This document shows positions 1 through 64,000 of a stretch of 64,000 nt of DNA, piece by piece. Source of the stretch: Bryobacterales bacterium. GTDB taxonomy: Bacteria; Acidobacteriota; Terriglobia; Bryobacterales; Bryobacteraceae. Within the stretch, counting starts at the first letter, position 1. Each line of letters opens with the position of its first letter. A model generated the notes under the pieces. That model saw only the letters and a program-made list of their open reading frames with translations, was not told the origin of the DNA and did no database searches. Where the stretch lies: NCBI GenBank assembly GCA_026129915.1, contig JAHCHD010000007.1:1-64000 (forward strand). The letters are read 5' to 3'. Made by a program: the position numbers and the translations under genes.

Positions 1-1961
1 AGCGTTTCGGTCTTCACCGGCTTGGCGATGTAATCGTCCATCCCGATGTCGATGCACTTCTGGCGGTCTTCGCGGGTGGCGTTGGCCGTCATGGCGATGA
101 TGGTGGAGGTGCGCTGTCCGCGTTGCAGGCGGCGAATCTCCTCAGTTGCCTGGAAGCCATCCATTACTGGCATCTGGCAATCCATCAGAACAATGTCGTA
201 ATACTGCTTCTTTACCGCATCCACGGCTTCCTGTCCGTTTACGACAGTATCCGCGGAGAAACCCAGACGCTCAAGCATCAGCGACGCAACTCGCTGGTTG
301 GTGATGTTATCTTCCACCAGCAGGATGCTTAGCCCCTCCACGGAGGGCATGGTTTCCCAAAGCGCCGATGCTTCCTGCGTACCACCCGTGACTGGTGAAG
401 CTACTTTCTTGCCCTCCAGCAGCAGTGCCCGCGTGGTCTCGTAGAGATTCGGGAGCCAGATGGGCTTGGAGACAAAACAGATGGCGCTGGCGCCAGGCAG
501 TTCCTGCAGCGCAATGCGGGTACGGCTGTTGCTGACGATCATCAGCGCCGTATCCGGATAGGGCATGCTGGCGCGGAGATTCAGCAGGAAATCGCGTGTG
601 GCATCCACGGCGTCTTCCACTTCCACCACCACCAGGTCGAGCTGCGCCCCTTCCTTGGCGATCTCATAGAGCTTGTAGAAGAACGAACTGTGGTCTGGCA
701 GGATGTCGGAATTAACTTCCCAGGCCGAGAAGGCGCGGCCAAACAGTTTGCGCAGCGACGGGCTTAGGCAGAGTACCGCCGCGTGGCGACCGGCCAGATC
801 CTTGCGCTTCGGTGCGCGGACCATCTCGGGATGGTTTTCTGGCAGGCGATGCAGTTCGGCGGTGAACCAGAAGCGGCTTCCCTCACCGATCTTGCTTTCC
901 ACTTGGAGGCGTCCGCCCATCATGCCCACCAACTGCTTGGAGATCGCCAGTCCCAAACCGGTGCCTTCATTCGGCCGGCGCATGCTGCCCGAGACCTGGC
1001 TGAACGGCAGGAAGAGCTTGCCGATATTCTCAGGAGCGATGCCCACGCCAGTGTCCACTACGTCGAAGCGCAGGTGCTGCTTTTGTTCATTGCCAACTTC
1101 GTCAGTGGCATCGCCTTCCACCGTCACTTCAAGGGCCACTTCGCCGTTCTGCGTGAACTTGATGGCGTTGCCCATCAGGTTGATCAACACTTGTCTCAGG
1201 CGCGCCCGGTCACCCTGGATCATTAGCGGCACTTTCGGGTCCTGGATACAAACCAGTTCCACGTTTCTTCGCTCCGCCCGTTCAGAGAACAAGAACAACA
1301 CTTGCTCCAGACATTCCTGAAGGTTGATGGGCTGCGATTCCAGTTCAATGCTGCCCGCTTCCATCTTGGAGAAGTCCAGGATGGAGTTGATGATCTCAAG
1401 CAGCGAGTCGCCAGAGGTGGCGATGCTGGCCACCAATTCGCGCTGCCGGGGGTTCAACTTGCTATCGAGCAGCAATTCCGACATGCCCACGATCGCGTTC
1501 ATGGGGGTACGGATCTCGTGGCTCATCGTGGCCAAAAAACGGCTCTTGGCAAGATTGGCGGCTGCGGCCTGCTCCTGCGCGTGCTGCAACTCCTGCGTTT
1601 TGTCCGCCACTCGCCGGGTGAGTTCCTTTTCCCGTTCCACGCGCTGGTTGTAGAAGAAGACGTCGAAGATAATGATCAGGATCACGGTGCCCAGCGTGAA
1701 AGCGGCAAAGAAGACAGCGGTGCGGTAGAAGGGGGTTGAGGGCGGGGCCAACTGCTGGCGGGTAGCGGTTTCGGTGCGTGCCGTGTTTTCCGCTGGCTCC
1801 TGCGTCTCGCCGGGCGCGGGATCGCTTTCAGTTGCCACGCCTTCTTGCGTGGCAAGGGGGAGAATTCGTGTGCGGCCGGTCTCCAGAAAGTTTGCCAGCA
1901 GCAGAGCTGCCAGGCATCCAATCAGAGCCATCGAAAAGATGCGTTCCCGTTTCGACTTCAC
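1..1961 (-). CDS. Hybrid sensor histidine kinase / response regulator (C-terminus cut by window edge)
   Basis: The gene reads leftward off the window edge, so at least 653 residues are visible and the stop is missing. The chosen GTG at 1961 has GAGG about 7 nt upstream; an in-frame ATG lies at 1931. Two membrane segments (about residues 8-26 and 81-103) flank a short Thr/Pro/Glu-rich periplasmic stretch with no recognisable sensor fold. A HisKA domain follows, with the phospho-acceptor His near 148 in MSHEIRTP, then a HATPase_c domain with N-box [16 protein letters not shown] and GTGLGLAI. A weak receiver-like region comes next, then a canonical receiver with VEDN and the acceptor Asp in [11 protein letters not shown]. 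Family knowledge: such hybrids autophosphorylate and relay to an internal receiver, often to an HPt partner, which may lie beyond the edge. The stimulus cannot be read. Confidence 0.93.
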
Positions 1962-2127
1962 GCGACAACCTCACCCAGAGGCGCATCACACGCCTACCCG
2001 ACGCGCCCCGCGGTGGATGCGCGCAGTCACCAGTTTTTTGTAGAAACCACGTTCAGAATACCGTGAAAGTGGCAGTAAGCAAACTGGAAAAGCGCGGGAG
2101 GACCAACTTGGTACCCCGTGCTGGCTG

Positions 2128-2142
2128 AAGTACCTGGTACTT
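2128..2142. promoter_or_regulatory. 15-bp perfect palindrome upstream of the hybrid kinase gene
   Basis: AAGTACC-T-GGTACTT is a perfect inverted repeat with a 1-nt centre. It lies in the 221-nt spacer between the radical-SAM gene stop and the hybrid kinase start. A partial copy (TTGGTACC) occurs about 20 nt to the left. Both flanking genes read leftward, so this is upstream DNA of the kinase and could be an operator, or part of the end structure of the upstream gene. No T-run follows. Confidence 0.3.
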
Positions 2143-2182
2143 CGCCCTGAGGCCGAAACTCATGCCGCGATGCCGTCGGGGA

Positions 2183-3361
2183 CTACTTCACGGCCGGTTT
2201 TCCCGTGATGGTTGCCACTTCTTCCCGCAACGAGGGCAGGCAGTGTTTGTAGACCATCTTGTAGGTCTGGCAGAAGTAGTCAAGATCGCCGGGGTTCCCC
2301 CGCTGCTTCTCCCGGAAGCTGGGGCAGCCGTGATGGCACAGTGGCAGAAACTCGCATGCAAGACACTCGGAATGGGGAATCGCCTTGTTGTGCGCGAAGC
2401 GGCTGCGCAGTTCTGCTTTGGTGATCTGGCTCCAGGTCTGCTGGTGGATGTTCCCCAGTTTCCAGCGCGGCTCCACGAAGAAGTCGCAGGGATAGACGTC
2501 GCCATTGTATTCCACCACCACATAGCTGTCGCAGCGCTCGTGCATGGTGCAGTTTCCCGGCATGTAGCCGGCCAGGGCTTCCGCGAGGTTGTCGAAGAAC
2601 CGAATCCGCACGCGCTGGCGCTCTGGCCACCACAAGTCAAAGATCTCAATCAGGAACCGCCCATACTGTTCGGCGGTAATCGCGTACGGTTGCCGTTCGC
2701 CGGACGGGGTGAATTCCGCCAGAGGGATGAACTGCATGTACTCTACGCCCAGCGACCGAAAGAAGCGGTAGACATCCTTGGGGTGCTCGACATTCGCTTC
2801 GCTCAGTACGCAAAGGATGTTGAAATCCACGCGATGTTTCGCCATGCGCTCGATGCTCGCCATCACTTTGCGCCAAGTGCCTTCCCCGCCACGGTTCTTG
2901 CGGTAGGTGTCGTGCATCTGTTCGTCGCCGTCAATCGACGCGCCCACCAGCCAGTGGTAGCTGCGCAAGAAACGACACCAGGCATCGTCCAACAGAATGG
3001 CGTTGGTCTGCAAAGCGTTGCTGACAGCCTGTCCGTTACGGCCGTAGCGCTTCTGGTATTCCACGAGCTTCTCGAAAAACGGCAGACCGGCAAGAGTGGG
3101 CTCCCCACCCTGGAAGGCAAACGTGGAATGAGGGTAGGAATAAAACAGGAACGATTCCACAAGCTTGCGCAGCGTCTCGTTGCTCATCCGCCGTTTGGAT
3201 GCTTCCTTATAGGGGTCCAGTTCACGGTCGAGATAGAAGCAATATTGGCAATCGAGGTTGCAGAGAGCGGAGGCCGGCTTGATCAGAAGCGACGAGATCC
3301 GCCCAGAGGGAAGAAGAGGTGTCGTCGATCCGCTTGTCTGAATTTGCGTCAAACTGCTCAC
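2183..3361 (-). CDS. Anaerobic sulfatase-maturating enzyme-like radical SAM/SPASM protein
   Basis: 392 residues from a GTG start. The radical SAM cluster motif CNLDCQYC (about 34-41, CX3CX2C) is followed by an anSME-like YLDRE stretch and FQGGEPTLAG. The C-terminal third is a Cys-rich SPASM domain (CTMHERCDSY, CDFF, CLACEFLPLCHHGCPS) that should bind two auxiliary 4Fe-4S clusters. The family oxidises an active-site Cys or Ser of type I sulfatases to formylglycine in the cytoplasm. No sulfatase gene lies in this window, so the partner must be elsewhere. A related SPASM enzyme acting on another peptide is the main alternative. No clear Shine-Dalgarno supports the GTG, and the true start may be slightly downstream. 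Confidence 0.87.
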   Translation of the reverse strand: MSSLTQIQTSGSTTPLLPSGRISSLLIKPASALCNLDCQYCFYLDRELDPYKEASKRRMSNETLRKLVESFLFYSYPHSTFAFQGGEPTLAGLPFFEKLVEYQKRYGRNGQAVSNALQTNAILLDDAWCRFLRSYHWLVGASIDGDEQMHDTYRKNRGGEGTWRKVMASIERMAKHRVDFNILCVLSEANVEHPKDVYRFFRSLGVEYMQFIPLAEFTPSGERQPYAITAEQYGRFLIEIFDLWWPERQRVRIRFFDNLAEALAGYMPGNCTMHERCDSYVVVEYNGDVYPCDFFVEPRWKLGNIHQQTWSQITKAELRSRFAHNKAIPHSECLACEFLPLCHHGCPSFREKQRGNPGDLDYFCQTYKMVYKHCLPSLREEVATITGKPAVK

Positions 3362-3455
3362 GTGGGAAGTGTACCACTGTGTGTGGAATGATTCCAGAGA
3401 AACTGATCGGAATATGGTTGCGGCCGGAGGGCGGGCTCCGGCCGCTGTCGGCTAT

Positions 3456-4121
3456 CTAGCGCCGTGAAAGATCCAACAGGCGGATGTCTTTGAAGCGCAT
3501 ATTGCCCTCGCCACCGGAGTGCAATTGCAGCGCGATCCAACCGTCTTTGGACCCTTGCTTAGGGTCAGTGAAGTCCAGCATCTTGATGCCGTTCAGCCAG
3601 CATTCATAGCGATTGTCTTCCACCTTCAGCAGCATGTCGTTCCAGTCAGTAGGCCGAATGAGGCCTTCATACTCAGGCGCTGGCCAGACCTTCCAGCCCA
3701 TGTTGTCGCCGTAGACGCCACAGGTGTGATGGCCCAGCACGCGGTCGATCTCAAACTGCCGTCCATCCGAGACGTCCACGGTGCCCGGCTTGAACTTTGT
3801 ATGGAAGTAGACGCCGCTGTTGCCGTTGGCTTCTGTTTTGAAGCGGAGAAAGAGATGGAAGCTCTGGTATTCCTTGTCGGTGCGCAGGTATCCGTACTCC
3901 TTGGTGACACCCTGACCGTGAATGGCGCCATCTTCTACGGTCCATTTCTCATTGCCCACAGGCACCCATCCGGCGAGGTCTTTTCCATTAAATAGCTCAA
4001 CCCAGCGTTCGCCTGGAGGCTTGGGACGCTGTTGAGCGTTCACTCCTACGGAAAGCAGAAGGCCGCACAGAAACGCGCATGCCATCGAGCGGCTAAGGGG
4101 GCTAGTGAAATCGATTCGCAT
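3456..4121 (-). CDS. Secreted DUF1080 (3-keto-disaccharide hydrolase family) protein
   Basis: 221 residues from the ATG at 4121, chosen because it gives a clean signal peptide (MRIDF..., hydrophobic CAFLCGLLLSVGV, cut near NAQQ). An ATG at 4130 is also possible, and the frame stays open to 4319. The mature part has the family hallmarks: WVELFNGKDLAGW at the start, a DGAIHGQG turn, NSGVYFHTKF, QFEID and a C-terminal FKDIRLLDLS strand, consistent with a concanavalin-like beta-sandwich. PF06439 members are abundant in Acidobacteriota and Planctomycetota; some hydrolyse 3-keto-glycosides, and the substrate here is unknown. A second, divergent member lies at 43332-44213. Confidence 0.85.
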   Translation of the reverse strand: MRIDFTSPLSRSMACAFLCGLLLSVGVNAQQRPKPPGERWVELFNGKDLAGWVPVGNEKWTVEDGAIHGQGVTKEYGYLRTDKEYQSFHLFLRFKTEANGNSGVYFHTKFKPGTVDVSDGRQFEIDRVLGHHTCGVYGDNMGWKVWPAPEYEGLIRPTDWNDMLLKVEDNRYECWLNGIKMLDFTDPKQGSKDGWIALQLHSGGEGNMRFKDIRLLDLSRR

Positions 4122-4342
4122 GCCTGCCATTGTAACGTTATGCACAGCCCAGGCAGGGGGCAGGGCCAAAGCCGGAGCAGCCGTGGCGTTGCTACTGCGC
4201 TGTCGATGAACTGATTTGGTAGCTATCCACGTTCCGCTACAGACGGCGGGCCGAGGAGTGCGGATCTGGCATGGAGGCTCCGGTGAAGGCTGGGCCGCCT
4301 TCGCTACACTGGGCTTCAAGGAACTATCCTGGCGAGCACACT

Positions 4343-4825
4343 ATGGAACTGAAAGTCATTCCGATTGCCATACCTGAAGGCGGCAACGTCATTATCGGTC
4401 AATCGCATTTCATCAAGACGGTGGAAGACATTTATGAGGCCGTGGTGAATACGAACCCCGCCATCCGGTTTGGGCTGGCGTTCAATGAGGCCTCCGGGCC
4501 TTGCCTCGTCCGTCACGACGGCAATGACGAGGCGTTGCGGGAGGCGGCGGTGGAGGCGGCGCAAGCCATTGGTGCGGGTCACGTATTCGTGCTGTTTCTG
4601 AAGGAAGGGTTCCCCATCAACCTCACTGGCCGCTTGCGCGATGTGCCGGAAGTGGTGCGGCTATACTGCGCCACTGCGAATCCATTGCAGGTGCTTGTGG
4701 CCGAAACCGAACAGGGGCGCGGCGTGCTGGGTGTGATTGACGGATCGTCGCCCAAGGGAGTGGAAGATGAGGAAGGGGTCGCGTGGCGACGCGACTTTTT
4801 GCGCAAAATTGGATATAAACGGTAG
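4343..4825 (+). CDS. Adenosine-specific kinase family protein (PF04008)
   Basis: 160 residues starting at MELKVIPIAIPEGGN. The frame is open upstream to 4271, but the family begins at this Met and the extra residues look like translated spacer. Recognisable family features are the N-terminal IPEG..IIGQSHFIKTVED, FGLAFNEASGPCLVR in the middle and NPLQVLVAETEQGRGVLGVIDG near the end. This small single-domain family is annotated as adenosine-specific kinase from structural work on archaeal members; its physiological role in bacteria is poorly known. It stands alone, divergent from the DUF1080 gene. Confidence 0.88.
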   Translation: MELKVIPIAIPEGGNVIIGQSHFIKTVEDIYEAVVNTNPAIRFGLAFNEASGPCLVRHDGNDEALREAAVEAAQAIGAGHVFVLFLKEGFPINLTGRLRDVPEVVRLYCATANPLQVLVAETEQGRGVLGVIDGSSPKGVEDEEGVAWRRDFLRKIGYKR

Positions 4826-4931
4826 ACTTCCTGCGCGTATGCTTGCAGGGAACGGAACCGGTGCTTCCGAGTCAATGCGCTGTCGCCGCCGTCAATGGTT
4901 CAGCATGTTAAGCTCAATCGGTTGAATTTAG

Positions 4932-6302
<1,371 letters not shown>

Positions 6303-6339
6303 GCGCGGCGATTACGGCGACCGGCATCGAACATGAGTG

Positions 6340-6389
6340 TGGCCTCGCGGGGCAGACTTCTGGAAACGGAAGTCGCCCTTGCGAGGCCA
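6340..6389 (+). terminator. Long hairpin terminator after metY
   Basis: The outer arms TGGCCTCGC and GCGAGGCCA pair perfectly over 9 bp. Inside them GGGC pairs with GCCC and GACTTC with GAAGTC around a TGGAAACG loop. The hairpin begins 38 nt after the metY stop and is followed by a weak T-rich tail (TTTCGGTT). The size and position fit an intrinsic terminator for metY. Confidence 0.75.
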
Positions 6390-6491
6390 TTTCGGTTGCT
6401 ACGCCACGCACCAAGCATGGCCCAATAAGGACGGGCTCACGCGTTGGGCATTGCGAGAAAATTCACAATTGCAGGGCTTGAAATTTCGTGC

Positions 6492-6501
6492 GGGGGGGGG
6501 G
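6492..6501. repeat. Ten-base poly-G tract
   Basis: An uninterrupted run of ten G (CG10CAG) sits 35 nt upstream of the small secreted-peptide ATG at 6527 and about 20 nt upstream of its Shine-Dalgarno. Tracts of this length can vary by slippage. In this position, length changes would alter promoter or 5'-leader spacing rather than a reading frame. Homopolymers are also error-prone in long-read assemblies. Confidence 0.9.
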
Positions 6502-6526
6502 CAGAATGTGGCTAGGAGGTATGGCC

Positions 6527-6729
6527 ATGAATTGGACGAATCGAATGTTTGTTACAAATTGAAGGCTCATCACTCAAGTGCTGTTCGCTCCTTGTGTATT
6601 GTTGCCGTAATGGCTTTCTTTATCTCGTCAGCAAACGCGCAGTCGTGCGGTTATGTGTCGGGCAAGGCAGGATACTGCGTGCTTTGTAATCTCTATGGTC
6701 CGCCAGGAATTCCAGGAGGAGTGGTGTGA
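6527..6729 (+). CDS. Small secreted Cys/Gly/Pro peptide, apparently frameshifted near 6555-6560
   Basis: An ATG at 6527 has an ideal AGGAGG about 7 nt upstream but stops after 11 codons (TGA 6560-6562). A TTG codon at 6559 overlaps that stop and opens 56 codons ending at 6729. These encode a typical signal peptide (basic start, hydrophobic SLCIVAVMAFFI, cut after SSANAQ) and a mature tail of about 28 residues with three Cys and GPPGIPGG. Adding one A to the AAA at 6556-6558 would fuse both parts into one 67-residue preprotein (...MFVTKLKAHHSS...). So this is either one gene with a one-base deletion (real or assembly) or a leader ORF coupled to a TTG-started peptide. No family recognised. Confidence 0.42.
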
Positions 6730-6823
6730 AGAGCCGGAATTCTTACATCGGATTTCCTTCTGTGTAGCGGCAGGTTATTTTTGCAATCCGAACTTTTCGG
6801 GTTGCTGGTGGGGAGGGTGCTAA

Positions 6824-7675
6824 ATGAAAGGGAAAAGTGCGATGAGTAGGTTCAGAAACGGAGTGAAACGAAGCTGGCATGTAGTTGCCTGCGGAGCAAT
6901 GGCGGTTGTTTTCGTGCTTAGCATTCTTGGACCCGCTGGGGTCCAGATGACAGTAGATGCGGCGCTGGCTTCGACGCCGGAGTACACTGCGCGATTTGTC
7001 GAAAGGGCGGTCGACGCGGACGGGACCGAGCGCTTCCGCTTCGACAAGACCTACGCTGTGCGGGCGGACCGCACCACGGTGGTTGCGGAGCATCGTCATT
7101 ACCGCGGTCCGGAAGGCCAACCGCTGCAATTGCGGGTGCGGCACCTTTCTGATCCTAACCGTAAGGTGCGGGTTTCTGTGTATCCCGATGTGGCTGGAAG
7201 GGTGACTGTAGGACTGCGGAATGAGGCCGTCGAAGCGCTAAAGGCAGTACCACAACCATCCTGTACGCTCCCCGGCTTTGAAACCGTCGTCGACCCGAAC
7301 CGGGCGGAGATTCTGGGCCATTCTGTTTTGCGACGGGAACGCCAATTGGAGTCGAGCGATGGACTGCACACCGGACCGGAGCAAGTTGAGTGGGTGGCTC
7401 CGAGTCTGGGTTGTCTGGCCCTGCACAGCGAATTGCGGGCCTACGAGCAAGGCGGGAGACTGCGCGGGACCGTTGTGCGGGAGGCTTCCGGGGTGGAGAT
7501 TGGATCACCGGCCGTGGAACTGTTTGAGGTGGACCAAGCACTGGTGGAGATGATGCCCTCGGAGATTATGGCTGCGCAGAATCGGTTACAAGGGCTGGAG
7601 TGCAGTAAGTGTGACGAAACCGCTGCTGCCAATGGAGATCGGATGTATCTGGCGAATCGTCCATTGGAACGATAG
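6824..7675 (+). CDS. Hypothetical secreted or membrane-anchored protein
   Basis: 283 residues; the ATG is preceded by GGGAGGG at good spacing. A basic N-terminus and one hydrophobic segment (about 21-45, AMAVVFVLSILGPAGV) act as signal peptide or anchor. The rest appears to be an exported soluble domain with many charged residues, a FRFDKTYAVRADRTTVV stretch and a C-terminal CSKCDETAA pair that could bind metal or form a disulfide. I do not recognise a family. It reads rightward after the small secreted peptide and ends before a bidirectional-looking terminator, so these two genes may share an mRNA. Confidence 0.75.
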   Translation: MKGKSAMSRFRNGVKRSWHVVACGAMAVVFVLSILGPAGVQMTVDAALASTPEYTARFVERAVDADGTERFRFDKTYAVRADRTTVVAEHRHYRGPEGQPLQLRVRHLSDPNRKVRVSVYPDVAGRVTVGLRNEAVEALKAVPQPSCTLPGFETVVDPNRAEILGHSVLRRERQLESSDGLHTGPEQVEWVAPSLGCLALHSELRAYEQGGRLRGTVVREASGVEIGSPAVELFEVDQALVEMMPSEIMAAQNRLQGLECSKCDETAAANGDRMYLANRPLER

Positions 7676-7722
7676 AGCGGTTGTAGTGATGTTTGCTCAG
7701 TATATGAGCCGGATATGGCGGC

Positions 7723-7769
7723 AAATAGCCCGTTAAGCCGGGAAGCGGCAAACGGGCTATTTCTGTTTT
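7723..7769 (+). terminator. Intrinsic terminator, possibly bidirectional
   Basis: Perfect 12-bp arms AAATAGCCCGTT / AACGGGCTATTT enclose a 16-nt loop that itself forms a GCCG/CGGC stem. The right arm runs into TTTCTGTTTT. The A-rich left flank would act as a U-tail on the other strand. It lies between the convergent genes ending at 7675 (+) and 7886 (-). Confidence 0.88.
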
Positions 7770-7885
7770 GGTACACACGATGGGAGATGACGCCTTTGGG
7801 TTTGTGGATGGTTCGAAACTCGGTGGTTGGGAAACCCGTACCCTGCCCTCCTGATCGAGTCAATCTCACTCTGATGAACACGCCC

Positions 7886-9286
7886 CTAGATGATTCTCAT
7901 GACTTGTCGTGGATTCAGCAAATAGGGCGGTACAATGCCGCACATGTTCGAGAGGGGTAGCACTTCGTCGGCGACATTGATACCCAGGGTGTCGCGGAGG
8001 AAGAGGCGGCGGGCTTCGCAGCGGGCGGCGCAGGCGGGGAATCGTTCCTGAATCTCCTGGCGCAGTCCGGCATCGGCTACGGCATAACCATCTTCCATGC
8101 GCGAGGAGAAGTAGCGCTTCGACGAGGGAATCACGTCGCTCTGGAAAACCATGCCCGAGGCAACCGCGATGGTGGAGCCCTCGTAAACCGGGGCGCTGAG
8201 CCACTCATCGAGGTGGATGAGGTGGCCCGGATTTAGGAAGACGCCGAAGGCTTCAAAGGGCAGCATCGTTTGCACAAGCTGGTAGAGTTCATCGCCGGTG
8301 ACGCCGATGCGCAAGTGTTCCAGCCACGCAGCCATGGCCGCGAAATAGGGCTTGGCGAAGGCGACGAGGTAATCGCGGGCGGCTTCGGGAAGGTCGGCGT
8401 CGCTTTCCGCTACCCAGCCGGCGCGGCAGATGTTGCTGCCCCAGTAGGCGATGTTGGCGGACCACGGATAGCCCTTTTCCACCACGTCGCCACGGGGGCT
8501 TGCCAGGCTGATGCGATTGGGGCCGGTCTTGCACGTGATGTGGCAGTTCAGCGGAGTGCCGTCGTAGCGTGCCTCTTCAAGCAACTGATGATCCGTGATG
8601 CCCTCGCGCAAAGCGAAGTGGACGCGGCGCATGGCCTCCGAGGCCTTCCAGTTGTTGTACTCGAAGTAGGCGATCTCCCATGCGGAGCAGCGGGCGCGCA
8701 AGCCGTATTCGGCGTGCATGAAAAGGTCAGTGGCGCAGACCACCTGCGAGGCGCCGGCAATCAGGCGCAGGGCGTCGATCAGGTACGAGGGCAGGTCGAT
8801 GCGGGCAGGGTCGCCGTAATACTTGTAGCCCACGCAGCCCACCATGCTTGCTTTGCTGATGCCCTCGGCACGGAAGATGTCGTCGAGGGTGCGGGAGGCG
8901 TCGCGGGGCTGGTCGAGAAGCGAGAAGGGCTGGTAGCGCTCCGCACGAAGCCTGCCGGCGACGTAGAGGGGGCTAATGGGGAGGTAGCTCTCACACTCGT
9001 TGCCCACGACGAGCAGAGGGTCGCGGTCGAAGCCCAGGATGCACATTGCCTCTTCAAAGCGGGGATCCAGGTTTGTGAGCCAGGCGAGGTTGGCAAAGTG
9101 TTCGCGGTCACCAAAGACGATGAGGTGGGTGAGCCCGCGGGCCCGCATGGCCTCGCGGGTGCGGACCAGGCGGGCATCCAGTTCGGCGACCTCAAGGGCC
9201 GGCGGGTTCGGCGCGGGATCGAAACGCGGCCAGTCGATTTCCGTCAGGCGGACAGCGCCGGCCGAGGGTAAGCTACGAGATTCCAT
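7886..9286 (-). CDS. M24 (aminopeptidase P/creatinase fold)-like protein with altered metal ligands
   Basis: 466 residues. The first half resembles the creatinase N-terminal domain (LVRTREAMRARGLTHLIVFGDREHFANLAWLTN). The second half keeps the pita-bread layout: an M24-like helix pattern around ITDHQLLEEARYDG, the SNICRAGW strand, LNPGHLIHLDEW, ASGMVFQSDVIP and RMEDGYAV. Canonical metallo-M24 enzymes have Asp in VD.G and SD.TR, His in HG.GH and Glu in the last two motifs. Here the Asp positions read Asn (SANIAYWGSNICR) and the first Glu is replaced, so a dinuclear metal site is unlikely. It may be a creatinase-like or other non-metallo hydrolase. Substrate unknown. Confidence 0.75.
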   Translation of the reverse strand: MESRSLPSAGAVRLTEIDWPRFDPAPNPPALEVAELDARLVRTREAMRARGLTHLIVFGDREHFANLAWLTNLDPRFEEAMCILGFDRDPLLVVGNECESYLPISPLYVAGRLRAERYQPFSLLDQPRDASRTLDDIFRAEGISKASMVGCVGYKYYGDPARIDLPSYLIDALRLIAGASQVVCATDLFMHAEYGLRARCSAWEIAYFEYNNWKASEAMRRVHFALREGITDHQLLEEARYDGTPLNCHITCKTGPNRISLASPRGDVVEKGYPWSANIAYWGSNICRAGWVAESDADLPEAARDYLVAFAKPYFAAMAAWLEHLRIGVTGDELYQLVQTMLPFEAFGVFLNPGHLIHLDEWLSAPVYEGSTIAVASGMVFQSDVIPSSKRYFSSRMEDGYAVADAGLRQEIQERFPACAARCEARRLFLRDTLGINVADEVLPLSNMCGIVPPYLLNPRQVMRII

Positions 9287-9332
9287 GAGGGGATGATATC
9301 CGGATTGGTGACCCTCTTGCCGGTATCCGTGG

Positions 9333-10307
9333 CTAGTCCCGCAACGCGGGAAGCCGGGCTTCGATGGAGGCGCGGCGAGGTTCCAGCCAATCGGGCAGTT
9401 TCAGTGTCTCGCCCAGGTGTTCCAGCGCCTCGTCTGCGGCAAAGCCTGGAGGGTCAGTGGCGATCTCGTAGAGCACGCCGCCTGGCTCCCGGAAGTAGAT
9501 GGAGCGGAAATAGTTGCGGTCGAGTACCGGGGTGACGTCGAGGCCGAACTCCCGAACCTTCTCGCGCCACTGCAACTGTTGTTCTTCGTCGCGCGCGCGA
9601 AAGGCCACGTGATGCACAGTGCCAGCGCCGGAGCGTCCCCGCACCAGCGTATCCGGCTGGCAGAGCAGATCCACGTAGGAGCCAGCGGACTGTCCGGCGC
9701 CCGAGGACTGGAAGCGGAATCGTTCGCCCTCCTGCCCCACGAAGGCGTAGCCGAACACATCGGTAAGAAGGCGTGCCGAACGTTCGTAACCAGCCACGCA
9801 GAGCGATACCCCATGGAATCCCGTGATGGCTGCGTCCGCCGGAATCAGGGGAGGAATGGCGCGCGGATCGGCGGTACCCCGCTCGCTGCCTTTCTGTTGA
9901 ATGAGTTCAAGGGGCAGGCCATCGGGATCTTTGAATCGCAGCACGTCATCACCGTAGCGTTCACTGGGCGCTTCAAAATCAATGGCCAAGTCGGCGAAGC
10001 GTCCCATCCAGAATTCGATGGCGTTCGGGGGCACCGCGAAGGCAGTGGCCATGGTCATGCCGGTGCCGGCACGTCCGGGCAGCGCGCCAGCCCAAGGGAA
10101 AAAGGTGAGGATGCTGCCGGGGCTTCCGTGGGCATCGCCAAAATACAGGTGGTAAGTGCCTGGATCGTCGAAGTTTACAGTCTGCTTCACCAACCGCAGG
10201 CCCAGCACCCCTTCGTAGAAGCGCAGATTGGCCCTCGCGTCAGACGCGATCGCGGTGACGTGGTGCAGGCCCGCGATGCCCGCGGTGGGTCTTACTTCCG
10301 TTGCCAT
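9333..10307 (-). CDS. Ring-cleaving dioxygenase, VOC/glyoxalase superfamily (MhqO/MhqE-like)
   Basis: 324 residues; the ATG has AAGGAGA upstream. Two tandem VOC modules: the first starts GLHHVTAIASDARANLRFYEG and carries TVNFDDPGTYHLYFGD; the second carries GFHGVSLCVAGYERSARLL, TVHHVAFRARD and YFREPGGVLYEIATDPPGF. The paired His and late Glu match the Fe(II)-binding triad. Related proteins in Firmicutes are induced by quinones and hydroquinones, so a role in opening (hydro)quinone rings is plausible. It reads in the same direction as the M24-like gene, 46 nt upstream of it, and the two may be cotranscribed. No MarR/DUF24 regulator lies next to it. Confidence 0.88.
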   Translation of the reverse strand: MATEVRPTAGIAGLHHVTAIASDARANLRFYEGVLGLRLVKQTVNFDDPGTYHLYFGDAHGSPGSILTFFPWAGALPGRAGTGMTMATAFAVPPNAIEFWMGRFADLAIDFEAPSERYGDDVLRFKDPDGLPLELIQQKGSERGTADPRAIPPLIPADAAITGFHGVSLCVAGYERSARLLTDVFGYAFVGQEGERFRFQSSGAGQSAGSYVDLLCQPDTLVRGRSGAGTVHHVAFRARDEEQQLQWREKVREFGLDVTPVLDRNYFRSIYFREPGGVLYEIATDPPGFAADEALEHLGETLKLPDWLEPRRASIEARLPALRD

Positions 10308-10538
10308 TCTGGATTCTCCTTATCGCTATTCCTGTCATCCAGCCGATTCCAGCTGGGTGCTATCGCTCACTGTTTCATTGGATGCTTCCGGTGCGGCCTG
10401 AGATCCGGCTGGTACTTCCTAAGGCAAGTCCCCGTTCAAACTACATGACTGGCGGACGATGAGCACTCTTGACGACCAATAGGACCATGAAGCCTGCCTG
10501 CCTGTAGGTTCGGGCGACGGAATACCGTAATCCTGCGC

Positions 10539-12731
10539 ATGCGACTGATACTCACCCGCGGAATCGCGTCCTTGGACGAACTGGCAACGGCTCTTGGCCA
10601 TTCGGCTACAGCGCTGGACGTGGTGGTGGCGGACGATCCGTCGTCGATCCAGGGCCAGATTGCCGAGGGCGATCTGAATGTCGTGCTGATTCCCGCTTCC
10701 GGCGACCTGGCAGCGATGCGCCTTGCCTTGAGCGCCGCGAGCCCCGAGGAACGACCGATGGTGCTGGTGGTGGATTCCCGTAGCAAGGAAGGGCGGGGCA
10801 GCCTGGGCGGTTGTCATCCAGGTGATTGTGCCAGCCTCGCTGAGGCCCCACAGGATGTAGGCGATTTGCCCACTCGCCCGATGGACTGGCTGGAGGATGG
10901 CGGCGACGCGGAGCCCGCCTGCCCGCAGCCGACTTCCCGCGACGGCGACATGAACCTGCGGCAGTGGGTGGATGCGCTTTCGAAGGTAACCGAAGGCGCG
11001 GTGCTGCGGGCAGAGAACGGGCGATGCGTGGCGCTGGACGCTTCGTTTCCCGCCAAGATGGGGTTCCGTCCCCTGTTGCAGGAAGGCGCGCGCCTTGGCA
11101 TCGGCTTCGTTAAGGCCGATCGCCGGCTGCTGTTGGAGTGGCTAGGCGATTCCGGCGGAAAATCGCGGTCCAGCGTCATTCCGTTCCGTGGCGCGCAGGC
11201 CGCGGATCAACTTGTGGTTACCATGCGCGGAAGCCACGGTGAGCATCCAGTGATGATCGAGCGGATTCCGTGTACCGGAGTGCCTGCCAGCAGCCGCATT
11301 CTGCTGGTGAGCCAAGCCCAGGAGGTGGAGGCGGCCCAACTGGCTGCCCCCGCCCTGGGTGAGCTATGCGACCCTGACACCGGGCTAGCCGGTCTGGAGG
11401 CTTTCCTCGAAACGGTGCGCCTGGCTGTTTCGCGCGGGCGCCGCGAAGGGCAAGGCTGCGCGGTGCTGGTGTGCCGCCTCGATGGGATGGATCGCATCGA
11501 CCGCAAACTGGGTGCTGAGGCAGCGGCCACGGCGTTGCAGACCGCGGCCACCCGGCTGCGCAGGGCCGGCGGCGATGTGGAGTCAATGGCCCGCGTTGGA
11601 CCGTACGAGTTCGGCTTCGTGTTCGTTTCGTCGGATGCGCTAAGCGTTATTGAGCAGCAGATCCTTCGGTTCCAGTGTGCAATCCGCCCGCCACTCACGA
11701 GCGGGGATCATCCACTGTCCGCGACGCTACGCTTTGGTATGAGTGAGGCATCGCCGACCTTTCAGCGCCCGCGCGCACTGGTACGGCTTGCCCGTTCCAA
11801 GGCCGCTACCGCCTTGCTGCTGGGCCATGCTTTGCAACGAACGCCGGCCCGCACGGAAGACAAATCAGGCGCGCGCGGGGTTCCCCTGGAACGCGAGATC
11901 GAGCGCGCTTGCCGCCAGCAGGAGTTCGAACTAGTGCTTCAACCCATCATCGACCTGAGGACCTTCCAGGTGCGTGGTGCCGAGGTGCTCGTCCGCTGGC
12001 GACACCCCGCGCGCGGCCTGCTGGCGCCTGCCCACTTTCTGCCAATGGCCGAAAGCACCGGCCAGGTGTCGCAGATTGGCCAGTGGGTGCTCGGAGAGGT
12101 CTGCGCCAAGGCCAGCCATTGGGCGCGGCTATTCCAGGAACGGGCACGCTTTGCCGTGAACGTCTCTCCGGTAGAACTGCACGACAACCGCTTCCTTGCC
12201 ACCACCCTTGGCATCCTTGGGCAACATACCCTTGGCAATGCCGACGTGGAACTCGAGATCACTGAGACCGCCGTTCTGGCGAGCGAACGCAAGACGGCCG
12301 AAGTGGTGGAGTGCCTCCGCCGGCAGGGGGTGCGCGTGGCGCTGGACGACTTTGGCGTGGGCTATTCGTCGCTGGCCCACCTGCGTGAAATTCCATTCTC
12401 GAAGCTGAAGATCGACCGCACCTTCGTGCATGGATCCACGGCCAGCCATCGATGTCGCACCATCGTGCGCAGCATGGTGGAACTAGGCCGGGGCTTACGT
12501 GTGGAAGTGAACGCCGAGGGCGTGGAAATCGCGGAACAGCTTCGCTTCCTTTACGAAGCGGGATGCGACGAAGTGCAGGGCTACTTGTTCGCCCGGCCGA
12601 TGCCTCCCCATCGCTTTGAGTCCTGGGTGGCTGGCTATCAAGGGCAAACGCTCGCTGCCTTCGGGGCTACTCAAGCCGCTGACGACACGGCAAAGATTGT
12701 GCCCTTTGCTCGCGGACGACAGCAAAGCTAA
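10539..12731 (+). CDS. c-di-GMP phosphodiesterase: degenerate GGDEF plus EAL domain
   Basis: 730 residues, no membrane segment. Residues 1 to about 270 form an N-terminal part I cannot assign. A GGDEF-like domain (about 280-430) has RVGPYEF near 354 in place of RYGGDEF, so it should not make c-di-GMP. The C-terminal EAL domain (about 450-700) looks active: AEVLVRW near 480, NVSP near 539, ELEITET, DDFGVGYSSL near 602, KLKIDRTFV, AEGVE and EVQGYLFARP. Such proteins hydrolyse c-di-GMP, with the dead GGDEF often acting as a GTP-sensing or dimer module. Its stop codon overlaps that of the convergent lysR gene. Confidence 0.9.
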   Translation: MRLILTRGIASLDELATALGHSATALDVVVADDPSSIQGQIAEGDLNVVLIPASGDLAAMRLALSAASPEERPMVLVVDSRSKEGRGSLGGCHPGDCASLAEAPQDVGDLPTRPMDWLEDGGDAEPACPQPTSRDGDMNLRQWVDALSKVTEGAVLRAENGRCVALDASFPAKMGFRPLLQEGARLGIGFVKADRRLLLEWLGDSGGKSRSSVIPFRGAQAADQLVVTMRGSHGEHPVMIERIPCTGVPASSRILLVSQAQEVEAAQLAAPALGELCDPDTGLAGLEAFLETVRLAVSRGRREGQGCAVLVCRLDGMDRIDRKLGAEAAATALQTAATRLRRAGGDVESMARVGPYEFGFVFVSSDALSVIEQQILRFQCAIRPPLTSGDHPLSATLRFGMSEASPTFQRPRALVRLARSKAATALLLGHALQRTPARTEDKSGARGVPLEREIERACRQQEFELVLQPIIDLRTFQVRGAEVLVRWRHPARGLLAPAHFLPMAESTGQVSQIGQWVLGEVCAKASHWARLFQERARFAVNVSPVELHDNRFLATTLGILGQHTLGNADVELEITETAVLASERKTAEVVECLRRQGVRVALDDFGVGYSSLAHLREIPFSKLKIDRTFVHGSTASHRCRTIVRSMVELGRGLRVEVNAEGVEIAEQLRFLYEAGCDEVQGYLFARPMPPHRFESWVAGYQGQTLAAFGATQAADDTAKIVPFARGRQQS

Positions 12732-13621
12732 GCGGGCGCCTCTGCTGACTCCGTCCGCACCAATTCCAAGAACGCGCGCGCCGCATGGCTAAGTGCGCGC
12801 TTGGCTGGCGATGCAAGGTGGATCTTTCGCTCGATGTCCAGTTCCTTCACGCGCACCTCATGCAGCATGCCCCGCCGGATCTCCGGCTCGACGCACATCT
12901 TAGGAAGAAAGGCCACCCCCTCATTCATCTGCACCAGCTTGCGGATGGTCTCGACGGTGGGCATCTCCACGTCCATGTTCAGGGGCACCTTGTGGTCACG
13001 GAAACAGCGAATTACCACTTCTCGATAGGGCGACAATACGTTGTGCGCGATGAAGGTCTCCATGCCCAGTTCATTGATGCTTACCGTCTTGCGCTTTGCC
13101 AGGCGGTGCTGCGGCGAAACTACAAAAGCCAGCCGGTCGGTGTAGATAACGCTGGTGCTCACCCGATCGTCCTGCGGGTCGTAGCTGATCACGCCCAGTT
13201 CCAGATCGCCATCAATCAGCTGCGATGGTATCTTGCTCGAAAGGCTGCGCCGCACCTGCACTTTGATTTTCGGGTAAGTGCGCCGGTAGCGCTCAATGTG
13301 CTGCAGCAAGTAAAGGGCGGTGGATTCGTTGGCCCCAATTGAAAGGCGTCCCGCCGCGTTGTCTCGCAGCTCCGTGAGTGCATTTTCGAGGTCAAGTTGC
13401 AGGTTGGAGAAGCGCCTTGCGTAATCCAGCACAATGCGCCCGGCATCGGTGAGAATCAGGTCTTTTCCTGAACGGTCAATCAGCCTTTCGCTGAGTTCAT
13501 CTTCCAGCCGCTGCAACGCCAGCGACACCGCCGGCTGCGTGCGCCCCAGTTTCTCAGCGGCACGCGAAAAGCTTTTCTCGGTGGCTACGGTCAATAGCAC
13601 CTTCAACAGGTAGAGTTCCAC
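12728..13621 (-). CDS. LysR-family transcriptional regulator divergent from the leucine genes
   Basis: 297 residues, normal LysR length. The N-terminal winged helix reads LLKVLLTVATEKSFSRAAEKLGRTQPAVSLALQRLEDELSE when taken in pieces; TQPAVSLALQRLE is the recognition helix. A type 2 periplasmic-binding-like effector domain follows (LSIGANESTALYLL, LELGVISYDP, VSPQHRLAKRKT, VQMNEGVAFLPK). The gene is head-to-head with leuA across 230 nt containing inverted repeats of LysR-box type. Inference: it controls the leu operon, and possibly itself, in response to a pathway intermediate. The effector cannot be read. Its stop overlaps the stop of the EAL gene on the other strand. Confidence 0.92.
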   Translation of the reverse strand: MELYLLKVLLTVATEKSFSRAAEKLGRTQPAVSLALQRLEDELSERLIDRSGKDLILTDAGRIVLDYARRFSNLQLDLENALTELRDNAAGRLSIGANESTALYLLQHIERYRRTYPKIKVQVRRSLSSKIPSQLIDGDLELGVISYDPQDDRVSTSVIYTDRLAFVVSPQHRLAKRKTVSINELGMETFIAHNVLSPYREVVIRCFRDHKVPLNMDVEMPTVETIRKLVQMNEGVAFLPKMCVEPEIRRGMLHEVRVKELDIERKIHLASPAKRALSHAARAFLELVRTESAEAPA

Positions 13622-13684
13622 GATTCCCTGCTTTCAAGCCCACGACGGGTTGGCCGGGGCGCCCAGCGAAGGCTATCAGAGAAG

Positions 13685-13730
13685 CTTTCGCTATAAGATC
13701 AATTTATACCATTCGTGGCGCTTATGAAAG
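13685..13730. promoter_or_regulatory. Inverted repeats in the lysR-leuA divergent spacer (candidate LysR operator)
   Basis: Two nested symmetries occur. TATAA-N7-TTATA (13692-13708) is a perfect 5-bp-arm palindrome that fits the T-N11-A rule for LysR boxes. CTTTC-gct-ATAAG (13685-13697) faces CTTAT-GAAAG (13721-13730) as an imperfect inverted pair. They lie about 65 nt from the lysR start and 120-165 nt from the leuA start. No convincing -35/-10 pair could be fixed for either gene. Confidence 0.45.
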
Positions 13731-13851
13731 CCACCAAAAAGATAAATTTGCCAAATCACCCGGAATTGTCGCATCCTGTTTTTATACCGACGCGGTGAAG
13801 CAACAGGTTGCCGCGGAAGTACAGCCAAGAGCGCGACCGGATACGCAAACC

Positions 13852-15021
13852 ATGAATCCTCACGTATTCATCTTTGACACAACCCTGAGAGACGGGGAGC
13901 AGTCCCCAGGATGCAGCATGACGGTGCCGGAGAAAGTCCGGATGGCCCGAAAGCTGGTGGAACTCGGCGCAGACATCCTCGAAGCCGGTTTCCCCATCGC
14001 GTCGGAAGGCGATTACGAATCGGTGCTTGCCGTTTCCAGGGAGTTTCCCGAAGCCCGCGTGGCCGCACTGGCCCGCGCGGTGCCTAAGGACATTGAGCGT
14101 GCCGCTCGCGCTCTTGAGCCTGCCAAGAAACCTCGCATTCATACGTTTATCGCCACCAGCGATATTCACCTGAAGCACAAGTTGCGCAAGACCCGCGACC
14201 AGGTGCTGGAGGAAGCCGTAAAGGCGGTAGAGCAGGCGCGGCAATACACCGACGACGTGGAGTTCTCAGCGGAGGACGCAACGCGCACGGACTCTGACTT
14301 TCTCGAGGCGATCTCCGTTGCCACGGTGGAGGCTGGCGCAACCACCGTGAATCTGCCGGATACCGTGGGTTTCACGGTGCCGCGTGAGTACGCCGCGATT
14401 ATCGGCCGCATCGCGAAGCGCCTCAACGGCAATGCGATTGTGAGCGTGCATTGCCACAACGATCTTGGGCTGGCGGTAGCGAACTCCATTGCCGCGGTGG
14501 AAGCCGGGGCACGCCAGGTAGAGTGCACCATCAACGGGATTGGCGAGCGAGCGGGCAACTGCGCGCTGGAAGAGATCGTGATGATCATGAAGGTGCGCGA
14601 GGAGATCATGCCCTTCCGCACCAGCATCAATGCCGAACATCTCTTTCCCGCCAGCCAGTTGCTAAGCGAGATCATCACCTTTGGCCCGCAGCCAAATAAG
14701 GCAATTGTGGGCAGTAACGCCTTTGCGCATGAAGCGGGCATCCACCAGGACGGCTACCTGAAAGAGCGAAGCACCTACGAGATCATGGACCCACGTAGCG
14801 TAGGAGTGCCCGACAGTAAGCTGGTGCTGGGCAAGCACAGCGGACGTCATGCGCTGCAGGAGCGCGCCCACAGCTTTGGGTTCAATCCCACGCGCGAGCA
14901 ACTCGACATGCTCTACGAGAAGTTCACCACCATGGCGGACCGGAAGAAGGGCGTGACGAACGAAGAGATTCTGGACCTGCTCCAGCGTGAGCTTTCGCCG
15001 GCGGCCAGCCTTGCGGACTAA
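13852..15021 (+). CDS. leuA: 2-isopropylmalate synthase, short form without regulatory domain
   Basis: 389 residues from MNPHVFIFDTTLRDGEQ. The frame is open back to a GTG at 13795, but family alignment and the FDTTLRDGEQSPGC start favour this ATG. The HMGL TIM-barrel is complete: metal and substrate motifs DTTLRDGEQ, FSAEDATRTD, VHCHNDLGLAVANS and NGIGERAGN, then AGIHQDG and KHSGRHA of the linker region. The enzyme condenses acetyl-CoA with 2-ketoisovalerate as the first leucine step. Full-length LeuA carries a C-terminal LeuA_dimer domain of about 120 residues that binds leucine; that part is absent, so leucine feedback inhibition may be missing. The context with leuBCD supports LeuA over homocitrate or citramalate synthase. 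Confidence 0.93.
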   Translation: MNPHVFIFDTTLRDGEQSPGCSMTVPEKVRMARKLVELGADILEAGFPIASEGDYESVLAVSREFPEARVAALARAVPKDIERAARALEPAKKPRIHTFIATSDIHLKHKLRKTRDQVLEEAVKAVEQARQYTDDVEFSAEDATRTDSDFLEAISVATVEAGATTVNLPDTVGFTVPREYAAIIGRIAKRLNGNAIVSVHCHNDLGLAVANSIAAVEAGARQVECTINGIGERAGNCALEEIVMIMKVREEIMPFRTSINAEHLFPASQLLSEIITFGPQPNKAIVGSNAFAHEAGIHQDGYLKERSTYEIMDPRSVGVPDSKLVLGKHSGRHALQERAHSFGFNPTREQLDMLYEKFTTMADRKKGVTNEEILDLLQRELSPAASLAD

Positions 15022-15111
15022 CTCTGCGCAAGAGCCGGTTGCTTCCAAAAGCGGCCCGCCCCTGTGGCCGCTTACGTTCCCCGCGTCATCCAGACGATTG
15101 AGAAAACTGCA

Positions 15112-16197
15112 ATGAAGATGAGCGTTCTGGTCCTGCCCGGCGACGGCATCGGGACCGAAGTAACCCGCGAAGCCGTACGTGTGCTGGAGCGGGTGGCCAC
15201 CAAGTTTGGCCACGACCTGGTGTTGACTGAGGGTCTGCTGGGCGGCATCGCCATCCACAAGACCGGCAAGCCCATGCCGGAGGAAACTGAGGAACTGGCT
15301 CATGAAGCCGACGCCACCCTGCTAGGGGCGGTGGGTTTGCCTGAGTTCGATGATGCCCCGCCGCAGTTGCGCCCGGAAAAGGGACTGCTGGGGATTCGCA
15401 AGACACTTGGTGTTTACGCGAACCTGCGCCCGGTGCGTAGCTTCAAGTCGCTGCTGGATTCCTCCCCGCTGAAGAACGAGCGCGTGGATGGCGTGGACAT
15501 GATCATCGTTCGCGAACTGAACGGCGGCCTGTACTACGGCCTGCCTCGCGGCGTGGAAGGCGAAGGTCTCGAAGAGCGGGGCACGAATACCATGACCTAC
15601 ACCCGCGCCGAGATCCAACGCATCACGCGGATGGCGTTCGGGCTCGCGCGCAACCGGCGCAAGCGTGTCACCAGCGTCGATAAGTCCAACGTGCTGGAAA
15701 CCTCGCAGCTTTGGCGCAAAGTGGTGAACGAGGTTGCAGCTGAGTATCCCGACGTGCAGCTTGACCACTTGCTGGTGGACAACGCGGCCATGCAACTGAT
15801 TCTGAACCCCAAGCAGTTCGACGTGATGCTCACCGAGAATATGTTTGGCGACATCCTAAGCGACGAAGGGAGCGTGCTTTCTGGCTCCATCGGGATGCTG
15901 CCGTCGGCCTCCATTGGCGCGCAACGGCCCAACGGAGCGTTCGTGGGTCTCTATGAGCCGGTGCATGGGTCGGCGCCAGATATTGCGGGCCAGAACAAAG
16001 CCAATCCGCTGGGCGCAATCGGCTCAGTAGCTGCGATGCTTGAATACAGCTTCCAGTTGATTGATGAAGCAACCGCCGTGAACCGCGCCATTGATGCCGT
16101 GCTAGACAGCGGCCACGTTACCGCTGACCTGCGGCCCAAGGGCGCGCCGGCAAGCACCAGCGATGTGGGTACGGCTATCTGCGACGCCATTGGATAG
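15112..16197 (+). CDS. leuB: 3-isopropylmalate dehydrogenase
   Basis: 361 residues from MKMSVLVLPGDGIGTEV. The frame extends upstream to 15064, but the family starts here. Motifs of the isocitrate/isopropylmalate dehydrogenase family are present: GDGIG, LLGAVG, the LRPVR substrate region, VRELNGGLYYG, the catalytic Lys in VTSVDKSNVLETS, VDNAAMQL, TENMFGDILSDE and YEPVHGSAPDIAGQNKANP. It oxidatively decarboxylates 3-isopropylmalate with NAD+ in leucine synthesis. It is the second gene of leuABCD, 90 nt after leuA and 39 nt before leuC. Confidence 0.96.
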   Translation: MKMSVLVLPGDGIGTEVTREAVRVLERVATKFGHDLVLTEGLLGGIAIHKTGKPMPEETEELAHEADATLLGAVGLPEFDDAPPQLRPEKGLLGIRKTLGVYANLRPVRSFKSLLDSSPLKNERVDGVDMIIVRELNGGLYYGLPRGVEGEGLEERGTNTMTYTRAEIQRITRMAFGLARNRRKRVTSVDKSNVLETSQLWRKVVNEVAAEYPDVQLDHLLVDNAAMQLILNPKQFDVMLTENMFGDILSDEGSVLSGSIGMLPSASIGAQRPNGAFVGLYEPVHGSAPDIAGQNKANPLGAIGSVAAMLEYSFQLIDEATAVNRAIDAVLDSGHVTADLRPKGAPASTSDVGTAICDAIG

Positions 16198-16236
16198 CCG
16201 TATGTCAACGACTTTTGAAAAGAGTGAATACCGTTT

Positions 16237-17641
16237 ATGAGCAAGCCCCGCACAATCATCCAGAAGGTCTGGGACAACCACGTGGTTGCCCAGCAGGAGG
16301 GCGCCCCGCGCTGCTCTATATCGACTTCACATCTGGTGCATGAAGTCGTCGCCGCAAGCCTTTGAAGGGCTTCGCCAGCGCGGCCTGAAGGTGCGCCAGC
16401 CATCGCGCACCATTGCCACCACTGACCACAGCATCCCCACCACCTCGCGCTCGCTTCCCATCCTGGATCCGATTGCCGCGACGCAGGTGGAGAAGCTCGA
16501 ATCCAACTGCCGCGAGTTTGGAATTCCCTGCTTCGGTTTCCACTCCGAAGACCAGGGCATCGTGCATGTGATGGGTCCGGAACTCGGCCTCACGCAGCCC
16601 GGCATGACAGTAGTGTGCGGGGATTCACACACTGCCACGCACGGCGCTTTCGGTGCGCTTGCCTTCGGCATTGGCACCAGCCAGGTGGAACATGTGCTGG
16701 CCACGCAGTGCCTGCTGCAGCAGCCTTCCCAGAGCTTTGAAGTGCGGGTGGACGGCGTACTGAAACCCGGCGTCACGGCCAAGGACATCATCCTCGCGCT
16801 GATTTCCCGCATCGGCATTGGCGGCGGTACGGGCTGCGTGCTGGAGTACCGCGGCTCGGCCATCTCCGCGTTGTCGATGGAAGAGCGGATGACCATCTGC
16901 AATATGTCGATTGAAGGCGGGGCACGTGCAGGGCTGATTGCGCCCGACGACACCACCTACGAGTACATCCACGGACGTCGCTACGCGCCGCAGGGCGCGG
17001 ATTGGGATGCAGCCGTGGCTCGCTGGCGCGCGCTGCCTACCGACGAGGGCGCTACCTACGACAAGTCCATCCTGATTGATGCAGATGCGCTGGAACCGAT
17101 GATTACCTATGGCACCAATCCCGGCATGGGCATTTCGATCTCACAGCCGGTGCCCACACCTGATTCCGGCAAGGACGCCATTGAGCGCGATTCCATCCGC
17201 AAGGCCCTTGACTACATGGCGCTCGAAGGGGGCAAGCCGCTACTGGGCCATCCCGTAAACGTCGTGTTTATTGGAAGCTGCACGAATTCGCGGATTTCGG
17301 ATTTGCGTCAAGCCGCCGCCGTGCTGAATGGCCGCAAGGTGAGCCCTTCCGTGCGCACCATGGTGGTGCCCGGTTCGCAGGAAGTGAAGCGCCAGGCGGA
17401 AGCCGAGGGCTTGCACGAGATTTTCCGTGCCGCCGGCGCTGAGTGGCGCGAGGCTGGCTGCAGTATGTGTATCGCTATGAATGGCGACCAACTGACGCCC
17501 GGCCAGTATTGCGTCTCCACCAGCAATCGCAACTTTGAAGGCCGCCAGGGCAAGGGCGGACGCACCTTCCTGGCCAGCCCGCTGACCGCTGCCGCCACCG
17601 CCATTCAGGGAACCGTCGCCGACGTCAGGAGCATTTTATGA
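16237..17641 (+). CDS. leuC: 3-isopropylmalate dehydratase large subunit, frame broken by three indels near the 5' end
   Basis: The ATG at 16237 begins [17 protein letters not shown] as expected for LeuC, but that frame stops at 16363-16365. The remainder ([12 protein letters not shown] to the end) lies in another frame. Matching the conserved LeuC N-terminus locates three lesions: one base missing at 16308/16309 (before LLYIDF), one extra A near 16329 (before HLVHEV), and two bases missing at 16347/16348 (before SPQAFEG). Corrected, the protein is about 468 residues, normal for LeuC, with cluster cysteines in GSCTNSR and GCSMC. With LeuD it isomerises 2- to 3-isopropylmalate. leuD overlaps by ATGA. 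Everything downstream is intact, so an assembly error is likelier than decay, but a real pseudogene is possible. Confidence 0.85.
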
Positions 17642-18249
17642 ACCCCTTCACGCTTCTCACCAGCCGCGTTGTGCCGCTGCCGATCGACAACATCGACACT
17701 GACCAGATCATTCCCGCTCGTTTCCTGAAGACCATCTCGAAAGAGGGGCTTGACCGAAACTTGTTCTGCGACTGGCGCTACCACGAGGACGGCAGCGAAC
17801 AGCCGGACTTCATCCTGAACAAGCCCGAGGCGAAGGGTGCGCAGATTCTGCTGGCGGGCGACAATTTCGGCTGTGGTTCCTCACGCGAACATGCACCGTG
17901 GGCACTCACACAGTTCGGCTTCCGGGCCATCCTCAGCAGTTCGTTTGCCGATATTTTCCGCGGCAACGCGCTAAAGAATTCCCTTCTGCCCGTGGTGATT
18001 CCGGAGGATGTGAAGCAGGAATTGTTCGCACTGCGCGAGAACGACGCGAATCTCAGCATTACCATCGATCTGGAGACTCAAACCTTGAGCCTGCCCGATG
18101 GCCGCAAGGTGGAGTTTCCCGTGGACCCCTTCGCAAAGTACTGCTTGCTGAACGGTGTGGACGAACTAGGCTACCTGCTGAAACACGAGCGGGAGATCGC
18201 CGCGTGGGAAGCGCGCCAGCCCTGGGCGCTAAACACGCTGGGTGCATAG
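17638..18249 (+). CDS. leuD: 3-isopropylmalate dehydratase small subunit
   Basis: 203 residues, standard for LeuD. The start overlaps the leuC stop (ATGA), a sign of translational coupling. Family motifs are the N-terminal [48 protein letters not shown] and the C-terminal [17 protein letters not shown]. It forms the swivelling small domain of the isopropylmalate isomerase with LeuC and holds substrate-binding residues in the GCGSSREH loop. It is the last gene of the leuABCD set; the next gene is convergent and ends 8 nt away. Confidence 0.96.
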
Positions 18250-18257
18250 TTGCATCG

Positions 18258-18866
18258 TCAGGTTGCGTCGAGGAAGCGCACGTCGCGTGCGCCCGCCTGC
18301 AGTAGCAGGGCGCGGATGGCTTCCTCGGCGTTCCGCCTGGCCTGTACCAGCATTCCCATGTCCAAGGCGGCCTTCTCGCAATCGGATTTCGCCATCAGGC
18401 GCGCCTGGCGTTCGAGGTCAGGGTTGTAGGGGACCCAGGGAGTCCACCAGGTGATGCTGCGGTCCCACACGCGCGTTTGCGTGTCGTCAATCACCACGCT
18501 GGTGATGGTCGCAGAGGGAAGGGCGATGGCCAGCGCGCCATCTGGCAGCACCTTCACGTGCTCTTCCCGTAACTGGCTAAGGTCGATGCCTCCGGAGACC
18601 TCCGCCTGGACAAACAGCAGCATGCGTTCGGCCCCGAACGGGACTTTCTTTTCCTCCAGCGCCACCACCTTCTGGATGCCATATTTCACGGTCACCAGTT
18701 CGCGAAGGCCTTGAATCTGGGTGATGACGGCTGGCGGGTCAATCAACTTGGCTGCGCCTGACTCTCCCTTTCGTCCATTGAAATCGCGGAGTGCCACCAC
18801 CGCCACTCCCACCACGAAGACTAAGAGGGTGGATAACACCAATCCCATCGCGGTTCGCTGCGACAT
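18258..18866 (-). CDS. DUF4230 membrane-anchored protein
   Basis: 202 residues from MSQRTAMGL; the frame is open 18 nt further upstream. A single N-terminal membrane segment (about 8-27, LVLSTLLVFVVGVAVVAL) precedes an extracytoplasmic domain. The DUF4230 pattern is visible: a QGLRELVTVKYGIQKVV strand with a conserved E/Y region, FVQAEVSGGIDLSQL, LPSATITSVVIDD and a long C-terminal helix (NPDLERQARLMAKSDCEKAAL). The fold is thought to be related to band-7-like beta strands, but no function is known. It reads leftward, co-directional with the coiled-coil gene upstream (37 nt). Confidence 0.8.
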   Translation of the reverse strand: MSQRTAMGLVLSTLLVFVVGVAVVALRDFNGRKGESGAAKLIDPPAVITQIQGLRELVTVKYGIQKVVALEEKKVPFGAERMLLFVQAEVSGGIDLSQLREEHVKVLPDGALAIALPSATITSVVIDDTQTRVWDRSITWWTPWVPYNPDLERQARLMAKSDCEKAALDMGMLVQARRNAEEAIRALLLQAGARDVRFLDAT

Positions 18867-18902
18867 GCGGCCTCCCCAATTCAAATGGTTTCGCGGTAGC
18901 CC

Positions 18903-19682
18903 TCAGGCTCCGTAGTCGGTCATATAGAACAGGCTCAATCGCGGCAAGCCCGCTGCGTCCAGCAGACGCTTGGAGAGGTATTGCTCTTCCAGTTGGCGCA
19001 ATTGTTCCCCGCTCATCTTGGAGCGATGAGGGCGCAACTGCGTTTCGAGTTCGCGCCGCACTGCCACCATGGCTTCGTCCGATTGCGCCAGCCGCAACTG
19101 CGCGAGCATCTTTTCTTCCATCGCCGTCAGCCGTATCTCCAGTTCTTCGAGGTCGGCCAGAAGGGTATCCACATCCCCGGCGATGGTGCGCAACTGCTCG
19201 CCCAGGTTCTGTATGGGCGGGTGCGGCGACTGCAGCAGCGCCTCGGCATTGGCATGGATGAACCGGGCCAGGGCATCACCGGAAAACGGCGCTGCGGCTT
19301 CGCGCGTGCGTGCGGCGGGCTGGCCGGTTTCCACGTCCGCCTGCCGCTTGGCTTCCGCCGCCACTGCCTGCGCGCAATAGGCCAGCGAGTTCACCTGGTG
19401 TGTCCTGTTCTTGCGTGCACGCCATTTTTCAAATGCCGCGTCGATGCCCTTCAGGACAGCCTCCAGTGGGATGCCGTTGCTCTTCCAAGTAGCGATGAGT
19501 GCCCAGTCGAGCGGCGATAGCAGGAACAGCGACGTGCCGCGGGCGCGCTGGAAATGGTCTTCAATTTCGGTGAAGTAGTTGTAGTAGTTCGTCGGCCAAT
19601 CCGCATCTGGGGCTGAGTCTGATGGTAGTTCGCCAGGATTCGTCGGTTCCAATACTTGTACACGCCTCTCTGCTGTTTCCAC
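18903..19682 (-). CDS. Conserved hypothetical cytoplasmic protein, helical
   Basis: 259 residues, no signal peptide or membrane span. The N-terminal third (NYYNYFTEIEDHFQRARG, LLSPLDWALIATWKSNGIPLE) has a conserved look and resembles small helical domains annotated only as hypothetical in Acidobacteriota. The middle is Ala/Arg-rich. The C-terminal half (about 150-240) is strongly heptad-like (LRTIAGDVDTLLADLEELE, RLTAMEEKMLAQLRLA), suggesting a coiled coil, and ends in a short LSLFYMTDYGA tail. It probably shares an mRNA with the DUF4230 gene downstream. No function is assigned. Confidence 0.72.
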   Translation of the reverse strand: METAERRVQVLEPTNPGELPSDSAPDADWPTNYYNYFTEIEDHFQRARGTSLFLLSPLDWALIATWKSNGIPLEAVLKGIDAAFEKWRARKNRTHQVNSLAYCAQAVAAEAKRQADVETGQPAARTREAAAPFSGDALARFIHANAEALLQSPHPPIQNLGEQLRTIAGDVDTLLADLEELEIRLTAMEEKMLAQLRLAQSDEAMVAVRRELETQLRPHRSKMSGEQLRQLEEQYLSKRLLDAAGLPRLSLFYMTDYGA

Positions 19683-19744
19683 TGTAGCAATCGAAATTGC
19701 GCACGAGTTCTCACTCCCGTCCGCTAACCGAATACACTAAGGCC

Positions 19745-20965
19745 ATGCAACGCCGAGCGTTTTTGTGCAGTTCACTCGCGGCGGCCACCGTTCTTGGCCA
19801 GGAAGCGCTGCCACCGGTTCGCGCCATCACCAAGGGCCCGAAGTTTCATTGGTTCGGCTACTACGACAAGCTGCAGTTCGACCCTTCAAACCGCTATGCC
19901 CTGGGCATGGAGGTAGATTTCGAACACCGTTCGCCGCGTGCGGACGACGAGATCCGCGTGGGGATGGTGGACCTGCAGGATGGCGACCGCTGGACGGATT
20001 TCGGCAGTTCCCGCGCCTGGGGCTGGCAGCAAGGCTGCATGTTGCAGTGGGTGCCCGGCGCACAGGCGGAAGTGATCTGGAACGACCGTCAGGATGGCCA
20101 GTTCGTTAGCCATGTGCTGAATGTGAAGACGGGAAAGCGGCGCACCCTGCCGATGCCCATCTACGCACTGTCGCCCAACGGCAAGTGGGCGGTGACTACG
20201 GATTTCGCGCGCCTCAATGATACCCGCCCCGGCTATGGCTACGCGGGGATCGCTGATCCCAACCGTGAAGTGAAGATTCCCTCGAATACCGGCATCTGGC
20301 GCATGGATGTGGAAACGGGCAAACACGAACAGATCGTCTCCCTTGCCCAGGCAGCGGCCATTCCTAACCAGAACACCGACACGGAGGGCGCGAAACACTG
20401 GTTCAACCATTTGCTGGTGAATACCGACGGCACGCGCTTCTGTTTCCTGCACCGTTGGAAAGGGGGCGTTGGCCAGAAACGGGCCTTCTCCACCCGCTTC
20501 TTCACCTGCGATCCCGACGGCAGCGACCTTTATGTGCTGGACCCTTACGGCGGCACGTCCCATTTCATCTGGCGCGACCCCACAAATATCATGGCGTGGG
20601 CGCATCATCCCAGCCACGGTGACAAGTTCTACCTCTATCGCGATCACACCGACTATGTGAAGGTGGTGGCCCCCGACGTGATGACCGTCAATGGCCACAA
20701 TACCTATCTGCCGCAGGACGCCAACTGGGTGCTCAACGACACATATCCTGACAGAAACAGGATGCAGAATCCGTATCTCTACCATTTAGGAGAAGCGCGT
20801 CGTGTGCCGTTAGGGCACTTTCACTCCCCCGCCGGGTACACGGGCGAATGGCGCTGCGACCTGCACCCGCGCGCCGACCGTGCCGGGCGTCGCGTCTGCG
20901 TCGATTCCGTTCATGGCGGCAACGGACGCCAAATGTATGTGATCGACATTTCGGCGCTGGTTTGA
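19745..20965 (+). CDS. Secreted beta-propeller-like protein
   Basis: 406 residues from ATG 19745, which gives a short signal peptide (MQRRAFLCSSLAAATVLGQE); upstream in-frame codons overlap the divergent gene. The mature protein starts GPKFHWFGYYDKLQFDPSNRY and has repeating strand patterns such as DDEIRVGMVDLQDG, QFVSHVLNVKTGKRRTLPM and GIWRMDVETGKHEQIVSL, ending in a segment with His- and Asp-rich loops (HFHSPAGYTGEW, VCVDSVHGGNGRQMYVIDI). The layout recalls TolB/oligogalacturonate-lyase-like propellers, but no catalytic set could be confirmed. It lies 79 nt before the lipoprotein gene and may share a transcript with it. Confidence 0.75.
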   Translation: MQRRAFLCSSLAAATVLGQEALPPVRAITKGPKFHWFGYYDKLQFDPSNRYALGMEVDFEHRSPRADDEIRVGMVDLQDGDRWTDFGSSRAWGWQQGCMLQWVPGAQAEVIWNDRQDGQFVSHVLNVKTGKRRTLPMPIYALSPNGKWAVTTDFARLNDTRPGYGYAGIADPNREVKIPSNTGIWRMDVETGKHEQIVSLAQAAAIPNQNTDTEGAKHWFNHLLVNTDGTRFCFLHRWKGGVGQKRAFSTRFFTCDPDGSDLYVLDPYGGTSHFIWRDPTNIMAWAHHPSHGDKFYLYRDHTDYVKVVAPDVMTVNGHNTYLPQDANWVLNDTYPDRNRMQNPYLYHLGEARRVPLGHFHSPAGYTGEWRCDLHPRADRAGRRVCVDSVHGGNGRQMYVIDISALV

Positions 20966-21044
20966 TTTGATAAATGCTAGACGCAGCGTTGGTGATAAGT
21001 GCCTGGGCCTGGTGGCCGGGGCAGGGAAATGTGAGGATCCAGTA

Positions 21045-21704
21045 ATGGCGAACCAGAAATGGCCGGCAGGGCGGCAAACGAGCCGCAGGGATTGGATGGG
21101 GTTGGCACTTGCGGGAGTGGGCAGCGGAGTTCTGCTAACCTCCTGCGGCGGCACGGTGAGTGCCCCGACGGAGCCTCCCGCGCCCCCTGAGCCTGTCTCC
21201 GCGCTTCGAGCCTTCACCTTTGCCTTTGGGAAGGCTCGCACCAAAGCGTCTGACCTTGAGGTATTCACGATTTCCAACCTCAATCTGGAAGGCATTCCCA
21301 GTGCTGCTGGCAAGGCGGGCGCCTGGCAGTTCCAGTTCGTTTCGCCCAGCAAGGGCGCCATCTATAGCATGCGCTACGCCGTTGCCGATGAACTGCCAAG
21401 TTTTCGTGAAGGAGCCTGGGATTCCGGCTCGCAGAGTTACAGTCCGCGTGGCATGCGCGCCAAGCCATTCCCCGTCCAGGCGTTGCGCTGCGATAGCACT
21501 ACCGCGTACGAAATTGCCGTGGAGAATGCCGCGGATTACCTGAAGAAAGACGGCCTTCCGCCGATGCATTTCGTGCTGGAACAAACCGATATGTATGCGT
21601 TGCCCACCTGGCGCGTCTACTGGGGAACTTCACTCAGCACCGCTGAGTACTCGGTCTACATTGACGCGAACCAGAGCAAGTTCTTGAAGAAGGGCAAGGG
21701 CTAA
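21045..21704 (+). CDS. Hypothetical lipoprotein
   Basis: 219 residues from ATG 21045, with GAGG 9 nt upstream. The N-terminus combines a twin-arginine-like SRRDWMGLALAGVG with a lipobox (LLTSC), so the mature Cys is lipidated, probably after Tat export. A short Pro/Glu linker (SAPTEPPAPPEPVSA) leads to a compact domain with FAFGKARTKASDLEVFTI, GAWQFQFVSPSKGAIYSMRYAVAD in pieces and LPTWRVYWGTSLSTAEYSVYID at the end. The last segment resembles a PepSY-like or cystatin-like strand pair but is too weak to assign. No function recognised. Confidence 0.72.
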   Translation: MANQKWPAGRQTSRRDWMGLALAGVGSGVLLTSCGGTVSAPTEPPAPPEPVSALRAFTFAFGKARTKASDLEVFTISNLNLEGIPSAAGKAGAWQFQFVSPSKGAIYSMRYAVADELPSFREGAWDSGSQSYSPRGMRAKPFPVQALRCDSTTAYEIAVENAADYLKKDGLPPMHFVLEQTDMYALPTWRVYWGTSLSTAEYSVYIDANQSKFLKKGKG

Positions 21705-21722
21705 GGCGACTGAGAACGCGAC

Positions 21723-22496
21723 CTACCCCTTGTTACCGTCGAGTTTGTTACCCTCCAATGCCTGTTCCAGCGCTACTAGCCCGGTGCGGCTGGCTGGCAA
21801 TTGGTCACCATTGCTCAGCAACACCACCTTGCTGTCGCGTGAGTAGGGTTCAATACGCACGATTCGGCTGAGGTTCACGATGGCGCTGCGATGGATCCGC
21901 ACGAACTCGGCGGGGTCGAGCGCTGCTTCAAGCGACGAGAGTGTTTGCTGTTTCAGGTATTCCTTCCCGCCGCTGTGAACGCCCACGTAATCGTCGCGAG
22001 CCAGAATATAGTCCACCCGGTCGAGCGGCAGCACATGCAGCTTGGCGCCGTCCCGAATCACGATGCGTTCCAGGTAGCTCCCCGGGGGGCGGGAATCACG
22101 CGCAGCCTGGCTGTAGTCAGGGCGCGGCTGGCGCAGGCGTCCGGTGACGCGAAGGAGGGCGGCGTCGAAGCGCTCCTTTCGGAAGGGCTTCAGCAGGTAA
22201 TCCACCGCGTGCACCTCAAAGGCTTTCAGCGCGAACTCGTCGTAGGCCGTCACGAACACTACCAACGGGCGTTCGTCCAGCAGCTCCAGCACCTCAAACC
22301 CATCAAGCTTTGGCATTTGGATGTCCAGGAACACCAGGTCGGGCTTCAACTCGGCAACTGACTTCACAGCGTCGAATCCGTTGCCACATTCGCCTGCCAG
22401 TTCAAAGTCGGGATGCGCGTCCAGATGTTCGCGTAACACCTGCCGGGCAAGTTCTTCATCATCCACAATCAGGACGCGGATGCGGGCGGGGTTCAT
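21723..22496 (-). CDS. LytTR-family response regulator
   Basis: 257 residues. The receiver domain (1-120) has IVDDEE, the phospho-acceptor Asp in LVFLDIQMPKLDG, VTAYDEFALKAFEV and LLKPFRKERF. The LytTR DNA-binding domain follows (about 145-250): VIRDGAKLHVLPLDRVDYILARDDYV, the QTLSSLEAAL stretch, FVRIHRSAIVNLSRIVRIEP and VVLLSNGDQLPASRTG. It is the last gene of a four-gene leftward set, 5 nt after its kinase, so the two form a cognate pair. LytTR regulators bind direct repeats upstream of envelope or virulence genes; the targets here are unknown. Confidence 0.95.
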   Translation of the reverse strand: MNPARIRVLIVDDEELARQVLREHLDAHPDFELAGECGNGFDAVKSVAELKPDLVFLDIQMPKLDGFEVLELLDERPLVVFVTAYDEFALKAFEVHAVDYLLKPFRKERFDAALLRVTGRLRQPRPDYSQAARDSRPPGSYLERIVIRDGAKLHVLPLDRVDYILARDDYVGVHSGGKEYLKQQTLSSLEAALDPAEFVRIHRSAIVNLSRIVRIEPYSRDSKVVLLSNGDQLPASRTGLVALEQALEGNKLDGNKG

Positions 22497-22501
22497 GCTG
22501 G

Positions 22502-23623
22502 TTAAGCCTCCTGGGTTCGCTTCGTGGGTGGCGCCTGAGCGGGCGAGACGCTGCTTGCCGCGGAGGGCGCATCGAGAATCTGAATTTTGGCGCGGAAGCT
22601 TCCCTCCTCGCGCTGCAACTCAAAACGGGCATCCTGACCGTAGCGCATCTCCAGACGCGAACGCACGTTGTCGATGCCGATACCTTTTCGGCGTCGCCGC
22701 GGTTGATCAGGATCGTACGGGTTTTCCACAGTCAGCATCACGCCGCCGCCCGACAGCGGGCGGGCCTTAATGCTCACCGTGCCACCCTCAACGAGCCCGG
22801 CGATGCCGTGCTTTACGGCGTTCTCTACCAGGGGCTGCAGAATCAGCGGCGGCACCGAAAACGCGCGAAGTGAGTCAGGGATGTCCATATCCAGCTGCAG
22901 GCGCTTGCCAAAACGCGCCATTTCGATCTGGAGGTAGTGGAACACTAGATCCACCTCTTCGCCGATGGTGGTGCTTTCCTGGTTTCCGACATCCAGATTG
23001 CGACGGAAGAAATCAGCCAGCAGCAGGCACATTTCGCGGGCGCGCTCTGGATTCGAGGCCGTGAGGGCGCTCACTGAATTCAGGCTGTTGAACAGGAAAT
23101 GCGGGTTGATCTGCGCGCGCAGGCTGCGCAGTTCGGCTTCGCGGGCGAGGGTGCGCATGTGTTCCTGGCGGCGTTCCGCCTCGCGCTGGTCCTCCAGTGA
23201 GAGCAGCAAGTAGTTCACTGCCTGTGCAAGGCTCAGTGTGATGACGGCAAGTGGCATGAGTTCCGGTGTGGCGTTCTGCACCTGCATCAGGCGGAAGCTC
23301 TCCTCGGCAATGCGGTCGAGTATGCCGGCCATCAGCCCCGCAGTCACCAGCCAGAGGGTGCTGGCCACCAGAATGGCGGCGGCATGGCTGGGAAGCAGCA
23401 CAGCCAGAGACGTCTGTTTCAGCGGCAGCGCGCGGCAGACATAGAACAACGAGAGGAACAGGAACGCCAATTCCAGACACAGTAACAATGAGACTACTAC
23501 GGCCTCCCGCAGAGGCCAGCCAGGGCTGGAAACCACGAGCAACCGCGCGATATAAGAAACTACGGGAAGCCAGAGCAGTAGGTAAATGAGCAACTGAGTC
23601 TGGTTGCGAAGGAAGGGGTGCAC
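22502..23623 (-). CDS. LytS/YehU-type membrane sensor histidine kinase
   Basis: 373 residues. Four hydrophobic segments occupy the first 165 residues (YLLLWLPVVSYIARLLVV, VVSLLLCLELAFLFLSLFYV, ILVASTLWLVTAGLMAGI, MPLAVITLSLAQAVNYLLLS) with little external loop. A helical linker leads to the His_kinase domain (PF06580) with NPHFLFNSLNSVSAL holding the phospho-acceptor His, then an ATPase domain with LVENAVKHGIAG and GIGIDNVRSRLEMRYG. The 5-nt gap to the LytTR regulator marks it as cognate partner. With so little extracytoplasmic sequence, sensing is likely within the membrane or through the LiaF-like protein encoded upstream. Confidence 0.94.
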   Translation of the reverse strand: MHPFLRNQTQLLIYLLLWLPVVSYIARLLVVSSPGWPLREAVVVSLLLCLELAFLFLSLFYVCRALPLKQTSLAVLLPSHAAAILVASTLWLVTAGLMAGILDRIAEESFRLMQVQNATPELMPLAVITLSLAQAVNYLLLSLEDQREAERRQEHMRTLAREAELRSLRAQINPHFLFNSLNSVSALTASNPERAREMCLLLADFFRRNLDVGNQESTTIGEEVDLVFHYLQIEMARFGKRLQLDMDIPDSLRAFSVPPLILQPLVENAVKHGIAGLVEGGTVSIKARPLSGGGVMLTVENPYDPDQPRRRRKGIGIDNVRSRLEMRYGQDARFELQREEGSFRAKIQILDAPSAASSVSPAQAPPTKRTQEA

Positions 23624-23635
23624 GGCTTTGCCTTC

Positions 23636-24415
23636 CTAGTTCTTGATGTCCACGCCGCCAAAAACGGCTATCCCGCGCACGATCAGCGTGGGGCGCAGTT
23701 CCAGCGGCAGCTCTTCGCGGGATTCCACGAAGCGGCGCGAGTCGGCGAAGCCGCCGAGGATGGCCACGCCTTCAGTAATCACGTGCCAATCCTCCGGGAC
23801 ATGCAATTCAATGCCGCCGAAGATGGCGTTGGCATTCAATACTGCAGGCTGGCCCTTGGCCAGTTTGGCGCGGCGCAGGTTCACATCCACCCCGCCAAAG
23901 ATTGCGGTTGCCTCACCGCCCTGGAAGTTCTGCGACTCGACCTTCTTCTCAACGCCTCCAAAGAAGGCGCCGTCGCTCAGCACGTCGGGGTTACCCCGGT
24001 CTCCGGACGCTGCAAGCGCGGGGGCGCTTCGGACGCGGAGTGAGTTGTAAAGGACAAGGGCGCCAATGGCGATCAGAATGATTGGCCAGAGGTCCCTCAG
24101 ACCCAGGTCAGTAAGGCCCAGCCGTCTCGCCATGAGGATTCCGCCAATCACCGTAAGCACGGAGCCGCCCACAACCGCCTGCCGGTCGCGCCGCAGCAGC
24201 ATGCTGATGCCCGCTGCCACCAACGCCGCCGGCCAGTACTGGAAGATCATGCGCGAATCCACGTAGCCCATCCGGTCGAGCAGCAGGATGCTGCCAATCA
24301 GGATGAACAGCGAGCCGAAGAGCAGGTTCGCTGAAAACAGATTGCCGCAACTCTTCGTCCGTGGCTTGTGAAAGCCCGTACCTGGTGGAATTCCGGGGTT
24401 TGACCATTCACTCAT
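23636..24415 (-). CDS. LiaF-like membrane protein with C-terminal adhesin-like beta domain
   Basis: 259 residues from MSEWSNPG (ATG 24415), which overlaps the upstream gene's stop as ATGA. Four membrane segments (about 30-125) follow the LiaI/LiaF pattern (LLFGSLFILIGSILLLDRMGY, YWPAALVAAGISMLL, VVGGSVLTVIGGILMARRLG, LWPIILIAIGALVLYNS). The C-terminal half is a repetitive beta domain with recurring FGG motifs (GAFFGGVEKK, AIFGGVDVNLRRA, AIFGGIELHVPEDWHV, AVFGGVDIKN). In Firmicutes LiaF inhibits the LiaRS cell-envelope stress system. Here it precedes a LytS/LytTR pair by 12 nt, so an analogous sensing role is inferred. Confidence 0.87.
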   Translation of the reverse strand: MSEWSNPGIPPGTGFHKPRTKSCGNLFSANLLFGSLFILIGSILLLDRMGYVDSRMIFQYWPAALVAAGISMLLRRDRQAVVGGSVLTVIGGILMARRLGLTDLGLRDLWPIILIAIGALVLYNSLRVRSAPALAASGDRGNPDVLSDGAFFGGVEKKVESQNFQGGEATAIFGGVDVNLRRAKLAKGQPAVLNANAIFGGIELHVPEDWHVITEGVAILGGFADSRRFVESREELPLELRPTLIVRGIAVFGGVDIKN

Positions 24416-24651
24416 TGCTGTTTCCTCCACCACTGCGTCAACTCAGAGACACCGGCCAGAATCAACGCTACAGGCCAAAGCTTCCAAAGCTGCCCGAGCG
24501 TCTCCGGATCCACCCATTCGAGGCGAAAGGCCAGCGCGATAACTCCAACCGTGATGAGCGCCAGCCCTGGAAAGATGGGTGCTACGCGAGTTGTCCCTTC
24601 GGCGGTATTCACTCCGCAACCTCCGTGAGTATTGACGCCCTTCGTCATCAT
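24412..24651 (-). CDS. Small LiaI-like (DUF5668) membrane protein
   Basis: 79 residues from ATG 24651; an alternative ATG is one codon downstream. After a short Gly/Asn-rich start come two membrane segments, FPGLALITVGVIALAFRLEWV and LWKLWPVALILAGVSELTQW, in the LiaI/LiaF N-terminal pattern (GL.LI.GV..L....W....LW..WP..LI..G). It matches half of the membrane region of the LiaF-like protein downstream, with which it overlaps by ATGA. It is the first gene of the envelope-sensing operon. The frame is open far upstream, but those residues look like non-coding sequence. Confidence 0.75.
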   Translation of the reverse strand: MMTKGVNTHGGCGVNTAEGTTRVAPIFPGLALITVGVIALAFRLEWVDPETLGQLWKLWPVALILAGVSELTQWWRKQQ

Positions 24652-24964
24652 GAGTCTAACCCTCCCAAGGCAATTCTGTGTGCGGGTGGCCGCGACATTG
24701 CCGGACTCTAGGATGAGCATAGCGTTGTAACCGTGCCTTTCCATTTGGGTCTCGGCGAACGTCCTGCCAGCGTCGGTGAGCGTCGGTGAGCGTCGGATGG
24801 AGCCACGCGGCCAGTCGATTGCTGTAGCCCGGACCTTTAACACACGCCGGCCACACGTCAGCCGCAATTGTTTTGTCACCATCCGCACGTTATCCTCTAT
24901 GGGTTCCCCTACGCGTCCCTGAAGGCTGTTTTGCCTTGCGCGGCAAGCGTTCCCCCGTGTCACC
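24652..24964. other. 313-nt divergent spacer with a short tandem repeat
   Basis: This spacer separates the LiaI-like gene (leftward) from the OPA transporter gene (rightward) and should hold both promoters. A tandem repeat of CGTCGGTGAG (two full copies plus CGTCGG) lies at 24771-24796. TTGTCA-N17-TCTATG near 24874-24902 is a weak promoter-like match for the transporter gene. No convincing gene or RNA was seen. Confidence 0.5.
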
Positions 24965-26260
24965 GTGAATACCTGGCTCCAGAATCCTTCAAACCAGTGG
25001 CGGCTCCGCATCTTCGCGGTGACGTGGCTTGCCTATGCAGGCTTCTATCTCTGCCGCAAGAACCTCAGCGTGCTGATGCCCGTGCTGCAGGGTGACCTCG
25101 GGATTTCCAAGCTGGATCTGGCTAATATCGTCTTTGCCTATAGCTTGGCTTATGCGCTGGGCCAGTTTGTGACAGGGATACTGGCAGACCGTTTCGGCGC
25201 GCGCACCGTAGTTACCGCAGGACTACTGCTCTCGGTGGCGAGCAACCTGGCCATGGGCTGGAGTCCCACCGTGTTGATGCTCTTCGTGCTGGGCATGCTG
25301 AACGGGATGGGGCAGTCAGCCGGCTGGCCGGGCCTAGTGAAGAACATGGCCACATGGTTCCGGCCGGAAGAACGCGGAGTGGTGATGGCCTGGTGGACCA
25401 CGAACTATGTTCTGGGCGGGTTCATCGCTACCCTGGTGGCCACCTTCGTAATCAGCAACCCCATGCCGCTGCCGGGCGTGTCGTGGCAGCACGGCTTCTG
25501 GATTCCTTCGCTCCTTTTGTTGGGCGTTACGATCGTGTTCGCGTACTTCGCGCGCAACCGCCCCGAGGACGCAGGCCTTCCCCCAATTGTTGCTGAGGAA
25601 ATGCCGGCCTCTCCCGCCTCTGTTGATAAGTCGCGTGGCGTGATGCTGCAGGTGCTGGCCCGCCCAGCTGTTTGGATCACCGGCGTCTCTGCTTTCCTTC
25701 TGAAGGTGATTCGCTACTCCTTCCTGTTCTGGCTACCGCTCTATATGACCGATCATCTGGGCTACACCGCTGAGCGCGCCGGCTACGCTTCGTCCATCTT
25801 CGAGCTCGTTGGCTTTCTGGGCGCCCTGGTGGCTGGCTACGCATCTGACAAGCTGTTTGGCGCGCGGCGCTTTCCGGTTACCAGCATCATGATGGCGGGT
25901 TTGGCGGTAGTTTGCCTGCTGCATCCCTTTATTGCGGACCGGGGCTTACTGTGGAATCTGCTAGGGATTGCCCTTATTGGGATTATGACCTACGGCCCCG
26001 ACACCCTGATGCAGGGCGCGGCCTCGCAGGATGCGGGCGCTGGCGGCGGTGAAGCCTCCGCCGCGGGTGTCATTTGTGGCATTGCGTCGCTGGGCCAGTT
26101 AGCGTCACCCTACTTCGTCGCCCTCGCTGCTGACCGCTTTGGCTGGGATGCCCTATTCTACGTATTCGTGGCGATTGCGCTGGCGGGTTCCGTGCTCACC
26201 GCCATCTTCTGGAATTTCCGCCCCGCTCTTTCCCAGTCCCAGCGCGATCTGCCATCCTGA
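24965..26260 (+). CDS. Organophosphate:phosphate antiporter (OPA) family MFS transporter, candidate aminophosphonate carrier
   Basis: 431 residues from a GTG start, with 12 predicted membrane segments. The OPA signature is clear in the first span (WLAYAGFYLCRKNLSVLMP), the GISKLDLANIVFAYSLAYALGQF stretch and FGARTVV; the RKN region carries the basic residue that in GlpT/UhpT contacts substrate phosphate. The family exchanges organic phosphates for inorganic phosphate. Here it is followed by phnW (41 nt) and a PbfA-like gene in the same direction. This suggests it imports 2-aminoethylphosphonate or its hydroxylated form. That substrate is inference; sugar phosphate or glycerol-phosphate uptake is the alternative. 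Confidence 0.9.
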   Translation: MNTWLQNPSNQWRLRIFAVTWLAYAGFYLCRKNLSVLMPVLQGDLGISKLDLANIVFAYSLAYALGQFVTGILADRFGARTVVTAGLLLSVASNLAMGWSPTVLMLFVLGMLNGMGQSAGWPGLVKNMATWFRPEERGVVMAWWTTNYVLGGFIATLVATFVISNPMPLPGVSWQHGFWIPSLLLLGVTIVFAYFARNRPEDAGLPPIVAEEMPASPASVDKSRGVMLQVLARPAVWITGVSAFLLKVIRYSFLFWLPLYMTDHLGYTAERAGYASSIFELVGFLGALVAGYASDKLFGARRFPVTSIMMAGLAVVCLLHPFIADRGLLWNLLGIALIGIMTYGPDTLMQGAASQDAGAGGGEASAAGVICGIASLGQLASPYFVALAADRFGWDALFYVFVAIALAGSVLTAIFWNFRPALSQSQRDLPS

Positions 26261-26300
26261 AGCTTGGCCGCCACCGGGCTGGCCGCACTCACGCAACATC

Positions 26301-27419
26301 ATGGCTGACAAGTTCCTATTCACTCCCGGACCTCTCTCCACCACCGCCACCGTCAAGCAGGCTGCGCTACGCGACCTTGGCTCGCGCGACGACGAGTTCC
26401 TGTCTGTCGTTCTGGACGTGCGCCGCCGTCTGCTGGAAATGGCCGAGGCTGCCGGAGCTGGCTATGAAGCCATCCCAATGCAGGGCTCCGGCACGTTCGC
26501 CGTCGAGAGCGTGCTTGGCTCGCTGGTTCCTGAAGCAGGCAAACTGCTGGTGGTGGCGAATGGCGCATACGGCGAGCGCATGGCGAAGATCGCCAGCATG
26601 CTTCGCATTGCACATTCCAAGCTGGCGCTGCCTGAATGGGAACCTGTTTCGCTCGCGGCTATTGATGCGGCGCTGGATGCAGACCCCGCCATCACCCACC
26701 TTGGAGTGATTCATTGCGAGACCTCCACCGGCTTGCTGAATGATGTGGAATCCATTGGCGCACGCACCAATGCGCGGGGCGTCTGTCTGATTGTCGATGC
26801 CATGAGCAGCCTGGGCGGTGTGCCCCTCAACGTGCCCGCCGCGCACATCGACGCCATCGTGTCTTCCGCCAACAAGTGCGTGCAAGGGATTCCCGGGTTT
26901 GGTTTCGCCATTGTGCGCCGTTCGCTGCTGGAAGCCTCGGAAGGCGTGGCCCGCAGCCTTAGCCTCGATCTGGTTGCGCAGTGGAAGGGCCTCGAAGCCA
27001 ACGGCCAGTTTCGCTTTACGCCGCCGGTGCAGGCGCTACTCGCCTTCCATCAGGCGCTGCTGGAACTGGAAGCAGAAGGTGGAGTTGCCGCCCGCGCAGC
27101 GCGCTATGCCGGCAATCACCAGACGCTCGAAGCCTGCATGGCCGCCCTTGGCTTCGTTCCGTACCTGGACACTGGTTTCCGCAGCCACATCATTTCCGCG
27201 TATCGATATCCAGAACACCCCTCCTGGAATTTCGAGGCCTTCTACAGGGAGCTTTCCGATGAAGGCTTCGTGATCTACCCTGGCAAGGTGAGCAATGCGG
27301 ATTGCTTCCGCATTGGCACCATCGGCAACCTGTACCCACAGCACATTGAAGCGCTGTGCGCGGCCATGGAACGTGCCCTCGCCCGGATGGGTGCGGGTAC
27401 GGCTGGCGCGCCACTCTAG
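26301..27419 (+). CDS. phnW: 2-aminoethylphosphonate--pyruvate transaminase
   Basis: 372 residues from MADKFLFTPGPLSTTATVK. The open frame reaches back into the transporter gene, but the family begins at this Met. PhnW signatures are FTPGPLSTT.TVK.A, DLGSRDDEF, PMQGSGTFAVESVLGSLV, HCETSTGLLND, VDAMSSLGG, and the PLP-binding Lys in SSANKCVQGIPGFGF. The enzyme moves the amino group of 2-aminoethylphosphonate to pyruvate, giving phosphonoacetaldehyde and alanine. It sits between a transporter and a PbfA-like lyase, an arrangement expected for aminophosphonate catabolism. Neither PhnX nor PhnY/PhnA, needed to free the phosphate, is in the window. Confidence 0.94.
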   Translation: MADKFLFTPGPLSTTATVKQAALRDLGSRDDEFLSVVLDVRRRLLEMAEAAGAGYEAIPMQGSGTFAVESVLGSLVPEAGKLLVVANGAYGERMAKIASMLRIAHSKLALPEWEPVSLAAIDAALDADPAITHLGVIHCETSTGLLNDVESIGARTNARGVCLIVDAMSSLGGVPLNVPAAHIDAIVSSANKCVQGIPGFGFAIVRRSLLEASEGVARSLSLDLVAQWKGLEANGQFRFTPPVQALLAFHQALLELEAEGGVAARAARYAGNHQTLEACMAALGFVPYLDTGFRSHIISAYRYPEHPSWNFEAFYRELSDEGFVIYPGKVSNADCFRIGTIGNLYPQHIEALCAAMERALARMGAGTAGAPL

Positions 27420-27434
27420 CATCAGGAACCTACA

Positions 27435-28814
27435 ATGGCCTCAGACCACGAGCACCACCCGCTAGCCCCCCCGCAATCGGAAGGCGACGTGAACCTGTCG
27501 AGCCGCCGTGCTGCGTGGCAGCAGAAACACCTCAGCGCGGCCACCCGTCAGCAACTAGCCGAGGACGCCCGCTACTATCTGCACCAGTCTCTATCCACCC
27601 CCTGCCTTAACGTGCTGGCCAAGGCAGAGGGTAGCTGGATTGAGGACACTGAGGGTCGCCGTTTTCTCGATTTTCATGGCAACAACGTGCACCACCTTGG
27701 CTTTGGACACCCGGCCGTGATGGAAGCCGTCACCCGGCAGATGGCTACCCTGCCATTCTGCACGCGGCGCTACACCTGCGAACCTGCCATCGCGCTGGCC
27801 CGCAAGCTCGCCACGCTGGCGCCGGGTGATTTAAGCAGGGTGCTGCTGGCGCCCGGTGGTACATCCGCCATGGGCATTGCCATGAAGCTGGCGCGCGCCG
27901 CCACCGGACGCTACAAGACGATCTCACTGTGGGATGCTTTCCACGGTGCTTCCCTGGATGCCGCCTCGATTGGCGGCGAGCGCCTGTTCCGCGACCGCAT
28001 GGGGCCGCTGCTTCCGGGCGCATTGCACGCTCCGCCACCAGAGCCCCAGAACTGCCCTTTCCATTGCGGCACGCAGTGCAGCCTGCAGTGTGCCGGAATG
28101 GTGGACTACCTGATGGAGAAGGAAGGCGAGATCGGCGCGGTGGTCGTCGAGACTGTCCGTTCTACCTCAGCCATTCCGCCGGCTGGTTATCTGCGACACT
28201 TGCGTGAAGCCTGTAACCGGCACGGCGCAATGCTGATTTTCGATGAGATTCCGCACGGGCTCGGACGTACCGGACGGCTTTTCACGTTTGAGCACTTCGG
28301 CGTCCAGCCAGACATTGTCGTTCTGGGAAAGGCGCTCGGCGGCGGGATATTCCCTCTGGCGGCGGTGATTGCCCGCGAGTCTCTGAACGTGGCGGAGGAC
28401 CTTGCCCTTGGCCACTACACACACGAGAAGAACCCGGTAGCCTGCGCCGCGGCTCTGGCTGTGCTTGAGACCATCGAAGCGCAGGGCTTTCTGGAGCGGG
28501 TGTGTACCCTAGGCGAAAATACGGCGGTGGAGTTGCGCTCACTCGCAGCGCGGTGCCCTCTGATTGCTGACGTCCGTGCCCTGGGCCTGTTGCTTTGCGT
28601 GGTGCTGCGCCACCCCGCCACCGGCGAGCCAGCCTGTGATGCCGCGGAACGCATTATGTATCGCTGCCTGGAACTCGGGCTTAGCTTCAAGGTCTCCATG
28701 GGCAACGTGCTTACGCTTACGCCGCCGCTTACCATCACTGATGAAGAAATGCGCTTCGCTCTGAATGCCATCACGGTGGCCGTGAGCGAGGAGTGCAGAG
28801 CGCCTGCTCTGTAG
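27435..28814 (+). CDS. pbfA: Class III aminotransferase-fold enzyme, probable (R)-1-hydroxy-2-aminoethylphosphonate ammonia-lyase
   Basis: 459 residues, 15 nt after phnW. Class III PLP fold: DTEGRRFLDFHGNNVHHLGFGHP, LPFCTRRYT, LAPGGTSAMGIAMKLAR, SLWDAFHGASLDA, FDEIPHGLGRTG with the cofactor Asp, and the Schiff-base Lys in VLGKALGGGIFPLAA. A Cys-rich insert (CPFHCGTQCSLQC) near residues 200-215 is unusual for plain transaminases. PbfA enzymes, found beside phnW, convert (R)-1-hydroxy-2-aminoethylphosphonate to phosphonoacetaldehyde and ammonia, widening the PhnW pathway. The assignment rests on this context and on remembered family features; an omega-amino-acid transaminase is the alternative. 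Confidence 0.8.
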   Translation: MASDHEHHPLAPPQSEGDVNLSSRRAAWQQKHLSAATRQQLAEDARYYLHQSLSTPCLNVLAKAEGSWIEDTEGRRFLDFHGNNVHHLGFGHPAVMEAVTRQMATLPFCTRRYTCEPAIALARKLATLAPGDLSRVLLAPGGTSAMGIAMKLARAATGRYKTISLWDAFHGASLDAASIGGERLFRDRMGPLLPGALHAPPPEPQNCPFHCGTQCSLQCAGMVDYLMEKEGEIGAVVVETVRSTSAIPPAGYLRHLREACNRHGAMLIFDEIPHGLGRTGRLFTFEHFGVQPDIVVLGKALGGGIFPLAAVIARESLNVAEDLALGHYTHEKNPVACAAALAVLETIEAQGFLERVCTLGENTAVELRSLAARCPLIADVRALGLLLCVVLRHPATGEPACDAAERIMYRCLELGLSFKVSMGNVLTLTPPLTITDEEMRFALNAITVAVSEECRAPAL

Positions 28815-28822
28815 CGCCTTGT

Positions 28823-30367
28823 CTATAGCACTGGGCCGATTCGCCACGGGACGAACTCGCGGTGGCCGAACTGCTCGGCGGCGGTCCTGCGTCCGCTGGC
28901 CACTTCCAGCGTGAAGTCGAAGATCTCCTGGCCGATGGCTTCCACCGTGGCCGTGCCATCCATGATGCGGCCCGCGTTGACATCCATGTTGTCGCGCATG
29001 CGCTCGTACATGGGTGTGTTGGTGGCAATTTTGATTACCGGCACAATGGGGTTGCCCGACGCGCTGCCACGCCCGGTGGTGAAGGCCATCACGTTGCTTC
29101 CGCCTGAGGCAAGGCCTGTCAGGGATACCGGGTCGTAGCCCGGCGTGTTCATGAAACAGAGTCCCGGCGAGGTGATGCGCTCAGCATACTCCAGCACCTG
29201 CATCAGCGGCGAGGTGCCACTCTTGGCCACCGCGCCAAGGCTCTTCTCGAGAATGGTGGTAAGCCCGCCCTCTTTGTTCCCGGGTGAGGGGTTGTCGTCA
29301 AAGCTTCCCGTGAAGCGGTTCAAGTAGGTCTTGTAAGCACGGATGCACTGAAGCAGTTTCTCAGCCGTTTCGCGATTCCGGGAACGCCGCACCAGCAGGT
29401 GCTCTGCGCCGAAGATCTCTGGAGTCTCCGCCAGAATGGCAGACGCGCCGATGGCGGCCAGCAGGTCGCTCGCATGCCCCAACGCCGGATTGGCCGTGAT
29501 CCCGGAGAAAGAATCAGAGCCCCCGCATTGCAATCCCAGCATGATGTGCGAGGCTGGTAGCTCCCGCCGTTCCATTGCCCGGATGCGCTCGAAGTGTTCA
29601 CGCACCGCGCGCACGCCCGCCTCCACCGTTGCCCGCGTGCCGCCAGCATCCTGCAGCGTCATCGCCACGATATGTTCCGTGCGCATGGCGCCAGGGGGCA
29701 GGTACGCATCAATCTGGTTCACTTCGCAGCCCAGGCCCAGCAGGATGGCACCCGCTACATTGGGGTGGTCCAGCACGCCCGCCACTACGCGATGCAATTG
29801 CTCCGTATCGGCGCCGATGCTGTGCGCACAACCCTCGCCATGTGCGAAGGCCACCACGCCATCCACGTTGGGAGGCAGGTCATCCTTGCCAAAGGATGCC
29901 GCGATTAGCTCAGCTGCGTGCGCCGCGCAGTTGCTTGCGGCCACCACGGCCACGTAGTTGCGAGTGCCCGCGCGCCCGTCCCCGCGCAGGTACGCCTGGA
30001 TCCGGGGCAGCGGCTCCAGCGGGGTGGGGACGGCTAACTCCACATCCGGAAACTGGTAGGCCATCTCAAATTCTTCAAAGCTCAGGTTGTGGGTGTGTAC
30101 GTGGTCGCCCGGGGCAATGGCTGCTTTAGCGCGCCCGATGATCTCCGCGTAGCGCAGCACCACATCCCCCGCGGCTATCGGAGCAATCGCCAGCTTGTGC
30201 CCAATGGGAATCTGGGTGCGCGCCAGCACTTCGGCGCCGTCTGCCAATACACGCTGTCCTTGGGAGAGGTTCACCCGCGCAATGGCGACATTGTCGCGCG
30301 CGTTCAAACGAATCACCGCATTCTCCGCGGTGGCCATGGGCTGGATGCCCACCAGATTGCTGCTCAT
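28823..30367 (-). CDS. UxaA-family sugar-acid dehydratase (altronate dehydratase-like)
   Basis: 514 residues from ATG 30367, which overlaps the lactonase stop as ATGA. An N-terminal SAF domain (about 1-95: VIRLNARDNVAIARVNL, VLARTQIPIGHKLAI, GDHVHTHNL) is joined to the UxaA core: GYLRGDGRAGTRNY-like YLRGDGRAGTRNYVAVV, HGEGCAHS, GLGCEVNQ, LQCGGSDSFSGITANPALG, AETPEIFGAEHLL, NPSPGNKEGGLTTILEKSLG and TTGRGSASGNP. The family dehydrates D-altronate or D-galactarate to 2-keto-3-deoxy acids with iron. In this operon it would act on the aldonate made by the upstream dehydrogenase and lactonase, so L-fuconate or a similar acid is the likely substrate. That is inference. Confidence 0.88.
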   Translation of the reverse strand: MSSNLVGIQPMATAENAVIRLNARDNVAIARVNLSQGQRVLADGAEVLARTQIPIGHKLAIAPIAAGDVVLRYAEIIGRAKAAIAPGDHVHTHNLSFEEFEMAYQFPDVELAVPTPLEPLPRIQAYLRGDGRAGTRNYVAVVAASNCAAHAAELIAASFGKDDLPPNVDGVVAFAHGEGCAHSIGADTEQLHRVVAGVLDHPNVAGAILLGLGCEVNQIDAYLPPGAMRTEHIVAMTLQDAGGTRATVEAGVRAVREHFERIRAMERRELPASHIMLGLQCGGSDSFSGITANPALGHASDLLAAIGASAILAETPEIFGAEHLLVRRSRNRETAEKLLQCIRAYKTYLNRFTGSFDDNPSPGNKEGGLTTILEKSLGAVAKSGTSPLMQVLEYAERITSPGLCFMNTPGYDPVSLTGLASGGSNVMAFTTGRGSASGNPIVPVIKIATNTPMYERMRDNMDVNAGRIMDGTATVEAIGQEIFDFTLEVASGRRTAAEQFGHREFVPWRIGPVL

Positions 30368-31191
30368 AGGGAGTAAACCTCTTTCGCTGTGTCTCCAAAA
30401 ATTCGGGCGCGCTCGGCCGCGCTGAGCGGCGCTGCCCATTGTTCCACCGTTTCACGCCAGCGGGCATAGGTGCTAGCGGCCAGGCATACCGGCCAGTCAG
30501 ACCCAAACAGCAGCCGGGCGGGCGTGAAGGCCTCAAGCGCTGCATCCAGGTAGGGCTTCAGGTCCGCCGTCCGCCAGGTGCTCCAGTCAGCCTCCGTCAC
30601 CATTCCCGACACCTTACACCAGACGTTGGGCCGCCGGGCGAGTTCCCGCAGGTTCGCTTCCCACGGTTCGCGGACGCTCTCGCGGATGCGCGGCTTGGCT
30701 ACGTGATCCAGCACGAATCGCTGGTTTGGGAGCTTGTCCACGAAGGCGATCGCGGAGGGCAATTGCCGCTCGAAAATCAGGATGTCGTAGACCCATCCGC
30801 GCTCCGCCAGCAAGCCCGCGCCGCGCTGGAACTGAGGATTGGCAAGCGAGGTGGGGTCCGCCTCACTCTGGATAACATGCCGCAGGCCTTTCAGCTTCGT
30901 CTGGCTGGATAGCCGGTCGAGGACCGCGCCAATGTCGTCAGCGGCCAGTGGCGCCCAGCCCACCACGCCGGCAATCCACGGGTTCTCGTCCGCCAGGTCG
31001 AGCAGCCACACGGTTTCTTCCAGCGTCTGGCGTGCCTGCACCGCGATGCAGCCATCCATCTCGGCAGCCAGCAACTCAGGGCGCAGGTGATCGGGCAGGA
31101 AGTCGCGCCGCAATTGCTCCATGCCGTCGCCCAGCCAGCCATACTCGGCTGCCGTGTATTGCCAGAAGTGCTGATGGGCATCAATGCGCAT
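30364..31191 (-). CDS. Amidohydrolase-family aldonolactonase (L-fucono-/L-rhamnono-lactonase-like)
   Basis: 275 residues from MRIDAHQHFWQY. The start overlaps the aldo/keto reductase gene by 11 nt, and the stop overlaps the dehydratase start. The metal motif HQHFW opens the TIM barrel; QARQTLEETVWLLDLADEN, GLRHVIQSE, FVLDHVAKPRI and LLFGSDWPVC (metal Asp at the end of strand 8) match the COG3618 lactonase family. These enzymes hydrolyse fucono- or rhamnono-lactones to the free acids in oxidative deoxy-sugar breakdown. It sits between a predicted aldose dehydrogenase and a dehydratase, as such a pathway requires. Confidence 0.88.
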   Translation of the reverse strand: MRIDAHQHFWQYTAAEYGWLGDGMEQLRRDFLPDHLRPELLAAEMDGCIAVQARQTLEETVWLLDLADENPWIAGVVGWAPLAADDIGAVLDRLSSQTKLKGLRHVIQSEADPTSLANPQFQRGAGLLAERGWVYDILIFERQLPSAIAFVDKLPNQRFVLDHVAKPRIRESVREPWEANLRELARRPNVWCKVSGMVTEADWSTWRTADLKPYLDAALEAFTPARLLFGSDWPVCLAASTYARWRETVEQWAAPLSAAERARIFGDTAKEVYSL

Positions 31192-32158
31192 GGCGAGCCT
31201 CGCTTTCTGCCGCGAGAGGCCACCGGAAGTTGTCGTTTTCGGGCCGTCCGCAAGCCCATGCACGGTTCTTCACGGGTTCCACCAGTTGGGCGATCTCCGC
31301 CAGCAACGCCTCGCTGGCAACTCCCTCCATGGCGGCTACGTTGCTTTCGACGTGTGCTGACTTCGACATCCCCACTACGGTGGTCGCGGCACCCTGCCAG
31401 CGCAGGCAGTATTGCAGCGCGACATCCTCAATGGAGGCTCCGTGTTGCTGGCAGGAAGCAAGCACCGCGCGGGCGACCGCCTTTACCTCCGCCGGGGCAG
31501 GGTGCCAGTCTGGGGGGCCTTTCTCACTCAGCACGCGCATGTGCAGGGGCGACGCGTTAAACAAGCCGATGCCCTGCTGCTGGCAGAACGGCGCCAGCGC
31601 GGATGCAAGGTCGTCCATCAGCAGATTGTAGCGGCAATACGACATGATGGCGTCTACCGGTGCTGCTGCCGCGATGGTGTGCAGCAGCGCGACGGGAAAA
31701 CCCGTGATGCCAATGGCGCGCGCCTTGCCCTGCCGCTGGACGTCCCGCAAGGCCGGGATGGTTTCCTCGATCACCTGCATGGGGTCGCCGAATTCCACGT
31801 CATGAGCGAACAGCACATCCACGTAGTCTGTCTGCAGTCGCCCAAGCGATTCGTCTGTGCTGCGCTGCACGCGCTCCGCGGAAAAATCGAAGGTTGCCGT
31901 GTCGTAACGCCCGCACTTGGTGGTGATCACCGCTTGCTGTCGCCTCCCTTTCAGCGCCCTTCCCAGGCGTTCCTCGCTCAGCCCGCGTCCATAGTAAGGG
32001 GAGGTGTCAAAGCAGGTAATTCCCAGGTCGATGGCCCGGTGTACCGCGCGTGTACACTCGGCTTCATCGGCCACGCCGAATTCATTGCCCAGCGGCGAGG
32101 CGCCAAAACTGAGCACGGGAACGGAAATGCCGGTGTTGCCGAGAGGCTGATAGCGCAT
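31181..32158 (-). CDS. Aldo/keto reductase, probable L-fucose/aldose 1-dehydrogenase
   Basis: 325 residues from MRYQPLGNTGISVP; longer in-frame starts run into the divergent gene. The AKR tetrad is present: Asp in CFDTSPYYG, Tyr in the same motif, Lys in ITTKCG and His in VLFAHDVEF. DRxLGRLQTDYVDV-type sequence, SPLHMRVLSEKGPPDWHP and CLRWQGAATTVVGMS resemble the D-threo-aldose (L-fucose/L-galactose) dehydrogenase branch. It would oxidise a sugar to its lactone with NAD(P)+. It is the first gene of a three-gene overlapping operon with a lactonase and a UxaA-type dehydratase, which supports this over a general reductase role. Confidence 0.87.
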   Translation of the reverse strand: MRYQPLGNTGISVPVLSFGASPLGNEFGVADEAECTRAVHRAIDLGITCFDTSPYYGRGLSEERLGRALKGRRQQAVITTKCGRYDTATFDFSAERVQRSTDESLGRLQTDYVDVLFAHDVEFGDPMQVIEETIPALRDVQRQGKARAIGITGFPVALLHTIAAAAPVDAIMSYCRYNLLMDDLASALAPFCQQQGIGLFNASPLHMRVLSEKGPPDWHPAPAEVKAVARAVLASCQQHGASIEDVALQYCLRWQGAATTVVGMSKSAHVESNVAAMEGVASEALLAEIAQLVEPVKNRAWACGRPENDNFRWPLAAESEARHAH

Positions 32159-32249
32159 GGAGGTGTGCCCCTTCTGTTCCTCCATCTTACTGAACCCCAC
32201 CATCCGCGGGTCACTACGCCAAGGCCGCGAGCCAGTGTACGATACAGCC

Positions 32250-33557
32250 ATGGCTTCCTCGACGATTTCCCGCCGCAACCTCCTGGCTACCGCCGCCCCG
32301 ATGATTGTGCCCTCCAGCGTCTTTGGCTCCCAAGCCCCCAGCAACCGAATGACCATTGGTTTCATCGGTACCGGCAACAACGGCTATGGCTGGATGTCCT
32401 CCTTTCTGAAGGACGAAAGGGCGCGTGTGGTGGCTGTCTGCGATGTGAACCGTGAGGGTCCTGGCTATTGGGATAACACCATCCGCGGCTGGAAGCCCGC
32501 CCAGGAACGGGTGAATAAGCAATACGGCAATAGCGACTGCAAAGCCTACGAGGATTACCGCGAATTGCTCGCGCGCACAGACATCGACGCGGTGTACATC
32601 GCCTCCCCAGACCACTGGCACGCCATTCATGCCATCCATGCGGCGCGGGCAAAGAAGCACATCCTTTGCCAGAAGCCATTGACGACCAGCGTTGCCGAGG
32701 GCCGCGCCATGGTGAAGGCGGTCACCACATCCGGTGTTGTCTGGCAAACCGGCAGCCAGCAGCGCTCTGACTGGGCTTTTCTGCGCGCCAAGGAAGTGCT
32801 GGCTTCCGGCCAGGTAGGGCGCGTCCGCTTCGTACGCATCGGTCTTCCTGGAGGGACCCCTGACTTTGGCAAGACGGCGGACCAAACCCAGCCGCGCCCT
32901 GTTCCCGACGGCTTCCGCTACGACTGGTGGCTTGGCCCCGCGCCGCAGGCTGACTACTGCCCAGCCCGCGTGGGGGTTAATTTCCGGTGGGTGCGCGACT
33001 ACTCCGGAGGCCAGATTACTGATTGGGGCGCCCATCACATTGACTGCGCGCAGTGGCTGCTGGGCCGCGAAAACACAGGCCCCGCCATGATCCGAGACGC
33101 CCACGGCAAATGGGCAGCGCACCCCATCTACAACACGGCCACGGACTTCTACTTCGAATGCGAGTACCCGGACGGGCTGCGCTATGTGGTCTCCAGCAAC
33201 GAGCGCGGCGGCGTGCGCTTCGTGGGTACGGACGGCTGGCTCTATGTGAACCGCGGGAGGCTGGAGGCGAGTTTCCCGCTGCCGGAAGATGCGATGACCG
33301 ATGCGCAGCGCCGCGCAATGCCCAATGCCGACGACGCCCATTGCCGCAACTTCACGGATGCGTTGCTTCAGGGTGCGAAACCCGTGGCGCCGATTGAAGC
33401 AGCCCATCGCTCCATCAGCATCGCTCACCTGGCGAACATTTCCCTTTTGGTGGGGCGCAATGTCCGGTGGGATCCAAAGACGGAAACCATCCAAAACGAC
33501 AGTGCCGCCAGCGCGATGTTGCAGCGTGAGTACCGGAAGCCATACAGCCTGGCTTAG
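32250..33557 (+). CDS. Tat-exported Gfo/Idh/MocA-family oxidoreductase
   Basis: 435 residues from ATG 32250. The N-terminus is a Tat-type signal (TISRRNLLATAAPMIVP, cut near VFGSQ), after which the Rossmann fold starts with IGFIGTGNNG. The family motif CQKPLTTSVAEGRAMVKA (usual EKP Lys) and DWGAHHIDCAQWLLG, a typical GFO_IDH_MocA C-terminal motif, are clear. Secreted members are very common in Acidobacteriota and Planctomycetota; cytoplasmic relatives oxidise sugars or inositols with NAD(P), and some exported ones act as glycosidases. It is divergent from the fucose-type operon across 91 nt, so coregulation is possible. Substrate unknown. Confidence 0.9.
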   Translation: MASSTISRRNLLATAAPMIVPSSVFGSQAPSNRMTIGFIGTGNNGYGWMSSFLKDERARVVAVCDVNREGPGYWDNTIRGWKPAQERVNKQYGNSDCKAYEDYRELLARTDIDAVYIASPDHWHAIHAIHAARAKKHILCQKPLTTSVAEGRAMVKAVTTSGVVWQTGSQQRSDWAFLRAKEVLASGQVGRVRFVRIGLPGGTPDFGKTADQTQPRPVPDGFRYDWWLGPAPQADYCPARVGVNFRWVRDYSGGQITDWGAHHIDCAQWLLGRENTGPAMIRDAHGKWAAHPIYNTATDFYFECEYPDGLRYVVSSNERGGVRFVGTDGWLYVNRGRLEASFPLPEDAMTDAQRRAMPNADDAHCRNFTDALLQGAKPVAPIEAAHRSISIAHLANISLLVGRNVRWDPKTETIQNDSAASAMLQREYRKPYSLA

Positions 33558-33563
33558 CTTTGG

Positions 33564-34064
33564 CTAGTCGCGGAACGCAATCGAGAACCGAAGCTGGTTC
33601 ATTTGGAACTCCTGGCGTGTGTTGTCGAAATAGCGATATTCAAACCGAAGACCCACGCGCAGGCGAGGCCAATAGGTGACACCCCCGCCTAGCTGGTAAA
33701 GGCTCAGCGCACCCTCGCGGAACGCCAGCCCGTAGCCGCCGGTGACAAAAGGCACTACCTTGCGGGGGTTGACGCGATCATCAAAGTGATACGAGGGGCC
33801 AAGGGACAAAAGACCAAAGTATTCGCCGGATTGTTCCCTGGGCCAAACCAACTGGCCATCACCGCCAAAGGCGAGACCTTTGTACATGTAGCCTTCACCG
33901 CCCCCGGCAAAGCTCAGAATCTTCCCGAACGCTTCTCCGCGATCCGCGCGTCCGTTTACGCCAAAACCAACTGTACCCACGGCATGATATGCGGGAACTG
34001 CCTGCGCTACTGCCCCCATTGTGAGGGCAGCAGCGAAGACAACCACAAGGAGAGATCGAGTCAT
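33564..34064 (-). CDS. Outer-membrane beta-barrel protein
   Basis: 166 residues with a signal peptide (MTRSLLVVVFAAALTMGAVA, cut near AQAVPA). The mature part alternates polar and hydrophobic residues in strands (FGVNGRADRGEAFGKILSFAGGGEGY in pieces, EYFGLLSLGPSYHF, KVVPFVTGGYGLAF, SLYQLGGGVTYW, LRVGLRFEYRYF, QLRFSIAFRD), fitting a small 8-stranded OmpA/OmpW-like barrel. The C-terminal strand ends FSIAFRD, not the classic terminal Phe. Such proteins are typical of Gram-negative outer membranes. It ends 6 nt from the convergent oxidoreductase gene. No specific function. Confidence 0.8.
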   Translation of the reverse strand: MTRSLLVVVFAAALTMGAVAQAVPAYHAVGTVGFGVNGRADRGEAFGKILSFAGGGEGYMYKGLAFGGDGQLVWPREQSGEYFGLLSLGPSYHFDDRVNPRKVVPFVTGGYGLAFREGALSLYQLGGGVTYWPRLRVGLRFEYRYFDNTRQEFQMNQLRFSIAFRD

Positions 34065-34160
34065 ACAAGTGTGAAGACGCTTTGCTCAAGGAAAAAGTTG
34101 TCTGCGGTTGGAAATTGACGCAATTGCCACATCGCGGCAAGCGCGATATGCTCGTGGCGG

Positions 34161-35845
34161 ATGCGTGTTTCTGGGTCCTCCATCCTGCTGCTTTGCTGCC
34201 TCGCCATGGGGATAATTGCTCCCGCCCAAGCCCCGCAAGCCAGTGCTCCACGTTTCGTTGATCGATCACCGGATAGCGGCCTCGCGATGGTCCTTCGCAA
34301 CGATGCCACTCCCCGTAAACGGCTCATCGAAACCATGACCGGTGGCGTTGCGTTGTTCGATTTCGATAACGACGGCCTGCCTGACCTTTACTTCGTAAAC
34401 GGCGCGCCCATGGGCACCCTCCGCAAGGACGGTCCCTCGTGGTGGAACCGTCTCTATCGCAACCTGGGCGATTTCCGCTTCCAGGAGGTTACCGAAGCCG
34501 CCGGCGTGGCCGGACATGGGTACGACATGGGCGTTGCCGCTGGCGACTACGATGGCGATGGCCACATCGACCTGTTTGTTACCGGGGTACGCGGGAACAC
34601 GCTGTTCCGCAACCGCGGGGAAGGCGTCTTTGAGGATGTCACCGCCGCCGCAGGCCTAAAGGCGGCACCCGGCCAGGAACGCTGGGCCGTATCCGCGGGC
34701 TGGCTGGATTACGATGGCGACGGCGATCTTGACCTCTTCGTCGCCAACTACGTCCGGTGGGAACCCGCGAGCGAACCCGTCTGTGGCGATCCCCTGCGTA
34801 AAGTGCCCACCTACTGCCACCCGGATATGTACCAAGGCACCGCCAGCCAGCTTTTTCGCAACGACGGCAACGGCCGCTTCACCGATGTATCGCGGGAGTC
34901 CGGAATCGCCGCGCACATCGGCAAGGGCATGGGCCTCGCCATCGCCGATGTGGATGGAGACGGACGACTCGATATCTTTGTGCCCAACGACACGGTGCCC
35001 AACTTCCTGTTCTTCCAGGAAGCTGGCGGCAGGTTTCGTGAGGGCGCATTCGACGCAGGCGTTGCGCTGAACGACGACGGGCTTGCCCTTTCGTCGATGG
35101 GCGCCGACGCGCGCGACATCGATAACGACGGTCTCCCGGAAATCTTCGTCACCGCGCTTGCGAACGAGACCTGGCCGCTCTTTCGCAATCTGGGTAACCG
35201 GGTGTTCGCGGAAATCACCTACCCCGCCGGCATTGGGAAAGCATCTCTGGCCCACACTGGCTGGGGCTTGGGCATCTTCGACTTTAACAATGACGGATGG
35301 AAAGACCTGTTTGTCGCGGGCGGCGACGTGAACTCCAATACGGAGCTTTACTCCAGCCGCCAGAGCAATCAGCCGAGTCGCCTTCTCGCCGGCGTGGACG
35401 GCAAGCGCTTCGTTGACCACACGGAGGAATCCGGACTGAGTCGCGCCGGCGCCGCGCTTCACCGGGGCGCTGCATTTGGTGACCTCAACGGCGACGGCTG
35501 CATTGATGTGGTGCTTTCCCGCCTAAACCAAACGCCACTGCTGCTCGAAAACCAATGTGGCACGTTGTCCTGGATAGGGTTCACCTTGCGACAGCCCGGT
35601 GCGAACCGGCAAGCCTTCGGAGCGCGAATCACGCTGGAACTCAGCAGTGGGGCCACCCTGATGAATGCCGTGCAGACCGTTGGTTACGCCAGCAGTAGCG
35701 ACCCGCGAGTTCACTTTGGGGTGGGCGCGGCGCGGGTTTTGCGCGAATACGTTGGCCCGACGGAGAGGAGCAAGTGCTGGAGAAGCCCCCTGTAGGCCGA
35801 TGGCTGGCAGTGGATCGGCCAGTGGGCCGCCCGGCGGCGCCCTAG
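34161..35845 (+). CDS. Secreted FG-GAP/ASPIC-UnbV (CRTAC1-like) protein, frameshifted near the C-terminus
   Basis: A signal peptide (SSILLLCCLAMGIIAPAQA) precedes seven calcium-binding-type blades: DFDNDGLPDLYFV, DYDGDGHIDLFV, DYDGDGDLDLFV, DVDGDGRLDIFV, DIDNDGLPEIFV, DFNNDGWKDLFV and DLNGDGCIDVVL. The ASPIC/UnbV domain follows (GANRQAFGARITL, NAVQTVGYASSSDPRVHFGVG). The unshifted frame ends in an unrelated tail at 35795. Another frame continues with the expected RIRWPDG...QVLEKPPVGRWL to a stop at 35845. One A added at 35747-35748 (GAATACG to GAAATACG) restores a continuous protein of about 561 residues. Family members are extracellular; function unknown. Confidence 0.85.
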
Positions 35846-35864
35846 GCAACGCATGCCTGGCGGC

Positions 35865-36656
35865 CTATGGAATGCCCGCCAGGCGCCGGTGCGCCACTGC
35901 TTTCTCTGATTCGCCGCGACGCGCGTGAATCTTGGCTAGCAGCAAATGTGCCTCGGGATAACGAGGACGCGCGGCAACGGCCCGGTTCAGCGACGCGACG
36001 GCGGCATCCAGTTCTTCCAACTGCAGTTCGGCCTTGCCTTGCTCAAACCATGCCCGCGCGGCCTTTGGGAAAGCGCTGGTTACAGTCCGCAAAACAGCCA
36101 GCGCCTTCTCGGGCTGCCCTGCGCGCAAGTGTAGCGAACCTAAATTTACTGCAGGTTTCTCATCCAGACTGGCGCCGCCGCGCTCGTAACTCATGGCCTG
36201 TTGAAAGGCCTGTTCCGCTTCGGAATAGCGCCCCAGCCCGCTTAGCGCCAAACCTCGCCCATTCAGGTAGCGCCAATCGCGCCGAGCACTTCGCCCCAGT
36301 TCGTCAAACAAGGCGAGCGCCTCCGTGAAGCGGTTTCGCAGATAGTGGTTCCGTGCCAGATAGTAACAAGCATCTGGCTCTTTCGCATTCAGTTCACACG
36401 CTCTTGTGAAGGGTTCGCTGGCCAGTTCGTGCCTTCCCTGTGCGGCGTACACCACGCCCAGAACCATCCAGGCATGTGCATCGCTGGGGAGCATCGTCAC
36501 CACGTCGCGCAAATGCGTTTCGGCCTCCGCGAAACGCCCTTCCTGGAATGCAGCCATCGCGGCGTCCATGGCCTTGCTCGTGCTGGGCGAAGCAACCTGG
36601 CCAGGCGCCAGCGAGCAGAACGCGATGCCCAACACGCACACCACTCGTCTAGCCAT
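35865..36656 (-). CDS. Secreted TPR-repeat protein
   Basis: 263 residues from MARRVVCVLGIAFCSLAPGQ, an apparent signal peptide; an in-frame start exists at 36731. About six tetratricopeptide repeats fill the mature part, for example MAAFQEGRFAEAETHLRDVV, AWMVLGVVYAAQGRHELA, GLALSGLGRYSEAEQAFQQA, NLGSLHLRAGQPEKALAVL and LLAKIHARRGESEKAV. TPR arrays mediate protein contacts; periplasmic ones often accompany ASPIC/FG-GAP proteins in Acidobacteriota. It is convergent with the FG-GAP gene, 19 nt away. The partner is not identifiable. Confidence 0.85.
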   Translation of the reverse strand: MARRVVCVLGIAFCSLAPGQVASPSTSKAMDAAMAAFQEGRFAEAETHLRDVVTMLPSDAHAWMVLGVVYAAQGRHELASEPFTRACELNAKEPDACYYLARNHYLRNRFTEALALFDELGRSARRDWRYLNGRGLALSGLGRYSEAEQAFQQAMSYERGGASLDEKPAVNLGSLHLRAGQPEKALAVLRTVTSAFPKAARAWFEQGKAELQLEELDAAVASLNRAVAARPRYPEAHLLLAKIHARRGESEKAVAHRRLAGIP

Positions 36657-37223
36657 GCGCGATGCCAGCCTACAGGTAAAGTACAGAGCGCGCGCTTCCG
36701 TGAGCGGTTGCGATCCTGCGTGCGTGTTCATATTGGCCTTCGCTTCAGCATATCGCTGCTGGATACGATGTCGGAGCCTGCTCTCTGCCTATCGGCCAAG
36801 CCGTTACCGAAAAACTGCACGCTTTCCAAGTTTAGGGTTCCGTTTTCCCAGTTTGGGCGTACACTGGAGCCAGGAAAGCAGTACGAGTTCACGCGCGAAT
36901 CATGGTTCGCGCGCGACGCCGCGGAGGCCGGTTCCAAACGGGGCGCCGACCGGAGACGTGGGCTCACTCCCGCCTTGCACTGACGAGAGCGGACCCGCAC
37001 TGCGTTGTCCGGTCCTGAGCAGTCACTCCCCCGCTTTGCCCCTGAGCCGGCCCTGCGGTAGTTCGCGTAAGTTCATATTCGCGAAGCGGCATGCGTGCTG
37101 ATTTCCCGGGCCTACCGGCACGGATGACGTCCGGCGCACCACGCCGGTTGCGAGCCCCGCCCACCTCGTCAGTTCCCGCCGTTGTAGCTGCCCGCCCTGC
37201 AGTCAAAGAGGAGGTTCATTCCG
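36657..37223. other. 567-nt region without a supported gene
   Basis: Open frames here lack ribosome sites and family features. The visible structure is a hairpin at 36892-36913 (CGCGCGAA / TTCGCGCG around TCATGG) with no T-run. The right end holds the GAGGAGG Shine-Dalgarno of the VOC gene at 37224. It must contain the promoters of the TPR gene (leftward) and of the VOC gene. Confidence 0.5.
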
Positions 37224-37622
37224 ATGTCCACCATGGAGCGTGTGATTCCGATTCTGCTGTGTGATGACCTTGCCAACACCTTGCATTTTTTTGTCGATAC
37301 CCTAGGATTCCGGGCAGTGGACCATCACGAACATGGCGGAAAAGAAGACTGGCATTTCCTTCGCCGGGGCCATGCAGAGATTATTCTTTCCGATTCCGGC
37401 GAAGCGCCCCCTGCCATCGATATCATAGAGCGCGACAAGAAGGCGGCCTACTACTTCTTCCCGGACGATCTAATTGCCTTCCGTGACGAGATCTTTCACA
37501 AAGGCGCGAAAGCGAGTCCGATCCGGATGACTGCGGACGGGATGAGTGAATTCGAGGTGCTCGATCCGGACGGACACGTTCTGGTGTTCGGCGAGAGTGT
37601 CCGCGAAACCGACAAGAGCTAA
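37224..37622 (+). CDS. Glyoxalase/bleomycin-resistance (VOC) family protein
   Basis: 132 residues, preceded by GAGGAGG with good spacing. Single VOC module: VIPILLCDDLANTLHFFVDTLGF at the start, WHFLRRGHAEIILSD in the middle and SEFEVLDPDGHVLVFGES at the end, where the late Glu is the usual metal ligand. Single-module members work as dimers and include glyoxalase I-like enzymes and antibiotic-sequestering proteins. The VPVL-like entry strand and DPDG turn fit the bleomycin-resistance branch, but no substrate can be assigned. It stands alone between unrelated genes. Confidence 0.87.
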   Translation: MSTMERVIPILLCDDLANTLHFFVDTLGFRAVDHHEHGGKEDWHFLRRGHAEIILSDSGEAPPAIDIIERDKKAAYYFFPDDLIAFRDEIFHKGAKASPIRMTADGMSEFEVLDPDGHVLVFGESVRETDKS

Positions 37623-37653
37623 CGGCCCATCGAACAATCAGAGATCGTCACCA

Positions 37654-37695
37654 CTGGGAAGCTTAGATCTGCTGAGCACAATCGAAGCTTCCCAG
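37654..37695 (+). terminator. Hairpin downstream of the VOC gene
   Basis: CTGGGAAGCTT (37654-37664) pairs perfectly with AAGCTTCCCAG (37685-37695) over 11 bp. CCA/TGG extends the stem across a bulge. The loop is 20 nt. It begins 31 nt after the VOC gene stop and has only a weak T-rich follow-up (GGCTCGGTCTTTCC), so it may be an imperfect terminator or an mRNA-stabilising structure. Confidence 0.45.
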
Positions 37696-37788
37696 GTGGC
37701 TCGGTCTTTCCGTTGGCGCTGCGCCAGGGCCATTGCCCCGTGCCGGCAACAGGGAAGATGTGTGTCTTCCGAGCATAAGGAGTCTGTG

Positions 37789-37971
37789 ATGCGCGAAGGA
37801 ACCTTTCGGAAACCTCGCCAGCCTGCGCCGAAGCCCAGCAAGGCGCAGCCTGGAATCTGGACCAAGCCAGCCAAGGGAAGAAAGCTTGCGGGCGCACCGC
37901 CTATGCCCGCCCTTGCTCCCCATCCGCAACGCGACGCTATCCTGGGAGAAAAGCACGAAACCTCGTCGTGA
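37789..37971 (+). CDS. Small basic proline-rich protein
   Basis: 60 residues. The ATG at 37789 has an ideal AAGGAG 7 nt upstream, the main support for a real gene. The product is rich in Lys, Arg and Pro (MREGTFRKPRQPAPKPSKAQ, then GIWTKPAKGRKLAG) with no hydrophobic stretch and a polar C-terminus. It could be a nucleic-acid-binding or ribosome-associated small protein; no family is recognised. A short direct-repeat array starts within its last codons. Confidence 0.5.
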   Translation: MREGTFRKPRQPAPKPSKAQPGIWTKPAKGRKLAGAPPMPALAPHPQRDAILGEKHETSS

Positions 37972-37994
37972 AGCACGAAGACTCGTGAAGCACG
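37951..37994. repeat. Short tandem repeat AAGCACG(A)...
   Basis: AAGCACGAA-ACCTCGTCGTG (37951), AAGCACGAAGACTCGTG (37971) and AAGCACG (37988) form two and a half imperfect copies of a 17-20-nt unit. They run over the end of the small basic protein gene into the spacer before rpoD. Too few and too irregular for CRISPR. Confidence 0.6.
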
Positions 37995-38072
37995 CTGCTC
38001 CTCCGCATCCAGGCTGGAGATTTGTGGGAGAAAGGCTCGTTCCGGCTCAGCTCGTACCGTGAGTTCTGATGC

Positions 38073-39752
38073 CTACTCCACCGGTGGACCGCCGTGCAGG
38101 AAAGTACGGAGCCTGTAGCTGCGGCTTGGGTGGCGCAGCTTGCGCAGTGCCTTAGCTTCAATCTGCCGGATGCGTTCGCGCGTCACCGCGAAGTGCTGGC
38201 CAACCTCTTCCAATGTGTGCTCGCTGCCATCCTGCAGCCCAAAGCGCATCTTGATGATTTTTTCTTCGCGCGGGCTCAGCGTGCGCAAAACTTCGGCTGT
38301 CTGCTCGCGCAAGTTCAGATTGATGACGGCTTCTGAAGGGCTTGCCGCTCGCTTGTCGATGATGAAGTCCCCTAGGTGCGATTCCTCTTCCTCGCCAACC
38401 GGGGTTTCCAGGGATATGGGTTCCTGCGCCACGCGCATGATCTTGCGGACCTTGTTAACCGGAAGTTCCATCTCCCGCGCCAGTTCCTCCGTGGTGGGGT
38501 CGCGCCCGAGCGTCTGCTGCATCACCCGCTGAGTGCGCACCAGCTTATTGATGGTTTCAATCATGTGAACGGGAATGCGGATCGTCCTCGCCTGGTCGGC
38601 AATCGCGCGGGTAATTGCCTGCCGCACCCACCACGTCGCGTAGGTGGAAAATTTATAACCACGTTTATAGTTGAACTTCTCCACCGCCTTCATTAATCCG
38701 ATATTGCCTTCCTGAATCAGATCCAGGAACTGCAGTCCGCGGTTTGTGTAGCGTTTGGCGATGGAAACCACCAGTCGCAGGTTTGCCTCGATCAGTTGTT
38801 TCTTTGCTGCCTCTGATTCCGCCTGCCCGCGCTCAATCATTTCGAGAGTGCGAACGAGCTGAGACAGATCCGTGGCATACTCCTCCTCCATCACCGTGAT
38901 ACGGTCGCGGAGGTCCTTCAATTGGCGGCGCAGTTCGCGTTCCAGGCCGCGATCCGTGATGCGCCCTTCGCTCAGCACCACATGCAGCCGTCCGGCTTCT
39001 CGTTCCGGGGGCGCGAGGTTTTCGATGGCGGTGCGCACTTCCACTGCTAAGGTTCGATAGACCTGAGAGGTGAACGGAATGTCGCAGAAGGTGCGGGATA
39101 GTTTCACCGCGCAGCGCGCAGCATCCATGCGAGAGGAGAATGTGGCGCGCCGCACTTTGCGGCCGCCCTGAGGGCGCAAAGCAAGCGACAGTTCTTCGTA
39201 TTGCCGCAAGATGCTGTTGACGACCTCGTCAAACTCCTGCACATATCGCTCGCTCATGCGCTCTTCAGGAACTTCTTCCGGCAGCACGAGCACATCGTAG
39301 ATCGCATCCGGGTTCCGCACAATGCCATCGCGGATGCGCTGGAGGCATTTCACTACCAACGGGCAACGGGAGAGCGCCTTGGCGACGATGCCGTCGCCGT
39401 GCTCCATGCGACGCGCCAGTTCAACCTCTCCATCTCGTGTGAGCAGGGCCACCGTGCCCATCTCACGAAGGTACATGCGCACCGGGTCATTCGTCTTCTC
39501 CGACGCGTCGGCGGCAAGGTCTGTATCCGCCAGGTCGTCCCGGTCCGCGCTCCGCCTCGCCGCTGCAAACTTCACCTCGTCCAGCAGTTCCGCGTCAGCG
39601 GACTCCAGGTCGGCAAGAATGTCGTCCAACTCCGGCTGCGCGCTCGCGTCGTCAGCCACCAGTTGGTTCACCGCGCTATAGAGATCGTAACCAGCTTCTG
39701 CAGACGACTCGTCGCTATCCCGAATACGCCCGATATTGTGTTCGATGGACAC
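38073..39752 (-). CDS. rpoD: Primary sigma factor RpoD (sigma-70)
   Basis: About 559 residues from a GTG giving [14 protein letters not shown]; a TTG at 39776 adds eight residues, and neither has a strong Shine-Dalgarno. Region 1.2 is [22 protein letters not shown]. Regions 2.1-2.4 read [37 protein letters not shown] and [18 protein letters not shown]. Region 3 contains HMIETINKL and [11 protein letters not shown]. Region 4 has [15 protein letters not shown] and [30 protein letters not shown]. It directs core RNA polymerase to housekeeping promoters. It follows dnaG in the same direction, as in many bacteria. A palindrome (GAGGCA-AA-TGCCTC, 39770-39783) sits at its 5' end. Confidence 0.95.
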
Positions 39753-39882
39753 TCTGAACACCAACCCCCGAGGCAAATGCCTCTATTTTGGCCAATTGTA
39801 CAACAACCGTATGCTGCGAACATCCACCTGAGGGAGTCACATACACGAGTTGGGGTTATCAGCGAGATGACTACCGCAGGCG

Positions 39883-41622
39883 CTAGGCGTCGAGCTGAAT
39901 CAGTTGCTCGGCAAGGCGAAACGCCTCTTCGAGATTCCCCTGCTGTTCTGCTTCGCGCACACGTCTCTTTATTTCGCGGCGAAAATCAGCGATTTGGATC
40001 AAGTCGAGCTTTTTTAGGCAGGCAATTGCCTGGTCGCGCGTATGCGATTCCTTGTGTACCTCCTCATCCAACAACATGCTACTCAAAATGTCCTTATCGG
40101 CGGCATCGAGGCGAGGCTCGATGGTGCCAAAGCGCAGGGGCTCTCCATTCTGATGGGCGCGGATCATCGCGTCCATCACCGGCGCGGAAGGCAACTTGCG
40201 CCAGCCGTCCAACTGCGCCAGGAACGGAAGCAGTTCATTCGCTACCTCGGGCAGGTTCACCAGGCAGCTAATCAGGATGTGCTCAAGGTGTCCCGAACTG
40301 GGAGCCGTGCCCGCGCTGAGGTCTTCCTTGCGCCTCGCCAATGCCGCTGTCTTAAACTGGTCCAGCACCATGCTCCGCTCAATTCCCAGGTAGGCAGTCA
40401 CCTCGTCGGCAAGCGCGGAGCGGCGCAATCTGCTGTTCACCTTCTGAATGGCCGGCAGAAGAAACTCGAGCGCCTTTACGCGTCCCGCAGTAGTGCTGGT
40501 GTCGAAGCGGGCTTTGGCGCGGTCTGCCAGCCAAAGGAAATACCCGCGCGCGTTGACAACGGCTTCCTGATACGCTTCCGCGCCATGCTCCTGCACAAAC
40601 TCATCGGGGTCCAGCCCCCCTGGCAACTGCAGCACGCGCACGTCAATGCTCTCATCCAGCAGCACCTGAATGGAACGCTCGGTGGCGTTCTCGCCTGCCC
40701 GGTCGGGGTCAAAATTTACCACCACCACATCCGTATGCCGGCGGATATTGCGCACATGTTCCGGGCTCAATGACGTGCCACAGCTTGCCACGGCTTCCGT
40801 CGCGCCCGCCGCCCAGGCTCCCAGCACATCCATGTATCCTTCCACCAGCACCGCCCGCCCGTTGCGCCGCATGCTTTCTTTCGCGCGGTGAAAGTTGTAG
40901 AGCACTGTTCGCTTCTTGTAGACCTCGGTTTCCGGCGAGTTCAGGTACTTCGGTTGCTCTTCCGGATCCAGCACGCGAGCGCCAAAGGCCACCAGCTTGC
41001 CGCTCTCATTGTGAATCGGGAATGTCAGCCTGCCCCGGAACGTGTCGTAGAATCCGTCGCCGGAGGCGCGCCGCTTCACCAGCCCCGAGGTTTCGAGCAG
41101 CCCTGCGTCGAGGCGCTGGCGCTCGAACAGCCGCACCAGTTCGTTGCCGCCCGCGCTGGCATAGCCCAGTCCGAAATCCTTCGCTTGCGCTTCGCTGATG
41201 CCTCGCCGCGCGAGATAGCCGCGTGCTGTTTCCCCCGGCTGCCCCCAAAGATTACGAGTGAACACCTCCTGTGCCATTTCGTTCAAACGGTAGAGGTCAG
41301 TTCGCTTCTTGGCGTCCTCGTCAGAGTAGTCAGCGCTTCGAGGCATCGGAATGCCGTTGCGCTCCGCTATCGCCTTGAGTGCCTCAAAGAACGTGAAGCC
41401 TTCCATCTCCATCACGAACTTGATGGCGTCGCCACCAGCGCCGCAGCCGAAACACTTGTAAAAGCCATGACCCGCATGGACTGAGAATGAGGGCGTCTTT
41501 TCTGTATGGAAGGGGCACAGCCCCACGTAACGCTCCCCCGCCCCTTGACGCTTCAGGCGCACGTAGTCGCCAATCACACGCACAATGTCGATCTGGCTCT
41601 TTACCTGTTCAACGAAGTCCAT
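39883..41622 (-). CDS. dnaG: DNA primase
   Basis: 579 residues. The CHCC zinc ribbon uses C36, H39, C57 and C60 (LCPFHTEKTPSF ... YKCFGCGAGGD). The catalytic core follows, with the RNA polymerase basic region (FRGRLTFPIHNESGKLVAFGAR), EGYMD and the TOPRIM DPD in FDPDRAGENA. A C-terminal DnaB-interacting helical region ends EEAFRLAEQLIQLDA. It makes RNA primers at the fork. It lies 106 nt upstream of rpoD and is co-directional, the conserved dnaG-rpoD arrangement without an adjoining rpsU. Confidence 0.96.
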   Translation of the reverse strand: MDFVEQVKSQIDIVRVIGDYVRLKRQGAGERYVGLCPFHTEKTPSFSVHAGHGFYKCFGCGAGGDAIKFVMEMEGFTFFEALKAIAERNGIPMPRSADYSDEDAKKRTDLYRLNEMAQEVFTRNLWGQPGETARGYLARRGISEAQAKDFGLGYASAGGNELVRLFERQRLDAGLLETSGLVKRRASGDGFYDTFRGRLTFPIHNESGKLVAFGARVLDPEEQPKYLNSPETEVYKKRTVLYNFHRAKESMRRNGRAVLVEGYMDVLGAWAAGATEAVASCGTSLSPEHVRNIRRHTDVVVVNFDPDRAGENATERSIQVLLDESIDVRVLQLPGGLDPDEFVQEHGAEAYQEAVVNARGYFLWLADRAKARFDTSTTAGRVKALEFLLPAIQKVNSRLRRSALADEVTAYLGIERSMVLDQFKTAALARRKEDLSAGTAPSSGHLEHILISCLVNLPEVANELLPFLAQLDGWRKLPSAPVMDAMIRAHQNGEPLRFGTIEPRLDAADKDILSSMLLDEEVHKESHTRDQAIACLKKLDLIQIADFRREIKRRVREAEQQGNLEEAFRLAEQLIQLDA

Positions 41623-41697
41623 GGCGGGCCCTGTCTTGCAGCCGGGCGAGGTCTGTTCCCATTATTGCGCCCAGCGCTGCCCGTCGTACGGTAGTGG

Positions 41698-42294
41698 TTA
41701 CGCTTTGCCGCTGGCTTGGGGGACGCTGCGTACTTCTGCCCAGCGAAAGCACGCCGTGATGTGGTCATTCACCATGCCCACCGCCTGCATGAAGGCATAG
41801 CAGATTGTGGGTCCCACGAACTTGAAGCCGCGTTGCAGCAGATCTTTGCTCAGCGCCTTGGCTTCCGCGGTAACCGCGGGCACCTCGCCTAAACTGTGCC
41901 ACTCGTTTTGCCGGGGTTGTCCATCCACAAAGGGCCATAGGTAAGCGTCAAAGCTTCCGAACTGCTGCTGCACTTCCAGAAAGGCGCGCGCGTTGCCCAC
42001 GGCGGAATGCACCTTGGCCCGGTTCCGCACAATCCCCGCGTCGGCCAGCAGTGCGGCGATCCGCGCCTCGTCGAAGCTCGCCACGCGTTCCGCGTCAAAA
42101 TTGTGGAAAAGTCGGCGGTAGTTCTCCCGTTTGTTCAGAATCGTCTGCCAGCTTAACCCGGCTTGCGCCCCTTCAAGGATGAGCATCTCGAAGAGGTGGC
42201 GATCGTCGTGCGACGGGACACCCCACTCCGTATCGTGATACATCGTATAAAGGCTACCCTTCGCCCACGGGCAGCGTTCTCGCGCTTCCTGCAT
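41698..42294 (-). CDS. tag: DNA-3-methyladenine glycosylase I
   Basis: 198 residues from MQEARERCPWAKGS; the frame is open upstream, but that part overlaps the divergent MarR gene. Tag motifs are complete: zinc Cys near residue 8 and YHDTEWGVPSHDD, LILEGAQAGLSWQTILNKR, the substrate pocket RGFKFVGPTICYAFMQA with the Glu/Trp region, and the C-terminal zinc ligands in NDHITACFRW. The enzyme removes 3-methyladenine from alkylated DNA as the first step of base excision repair. It is divergent from the marR gene (83 nt), which may regulate it. Confidence 0.93.
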   Translation of the reverse strand: MQEARERCPWAKGSLYTMYHDTEWGVPSHDDRHLFEMLILEGAQAGLSWQTILNKRENYRRLFHNFDAERVASFDEARIAALLADAGIVRNRAKVHSAVGNARAFLEVQQQFGSFDAYLWPFVDGQPRQNEWHSLGEVPAVTAEAKALSKDLLQRGFKFVGPTICYAFMQAVGMVNDHITACFRWAEVRSVPQASGKA

Positions 42295-42377
42295 GCTGAT
42301 GATGGTAGCGCGCCTGGCGTGCGAATCGAGTTGTCCCCGCGCTTCCAGGTTGTGGGCCGGAAGGAGAAGTCGTATCC

Positions 42378-42854
42378 ATGAAGATCCGCAAACTGCAAGA
42401 CGAATTGCAGCAAACCAAGCCCTTCGCCACCAAACAGGAAGAAGCGATGCTTGCGGTGATGAAGACCGCGGATGGCGTACGGCGACGCATCGCGGCAATT
42501 CTGGAACCATTCGGTGTCACGCTTCAGCAGTACAACGTAATGCGCATCCTTCGCGGCGCCGGCCCCCAGGGATTACCTACGCTTTCCATTGGCCAGCGCC
42601 TGATTGAGGAAGCTCCCGGCATTACCCGACTGCTCGACCGCATGGAAGTTCGCGGATGGGTTCTGAGGGTTCGCTGTGAACGGGACCGGCGCGTCGTTTA
42701 CGCCACCATCACGGACAACGGACTCGAACTGCTAACGGCGATTGATCCCCTGCTCGACGCTTTCAACCATGCCGCGCTCCCTTTGTTGAACGAACCGCAG
42801 CTAGGGCAACTTGTCGAACTGCTGGAGCTTGCGCGGGCCGAAGTAGAGGAATAG
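42378..42854 (+). CDS. MarR-family transcriptional regulator
   Basis: 158 residues. The winged helix is clear: LQQYNVMRILRGAGPQG, LSIGQRLIEEAPGITRLLDRMEVRGWVLR with the recognition helix APGITRLLDRME, and the wing RCERDRRVVYATITDNGLELL. Terminal helices form the dimer interface. MarR proteins respond to phenolics, oxidants or other small ligands and usually repress a neighbour. Here the divergent neighbour is tag, 83 nt away, an unusual pairing; autoregulation is also likely. Confidence 0.93.
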   Translation: MKIRKLQDELQQTKPFATKQEEAMLAVMKTADGVRRRIAAILEPFGVTLQQYNVMRILRGAGPQGLPTLSIGQRLIEEAPGITRLLDRMEVRGWVLRVRCERDRRVVYATITDNGLELLTAIDPLLDAFNHAALPLLNEPQLGQLVELLELARAEVEE

Positions 42855-42858
42855 GCCC

Positions 42859-42898
42859 ATTGGCGGCAGGTGCGCCTGGCAGGGCACGTACCGCCAAT
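42859..42898. terminator. Inverted repeat between convergent genes
   Basis: ATTGGCGG (42859-42866) pairs with CCGCCAAT (42891-42898); the enclosed sequence contains a second small stem (CAGG/CCTG). It begins 5 nt after the MarR gene stop and ends 16 nt from the convergent GYD gene stop. No U-run, so it is a weak candidate bidirectional terminator. Confidence 0.4.
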
Positions 42899-42913
42899 CC
42901 CGCGGCCCAAGGG

Positions 42914-43207
42914 TTACGCCTGCTCTTTCAGAAACTCCTTCATCTGCGCCACAGTAAACGCCCGCATTGAGGTTGCCGTGACGTTGCCGTGGCCCAGCTG
43001 CAGTAGCAGCACCTTCATCAGTGTTTCCTCGTCTGGCGCTTCGCTCACAAGCACCAAATCGGCGCCTCCCATCGTGTAATGGACGGAGATCGTCTTCACA
43101 CCATGCGCCTTGGCCATTTTGATATAGGCCTCCACGCGCTTCGGCGAATCCTTGATCGCCTTTATGCCCTGCTCAGTGAAGTGCAGAAGCGAAATATAGG
43201 TAACCAT
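42914..43207 (-). CDS. GYD-domain protein
   Basis: 97 residues from MVTYISLLHFTEQGIKAIKDSP; a start 27 nt upstream is in frame. The GYD (PF08734) pattern is present: YI.L..FTEQGI..IKDSPKR, then KTISVHYTMGGADLVLVSEAPDEET with the family's Y-T-G-D-V core (here Y-T-G-A-D-L-V) and a short C-terminal helix. The fold is a ferredoxin-like alpha/beta sandwich. The family is widespread but its function is unknown; dimeric ligand binding is suspected. Confidence 0.88.
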   Translation of the reverse strand: MVTYISLLHFTEQGIKAIKDSPKRVEAYIKMAKAHGVKTISVHYTMGGADLVLVSEAPDEETLMKVLLLQLGHGNVTATSMRAFTVAQMKEFLKEQA

Positions 43208-43331
43208 CGTTGCTCCCTCTGTGTTCCGTCGCACGAATCTCGTGCGGAACTGTGCGGATTCTACTCCGGTTCTCGGGAGTTTGCTAGGTTCAATTTCTCG
43301 GTGCTGTTCAGGCGCCTGATTCCGCCAGATT

Positions 43332-44213
43332 TCAGTAAACGCAGGCGGCGTTGTTCGCCTTCACGAAGTAGCGCTTGTAGTTCTTCGCCTTCTCGTCCAT
43401 GCAGCCTTCCAGGTTCAGCAATTCCACCTTGCGGAACTCCACTGGATGGCTCTCGCTTTGCAGCGAGATCGACCCTCCGCGCAGCAGCGTGCCGTCCTGC
43501 TTCACAGCAGGGTCATGCTTGCTCACATTCCCTCCGCCCACTTGCGGCAGCACATAGCGATGCACCTGCTTCCCGTTAACGAAGTGCACGATCTCCGCGT
43601 CACCCAGCGCCAGCACTTCCGCGGTCACCCATTGGTCTCCGTCAAACGTATCTGATGTCGACGTAACGCAATGCCGCGTTTCGAGCTTGCCGTCAATCAC
43701 AACGTGCGTGCCAGGAGTGCATAGGTTCGACGTCGGTCGCTTGCCCTGTCCCAGCCCGCCCAGCAACTGCACTTCAATCGAGATGGGGAAGTCCTGATCC
43801 TTGCCCATCGATTGCGGCGTCTGTCCGTGGATCATGATGCCACTGTTCCGCGCCGCCCATCCTGGGCCGCCAGGCGCCTGAGGACCCGCGAAGCGGTACT
43901 CCACCCGAATCCGATAGTAGTGAAAGGGATCTTTGTAGAAGAGATGACCGAAGCGCCCGCCGAAATCAGAATACTGGTCGTAGGCTACCTTCAACACGCC
44001 GCCCTCCACCCGAAAGGTGTTTCCGTGGTTGTCGTTCAAATCGTAACCCGTGATCTTCGGCAGCCAGCCGTCGAGGCTCTTGCCATTGAAGAGTTGAATC
44101 CACTCCTCCTTGGCGGGGTCGTTTTGGGCCGTCACGCAACTGGCCAGCAGGAGCAAAGCAAGAACCACACTCAGTGAGTGCCGCGCATTCGAGGGGATAG
44201 CGATGGGAAACAT
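43332..44213 (-). CDS. Secreted DUF1080 protein (second member)
   Basis: 293 residues from MFPIAIPSNARH, with a signal peptide ending near SCVTAQNDP (a lipobox-like LLASC is present, so lipidation is possible). The DUF1080 core is clear: WIQLFNGKSLDGWLPK, FRVEGGVLKVAYDQY, FHYYRIRVEYRFAG, ARNSGIMIHGQTPQ, FPISIEVQLLGG and a late SISLQSESHPVEFRKVELLNLEGC. Compared with the member at 3456-4121 it has a longer loop region and a C-terminal extension with Cys residues (LEGCMDEKAKNYKRYFV, NNAACVY). Some family members cleave 3-keto-glycosides; substrate unknown. Confidence 0.85.
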   Translation of the reverse strand: MFPIAIPSNARHSLSVVLALLLLASCVTAQNDPAKEEWIQLFNGKSLDGWLPKITGYDLNDNHGNTFRVEGGVLKVAYDQYSDFGGRFGHLFYKDPFHYYRIRVEYRFAGPQAPGGPGWAARNSGIMIHGQTPQSMGKDQDFPISIEVQLLGGLGQGKRPTSNLCTPGTHVVIDGKLETRHCVTSTSDTFDGDQWVTAEVLALGDAEIVHFVNGKQVHRYVLPQVGGGNVSKHDPAVKQDGTLLRGGSISLQSESHPVEFRKVELLNLEGCMDEKAKNYKRYFVKANNAACVY

Positions 44214-44380
44214 GATGCCGATGAGTATATCGAGGAAGCGTTCGCAAGACACAGGGCGTCTCTCCAAGGCAGCTCTGGCTGACTGCGCCCCCCGCCCCCC
44301 ATTGCTTCAGACCTCCTGCCTTTGTCACAAACCACAGCCAAGGCGCTTGGCTCCCGCGTCTCGCACGCTATCCTGGAAGA

Positions 44381-45118
44381 GTGCGCATTTTACTTACCAA
44401 CGACGATGGAATTGACGCACCGGGAATCCTTGCCCTGGCAAGCGCGCTAGAAGATTTCGGCGAGGTATGGACCATGGCACCCGCCACGGGCATGTCGGGC
44501 TGTGGCCATTCCGCCACCGAAGGCACATTCCGGGTCTTCCACCTCGACACTCGACGCTACGCTGTGGAAGGCACCCCTGCTGACTGCACCCGCGTGGGTC
44601 TGCACATGCTAAACGGGGAAGTGGACTGGGTGTTTTCCGGCATCAACGATGGCGGCAATCTGGGGGTGGACGTCTACCACTCGGGCACCGTGGCTGCCGT
44701 GCGTGAGGCCGTCATGCGCGGGGTTCCCGGATTTGCGCTCTCGCACTACCGCGACCGCGTCCTTACTGAGAAGGATTGGAAACGGGCGGCCCGCTGGGCA
44801 CGGGAGGTGATTGGCGAACTGCTGGCGCGTCCGCAAGCTGAAGCTGGCTACTGGAATGTGAACTTCCCCTGCCCGCCGGAGTCCGCAGATACTTTGCCTC
44901 CGCTCGCCTTCTGCGACCTGGACACGGCAGCCCTGCCGCTGGAGTATCTGGTGGATGGCAACGTCTATCGCTATCACGGCCGCTACACGCAGCGCGAACG
45001 CCAGCAGGGCTGCGATGTGCAGGCCTGCTTTGGCGGAAGTATCTCCGCCAGCTACGTGCTGCCCGTCGAGCGCTGTGCCGATGTTGCAGCAAGCATGCCT
45101 CGCGAGACCCTTGCCTGA
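44381..45118 (+). CDS. surE: SurE-family 5'/3'-nucleotidase
   Basis: 245 residues from a GTG preceded by GGAAGA. The SurE fold is marked by ILLTNDDGIDAPGI with the two metal Asp, the APATGMSGCGHSAT loop, YAVEGTPADCTRVGL, VFSGINDGGNLGVDVYHSGTVAAVREA with the metal Asn, and WNVNFPCPP. SurE hydrolyses nucleoside monophosphates, and in some species polyphosphate, in stationary phase. The usual motif SGISRG-type loop appears as SGCGHS. It precedes an aldo/keto reductase by 27 nt; pcm and nlpD, common partners elsewhere, are absent. Confidence 0.93.
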   Translation: MRILLTNDDGIDAPGILALASALEDFGEVWTMAPATGMSGCGHSATEGTFRVFHLDTRRYAVEGTPADCTRVGLHMLNGEVDWVFSGINDGGNLGVDVYHSGTVAAVREAVMRGVPGFALSHYRDRVLTEKDWKRAARWAREVIGELLARPQAEAGYWNVNFPCPPESADTLPPLAFCDLDTAALPLEYLVDGNVYRYHGRYTQRERQQGCDVQACFGGSISASYVLPVERCADVAASMPRETLA

Positions 45119-45145
45119 GCCGTGCACCCGGAGAGAATCAGAAAC

Positions 45146-46096
45146 ATGGAAACACGCATTCTTGGAAACAGCGATCTTGCCATCACCGTGCTCGGCATCG
45201 GCGCCTGGGCGATGGGCGGAGGTAACTGGAAATTCGGCTGGGGGCCTCAGGACGATGATGACAGCGTCGCCGCAATCCACGCCGCGCTGGATGCGGGAGT
45301 CAATTGGATCGATACCGCTGCCGTCTACGGGCTCGGCCATGCCGAAGTGGTGGTGGGGCGCGCCGTGAAGGGTCTCAGCCACAAGCCGCTGCTCTTCACC
45401 AAGTGCGCGCGCGTCTGGAATGAGCAGCGCGAAATCGGCAAGGTGCTGCATCGCGACTCGGTCATCCGCGAATGCGAGGAAAGTCTGCGCCGCTTGCAGA
45501 CTGACGTCATCGACCTCTACCAGATTCACTGGCCAGAGCCCGACGAAGATATCGAGGAAGGCTGGGAAGCGTGTGCGCGCCTGAAGGAGCAGGGCAAGGT
45601 TCGCTGGATTGGCGTCTCCAACTTCAGCGTGGCCCAATTGCAACGAATCGCTCCCATAGCACCCATCACTTCGCTGCAGCCGCCCTACAACATGCTCGTC
45701 CGGGGCATCGAACAGGAACAGTTGCCCTATTGCCAGCAGAACGGTATTGGCGTCATCGGTTATTCGCCCATGCGCTCTGGGTTGCTCACCGGCAAGATGA
45801 CAGCGGAGCGCGTCGCGGCCATGCCTGAAGACGATCACCGCCAGCGCGTCCCTGACTTTCAGGAACCGCGACTCTCGAAGAATCTTGCCCTGGTGGAATT
45901 GTTGCGCGAGATCGGTGCCGGCCATGGCGTTTCGCCCGGCGAAGTGGCCATTGCATGGACTCTCCGTCACCCTGCGATTACCGGCGCAATTGTTGGAATG
46001 AGGAATGCCAAGCAGGCCAATGGCGTGATGGGAGCCGCCGGTCTGAAATTAAGTGACGCCGACCTCGCACGCATTGAGGAATTTCTTGCGGACTAA
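45146..46096 (+). CDS. Aldo/keto reductase
   Basis: 316 residues from METRILGNSDLAITVLG; an upstream in-frame start overlaps the surE end. AKR motifs: WIDTAAVYGLGHAEVVVGRAV with the catalytic Asp and Tyr, LFTKCARVW with Lys, DLYQIHWPEP with His, then GKVRWIGVSNFSVAQL, QPPYNMLVRG and AIVGMRNAKQ for cofactor binding. The QPPYNML and HWPEPDE features resemble the YajO/general stress AKR branch that reduces small aldehydes or sugars. It is likely cotranscribed with surE, though no functional link is evident. Confidence 0.9.
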   Translation: METRILGNSDLAITVLGIGAWAMGGGNWKFGWGPQDDDDSVAAIHAALDAGVNWIDTAAVYGLGHAEVVVGRAVKGLSHKPLLFTKCARVWNEQREIGKVLHRDSVIRECEESLRRLQTDVIDLYQIHWPEPDEDIEEGWEACARLKEQGKVRWIGVSNFSVAQLQRIAPIAPITSLQPPYNMLVRGIEQEQLPYCQQNGIGVIGYSPMRSGLLTGKMTAERVAAMPEDDHRQRVPDFQEPRLSKNLALVELLREIGAGHGVSPGEVAIAWTLRHPAITGAIVGMRNAKQANGVMGAAGLKLSDADLARIEEFLAD

Positions 46097-46105
46097 CGGT
46101 TGACT

Positions 46106-47410
46106 CTACAAAAAAACAAACGGTCCGCGTTTCTCCGACACCCCTAGCTCCGTCACCGCGCCAATCTCCACCTCGTGGATTTCATTTGCAGGGCGCGGCA
46201 ATGCCAGCTCCACCTTCAGGTAATTCTCGCTAAGCGCAAAGCCTGGCGTATCCAGCGTCACCACACTTACCCGTGTACCCACCATCCGCCGCCGGAATTC
46301 CAGATTCTTCGCGGCCGCCAGGTCGCGCAGCACGGCGTTGCGCTGCTTCCGCACCGGCATCGGTAGTTGCGCGGAGATCTCCGCGGCTGGCGTCCCTGGG
46401 CGCTCAGAGTAAGTGAATACGTGCAAGTACGTATAGGGCATCCGCTCAACGAATGCCCTGGTTTCCTCAAACTCGGCATCGGTTTCTCCGGGGAAACCCA
46501 CCATTACATCGGCGCCGAATGCAGCATCGGGCAGCAGGCGAAACGCCTCCTGCATACGTTGCTCATAGTGCCGGAGCCGGTAACGCCGCTTCATCCGCTT
46601 CAGCACCGTATCCGATCCTGACTGCAGCGGGGCATGCCAGTGCCGGGCGATCCGCGGGTTCCCCGCCATCAGCATCAGTAACTCATCGGAGTAGTCCATC
46701 GGTTCCACGGAACTCAGCCGCAGCCGTTCCACCGGCGTGTCCTCGAGCAGTGCCCGCACCAGGTCGTGCAGCCGCAGATGCATGCCATTGTCCCGGCCCC
46801 AGCGACCGAGGTTAATGCCGCTCAGCACCACTTCGCGGTAGCGCCCAGCCAACTGCTGTACTTGCGCCAGCACTTCCTCCAGAGGAGCGCTCCGGCTCTT
46901 GCCCCGCACGAAGGGAATGATGCAGAACGAGCAGCGGTTGTTGCAGCCGTCCTGGATCTTCAGGTTTGGCCGCGTGCGATCCCCTGCCGCGTCCTCCACC
47001 GGCGCCGACAGAAACTCACTGTGCGCAAAAATATCGCCCACGTGGATGTTGCCATGGAAAGGCGTCGATGCGATGTCGTCCGCCAGGATGTCGGGAATAT
47101 GCGTCTTATGCGAGTTGCCTACCACCCATGCCACACCCGGCAACTGGGAAACGGCCTCCGGATCTCGCTGCGCGTAGCAACCCGTCACCAGGATGCGCGC
47201 CCCGGCATTCTCTCGGTGAACGCGGCGCGCGGTCTTGCGCACATCGTCATCCGCGGTTGCAGTCACCGTGCAGGTGTTCAGCACCACCAGGTCGGCGTGC
47301 TCGCGGCTCACCGATGGCGTAAGACCGCGCAGAGATAGCAACGTCTCCAGCGCAGCGCCATCCGCCTGCGTCGCCCGGCAGCCAAAATTCTGTACGTAGA
47401 ACGACTTCAC
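46106..47410 (-). CDS. mtaB: tRNA t6A37 methylthiotransferase MtaB
   Basis: 434 residues. The N-terminal UPF0004 domain has YVQNFGCRATQADG, VVLNTCTVTATADDDVRK and VTGCYAQRDPEAV, the three Cys holding the first iron-sulfur cluster. The radical SAM domain has QDGCNNRCSFCIIPFVRGKSRS (taken in pieces, CX3CX2C), LSGINLGRWG, LSSVEPMD, LQSGSDTVLKRMKRRY and GADVMVGFPGETDAEFEE. A short TRAM-like tail ends the protein. The GINLGRWG and CNNRCSFC details favour MtaB over MiaB and RimO. It converts t6A to ms2t6A at tRNA position 37. Downstream of yfiT by 30 nt. Confidence 0.93.
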   Translation of the reverse strand: MKSFYVQNFGCRATQADGAALETLLSLRGLTPSVSREHADLVVLNTCTVTATADDDVRKTARRVHRENAGARILVTGCYAQRDPEAVSQLPGVAWVVGNSHKTHIPDILADDIASTPFHGNIHVGDIFAHSEFLSAPVEDAAGDRTRPNLKIQDGCNNRCSFCIIPFVRGKSRSAPLEEVLAQVQQLAGRYREVVLSGINLGRWGRDNGMHLRLHDLVRALLEDTPVERLRLSSVEPMDYSDELLMLMAGNPRIARHWHAPLQSGSDTVLKRMKRRYRLRHYEQRMQEAFRLLPDAAFGADVMVGFPGETDAEFEETRAFVERMPYTYLHVFTYSERPGTPAAEISAQLPMPVRKQRNAVLRDLAAAKNLEFRRRMVGTRVSVVTLDTPGFALSENYLKVELALPRPANEIHEVEIGAVTELGVSEKRGPFVFL

Positions 47411-47440
47411 ACTACTCTTCAGTATAGGAGTTGAACTTCC

Positions 47441-47968
47441 CTACCAGCCCATCCGCTCCCGCAACGCCGTTACGTGCGCCACGTGGTGCCTGCCATGCCA
47501 CGCGTACAGGCACGTATACCGCTCGATGGTTCCTGGCCCATTCACCGGATGCACCAGCGTTCGATGAAATTCGTCCGGAGCCAGGTTCTTCAGCAGCGAG
47601 GTCCACCGCGCATGCAATCCGCCCAGCAGTTGCAGCGACGCCGCCACTGGATCCGTGCTTGCATCGTGCAGTTCCGCCCATAGCTTCTCGTCGTAGGCCT
47701 TGATGGTGGGCTGCTCTTCGGTAAGCGCCCAGCGCACGCGAATATAGGCGTTCAAGTGGCTATCCGCCACATGATGCACCACCTGGCGAACGGTCCAGCC
47801 GTCAGGGCGATACGGAGTATCCAACTGCTCTTCGCTCAACCCATCCAGGGCCGCTTCCAGTTGGTGGGGCAAGTGGGTGATGTCGGAAATCCATCCTTCC
47901 CTCTGTGCCGCCGCCGTGTCTGGGTCAAAGGCAAAGCGCCCAATCGGGTACTTCAGTGTGTCCGTCAT
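47441..47968 (-). CDS. YfiT/DinB-family bacillithiol-transferase-like protein
   Basis: 175 residues from MTDTLKYPIGRFAFDP. The DinB-like four-helix fold is shown by ISDITHLPHQLEAALDGLSEEQL, RPDGWTVRQVVHHVADSHLNAYIR with the first metal His, KLWAELHDASTDPVAASLQLL and the late YAWHGRHHVAHVTAL with two further His. YfiT was described as a putative metal-dependent hydrolase, and relatives transfer thiols such as bacillithiol. It lies between priA (60 nt upstream) and mtaB on the same strand. The thiol used here is unknown. Confidence 0.9.
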   Translation of the reverse strand: MTDTLKYPIGRFAFDPDTAAAQREGWISDITHLPHQLEAALDGLSEEQLDTPYRPDGWTVRQVVHHVADSHLNAYIRVRWALTEEQPTIKAYDEKLWAELHDASTDPVAASLQLLGGLHARWTSLLKNLAPDEFHRTLVHPVNGPGTIERYTCLYAWHGRHHVAHVTALRERMGW

Positions 47969-48027
47969 CCAGGGGGTTCCTCTGCTTTCCAGTATGAGGC
48001 ATGTAACCGGCCAGGCCTCACAGACAG

Positions 48028-50466
48028 CTACATCAGATTCAGCGGATCGACATCTAGCACTACCGATGTTGCTCTCCACTGCATTGATGCCGCGTGTTCG
48101 CGGATCCGCAGGATGGTGCGGCGCAGAGCCGCCCGGCTCGCTGACTTCAGCAGAATTTGGTAGCGGAACTCGCTCTTCAGCTTCGGCACGGGAGCCTCCG
48201 CCGGACCCATTACCCGAATCTGCTCAGATGGCGGGTCAAGCAGCCACTTCACTTCCGTTGCCATACGCATTGCCTCTTCCTGCTTCTCGTGGCGCAATAG
48301 TACGTTTGCCAGAAACGCATACGGCGGATAGCGCAATTGTCTACGAAACGCGATTTCGGTGGCGTAGAACGCTTCGTAGTCCTGTGTCGCCGCAAGCGTT
48401 ACGGAGTAGTGCTCCGGGTGCAACGTCTGCACCAGCACCCTTCCCGGCGTAAACCCTCGCCCTGCGCGCCCGGCCACCTGCGTCAGCAATTGAAAAGTCC
48501 GTTCCGCCGCGCGAAAGTCGGGCAAGGCCAGCGCGGCGTCGGCCGTCACCACGCACACCAGTGTCACATTCGGAATGTCGTGCCCTTTTGCAATCATCTG
48601 GGTGCCCACAAGAATGTCATAGGCCCCATCCCGGAAGCCCTCCAGGATCGTCTCGTAGCCACGCTTCCCCCCCACCGTGTCGCGGTCCATACGGGCGATG
48701 CGCGCCCCAGGGAAATACTGATGCAGAAAATCCTCGATCTTCTCTGAACCTGCTCCCACGAAGTGCAGGTGTTCGCTCGCGCACTGTACGCACACCTTGG
48801 GAACGGCCTCCGCATAGCCGCAGTAGTGGCACAGCATCCGCTTGTGGCGCCGGTGGTAGGTGAGCGTTACCGCGCAGTGCGGGCATCCCGCCGCGTACCC
48901 GCACGAACGGCACACCACCTGTGTGGAAAAGCCTCGCCGGTTATGCAACACCATCACCTGCTCGTGCTTCTCAAGACGTTCCGTTACGGCCTCGGCCATC
49001 CGCCGAGAAAACGGATCCTTGCTATGCGTTTCCAGAAACTCCTGGCGCATGTCGATGATGTCCACTTCGGGCATCGGGCGTCCGTTCACCCGCTCCGGCA
49101 GCAACAGCCGCTGGTATTTCCCCAGCTCCGCGTTGTAGCGGGTCTCCAGGCTCGGTGTCGCTGACCCCAGCACCACCACCGCCTTATGCATACTGGCGCG
49201 ATACACGGCCACATCGCGCCCGTGATAGCGAGGTGTCTCCTCCTGCTTGTAGCTGCCGTCGTGTTCCTCGTCCACCAGAATCAGGCCCAGGTTCGGTATG
49301 GGTGCAAATACCCCGGAGCGCGTCGCCACCACCACGCCCGCTTCACCTGACTGCACCCTTCGCCACTGGCTGGCCCGTTCGGCGTCGTGGAAAGCAGAAT
49401 GCAGAATCGCCACCTTATCGCCAAAGCGATGGTAGAAGTGCCCGGCCATTGCGGGCGTCAGCGCTATCTCCGGCACCAGCATCAGTGCATTGCGCCGCTT
49501 CGCCAGCACGGCTTCTATGGCGTGCATATATACTTCCGTTTTTCCTGATCCCGTCACGCCCTGCAGCAAGAACGCCCGGAACTCACCCACATCCAGCGCG
49601 CGGGTAATCGCATCCAGCGCCGACTGCTGCTGCTCGTTCAGCGGATGCCGTGTGCCGGAACCTATCCCCCCGTGCACTGTAGGTCGCGGCCGTGTCCGTA
49701 AAAGGCCTTTGCGCGCCAGCGATCGCGCCGCGCTCGACGCGTTCTTCACGATGTCTTCCAACTCGTTAAGCGCATATTCCCCCGGATGCAGCGCCAGGAA
49801 CGAGAGCAACTCGCGCTCCGCCTTGGGCAGTTTCTTGCCATCCAATTCCAGGGGAGGGGGCGGCTGCAATCCTTCCACCAGCAAGCGCTCGGAGGCCATC
49901 CGCAGCGGGTCCTTCTGCACATGGAATTCCTCGCGCTCCACCAGGCCCTTCTTCAGCAACTTGGACAGTTGCACGCTTGCGCCGGGAACGCGCTGCTTCA
50001 ACCAGGTTTCATTCTGTGGGCGCTCATCCAGCAATCGCATCAGTCGTTCGGCGGGTCCTTCGGTGGCAAGCCCCAGCACGCTCTGCCGGATGAGGTCGCG
50101 GCCGTCCTGGGTCAACGAATACACCACGCCCTTGCGTGACTCGCCCGTAAGCGGCGCCATCCCGCGCAGCACCTCTCCCATCGGTGCACAGTAATACTCG
50201 CTCACCCACGAAGCCAGCGCCATCATCTCCGCATCAAAAACCGGAGCCTCGTCCACCAGCCGCAGCACTTCCTTGCATTCACCGGGCGGTTTCTGCCCGT
50301 GAAGCGCCACAATCACGCCCATCAGCTTCCGTCGCGAGAAAGGCACAATCACGCGGCAGCCCACCTGCGCCCGGTGCCGTACGGAAAGCGGCATCGCGTA
50401 CGTGAAGTTGCGGTCCAGAGGCACGGGCAGGCTCAAATCGCAGTATTCGGGCAAAGCAGCGTTCAT
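48028..50466 (-). CDS. priA: Primosomal replication restart helicase PriA
   Basis: 812 residues, slightly longer than many PriA proteins. The N-terminal 3'-DNA-binding part (YCDLSLPVPLDRNFTYAMP, GCRVIVPFSRRKLMGVIV) precedes the SF2 helicase core with Walker A LLQGVTGSGKTEVYM near 298-310, DEEHDGSYKQEETPRYHGRD near 395 and GSATPSLE. A zinc region with eight Cys (CRSCGYAAGCPHC, CHYCGYAEAVPKVCVQC) sits inside it, followed by VGTQMIAKGHD and QVAGRAGRG. PriA reloads the replisome at stalled forks. It is the first gene of a possible priA-yfiT-mtaB transcript. Confidence 0.96.
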   Translation of the reverse strand: MNAALPEYCDLSLPVPLDRNFTYAMPLSVRHRAQVGCRVIVPFSRRKLMGVIVALHGQKPPGECKEVLRLVDEAPVFDAEMMALASWVSEYYCAPMGEVLRGMAPLTGESRKGVVYSLTQDGRDLIRQSVLGLATEGPAERLMRLLDERPQNETWLKQRVPGASVQLSKLLKKGLVEREEFHVQKDPLRMASERLLVEGLQPPPPLELDGKKLPKAERELLSFLALHPGEYALNELEDIVKNASSAARSLARKGLLRTRPRPTVHGGIGSGTRHPLNEQQQSALDAITRALDVGEFRAFLLQGVTGSGKTEVYMHAIEAVLAKRRNALMLVPEIALTPAMAGHFYHRFGDKVAILHSAFHDAERASQWRRVQSGEAGVVVATRSGVFAPIPNLGLILVDEEHDGSYKQEETPRYHGRDVAVYRASMHKAVVVLGSATPSLETRYNAELGKYQRLLLPERVNGRPMPEVDIIDMRQEFLETHSKDPFSRRMAEAVTERLEKHEQVMVLHNRRGFSTQVVCRSCGYAAGCPHCAVTLTYHRRHKRMLCHYCGYAEAVPKVCVQCASEHLHFVGAGSEKIEDFLHQYFPGARIARMDRDTVGGKRGYETILEGFRDGAYDILVGTQMIAKGHDIPNVTLVCVVTADAALALPDFRAAERTFQLLTQVAGRAGRGFTPGRVLVQTLHPEHYSVTLAATQDYEAFYATEIAFRRQLRYPPYAFLANVLLRHEKQEEAMRMATEVKWLLDPPSEQIRVMGPAEAPVPKLKSEFRYQILLKSASRAALRRTILRIREHAASMQWRATSVVLDVDPLNLM

Positions 50467-50539
50467 ACATTCGTGCCTGAATTTCGGCAGGACTCGGGTT
50501 TACGGTAACCAATCCCTATCGGAAGCAACCTCTCCCTTT

Positions 50540-50556
50540 GTACCGTGTTTCGGTAC
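50540..50556. promoter_or_regulatory. Inverted repeat just before a ribosome site
   Basis: GTACCG-TGTTT-CGGTAC is a perfect 6-bp inverted repeat, ending 2 nt before the GAAGGAG ribosome site of the small secreted protein gene. It could be an operator or a translation-modulating hairpin. Confidence 0.35.
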
Positions 50557-50574
50557 CTGAAGGAGATATTGAGG

Positions 50575-51000
50575 ATGCTTCACAAAGTGATCGCAATGAC
50601 GGCTGCCTTGGTGCTATGCACCGGAATATTGCTGGCGGATGTCACGGGCAAGTATTCCGTGGAAATCGAGCGCCCGGCTGGGGCGGAAGGCCGCGGCGGC
50701 GGACCCGGAGGTGGCGGACGCATGGGAGGCATGCAAACCACCCTGAACCTGAAAGAAGAGGGCGGAAAGCTCACGGGCACCGCGGAGATGGGCGCCGGCG
50801 AACGTGCGCGGACCGTCGACATTACGAACGGCAAGATCGAAGGGGGCAAGTTCTCCTTTGAAACGGTTCTCGAAACCCCGATGGGCACGATGACCATGCT
50901 CTGGGATGGAAAGGTGGAGGGTGCGGAACTCAAGGGAACCCGTGCGATGAAAGAAGTTGATCGCCCGCCGATGAACTTCACCGCCAAGAAAGCGGAATAG
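50575..51000 (+). CDS. Small secreted protein of unknown function
   Basis: 141 residues from MLHKVIAMTAALVLCTGILLADV, a signal peptide cut near LLADV; GGAGATATTGAGG precedes the ATG. A Gly-rich linker (AEGRGGGPGGGGRMGGMQ) joins a short N-terminal strand (GKYSVEIERP) to a lipocalin-like set of strands: TTLNLKEEGGKLTGTAEMG, VDITNGKIEGGKFSFETVLE, GTMTMLWDGKVEGAELKGTRAM. This repeating TLNLKxxGxxLTGT pattern is common in secreted Acidobacteriota and Planctomycetota proteins. No function is known. It reads away from priA. Confidence 0.78.
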   Translation: MLHKVIAMTAALVLCTGILLADVTGKYSVEIERPAGAEGRGGGPGGGGRMGGMQTTLNLKEEGGKLTGTAEMGAGERARTVDITNGKIEGGKFSFETVLETPMGTMTMLWDGKVEGAELKGTRAMKEVDRPPMNFTAKKAE

Positions 51001-51042
51001 CTTCTCCGGCCGCATCGGCCAAAGTTGCAAGTCATGGGAGTG

Positions 51043-51084
51043 AAACGTGACGGGCCGGCTGTCGACAGCCGGCCCCTCGCGTTT
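51043..51084. terminator. Perfect 24-bp palindrome, probable terminator
   Basis: GGGCCGGCTGTC / GACAGCCGGCCC (51052-51075) is a perfect 12-bp-arm palindrome; AAACG and CGTTT outside it extend the symmetry over a short mismatch. It lies 43 nt after the secreted-protein stop and about 12 nt from the tRNA 3' end on the other strand, so it may end transcription in both directions. Confidence 0.6.
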
Positions 51085-51095
51085 CCCAATCTCGG

Positions 51096-51171
<76 letters not shown>

Positions 51172-51324
51172 TCTCTTCGCCAGAGTAGCATGGGCGCATG
51201 GGAAGGACTCACTCTGACCTTGCCTCCGGGAGCACACTGTATGTGCCTTGGGACGCGCGGGTCGCAACATCCCCCGGCCGTCCCAGGGGATCTCTCATCC
51301 CACGGGCAGTCACCTGCCCGCTTC

Positions 51325-53457
51325 CTACCATTTCGGATTCACCCCCAGCTCCTTCATCAGAAATGCCTGGATGTCGGCATTCAGCGCGATCGACTTTTCC
51401 GTGTTACTTGCGCCGTGGCCGCTCTTGGTTTCAATCCGGATGATTACTGGCTTGTCCTTGGCGGCTTTCGCCTGCATGGTTGCCGCGTACTTGAACGAAT
51501 GGGCGGGCACCACGCGGTCGTCGTGGTCTGCGGTCGTAATCAGCGTTGCCGGATAGATGCCGCCATCGCGCACGTTGTGGATGGGAGAGTAAGCATAGAG
51601 GGCCTTGAACTCTTCCGGGTCGTCGCTCGATCCATAGTCTGGAATCCAGTTCCACCCGATGGTGAACTTGTGGAAGCGCAGCATATCCATCACACCTACC
51701 TGAGGTACGGCGGCGCGAAAGAGTTCAGGTCGCTGGTTGATCACGGCTCCCACCAGCAGTCCGCCGTTGGAACCGCCCAGCACCGCGAGCTTGTCGCTGC
51801 TGGTGTACTTGTTGGCAATCAGCCACTCCGCCGCACCGATGAAGTCGTCGAACACATTCTGCTTCTTCAGCTTCGTGCCGGCCTCGTGCCAGGTCTCCCC
51901 ATACTCGCCGCCGCCCCGCATGTTGCAGGAGGCATACACAAATCCCTGCTCCAGCATCGCCAACCGCAATGAGTTGAACGTCGGGTTGGTAACCACGTTG
52001 AACCCGCCATAGCCATAAAGCAGCGTCGGGTTGCTTCCGTTTAATGCCAGCCCCTTCTTGTGCACCAGGAACATCGGTACCTTCGTACCGTCCTTGCTGT
52101 TCACAAACACCTGCTTAGTCTCATACAGAGCAGGGTCAAAGCCAGGAATCTCGGGAGCACGGTAGGGCTTGCTTTCCCCACTCGTCAAGTCATACAGGAA
52201 CACTGTGGGCGGATAGTCGAACGACTGGTAGTTGTAGAACACCACTGTGTCGTCGCGCCGTCCGCCAAAGTCCTGCACGTAGCCCAAGCCGGGCAACTGC
52301 ACGTCGGTCTCGCGGACGCCCTCCAGGCTGTACCGCACCACGCGGCTTGCCACATCCTTGATGTAGGTGGCGAACAGCTTTCCGCCCCCGGTATGCGCGT
52401 CCCGCAGTGGCTCGGACTGCTCCGGGAGAATATCCTTCCACTGGCGGTTCGAGATCGTGAAGTGCAATACCTTTCCATTCGGGGCATTGGCGTTGGTCGT
52501 CACCAGGAACCCCGTCGGCGTGTTCCCCACGAGTTCATACTGGTCGTTAGTGATCTCCGCCATAATCGGACGGAACGCCGAACCCGCTTGGGAAAGGTCC
52601 TTGTAGTGCAGTGCGTTGCCGTCCAGCCCCTTGCCCCGTTCAGAGATCGTCAGCACGGCGTAGCGTTCGTCTTCCGTCGTTTGCAGGGTGTGGAAGCGCT
52701 GCGGATTTGCCGGATCCTGATAGGTGAGTTCATCCGCCGTCTGGGCGGTGCCCACCCGATGGAACCAGACCTGGTGATTTTCGTTCTTGGCCGACAGCAG
52801 ATTGCCGCCCTCTGGAGCGGGGTAGCGGCTGTAGAAGAAGCCATTGCCCGCCCAGGCGATCCCCGATACCTTCACCCAGCGCACTTCATCGTCCAGCACT
52901 TTGCGCGTGGCCACTTCCATCACCCGGATCACCTTCCAATCCGAGCCTCCATCAGATAGCGCATACGCCACATACTTCCCATCCGCCGAGGGAGCAAAAG
53001 AATCCAACCGTGTGGTGCCGTCGGGCGACAGCGCATTGGGGTCCAGCAGTTCACTGGCTTCCCCGTCCAGCCCCTTCTGGATATACCAGACGTTCTGGTT
53101 CTGCAGTCCGCTGTTCTTCGAGAAGAAATACCACTCGCCCCGCCGTGCCGGCTGCCCGTGCTTCGGGTAGTCATAGAGCGTCCGCAGCCGCTGCCGTAAC
53201 TGCTCGCGGAACGAAATCTTATCCAAGTACGCATTCGTAACTTTGTTCTGCGCCTCCACCCACGCAGCGGTTTCGGAGGAATTGTCATCCTCCAGCCAGC
53301 GATAGGGGTCTGCCACTTCCACGCCGTGGTAGGTATCAACCTGTTCCACCTTTTGGGTTTCGGGATAGTCAATCGTCTGGGTCATGGGGGAGCATCCGGC
53401 AAGCGCCATCATCGCGGTCATCAGCGTGGCACGCACTCGGTTAGCGGGGTTCCGCAT
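51325..53457 (-). CDS. Prolyl oligopeptidase (S9A) lipoprotein
   Basis: 710 residues from ATG 53457; a longer frame begins at 53583 but lacks sense. The N-terminus has a lipobox (MMALAGC, Cys 22), so it is a lipidated envelope enzyme. The beta-propeller half starts YPETQKVEQVDTYHGVEVADPYRWLEDD in pieces. The alpha/beta hydrolase half has TLLYGYGGFN, MRGGGEYGETWHEAGT, catalytic Ser near 562 in GGSNGGLL, Asp near 644 in DHDDRV and His near 681 in GHGAS. S9A enzymes cut short peptides after proline. It is divergent from the giant secreted protein gene. Confidence 0.95.
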   Translation of the reverse strand: MRNPANRVRATLMTAMMALAGCSPMTQTIDYPETQKVEQVDTYHGVEVADPYRWLEDDNSSETAAWVEAQNKVTNAYLDKISFREQLRQRLRTLYDYPKHGQPARRGEWYFFSKNSGLQNQNVWYIQKGLDGEASELLDPNALSPDGTTRLDSFAPSADGKYVAYALSDGGSDWKVIRVMEVATRKVLDDEVRWVKVSGIAWAGNGFFYSRYPAPEGGNLLSAKNENHQVWFHRVGTAQTADELTYQDPANPQRFHTLQTTEDERYAVLTISERGKGLDGNALHYKDLSQAGSAFRPIMAEITNDQYELVGNTPTGFLVTTNANAPNGKVLHFTISNRQWKDILPEQSEPLRDAHTGGGKLFATYIKDVASRVVRYSLEGVRETDVQLPGLGYVQDFGGRRDDTVVFYNYQSFDYPPTVFLYDLTSGESKPYRAPEIPGFDPALYETKQVFVNSKDGTKVPMFLVHKKGLALNGSNPTLLYGYGGFNVVTNPTFNSLRLAMLEQGFVYASCNMRGGGEYGETWHEAGTKLKKQNVFDDFIGAAEWLIANKYTSSDKLAVLGGSNGGLLVGAVINQRPELFRAAVPQVGVMDMLRFHKFTIGWNWIPDYGSSDDPEEFKALYAYSPIHNVRDGGIYPATLITTADHDDRVVPAHSFKYAATMQAKAAKDKPVIIRIETKSGHGASNTEKSIALNADIQAFLMKELGVNPKW

Positions 53458-53534
53458 AGTTGCCTGTCCTTTCGAGGTGGATTGCCCGGGAAGTAGTCGC
53501 GGATTGCGATGCGCCCAATGGCCAAGGCGCCAGA

Positions 53535-53540
53535 TATAAT
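53535..53540 (+). promoter_or_regulatory. Perfect -10 hexamer upstream of the giant gene
   Basis: TATAAT lies 141 nt before the GTG at 53681. The 17-nt position upstream (CGCCCA) is a poor -35, so only the -10 element is supported. A TATATC match lies on the opposite strand at the same place and could serve the divergent peptidase gene. Confidence 0.3.
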
Positions 53541-53680
53541 GGGAGTATCGCGATCCTGTTTTTTCCCGAAGGCAATGCTTCATTTTCTATCAGTTTTCAA
53601 CGTGTCAAATGTTGTAAATTTCGTATGGAGGCATCTGAATACTGGATCAGGCGCGCGCATTCTTCCGCTATGCTAGGGGC

Positions 53681-56600
53681 GTGATGATCGCTTCGCTTTC
53701 CCTCCTCCGTTCCGGCGTGCCTGCTCTGCTGGCCGCCCTTCTTGGCGGAACCCTTGCCTTGCCAGCCCAAACCACCCCGCCCGCCAGTCCCGTGGCTGGT
53801 CATCTGGTGGGCACCATCCTCGGGCAGCCGGAAACCCGCGGGCTGTCGGATTTCCGTACGGATGCGGACCTCCTCGAAGTGACTGACTTCGCCTTCCTGC
53901 CAAACGGCGAAATGCTGGTGAGCGACGCCATCCAGAACCGGGTGTTTCTTGTGGGGCCGGACGGCATTCTGCGCCTCTTTGCGGGAACCGGCAGCGCGAT
54001 CACTAGTGGCGACGGCGGCCTTGCCACCGCCGCTGGCGTGCAGCGACCCGCGCACCTGGCCGTGACGGGCAACGGCGACGTCTTCATCGCCACTGACCGG
54101 ACAGACCGAAGCATCATTCGCAAAGTCGCCCCGGACGGTGTCATCCAAGTCTTCGCGGGCGATGGCGGCGCCGAGTGCCCGGTACTCGGCGCAACCGCTG
54201 CTTCCGCTCCCATCGGGCGCGTTACCGCGATGGCTGCTTCCGGTGATGGCACGCTCTACTTCTTTTCCAGCGGCTGTCAGCGCGTTTTTAGCGTAGGCGC
54301 GGATGGCCTCATCGGACTCGCCGGGGTGCCTGCCGGGTCCACCCCACCCGCGCAGCAACCAGGCGTTTACCCTGGAGTTTCGGCAGCCAATGTTGGGTTC
54401 AGCTCCGTGGACGCGCTCGCTGTTGATGTTGCCGGCAACGTCAACGTCGCTGCTAGCTTTACTCCTACTATCGTGCGCATCACAACCAGCGGTGTGGCGA
54501 TTAATGTGAGTGCGGCGCCTGGCACCGGCGTGCGCCAGGGTGCTCTGCAGAATGTGGAATTGGTGCGGAGACTCTCGCTGGCCGCATTTCCCCAGGGCGG
54601 CCTTGCCATTGTCCAAACAGACACCGCAACACTCGGTCGCGCTGAGTTGGGAGTGGCCTCCGCGACGGACGACTATTCCATCGTCTTTGCCCAGGATGGC
54701 CACGACAACAAGCCGCAGCCCTCGTTCCAGGGATTCCGCATCAACCCGGATCGGGTCCGCGTGTCGCCTTTGGGCGGCGCCTTCATCCGCGATTCCTTCA
54801 GCCAGAGTGTCTTTCAAGTAAGCCCATCCGGCGCACTCACCCACTACTTGCGCGCGTTCCGCCGTGCCGAACGCACCATCCTTGAAGGCGATCCTCCGCT
54901 GCTGCGTACCAACAGCATTACCAACCTGGTGACCGATGCTGACGGCAACGTTTACTTCGGTGATCCCGTGCTGCACCGCATCTACAGGCTGGGTGCGGAT
55001 GGCATCCTCACCCGCATCGCTGGAAGCGGCGTCACCGGGGCCCTCGGTGACGGCGGCCCTGCCCTCAATGCCACGCTCTTCCTTGGGTCGCGAATCGCCA
55101 TCGACAGCCAGAAGCGCCTCTATTTCCTTACCAACGACAGCCAGCGGCTCCGCCGGTTCACTATCGGCGGCAACATTGAGACCATCCTTGGCGGCGGCCA
55201 GAACTTCCAATTGGGCGAAGGCAATAACGCCAACGACGCTATATTGCAGTCACCAGTAGTCTGGGCGGTTTCCCCCAACGGAGAGGTCTACTTTCATCAG
55301 CAGACTCTTAGCATTCACCGCATTTGGAAAGTTACCGCTGACGGCAAGCTGGCTCGCTTTGCGGGCGGTGGCAGTAGCCCATTGGGAACCCCTCTCAGTG
55401 GCCTGGTGGCGTTGGATGCGCTCCTTGGGGCTCGTCCGAGCTTCATTGAGGTTGACTCCGCGGGCACGGTGTTTTTCCAGCTTCAGATCGCTTCTGGCAT
55501 TTACCGCGTAGACGACCAGGGAATTATCCGTACTGTAGTTGGCGAAACCGGTAACTCAACAACAACGACTGACGGTGCGCCCACTCTCACCGCGCCCCAG
55601 TTCATCAACCCGCCGCTCTCGTCCCCGGCGCCCGGCACTCTCTATGCACTGGTGGGTTTCCCTGGTGCCCTCGCTGAGTACGTGGCTGACGCCAATATTC
55701 GCGTGCTCCGCCGCTCAGATACCGGCACGCCTCGTAACGATGGTGGCTTTCTGGGCGACGACATGCTGGTGCAGCAGCGCAGCCTCGCTCCTATGCCCGG
55801 GGGTGGCCTTGTATGGAGCGAGTGGGGCAACAACCTGGTCACCATCCGCCGCAGTTTCCCGGTTCCCCAGGGTTGCACCTATACAGTGAATGCAACCGAA
55901 CTCCCGGTCTCCGGAACCAACTCACTATCGAACATCAACCTCACCACAGGTGCAGACTGCCCCTGGACCGTCGGTACTTCGGCTAACTGGCTGAAGATCC
56001 TCACCCGCCGCACAGGCAAAGGCGGCACCACCGTGCAACTGAATGCCCTAGCCAACCCATCCCCCACCCCGCGTTCCGGCTTGGTCCGAATTGCAGGCAA
56101 GGAAGTGGTGGTGAACCAGGCTGCCAGCACGAGGACTGACATCTTCTTTGTATCGCCTTCCGCGGCGACGGTGCCGTCCGCGGGAGGTTCCGTGACGGTA
56201 TCTATCGTGGCTTCACCGCAGCAGAGCTGGCAGATCTCGTTGCCGTCGTCCCCTGTTGGCTTTGAGGGATCGGCCGCTGGCAATGGCAGCGCGCAATTCA
56301 CCGTCACCATTCCGACGCTGCCCGCGGGCACGGTCAGCCGCACGCTGACTGTAGGCGTGAATGCCGCCGCTGTCGCCATCACTCAGACAACTTCTGCGAC
56401 GCCTGTACTGTTTACCCTTTCGGCCAACATTCCGGGGATGACCGCGCTGGTTGACCTGGTTCCGCGGACGCTGCCCTTCCAGGCTCAGTGGATTCCTGGC
56501 TCCACGCACTTGGTAAGCGTTAGTCCGATTGCTGAAGCGAATGCCAACACCCGCATCCAGTTTCGCGGCTGGCCGGATGGCGCTACCGATCTGGGGCGCA

Positions 56601-58069
56601 TTCTCCTCGCCCCGACGGCAGCGTCCACGGTAAACCTGGCCTTCCGCCGCTTGCACCGGTTGAGCACCATTACCAACCTTGGGTCCCTGCCGAATGCCCC
56701 GTGGCTTGCCTTCAGCAACGCGGGTGAGCCTATGCCCGCCGAGTTTCCAAGTCCGCCGGCTTTGGACGGCACCCGGTATGAGTGGTTTCCAGAAGGCGGA
56801 ACAGTGCAGGTGTTCGCGCCCAATCGCGACGGACTGCGCTTCGCCAATTTCACAGGTGCTGTTTCTTCCAGTGACAACCCGGTGACCGTCACCATGGACC
56901 AGCCCCGGCAACTGCTGGCGAGCTACACCCAGGGGAACACTCTGCTTCGCGACCTGCAGATTGGAGGCGCTGCCGTCTGGCGATTCCCTGATGATTCGCG
57001 CGTGGCCAACCCTGCCCAGATTTCCGTCAGCTTCACGAACGGTGCCTCCACCGCTCCCAGCCGCTTTGTTTCCTACCAGAACCCAGGGGGCACCGTTGAC
57101 TGGCTGCAGATCCGCGCCAGCGGCGGTCAACCGCCCTACACCCTTGAGCTGGGGCTGGATCCCGCGCGCGCGGCGGGCGACCCTTCCATTGCTGCGGTGG
57201 TCTACTTCCACCGGCCGGATGCCGACACCGTGAGTACCACCGCCCGTTACTCCCTGCTCGATCCTGTCACCGGCGATGACCCCAGGATTACTGCGATCAC
57301 TGATGCGGGCGGCTTCCGGCAGGCAGTCCTGGATCTGGGTTACCTGCAGACCTCATTGGTGGCGGCGCCAGGGATGATCCTTACGCTTTTTGGCGAGAAT
57401 CTGGCGGCAGAATCGGGCTCCGCCAGCGCGGTGCCACTGCCATTGAACTTGGCCGGGACCTCAGTGGAACGCTGGCGTTTCCAGGAACAGGATTGGGTGC
57501 CCGTTCCGCTGTTCTATGTGTCACCGGGCCAGATCAATTTCCAACTGCCGCCCGATCTCAGCGTGCTTGAGAACCAGGAAGAGGAAATCCGCCTCCGAGT
57601 ACGGCGCGGCGCAACCATGTCGGTCAACGAAACCCGCGTGATGCTGCGCAACCGGTCGGTGTCGTTGTTCAGCGCGAATTCCTCTGGCGCGGGAGCCCCT
57701 GCGGGCTTCGCCGTCCGGGTGCGTGCCAGTGGCGAGCAGGAGCGCAGCAACCTCTTCCTTTGCGGGAACGGGCAGTGCACTCCCAACGCAGCGCCCATGG
57801 GCGGCACGGGAGACGAACTGTTCCTGGAACTCTTTGGTACGGGCTTCCGCAACCGCGGCGCTGCCACCCAGATGAAGGCTTTCGTGGGGACCGCCGAAGC
57901 GGAGATCTCTTTCGCCGGCCCGCATCCCACATTTGTGGGGCTTGACCAAGTGAACGTGAAGGTGCCCCGCGACACCCCGCGCGGCCAGGATATTGACCTT
58001 TACATCTGGGTGCGCAACGGAACCGCCCCCTGGATTGCCTCCAACCGGCTAACGGTTCGCTTCCAATAG
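53681..58069 (+). CDS. Giant secreted NHL-propeller / BACON / TIGR03437 protein
   Basis: 1462 residues. A signal peptide (PALLAALLGGTLALPAQ) precedes NHL-type propeller repeats over about residues 40-720, with recurring units such as DGILRLFAGTGSAITSGDGG, DGVIQVFAGDGG and DGILTRIAGSGVTGALGDGG. Two BACON-like beta domains follow, the first from about 731 (CTYTVNATELPVSG, ADCPWTVGTSANW), the second from about 820 (FFVSPSAATVPSAGGSVTV). After a long middle region the C-terminus (about 1204-1462) has GMILTLFGENLA, VSPGQINFQLP, LFLELFGTGFRNRG, GLDQVNVKVP, the TIGR03437 pattern. It is extracellular, perhaps surface-anchored, and may bind glycans. No catalytic site was found. Confidence 0.87.
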   Translation: MMIASLSLLRSGVPALLAALLGGTLALPAQTTPPASPVAGHLVGTILGQPETRGLSDFRTDADLLEVTDFAFLPNGEMLVSDAIQNRVFLVGPDGILRLFAGTGSAITSGDGGLATAAGVQRPAHLAVTGNGDVFIATDRTDRSIIRKVAPDGVIQVFAGDGGAECPVLGATAASAPIGRVTAMAASGDGTLYFFSSGCQRVFSVGADGLIGLAGVPAGSTPPAQQPGVYPGVSAANVGFSSVDALAVDVAGNVNVAASFTPTIVRITTSGVAINVSAAPGTGVRQGALQNVELVRRLSLAAFPQGGLAIVQTDTATLGRAELGVASATDDYSIVFAQDGHDNKPQPSFQGFRINPDRVRVSPLGGAFIRDSFSQSVFQVSPSGALTHYLRAFRRAERTILEGDPPLLRTNSITNLVTDADGNVYFGDPVLHRIYRLGADGILTRIAGSGVTGALGDGGPALNATLFLGSRIAIDSQKRLYFLTNDSQRLRRFTIGGNIETILGGGQNFQLGEGNNANDAILQSPVVWAVSPNGEVYFHQQTLSIHRIWKVTADGKLARFAGGGSSPLGTPLSGLVALDALLGARPSFIEVDSAGTVFFQLQIASGIYRVDDQGIIRTVVGETGNSTTTTDGAPTLTAPQFINPPLSSPAPGTLYALVGFPGALAEYVADANIRVLRRSDTGTPRNDGGFLGDDMLVQQRSLAPMPGGGLVWSEWGNNLVTIRRSFPVPQGCTYTVNATELPVSGTNSLSNINLTTGADCPWTVGTSANWLKILTRRTGKGGTTVQLNALANPSPTPRSGLVRIAGKEVVVNQAASTRTDIFFVSPSAATVPSAGGSVTVSIVASPQQSWQISLPSSPVGFEGSAAGNGSAQFTVTIPTLPAGTVSRTLTVGVNAAAVAITQTTSATPVLFTLSANIPGMTALVDLVPRTLPFQAQWIPGSTHLVSVSPIAEANANTRIQFRGWPDGATDLGRILLAPTAASTVNLAFRRLHRLSTITNLGSLPNAPWLAFSNAGEPMPAEFPSPPALDGTRYEWFPEGGTVQVFAPNRDGLRFANFTGAVSSSDNPVTVTMDQPRQLLASYTQGNTLLRDLQIGGAAVWRFPDDSRVANPAQISVSFTNGASTAPSRFVSYQNPGGTVDWLQIRASGGQPPYTLELGLDPARAAGDPSIAAVVYFHRPDADTVSTTARYSLLDPVTGDDPRITAITDAGGFRQAVLDLGYLQTSLVAAPGMILTLFGENLAAESGSASAVPLPLNLAGTSVERWRFQEQDWVPVPLFYVSPGQINFQLPPDLSVLENQEEEIRLRVRRGATMSVNETRVMLRNRSVSLFSANSSGAGAPAGFAVRVRASGEQERSNLFLCGNGQCTPNAAPMGGTGDELFLELFGTGFRNRGAATQMKAFVGTAEAEISFAGPHPTFVGLDQVNVKVPRDTPRGQDIDLYIWVRNGTAPWIASNRLTVRFQ

Positions 58070-58107
58070 GCTCGACAGCGCCGGACACGAACGTGGCGCG
58101 GGCGTTG

Positions 58108-58614
58108 CTACTCTACCCTGCAGAGTGGCGCACCCGCCGCCACCACATCGCCTTCCTTTACGGCCAAGCCGCGCACTACACCCGCGCCCGGCGCTCCAAT
58201 TTCGTTCTGCATCTTCATTGCTTCCAGCACCAGCAGGCCCTGGCCTTCGGCCACCACATCGCCTTCCGCCACCAGAACTTTCACCACACGCCCGGGCATC
58301 TTGCTGAGCACCTTTGCGGGACCTCTTCCGCCACCCGCGCCGCCGGCATTGGCTCTCTCCGTGGATTCCAGCTTTACCCGCCATTTACCCACCTGCGCAA
58401 AGTCGCCGTAGTGCGCATGCTCCATCCGCACGTCGTAGCTGCGGCCCTCCACCAGCACGCTATAGATGCCGGGTTCCACCTCCACCACGTCCGCGCGGCG
58501 CAGCGGGTTTTCGGGCGAATCACCTTCGCGCCGTGTACGAAACTCCACCGCCCCACCTTCCTCGCGCCAGCTAACCTCCATCGGCTGGCCATTAATCTGT
58601 CGTTGAGCCTTCAT
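58108..58614 (-). CDS. Biotin carboxyl carrier-type protein (biotin/lipoyl domain)
   Basis: 168 residues from MKAQRQINGQPMEVSW. An N-terminal beta-rich part (GAVEFRTRREGD, GIYSVLVEGRSYDVRME) resembles the BT domain region of acyl-CoA carboxylase alpha subunits. A Gly-rich linker (NAGGAGGGRGPAKV) leads to the biotinyl domain with the acceptor Lys near 133 in LEAMKMQNEI and a GDVVAAGAPL turn. The ATG overlaps the accC stop (ATGA), so the two are coupled. Together they equal the alpha subunit of acetyl/propionyl-CoA-type carboxylases, split into two genes. The carboxyltransferase gene is not in the window. Confidence 0.92.
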   Translation of the reverse strand: MKAQRQINGQPMEVSWREEGGAVEFRTRREGDSPENPLRRADVVEVEPGIYSVLVEGRSYDVRMEHAHYGDFAQVGKWRVKLESTERANAGGAGGGRGPAKVLSKMPGRVVKVLVAEGDVVAEGQGLLVLEAMKMQNEIGAPGAGVVRGLAVKEGDVVAAGAPLCRVE

Positions 58615-60110
58615 CGGAAGCTCCTTTCCCGTCCGAGCTGGCGCCACAACGACTGGGTATTCTTCATAGAGCCTCGCGGTGCGCCGTTGCCCCGTGCCGC
58701 GTCCAGCGCGCAAACGAGCGCGGCTACCTCCTCCACTTCCGGAGCAACTTCCGGAGTCGCCCGCCGCGCAAAGTAGTCCGCCAGAAAGCCCGTATGCAGT
58801 CGCCCGGCGGCGAACTCCTCGTCCTGCAGGATGTGATGGAAGAAGCCGATGGTGGTCTTCACGCCATCCACAGAGTATTCCTCCAGCGCGCTCCGCATGC
58901 GAGCAATCGCCAGGTCGCGCGTGGCTGCGTGAACGCTCAGCTTCGCGATCAGTGGATCGTATTCCATCGGGATCGTCCATCCCAGGTACACACCCGAATC
59001 CACGCGCACCCCCGGCCCCGCCGGGCGCTCCAGCCGCGTGATCCGGCCGGGGGAAGGGAAGAACTGGTTTTCCGGGTCCTCCGCGTAGATGCGGCATTCC
59101 AGCGCTGACCCCTGCCAGCGCACGTCCTCCTGCCGTAGCGCCAGTCGCCCGCCCGCCGCAATCCGTAATTGCTCATGCACCAGGTCGAGCCCGGTCACCC
59201 ATTCCGTCACCGGGTGCTCCACTTGCAGCCGGGTGTTCATTTCCAGGAAGTAGAAGTTTCGCTGGTCGTCCACCAGAAACTCCACCGTGCCGGCGTTGTA
59301 GTAGCCTGCCGCGCTCGCCGCGCGCAATGCCGCCTGCCCCATTTGCTCGCGCAACTCAGGATACTCGCGCATCAGCGGAGAGGGGCATTCCTCAATCACC
59401 TTCTGGTGCCGTCGCTGCAGGGAACACTCGCGCTCTCCCAGGTGGATCAGGTTCCCATGCTGGTCGCCCAGCACCTGAATCTCAATATGACGAGGCCTGC
59501 CAACCGCCTTCTCGATATACACCCGCGCATCGTGGAAGGCGCGCTCCGCTTCGCCCGCCGCATCTCGCAGCGCGGCCTCCATCTCCTCTTCCGCTTGCAC
59601 CAGGCGCATGCCTTTGCCGCCGCCGCCCGCGGCCGCCTTCAGCAAAACGGGGTAGCCTACCTCCTGCGCAACGGCCAATGCTTCGGCGAGCGAAGTTACC
59701 GCACCGGCCGCGCCGGGCACGGTGGGCACACCCGCCTCCCGCGCCAGCGCCCGCGCCGCCGTCTTCGAACCCATGCCGCGAATTGACGCCGCGGAGGGGC
59801 CAATAAACACCAGTCCCGCATCGGTGCATGCTTGCGCGAAGGCCGCGTTCTCGCTCAGGAAGCCGTAGCCCGGGTGCACCGCTTCCGCGTTCGTCCGTTT
59901 CGCCGCTTCGAGAATCCGGGAGATGTTCAGGTACGACTCGCGCGAGTCCGCCGGGCCAATTGCGATGGCCTCATCCGCCATCCGCACATGCAGCGCAGCC
60001 CGGTCCACTTCCGAGTAAACCGCCACCGACGCGATGCCCAGTTCCTTCAGGGCGCGGATCACCCGTACCGCAATCTCGCCCCGGTTTGCCACCAGCACCT
60101 TACGAAACAT
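58611..60110 (-). CDS. accC: Biotin carboxylase subunit
   Basis: 499 residues. The N-terminal domain starts MFRKVLVANRGEIAVRVIRALKEL in pieces; EAVHPGYGFLSENAAFA and GSKTAARALA lead to the ATP-grasp domain with the Gly-rich loop AAAGGGGKGMR, IEIQVLGDQHGN, ECSLQRRHQKVIEE, FLEMNTRLQVEHPVTE with catalytic residues, and ALECRIYAEDP. A C-terminal extension (about 450-499) after the usual end is Ala-rich. It carboxylates biotin with ATP and bicarbonate. The next gene encodes the carrier, so this pair likely feeds an acyl-CoA carboxyltransferase, for example propionyl- or methylcrotonyl-CoA. Confidence 0.94.
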   Translation of the reverse strand: MFRKVLVANRGEIAVRVIRALKELGIASVAVYSEVDRAALHVRMADEAIAIGPADSRESYLNISRILEAAKRTNAEAVHPGYGFLSENAAFAQACTDAGLVFIGPSAASIRGMGSKTAARALAREAGVPTVPGAAGAVTSLAEALAVAQEVGYPVLLKAAAGGGGKGMRLVQAEEEMEAALRDAAGEAERAFHDARVYIEKAVGRPRHIEIQVLGDQHGNLIHLGERECSLQRRHQKVIEECPSPLMREYPELREQMGQAALRAASAAGYYNAGTVEFLVDDQRNFYFLEMNTRLQVEHPVTEWVTGLDLVHEQLRIAAGGRLALRQEDVRWQGSALECRIYAEDPENQFFPSPGRITRLERPAGPGVRVDSGVYLGWTIPMEYDPLIAKLSVHAATRDLAIARMRSALEEYSVDGVKTTIGFFHHILQDEEFAAGRLHTGFLADYFARRATPEVAPEVEEVAALVCALDAARGNGAPRGSMKNTQSLWRQLGRERSFR

Positions 60111-60348
60111 CGCCTAGGATTGTAGCAGCCCCGTCCGGCCGAGGCGCCGGTCGCATGATGCCGAGCCTGGTACACGCCCAAAGCAACACCGGTGATGGCC
60201 AGCCCGATGACGGAATTCGCACGGGCATCGGGACCCCAACGTGGGGACTATACTGAGAGTTTCCTGCCGCCCCCCAGTCCGGGTGAATGGTCTACTGTCA
60301 ATGCGCTTTCCGTCCGGGCCGGCAGGTATCTGAAGGAGGAGTTCCGCC

Positions 60349-61749
60349 ATGACATCCAGCAGTTTCACCCTGCGCCGCGAGCAGAGCCCGCACACCAACG
60401 TTATCGGTGCTGGCCGCTGTCTGGCCTTCCTTCGTGCGATGCTTCCGTTCGCTCTCCTCTGCTTGCTTGCTCTGCCGCTTATCGCCCAGGACCGCATCGG
60501 CGCCGTGCAAGTTCGCGTCTCGACTGACCGCTCCGATTGGCGCTATGAACCTGGCCAGCCCGTCCGCTTTCGCATCGTCGCCGTCCAGGACGGCCACGCG
60601 CTCAGCGGCGTCAAGGTGAGCTACAGAATCGGACCGGAGATGCTGCCGCCGCGCGTGGAACAAACCGGGACGCTCACTGCTGACGGCCTTAGCGTCGAGG
60701 GCGGCACCATGAACGAACCGGGCTTTCTCCGGTGCATCGCAACCGTGGAGTTGAACGGCAAGACCTACCGCGGACTCGCCACCGCCGCGTTCCGGCCCGA
60801 AGCCATCCAGCCCACGCAGCAGGATCCTGCCGACTTCGAAGCATTCTGGGCCGCCGGCAAAGCAGCTCTCGCTGAACTGCCCATCGACGCCAAGATTACC
60901 CCGCTGCCCGAACATGGCAATGCCCTGGCTGACTGCTATCACGTGAATCTGCAGAACGTTGGCATGGGAACTGCCCCCTCGCGATTCTATGGCGTTTTGT
61001 GCGAGCCGAAGGCGCCAGGCAAGTACCCGGCGCTCCTCAGCGTTCCTGGCGCGGGGGTTCGTCCTTATGCTGGTCTTGCCGAAATGGCGGGTCGCGGCGT
61101 GATCACCTTGCAGGTTGGGATTCACGGCATTCCCGTCACCATGGAGCCAGCGGTCTACAACTCCCTCGGCGCCGGCGCACTGACAAACTACAACACCTTC
61201 GGCCTCGACCACCGCGACCGCTACTACTACCGCCGCGTCTATCTCGGATGCGTCCGCGCGAACGACTTCCTCACTACGCATCCGAAATGGGATGGTGCAA
61301 ACCTTGCGGTCACGGGAGGTAGCCAGGGCGGGGCGCTCGCCATCATTACCGCCTCACTGGACCCGCGTGTCGGTGGCCTGGCCGCCTACTACCCGGCGCT
61401 CTCCGACGTCACGGGGTATCTGCACAATCGCGCGGGTGGCTGGCCGCACATGTTCCGCGCCACGGATGGCCTGATGGAGCACCGTTCGCCAGAGAAGATC
61501 AAGACCTCGCAATACTACGACGTAGTGAACTTCGCCCGGCGCGTGAGAGTGCCTGGCCTCTATACCTGGGGCTTCAACGACGAAACCTGCCCCCCTACCT
61601 CCATGTATTCGGCCTACAACGTCATCCCAGGGCAGAAGAAGCTGCTGCTAGCCCTGGAGACCGGCCACAATACAGTTCCCGAGCAGGTGGCCGAGGTCCA
61701 GGCGTGGTTGCTCGCATTCCTTAAAGTGCCGCCAGCAGCCGGGAACTGA
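60349..61749 (+). CDS. Acetyl-xylan-esterase (AXE1)-family secreted hydrolase
   Basis: 466 residues; GAAGGAGGAG precedes the ATG at 60349. The hydrophobic stretch MLPFALLCLLALPLIA at 31-46 is the signal peptide, after an unusually long 30-residue basic lead; ATG 60439 is an alternative start. An N-terminal beta domain (IGAVQVRVSTDRSDWRYEP, LSGVKVSYRIG) precedes the alpha/beta hydrolase: PALLSVPGAGVRPY, nucleophile Ser near 324 in TGGSQGGALA, Asp near 409 in GFNDETCPP and His near 438 in TGHNTVPEQV. AXE1 enzymes remove acetyl groups from xylan or cephalosporins. No polysaccharide gene cluster surrounds it. -10-like TATACT lies at 60249. Confidence 0.9.
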   Translation: MTSSSFTLRREQSPHTNVIGAGRCLAFLRAMLPFALLCLLALPLIAQDRIGAVQVRVSTDRSDWRYEPGQPVRFRIVAVQDGHALSGVKVSYRIGPEMLPPRVEQTGTLTADGLSVEGGTMNEPGFLRCIATVELNGKTYRGLATAAFRPEAIQPTQQDPADFEAFWAAGKAALAELPIDAKITPLPEHGNALADCYHVNLQNVGMGTAPSRFYGVLCEPKAPGKYPALLSVPGAGVRPYAGLAEMAGRGVITLQVGIHGIPVTMEPAVYNSLGAGALTNYNTFGLDHRDRYYYRRVYLGCVRANDFLTTHPKWDGANLAVTGGSQGGALAIITASLDPRVGGLAAYYPALSDVTGYLHNRAGGWPHMFRATDGLMEHRSPEKIKTSQYYDVVNFARRVRVPGLYTWGFNDETCPPTSMYSAYNVIPGQKKLLLALETGHNTVPEQVAEVQAWLLAFLKVPPAAGN

Positions 61750-62073
61750 ACCCAGCAAGCGACTTCGCCCAGAGCCCCCGCCTGCAGTGACGTGGACTCC
61801 CCGAATCGAAGAGAAGCCGTCCCGATGGTAACGCGATAGTTCACATCAGACCTCACCAGCCGCTCGCAGGCTTCATTACCTCCTGAACGGGGATCACCTC
61901 TACAGCGGCCGGGCCACCGGTGAGTGAGCAGGAGAGGAGCAAGTGGGCAATGCGTTGCTGGACACGAGCTTGGTGTTTGCCGGATGCGAGGGCGAAGGCC
62001 TTTTCCCTGGCGCTCAGGAATTCCGAAAGGTTTGCGAAGCTACTTTCCGATGTGAATCCAGTCACACTGGGCC
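61750..62073. other. 324-nt region with a doubtful small ORF
   Basis: A leftward frame of 70 codons (61853-62065, GTG start) encodes a polar helical stretch (FANLSEFLSAREKAFALASG, QQRIAHLLLSC) without a ribosome site. It could be a small gene or a remnant, but nothing beyond its length supports it. No clear promoter, RNA or terminator was seen. The AXE1 gene ends at the left edge and the membrane protein gene starts at the right. Confidence 0.4.
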
Positions 62074-62856
62074 ATGCACACCCTCACCTCCATCTCATGG
62101 CACGCTGCGGTTGTCCTTCGCTGGACGGCGCTTGTTGCCGGCACACTTCTGTTCCTGTTCTTTCTCGCGTTCTTCTTCGGAGAGGGTCCCCCAAATCTTG
62201 TGCGGCTTACCACCGCTGAGCGCGTTCAGGTGATTGGGATCACCTCTCTGTTCTCTGGATTGGTGGTTGCCTGGAAATGGCAGGGCCTCGGGGGGCTTAT
62301 CGCGATGAGTGCTTTCGGACTTCTGGTCGCCATCCAACCCTCGCACGGCACCGCATGGGGGCTCTACATTCCAGCCATGGTTGGGCTTATCCATTTGCTT
62401 TGCTGGGCACGCCTGCGGGGCGGGCCTCCTGGAGAACTGGTTCCGTGGCGCTTGCCCCGCTCCCTCTTTATTCTCGTTGGCACCGCACTGGCGGTCTTCG
62501 TTCTGTTATGCGCCAATGAATTGTTCGGACAGCCACCCCTGATGACTCCGGCACTTGCGCCGGGTGGTGAGCTCACGGGCAGATGGACCGGCAATGGGGC
62601 CTCCCCGGTCGAGTTCCTCATCGAATCCGACGGTACCGTAACTGGGGTCATCGGAGAGACCAGCATTTCCGATGGCAAAATAGTTTACGGTCGCAGTTGG
62701 TTCGGGAGAATGATGCAGATGAACTCACCGTATCGGGTGATGGGAAAGCTCGCTGGCAGGACGTTCACTGCGCCGCTTCGTCCGGCCGGAGAAACCCTTG
62801 AGGGTTCGCTGTTTCTGGAAAAAGTCCCAACCCGCATTACGTTGTCCAGGCGGTAG
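62074..62856 (+). CDS. Hypothetical membrane protein with C-terminal beta domain
   Basis: 260 residues. About four membrane segments: VVLRWTALVAGTLLFLFFLAFFF, VIGITSLFSGLVVAW, GLLVAIQPSHGTAWGLYIPAM and SLFILVGTALAVFVLLCANEL. The C-terminal part (about 165-260: ELTGRWTGNGASPVEFLIES, DGTVTGVIGETSISDGKIVYG, LEGSLFLEKVPTRITLSRR) looks like a small lipocalin-like barrel outside the membrane. The following regulator gene starts 3 nt after its stop, so both are very likely cotranscribed. No family recognised. Confidence 0.75.
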   Translation: MHTLTSISWHAAVVLRWTALVAGTLLFLFFLAFFFGEGPPNLVRLTTAERVQVIGITSLFSGLVVAWKWQGLGGLIAMSAFGLLVAIQPSHGTAWGLYIPAMVGLIHLLCWARLRGGPPGELVPWRLPRSLFILVGTALAVFVLLCANELFGQPPLMTPALAPGGELTGRWTGNGASPVEFLIESDGTVTGVIGETSISDGKIVYGRSWFGRMMQMNSPYRVMGKLAGRTFTAPLRPAGETLEGSLFLEKVPTRITLSRR

Positions 62857-62858
62857 CC

Positions 62859-63779
62859 GTGATTCATCAGTTCGGCCCATTCCAGTACGACGCGGAACAG
62901 CGTGTCCTGTTCCGCGACGGTGAGCCGCAGCCACTTGCCCCCAAAGCCATCGATACCTTGCATGTCCTAGTCGAGCGGAGGGGGCGTGTGGTGGAAAAGG
63001 CAGAGCTGATGAAGCTGGTCTGGCCCGACACCATGGTTGAGGATGTCGGCCTCGCCCGCAACATCTCTCTCCTCCGCAAAGCTCTGGGCGATGAAGGGCT
63101 GGAATCCGCCTACATCGAAACGGTCCCCCGCCGAGGCTACCGATTCGTCGCAGAATCCCCCAGCACTGCCAGCGCGCCTCCTGAGCCTGTGTCTCCATCC
63201 GAACTGGAATTCCCCGGGGCTGCCGCGGTTCCCGCGGATATCTCCGGGCTGGAGCGTCGCCCGCGGTGGCTGCTTCCCGCGTGCGTTTTGGCGGTCGCCG
63301 CTCTTGTTGCCCTGATCTACTGGCAGTTTTATGTGCCCTCGCGATTCATCAGTCGTCAGCCCGGGATCGCGTCGCTGGCCGTGGTTCCCTTTGAGGCACT
63401 CAACGGCGATGGGAATCCCCAAGGCTTTGCCGAGGGACTCACGGATTCGCTCGTTTCCAGCATCTCCAAGCTCGAGGGAGTCCACGTCATCTCCCCAAGC
63501 ACCGTCCGCCGCCACCAGTGGGTGGGGATTTCGATGGGACTGATGGGCCGCCTGCTCGGTCTCGACGTGCTGGTAGAGGGGTCGGTGCGCGAGGCGGGGG
63601 AACGCCTTCGTATCACCGCCCGGCTGGTGGATGTCCGCACGGGGAAGGTGATCTGGTCAGAGACTTACGATCGCCCGCGCGCCGATCCCGGCCAGGTGGA
63701 ATCGCAGATCGCCGGCGAGATCGCTACGCAGGTGGGCCTACACCTTGCCATCCACAGCGCAGTTCCCGAGGCCCGGTAG
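62859..63779 (+). CDS. CadC-like transmembrane winged-helix regulator with TolB/FlgO-like domain
   Basis: 306 residues from a GTG. The OmpR/PhoB-type DNA-binding domain covers about 5-105: FGPFQYDAEQRVLFRDGEPQPL in pieces, ELMKLVWPDTMVEDVGLARNIS, LRKALGD and ETVPRRGYRFV. One membrane segment follows near 132-152 (LLPACVLAVAALVALIYWQF). The periplasmic domain (IASLAVVPFEALNGDGNPQGFAEGL, VISPSTVRRHQW, DVLVEGSVREAGERLRITARLVD, GKVIWSETYDR) matches the FlgO/TolB-N type common in Acidobacteriota. It should sense the periplasm and bind DNA from the membrane. It is probably coupled to the upstream membrane protein gene. Confidence 0.92.
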   Translation: MIHQFGPFQYDAEQRVLFRDGEPQPLAPKAIDTLHVLVERRGRVVEKAELMKLVWPDTMVEDVGLARNISLLRKALGDEGLESAYIETVPRRGYRFVAESPSTASAPPEPVSPSELEFPGAAAVPADISGLERRPRWLLPACVLAVAALVALIYWQFYVPSRFISRQPGIASLAVVPFEALNGDGNPQGFAEGLTDSLVSSISKLEGVHVISPSTVRRHQWVGISMGLMGRLLGLDVLVEGSVREAGERLRITARLVDVRTGKVIWSETYDRPRADPGQVESQIAGEIATQVGLHLAIHSAVPEAR

Positions 63780-63810
63780 CAGGGGATCCCATCCCACGTC
63801 CGCGAAGGAT

Positions 63811-63828
63811 TTCCGAAACCATTCGGAA
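63811..63828. promoter_or_regulatory. 18-bp inverted repeat between the CadC-like regulator and the next gene
   Basis: TTCCGAA-ACCA-TTCGGAA is a perfect 7-bp inverted repeat, 31 nt after the regulator stop and about 50 nt before the next ATG. It could be an operator for the adjacent winged-helix regulator, or a short terminator lacking a T-run. Confidence 0.35.
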
Positions 63829-63879
63829 GCCGCATTCGCACACGATCTCCGGCAATCTGGAGCGGAAAGGAACACTCCC

Positions 63880-64000
63880 ATGAGAACACAACTTATTCTC
63901 ATCGCTGCCATAGCAGCATTCACCACCGTTGCCGCCGCCCAAACCATTCGGGTTGGCGTCTTCGACTCCAAAGCCGCAGTGATCGGCTTCTACCGGTCAC
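63880..64000 (+). CDS. Secreted protein, 5' end only
   Basis: An ATG at 63880 with AAAGGAA upstream opens a frame that runs to the window edge (40 codons). It begins MRTQLILIAAIAAFTTVAAA, a signal peptide cut near AAAQTI, followed by RVGVFDSKAAVIGFYRS. The RVGVFDSKAVAIA-like start recalls OmpH/Skp-like or other small periplasmic proteins, but too little is visible to assign a family. Confidence 0.6.
   Translation, partial: MRTQLILIAAIAAFTTVAAAQTIRVGVFDSKAAVIGFYRS

Follow-up and report, generated by a model that had tools for sequence, protein, structure and literature searches.

A predicted AepP-PhnW-PbfA aminophosphonate operon in an acidobacterium of the Bryobacterales, with phnX at a separate locus

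The window, i.e. the whole stretch of 64,000 nucleotides analysed here, belongs to a 64.8 kb contig (C301) of a soil-type acidobacterium, the assembly of which comprises 5.28 Mb in 333 contigs and is 84.9% complete. It possesses three adjacent genes that very probably (probability about 0.9) constitute an aminophosphonate catabolic operon of an AepP-type permease, PhnW and PbfA, with PhnX encoded at a separate locus and completing the pathway. The genes are:

24965-26260, + strand: aepP, OPA-family MFS permease, predicted importer of 2-aminoethylphosphonate (AEP) and (R)-1-hydroxy-2-aminoethylphosphonate (R-HAEP) (P0001; 431 aa, GTG start)
26301-27419, + strand: phnW, 2-aminoethylphosphonate--pyruvate transaminase (P0002; 372 aa)
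27435-28814, + strand: pbfA (P0003; 459 aa; NCBIfam NF049939)

In the proposed route AepP would import AEP and probably R-HAEP. PhnW would transaminate AEP with pyruvate to phosphonoacetaldehyde, PbfA would eliminate ammonia from R-HAEP to yield the same product, and PhnX, located on contig C321, would hydrolyse it to acetaldehyde and phosphate.

The three open reading frames (24965-28814) run in one direction and are closely spaced, as described in an earlier note on this DNA. The gaps measure 40 nt between aepP and phnW (26261-26300) and 15 nt between phnW and pbfA (27420-27434). The genes flanking them on both sides lie on the opposite strand and belong to unrelated families. Promoter and terminator searches at the operon returned nothing above shuffle level, so we infer co-transcription of the three genes from their spacing only. 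Downstream of pbfA, on the opposite strand (28823-32380), are genes of the altronate/galactarate dehydratase family and of an amidohydrolase, besides an ORF for a putative aldo/keto reductase, judged by its looks. The dehydratase and amidohydrolase genes were considered as operon members and rejected on account of their strand; they look like a separate sugar-acid module.

P0002 exceeds the cut-offs of three curated PhnW models: NCBIfam NF010006 (470.9 bits, cut-off 296), TIGR02326 (453.8 bits, cut-off 400.8) and a third one (439 bits, cut-off 361). Its closest solved structure is the AEP transaminase 9kk8, and it has the PLP lysine, in place of which chain 9kka, a match in other respects, carries Met. 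P0003 reaches 653.6 bits against the NF049939 cut-off of 525; the next-best model is the non-specific "aspartate aminotransferase family" PRK06082 (629.6 bits), and other families score 286 bits or less. Judged by these matches, the two proteins are identified as PhnW and PbfA, and the reading of the latter as a PbfA-like PLP lyase, not an ordinary omega-transaminase, is borne out. The statement that PbfA does the same as PhnW is correct for the product, phosphonoacetaldehyde, and incorrect for the reaction, PbfA being an ammonia-lyase (PMC8154272). Five related genomes possess copies of pbfA with 58-66% identity, and three of these have aepP as well as phnX next to pbfA. The copy of G011 (L041:9263-10587), a genome without a phnX match, has a frame change near residue 367, which reflects either decay of the gene or a fault in the assembly.

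Neither phnX nor phnY or phnA was seen beside the aepP-phnW-pbfA cluster, in agreement with the earlier note. A genome-wide search located phnX on contig C321 (7985-8731; 327.5 bits, cut-off 220), and the notion that PhnX is missing from the genome was discarded. The predicted protein aligns near full length with solved phosphonoacetaldehyde hydrolases and carries both DWAGT with the Asp nucleophile and RPMGxxKxxH with the Schiff-base Lys, here RPMGAHKRDH; by these sequence features it is identified as PhnX, and it would complete the pathway from its distant locus. Of the two sources of phosphate release suggested previously, genes elsewhere in the genome thus holds and an unknown enzyme is not needed. 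A PhnA route was rejected, its one match (25 bits) being the NPP phosphodiesterase-family gene beside phnX.

According to the contig ends, the aepP operon and phnX are at least ~33 kb apart. The same split is found in the same-genus genome G002, with aepP-phnW on C127 and phnX plus the NPP gene on C147. Other related genomes keep aepP, phnX and pbfA or phnW together: G018 possesses an uninterrupted aepP-phnW-phnX-pbfA, G045 a contiguous phnX-aepP-phnW, G073 aepP-phnX with pbfA alongside, and G110 has aepP, pbfA and phnX within 12 kb. The split is therefore a rearrangement of a known cluster and not a new pathway.

P0001 belongs to the OPA family of MFS carriers. Its best NCBIfam relatives are the PgtP-type model TIGR00881 (238 bits), UhpC (184 bits) and GlpT (174 bits), all under the curated cut-offs; GlpT and UhpT would require 633 and 497 bits, against 174 and 120 obtained. 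In a tree of 83 proteins, which has long branches, P0001 falls into a 75-member clade (support 98/99) together with the transporters of Granulicella mallensis and Kriegella aquimaris, and apart from GlpT, UhpT and UhpC, which form a branch of their own (support 100/99). These two species are the taxa named by Murphy et al. 2021 (PMC8316502) through which the orthology of P0001 to AepP runs, and the G. mallensis strain in the tree may differ from theirs. P0001 is, by sequence, a member of the AepP-type group. The transporter of G002 is 81-82% identical to it. A homologue on a Pseudomonas aeruginosa plasmid (35.8%), without an annotated adjacent phnW, was left out of the comparisons.

Genetic work on P. 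putida BIRD-1 identified AepP, an OPA-family permease sharing 28% identity with GlpT, as the AEP carrier that the strain requires in order to grow with AEP as its source of nitrogen; AepP was also reported beside phnWAY or phnWX in G. mallensis (Acidobacteria) and K. aquimaris (Bacteroidetes) (PMC8316502). This work was extended in PMC9311074. Like AepP, P0001 is a carrier of OPA type whose gene accompanies phnW and the breakdown of phosphonates. Unlike the reported AepP loci, the operon of the window combines phnW with pbfA and lacks phnX. PbfA accompanies 13.5% of the phnWX clusters surveyed in PMC8154272. As in those clusters, PhnW and PbfA would feed phosphonoacetaldehyde to PhnX, whereas phnX is unlinked here, a split that the related genome of the genus shares.

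The neighbourhood survey consisted of a scan of named genomes, from which 80 transporter relatives were fetched and inspected within 6 kb for phnW, phnX, pbfA, the TIGR03364 FAD oxidoreductase and Phn-HD. Such phosphonate-catabolism genes accompany 69 of the 80 loci, and phnW, whose pairing with an OPA gene in other genomes had been put forward as a check, accompanies 42. Flavobacteriaceae appear to possess phnA-phnY-phnW-aepP operons, in which phnA and phnY were recognised by eye. Among 121 genomes (the host's own and its relatives), close relatives of P0001 are found in 10 and phnX in 20; phnX occurs in 9/10 of the transporter-bearing genomes vs 11/111 of those without (Fisher p ~1e-7, with relatedness ignored). 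The proposal that the OPA protein imports aminophosphonates is supported by the tree and by these linked loci, as a predicted function, and is not new given AepP (PMC8316502). Entry of AEP and R-HAEP through P0001, as well as its specificity, direction and coupling ion, would follow those of AepP on grounds of homology and gene linkage.

P0001 might be a usual OPA antiporter, exchanging sugar phosphate or glycerol-3-phosphate for Pi and standing beside phnW by chance, but this is very unlikely. Its best match in the PDB is indeed GlpT (1pw4), with glucose-6-phosphate exchangers also among the nearest structures, and in the alignment the P0001 group keeps Y38, Y42, R45, Y76 and R269 (GlpT numbering), so that the two phosphate-binding arginines of GlpT are conserved. 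The position outside the GlpT/UhpT/UhpC branch speaks against an antiporter of this kind, and so do the phosphonate genes beside 69 of its 80 relatives and six residues that are common to all three E. coli proteins (sugar-phosphate carriers and sensor of the OPA family) and altered across the clade. K80 is replaced by Gln in 75 of the 76 fetched sequences and H165 by Tyr in 69, the corresponding residues of P0001 being Gln67 and Tyr148; N162 (N162T), N166, Y266 (Y266K) and Y393 (Y393S) are changed as well. In GlpT, K80 and H165 may themselves touch the phosphate. R45 and R269 would still hold the phosphonate group of the substrate, and loss of the pocket lysine would suit a zwitterionic, amino-bearing compound; K80Q and H165Y are, however, compatible with some other organophosphorus substrate as well. 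AepP has been described as keeping the Pi-binding residues of GlpT and not the glycerol-contacting ones (PMC8316502). The signature of Gln at K80 and Tyr at H165 could help to annotate AepP-type carriers, which at present come out close to transporters of glycerol-3-phosphate or phosphoglycerate when general models are used.

Enzymes of the PhnW type can also have a part in biosynthesis, and the operon might accordingly serve phosphonate biosynthesis or export, with PhnW reversed to make AEP. This is extremely unlikely: PEP mutase has no match in the genome, a result that is not absolute at 84.9% completeness; PbfA and PhnX are, in addition, catabolic. A refinement of the catabolic reading, tentative although far less remote, is that P0001 imports a broad range of aminophosphonates, in a module that serves R-HAEP no less than AEP. 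The transporter occurs with pbfA and phnX and without phnW in G073 and G110, and elsewhere with cassettes of the TIGR03364 FAD oxidoreductase and phnX (with or without Phn-HD), likewise lacking phnW; AEP clusters encode FAD enzymes that oxidise N-methyl-AEP (PMC10590968). On the other hand, phnW is retained in the window operon and at 42/80 loci, and AepP of P. putida is proven for AEP (PMC8316502). Since the carrier accompanies pbfA+phnX or FAD+phnX cassettes in five genomes with no PhnW match (G008, G067, G072, G073 and G110), the AepP-type group is suggested to accept several aminophosphonates.

A conserved cassette of an OPA carrier, the TIGR03364 FAD oxidoreductase, phnX and the Phn-HD oxygenase was observed in Acidobacteriota at L084, L086, L096, L144, L164 and L173. 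The PhnW models have no match in the genomes of L084, L086 and L096, and the OPA gene of L096 is of a distant type.

The predicted catabolic operon of AepP, PhnW and PbfA is one more example of a known module and adds little new, because AepP, PbfA and the FAD enzymes feeding the same aminophosphonate pathway (PMC10590968) have already been described. It confirms that OPA-type, i.e. ATP-independent, uptake of aminophosphonates is widespread in Acidobacteriota. A binding protein of PhnD or AepX type was considered as alternative importer; the sole PF12974 match of the genome is part of a frame of 913 aa, which exceeds the size of a plain binding protein, and was set aside. PF13343 has three matches (70.7 bits, 53.4 bits and one under the cut-off), and an additional ABC importer in the genome is possible.

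The NPP phosphodiesterase-family gene (PF01663, 106 bits) is located directly upstream of phnX on C321 (L036:6942-7841), and its product has a signal-peptide-like start, judged by eye. NPP-family genes adjoin aepP, phnX, pbfA or Phn-HD in several named acidobacteria as well as in G002, G008 and G073. In Bacteroidota, lipoprotein-like versions are found near aepP in Arenibacter and Fulvivirga, and a truncated copy in Kriegella. Besides L036, the loci recorded with such a gene are L082, L038, L085, L144, L148, L150 and L158-L161. In total, 19 of the 80 AepP loci possess an NPP gene. An exclusive tie of this gene to phosphonates was rejected because 11 of the 17 related genomes with NPP lack phnX. 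The word "phosphodiesterase" is absent from two papers on ancillary phosphonate enzymes. A secreted NPP that acts outside the cytoplasm on phosphonate esters, e.g. on lipids or glycans with AEP head groups, would fit these loci, with AepP importing the freed aminophosphonate. This is a tentative hypothesis, less likely than not; if true, the pathway would lead all the way from phosphonate esters to phosphate. In both genomes of the genus a large protein, without a match in Pfam and NCBIfam, is encoded beside the NPP gene and phnX (L036:3339-6848, a 1169-aa frame, and L082:5795-8353).
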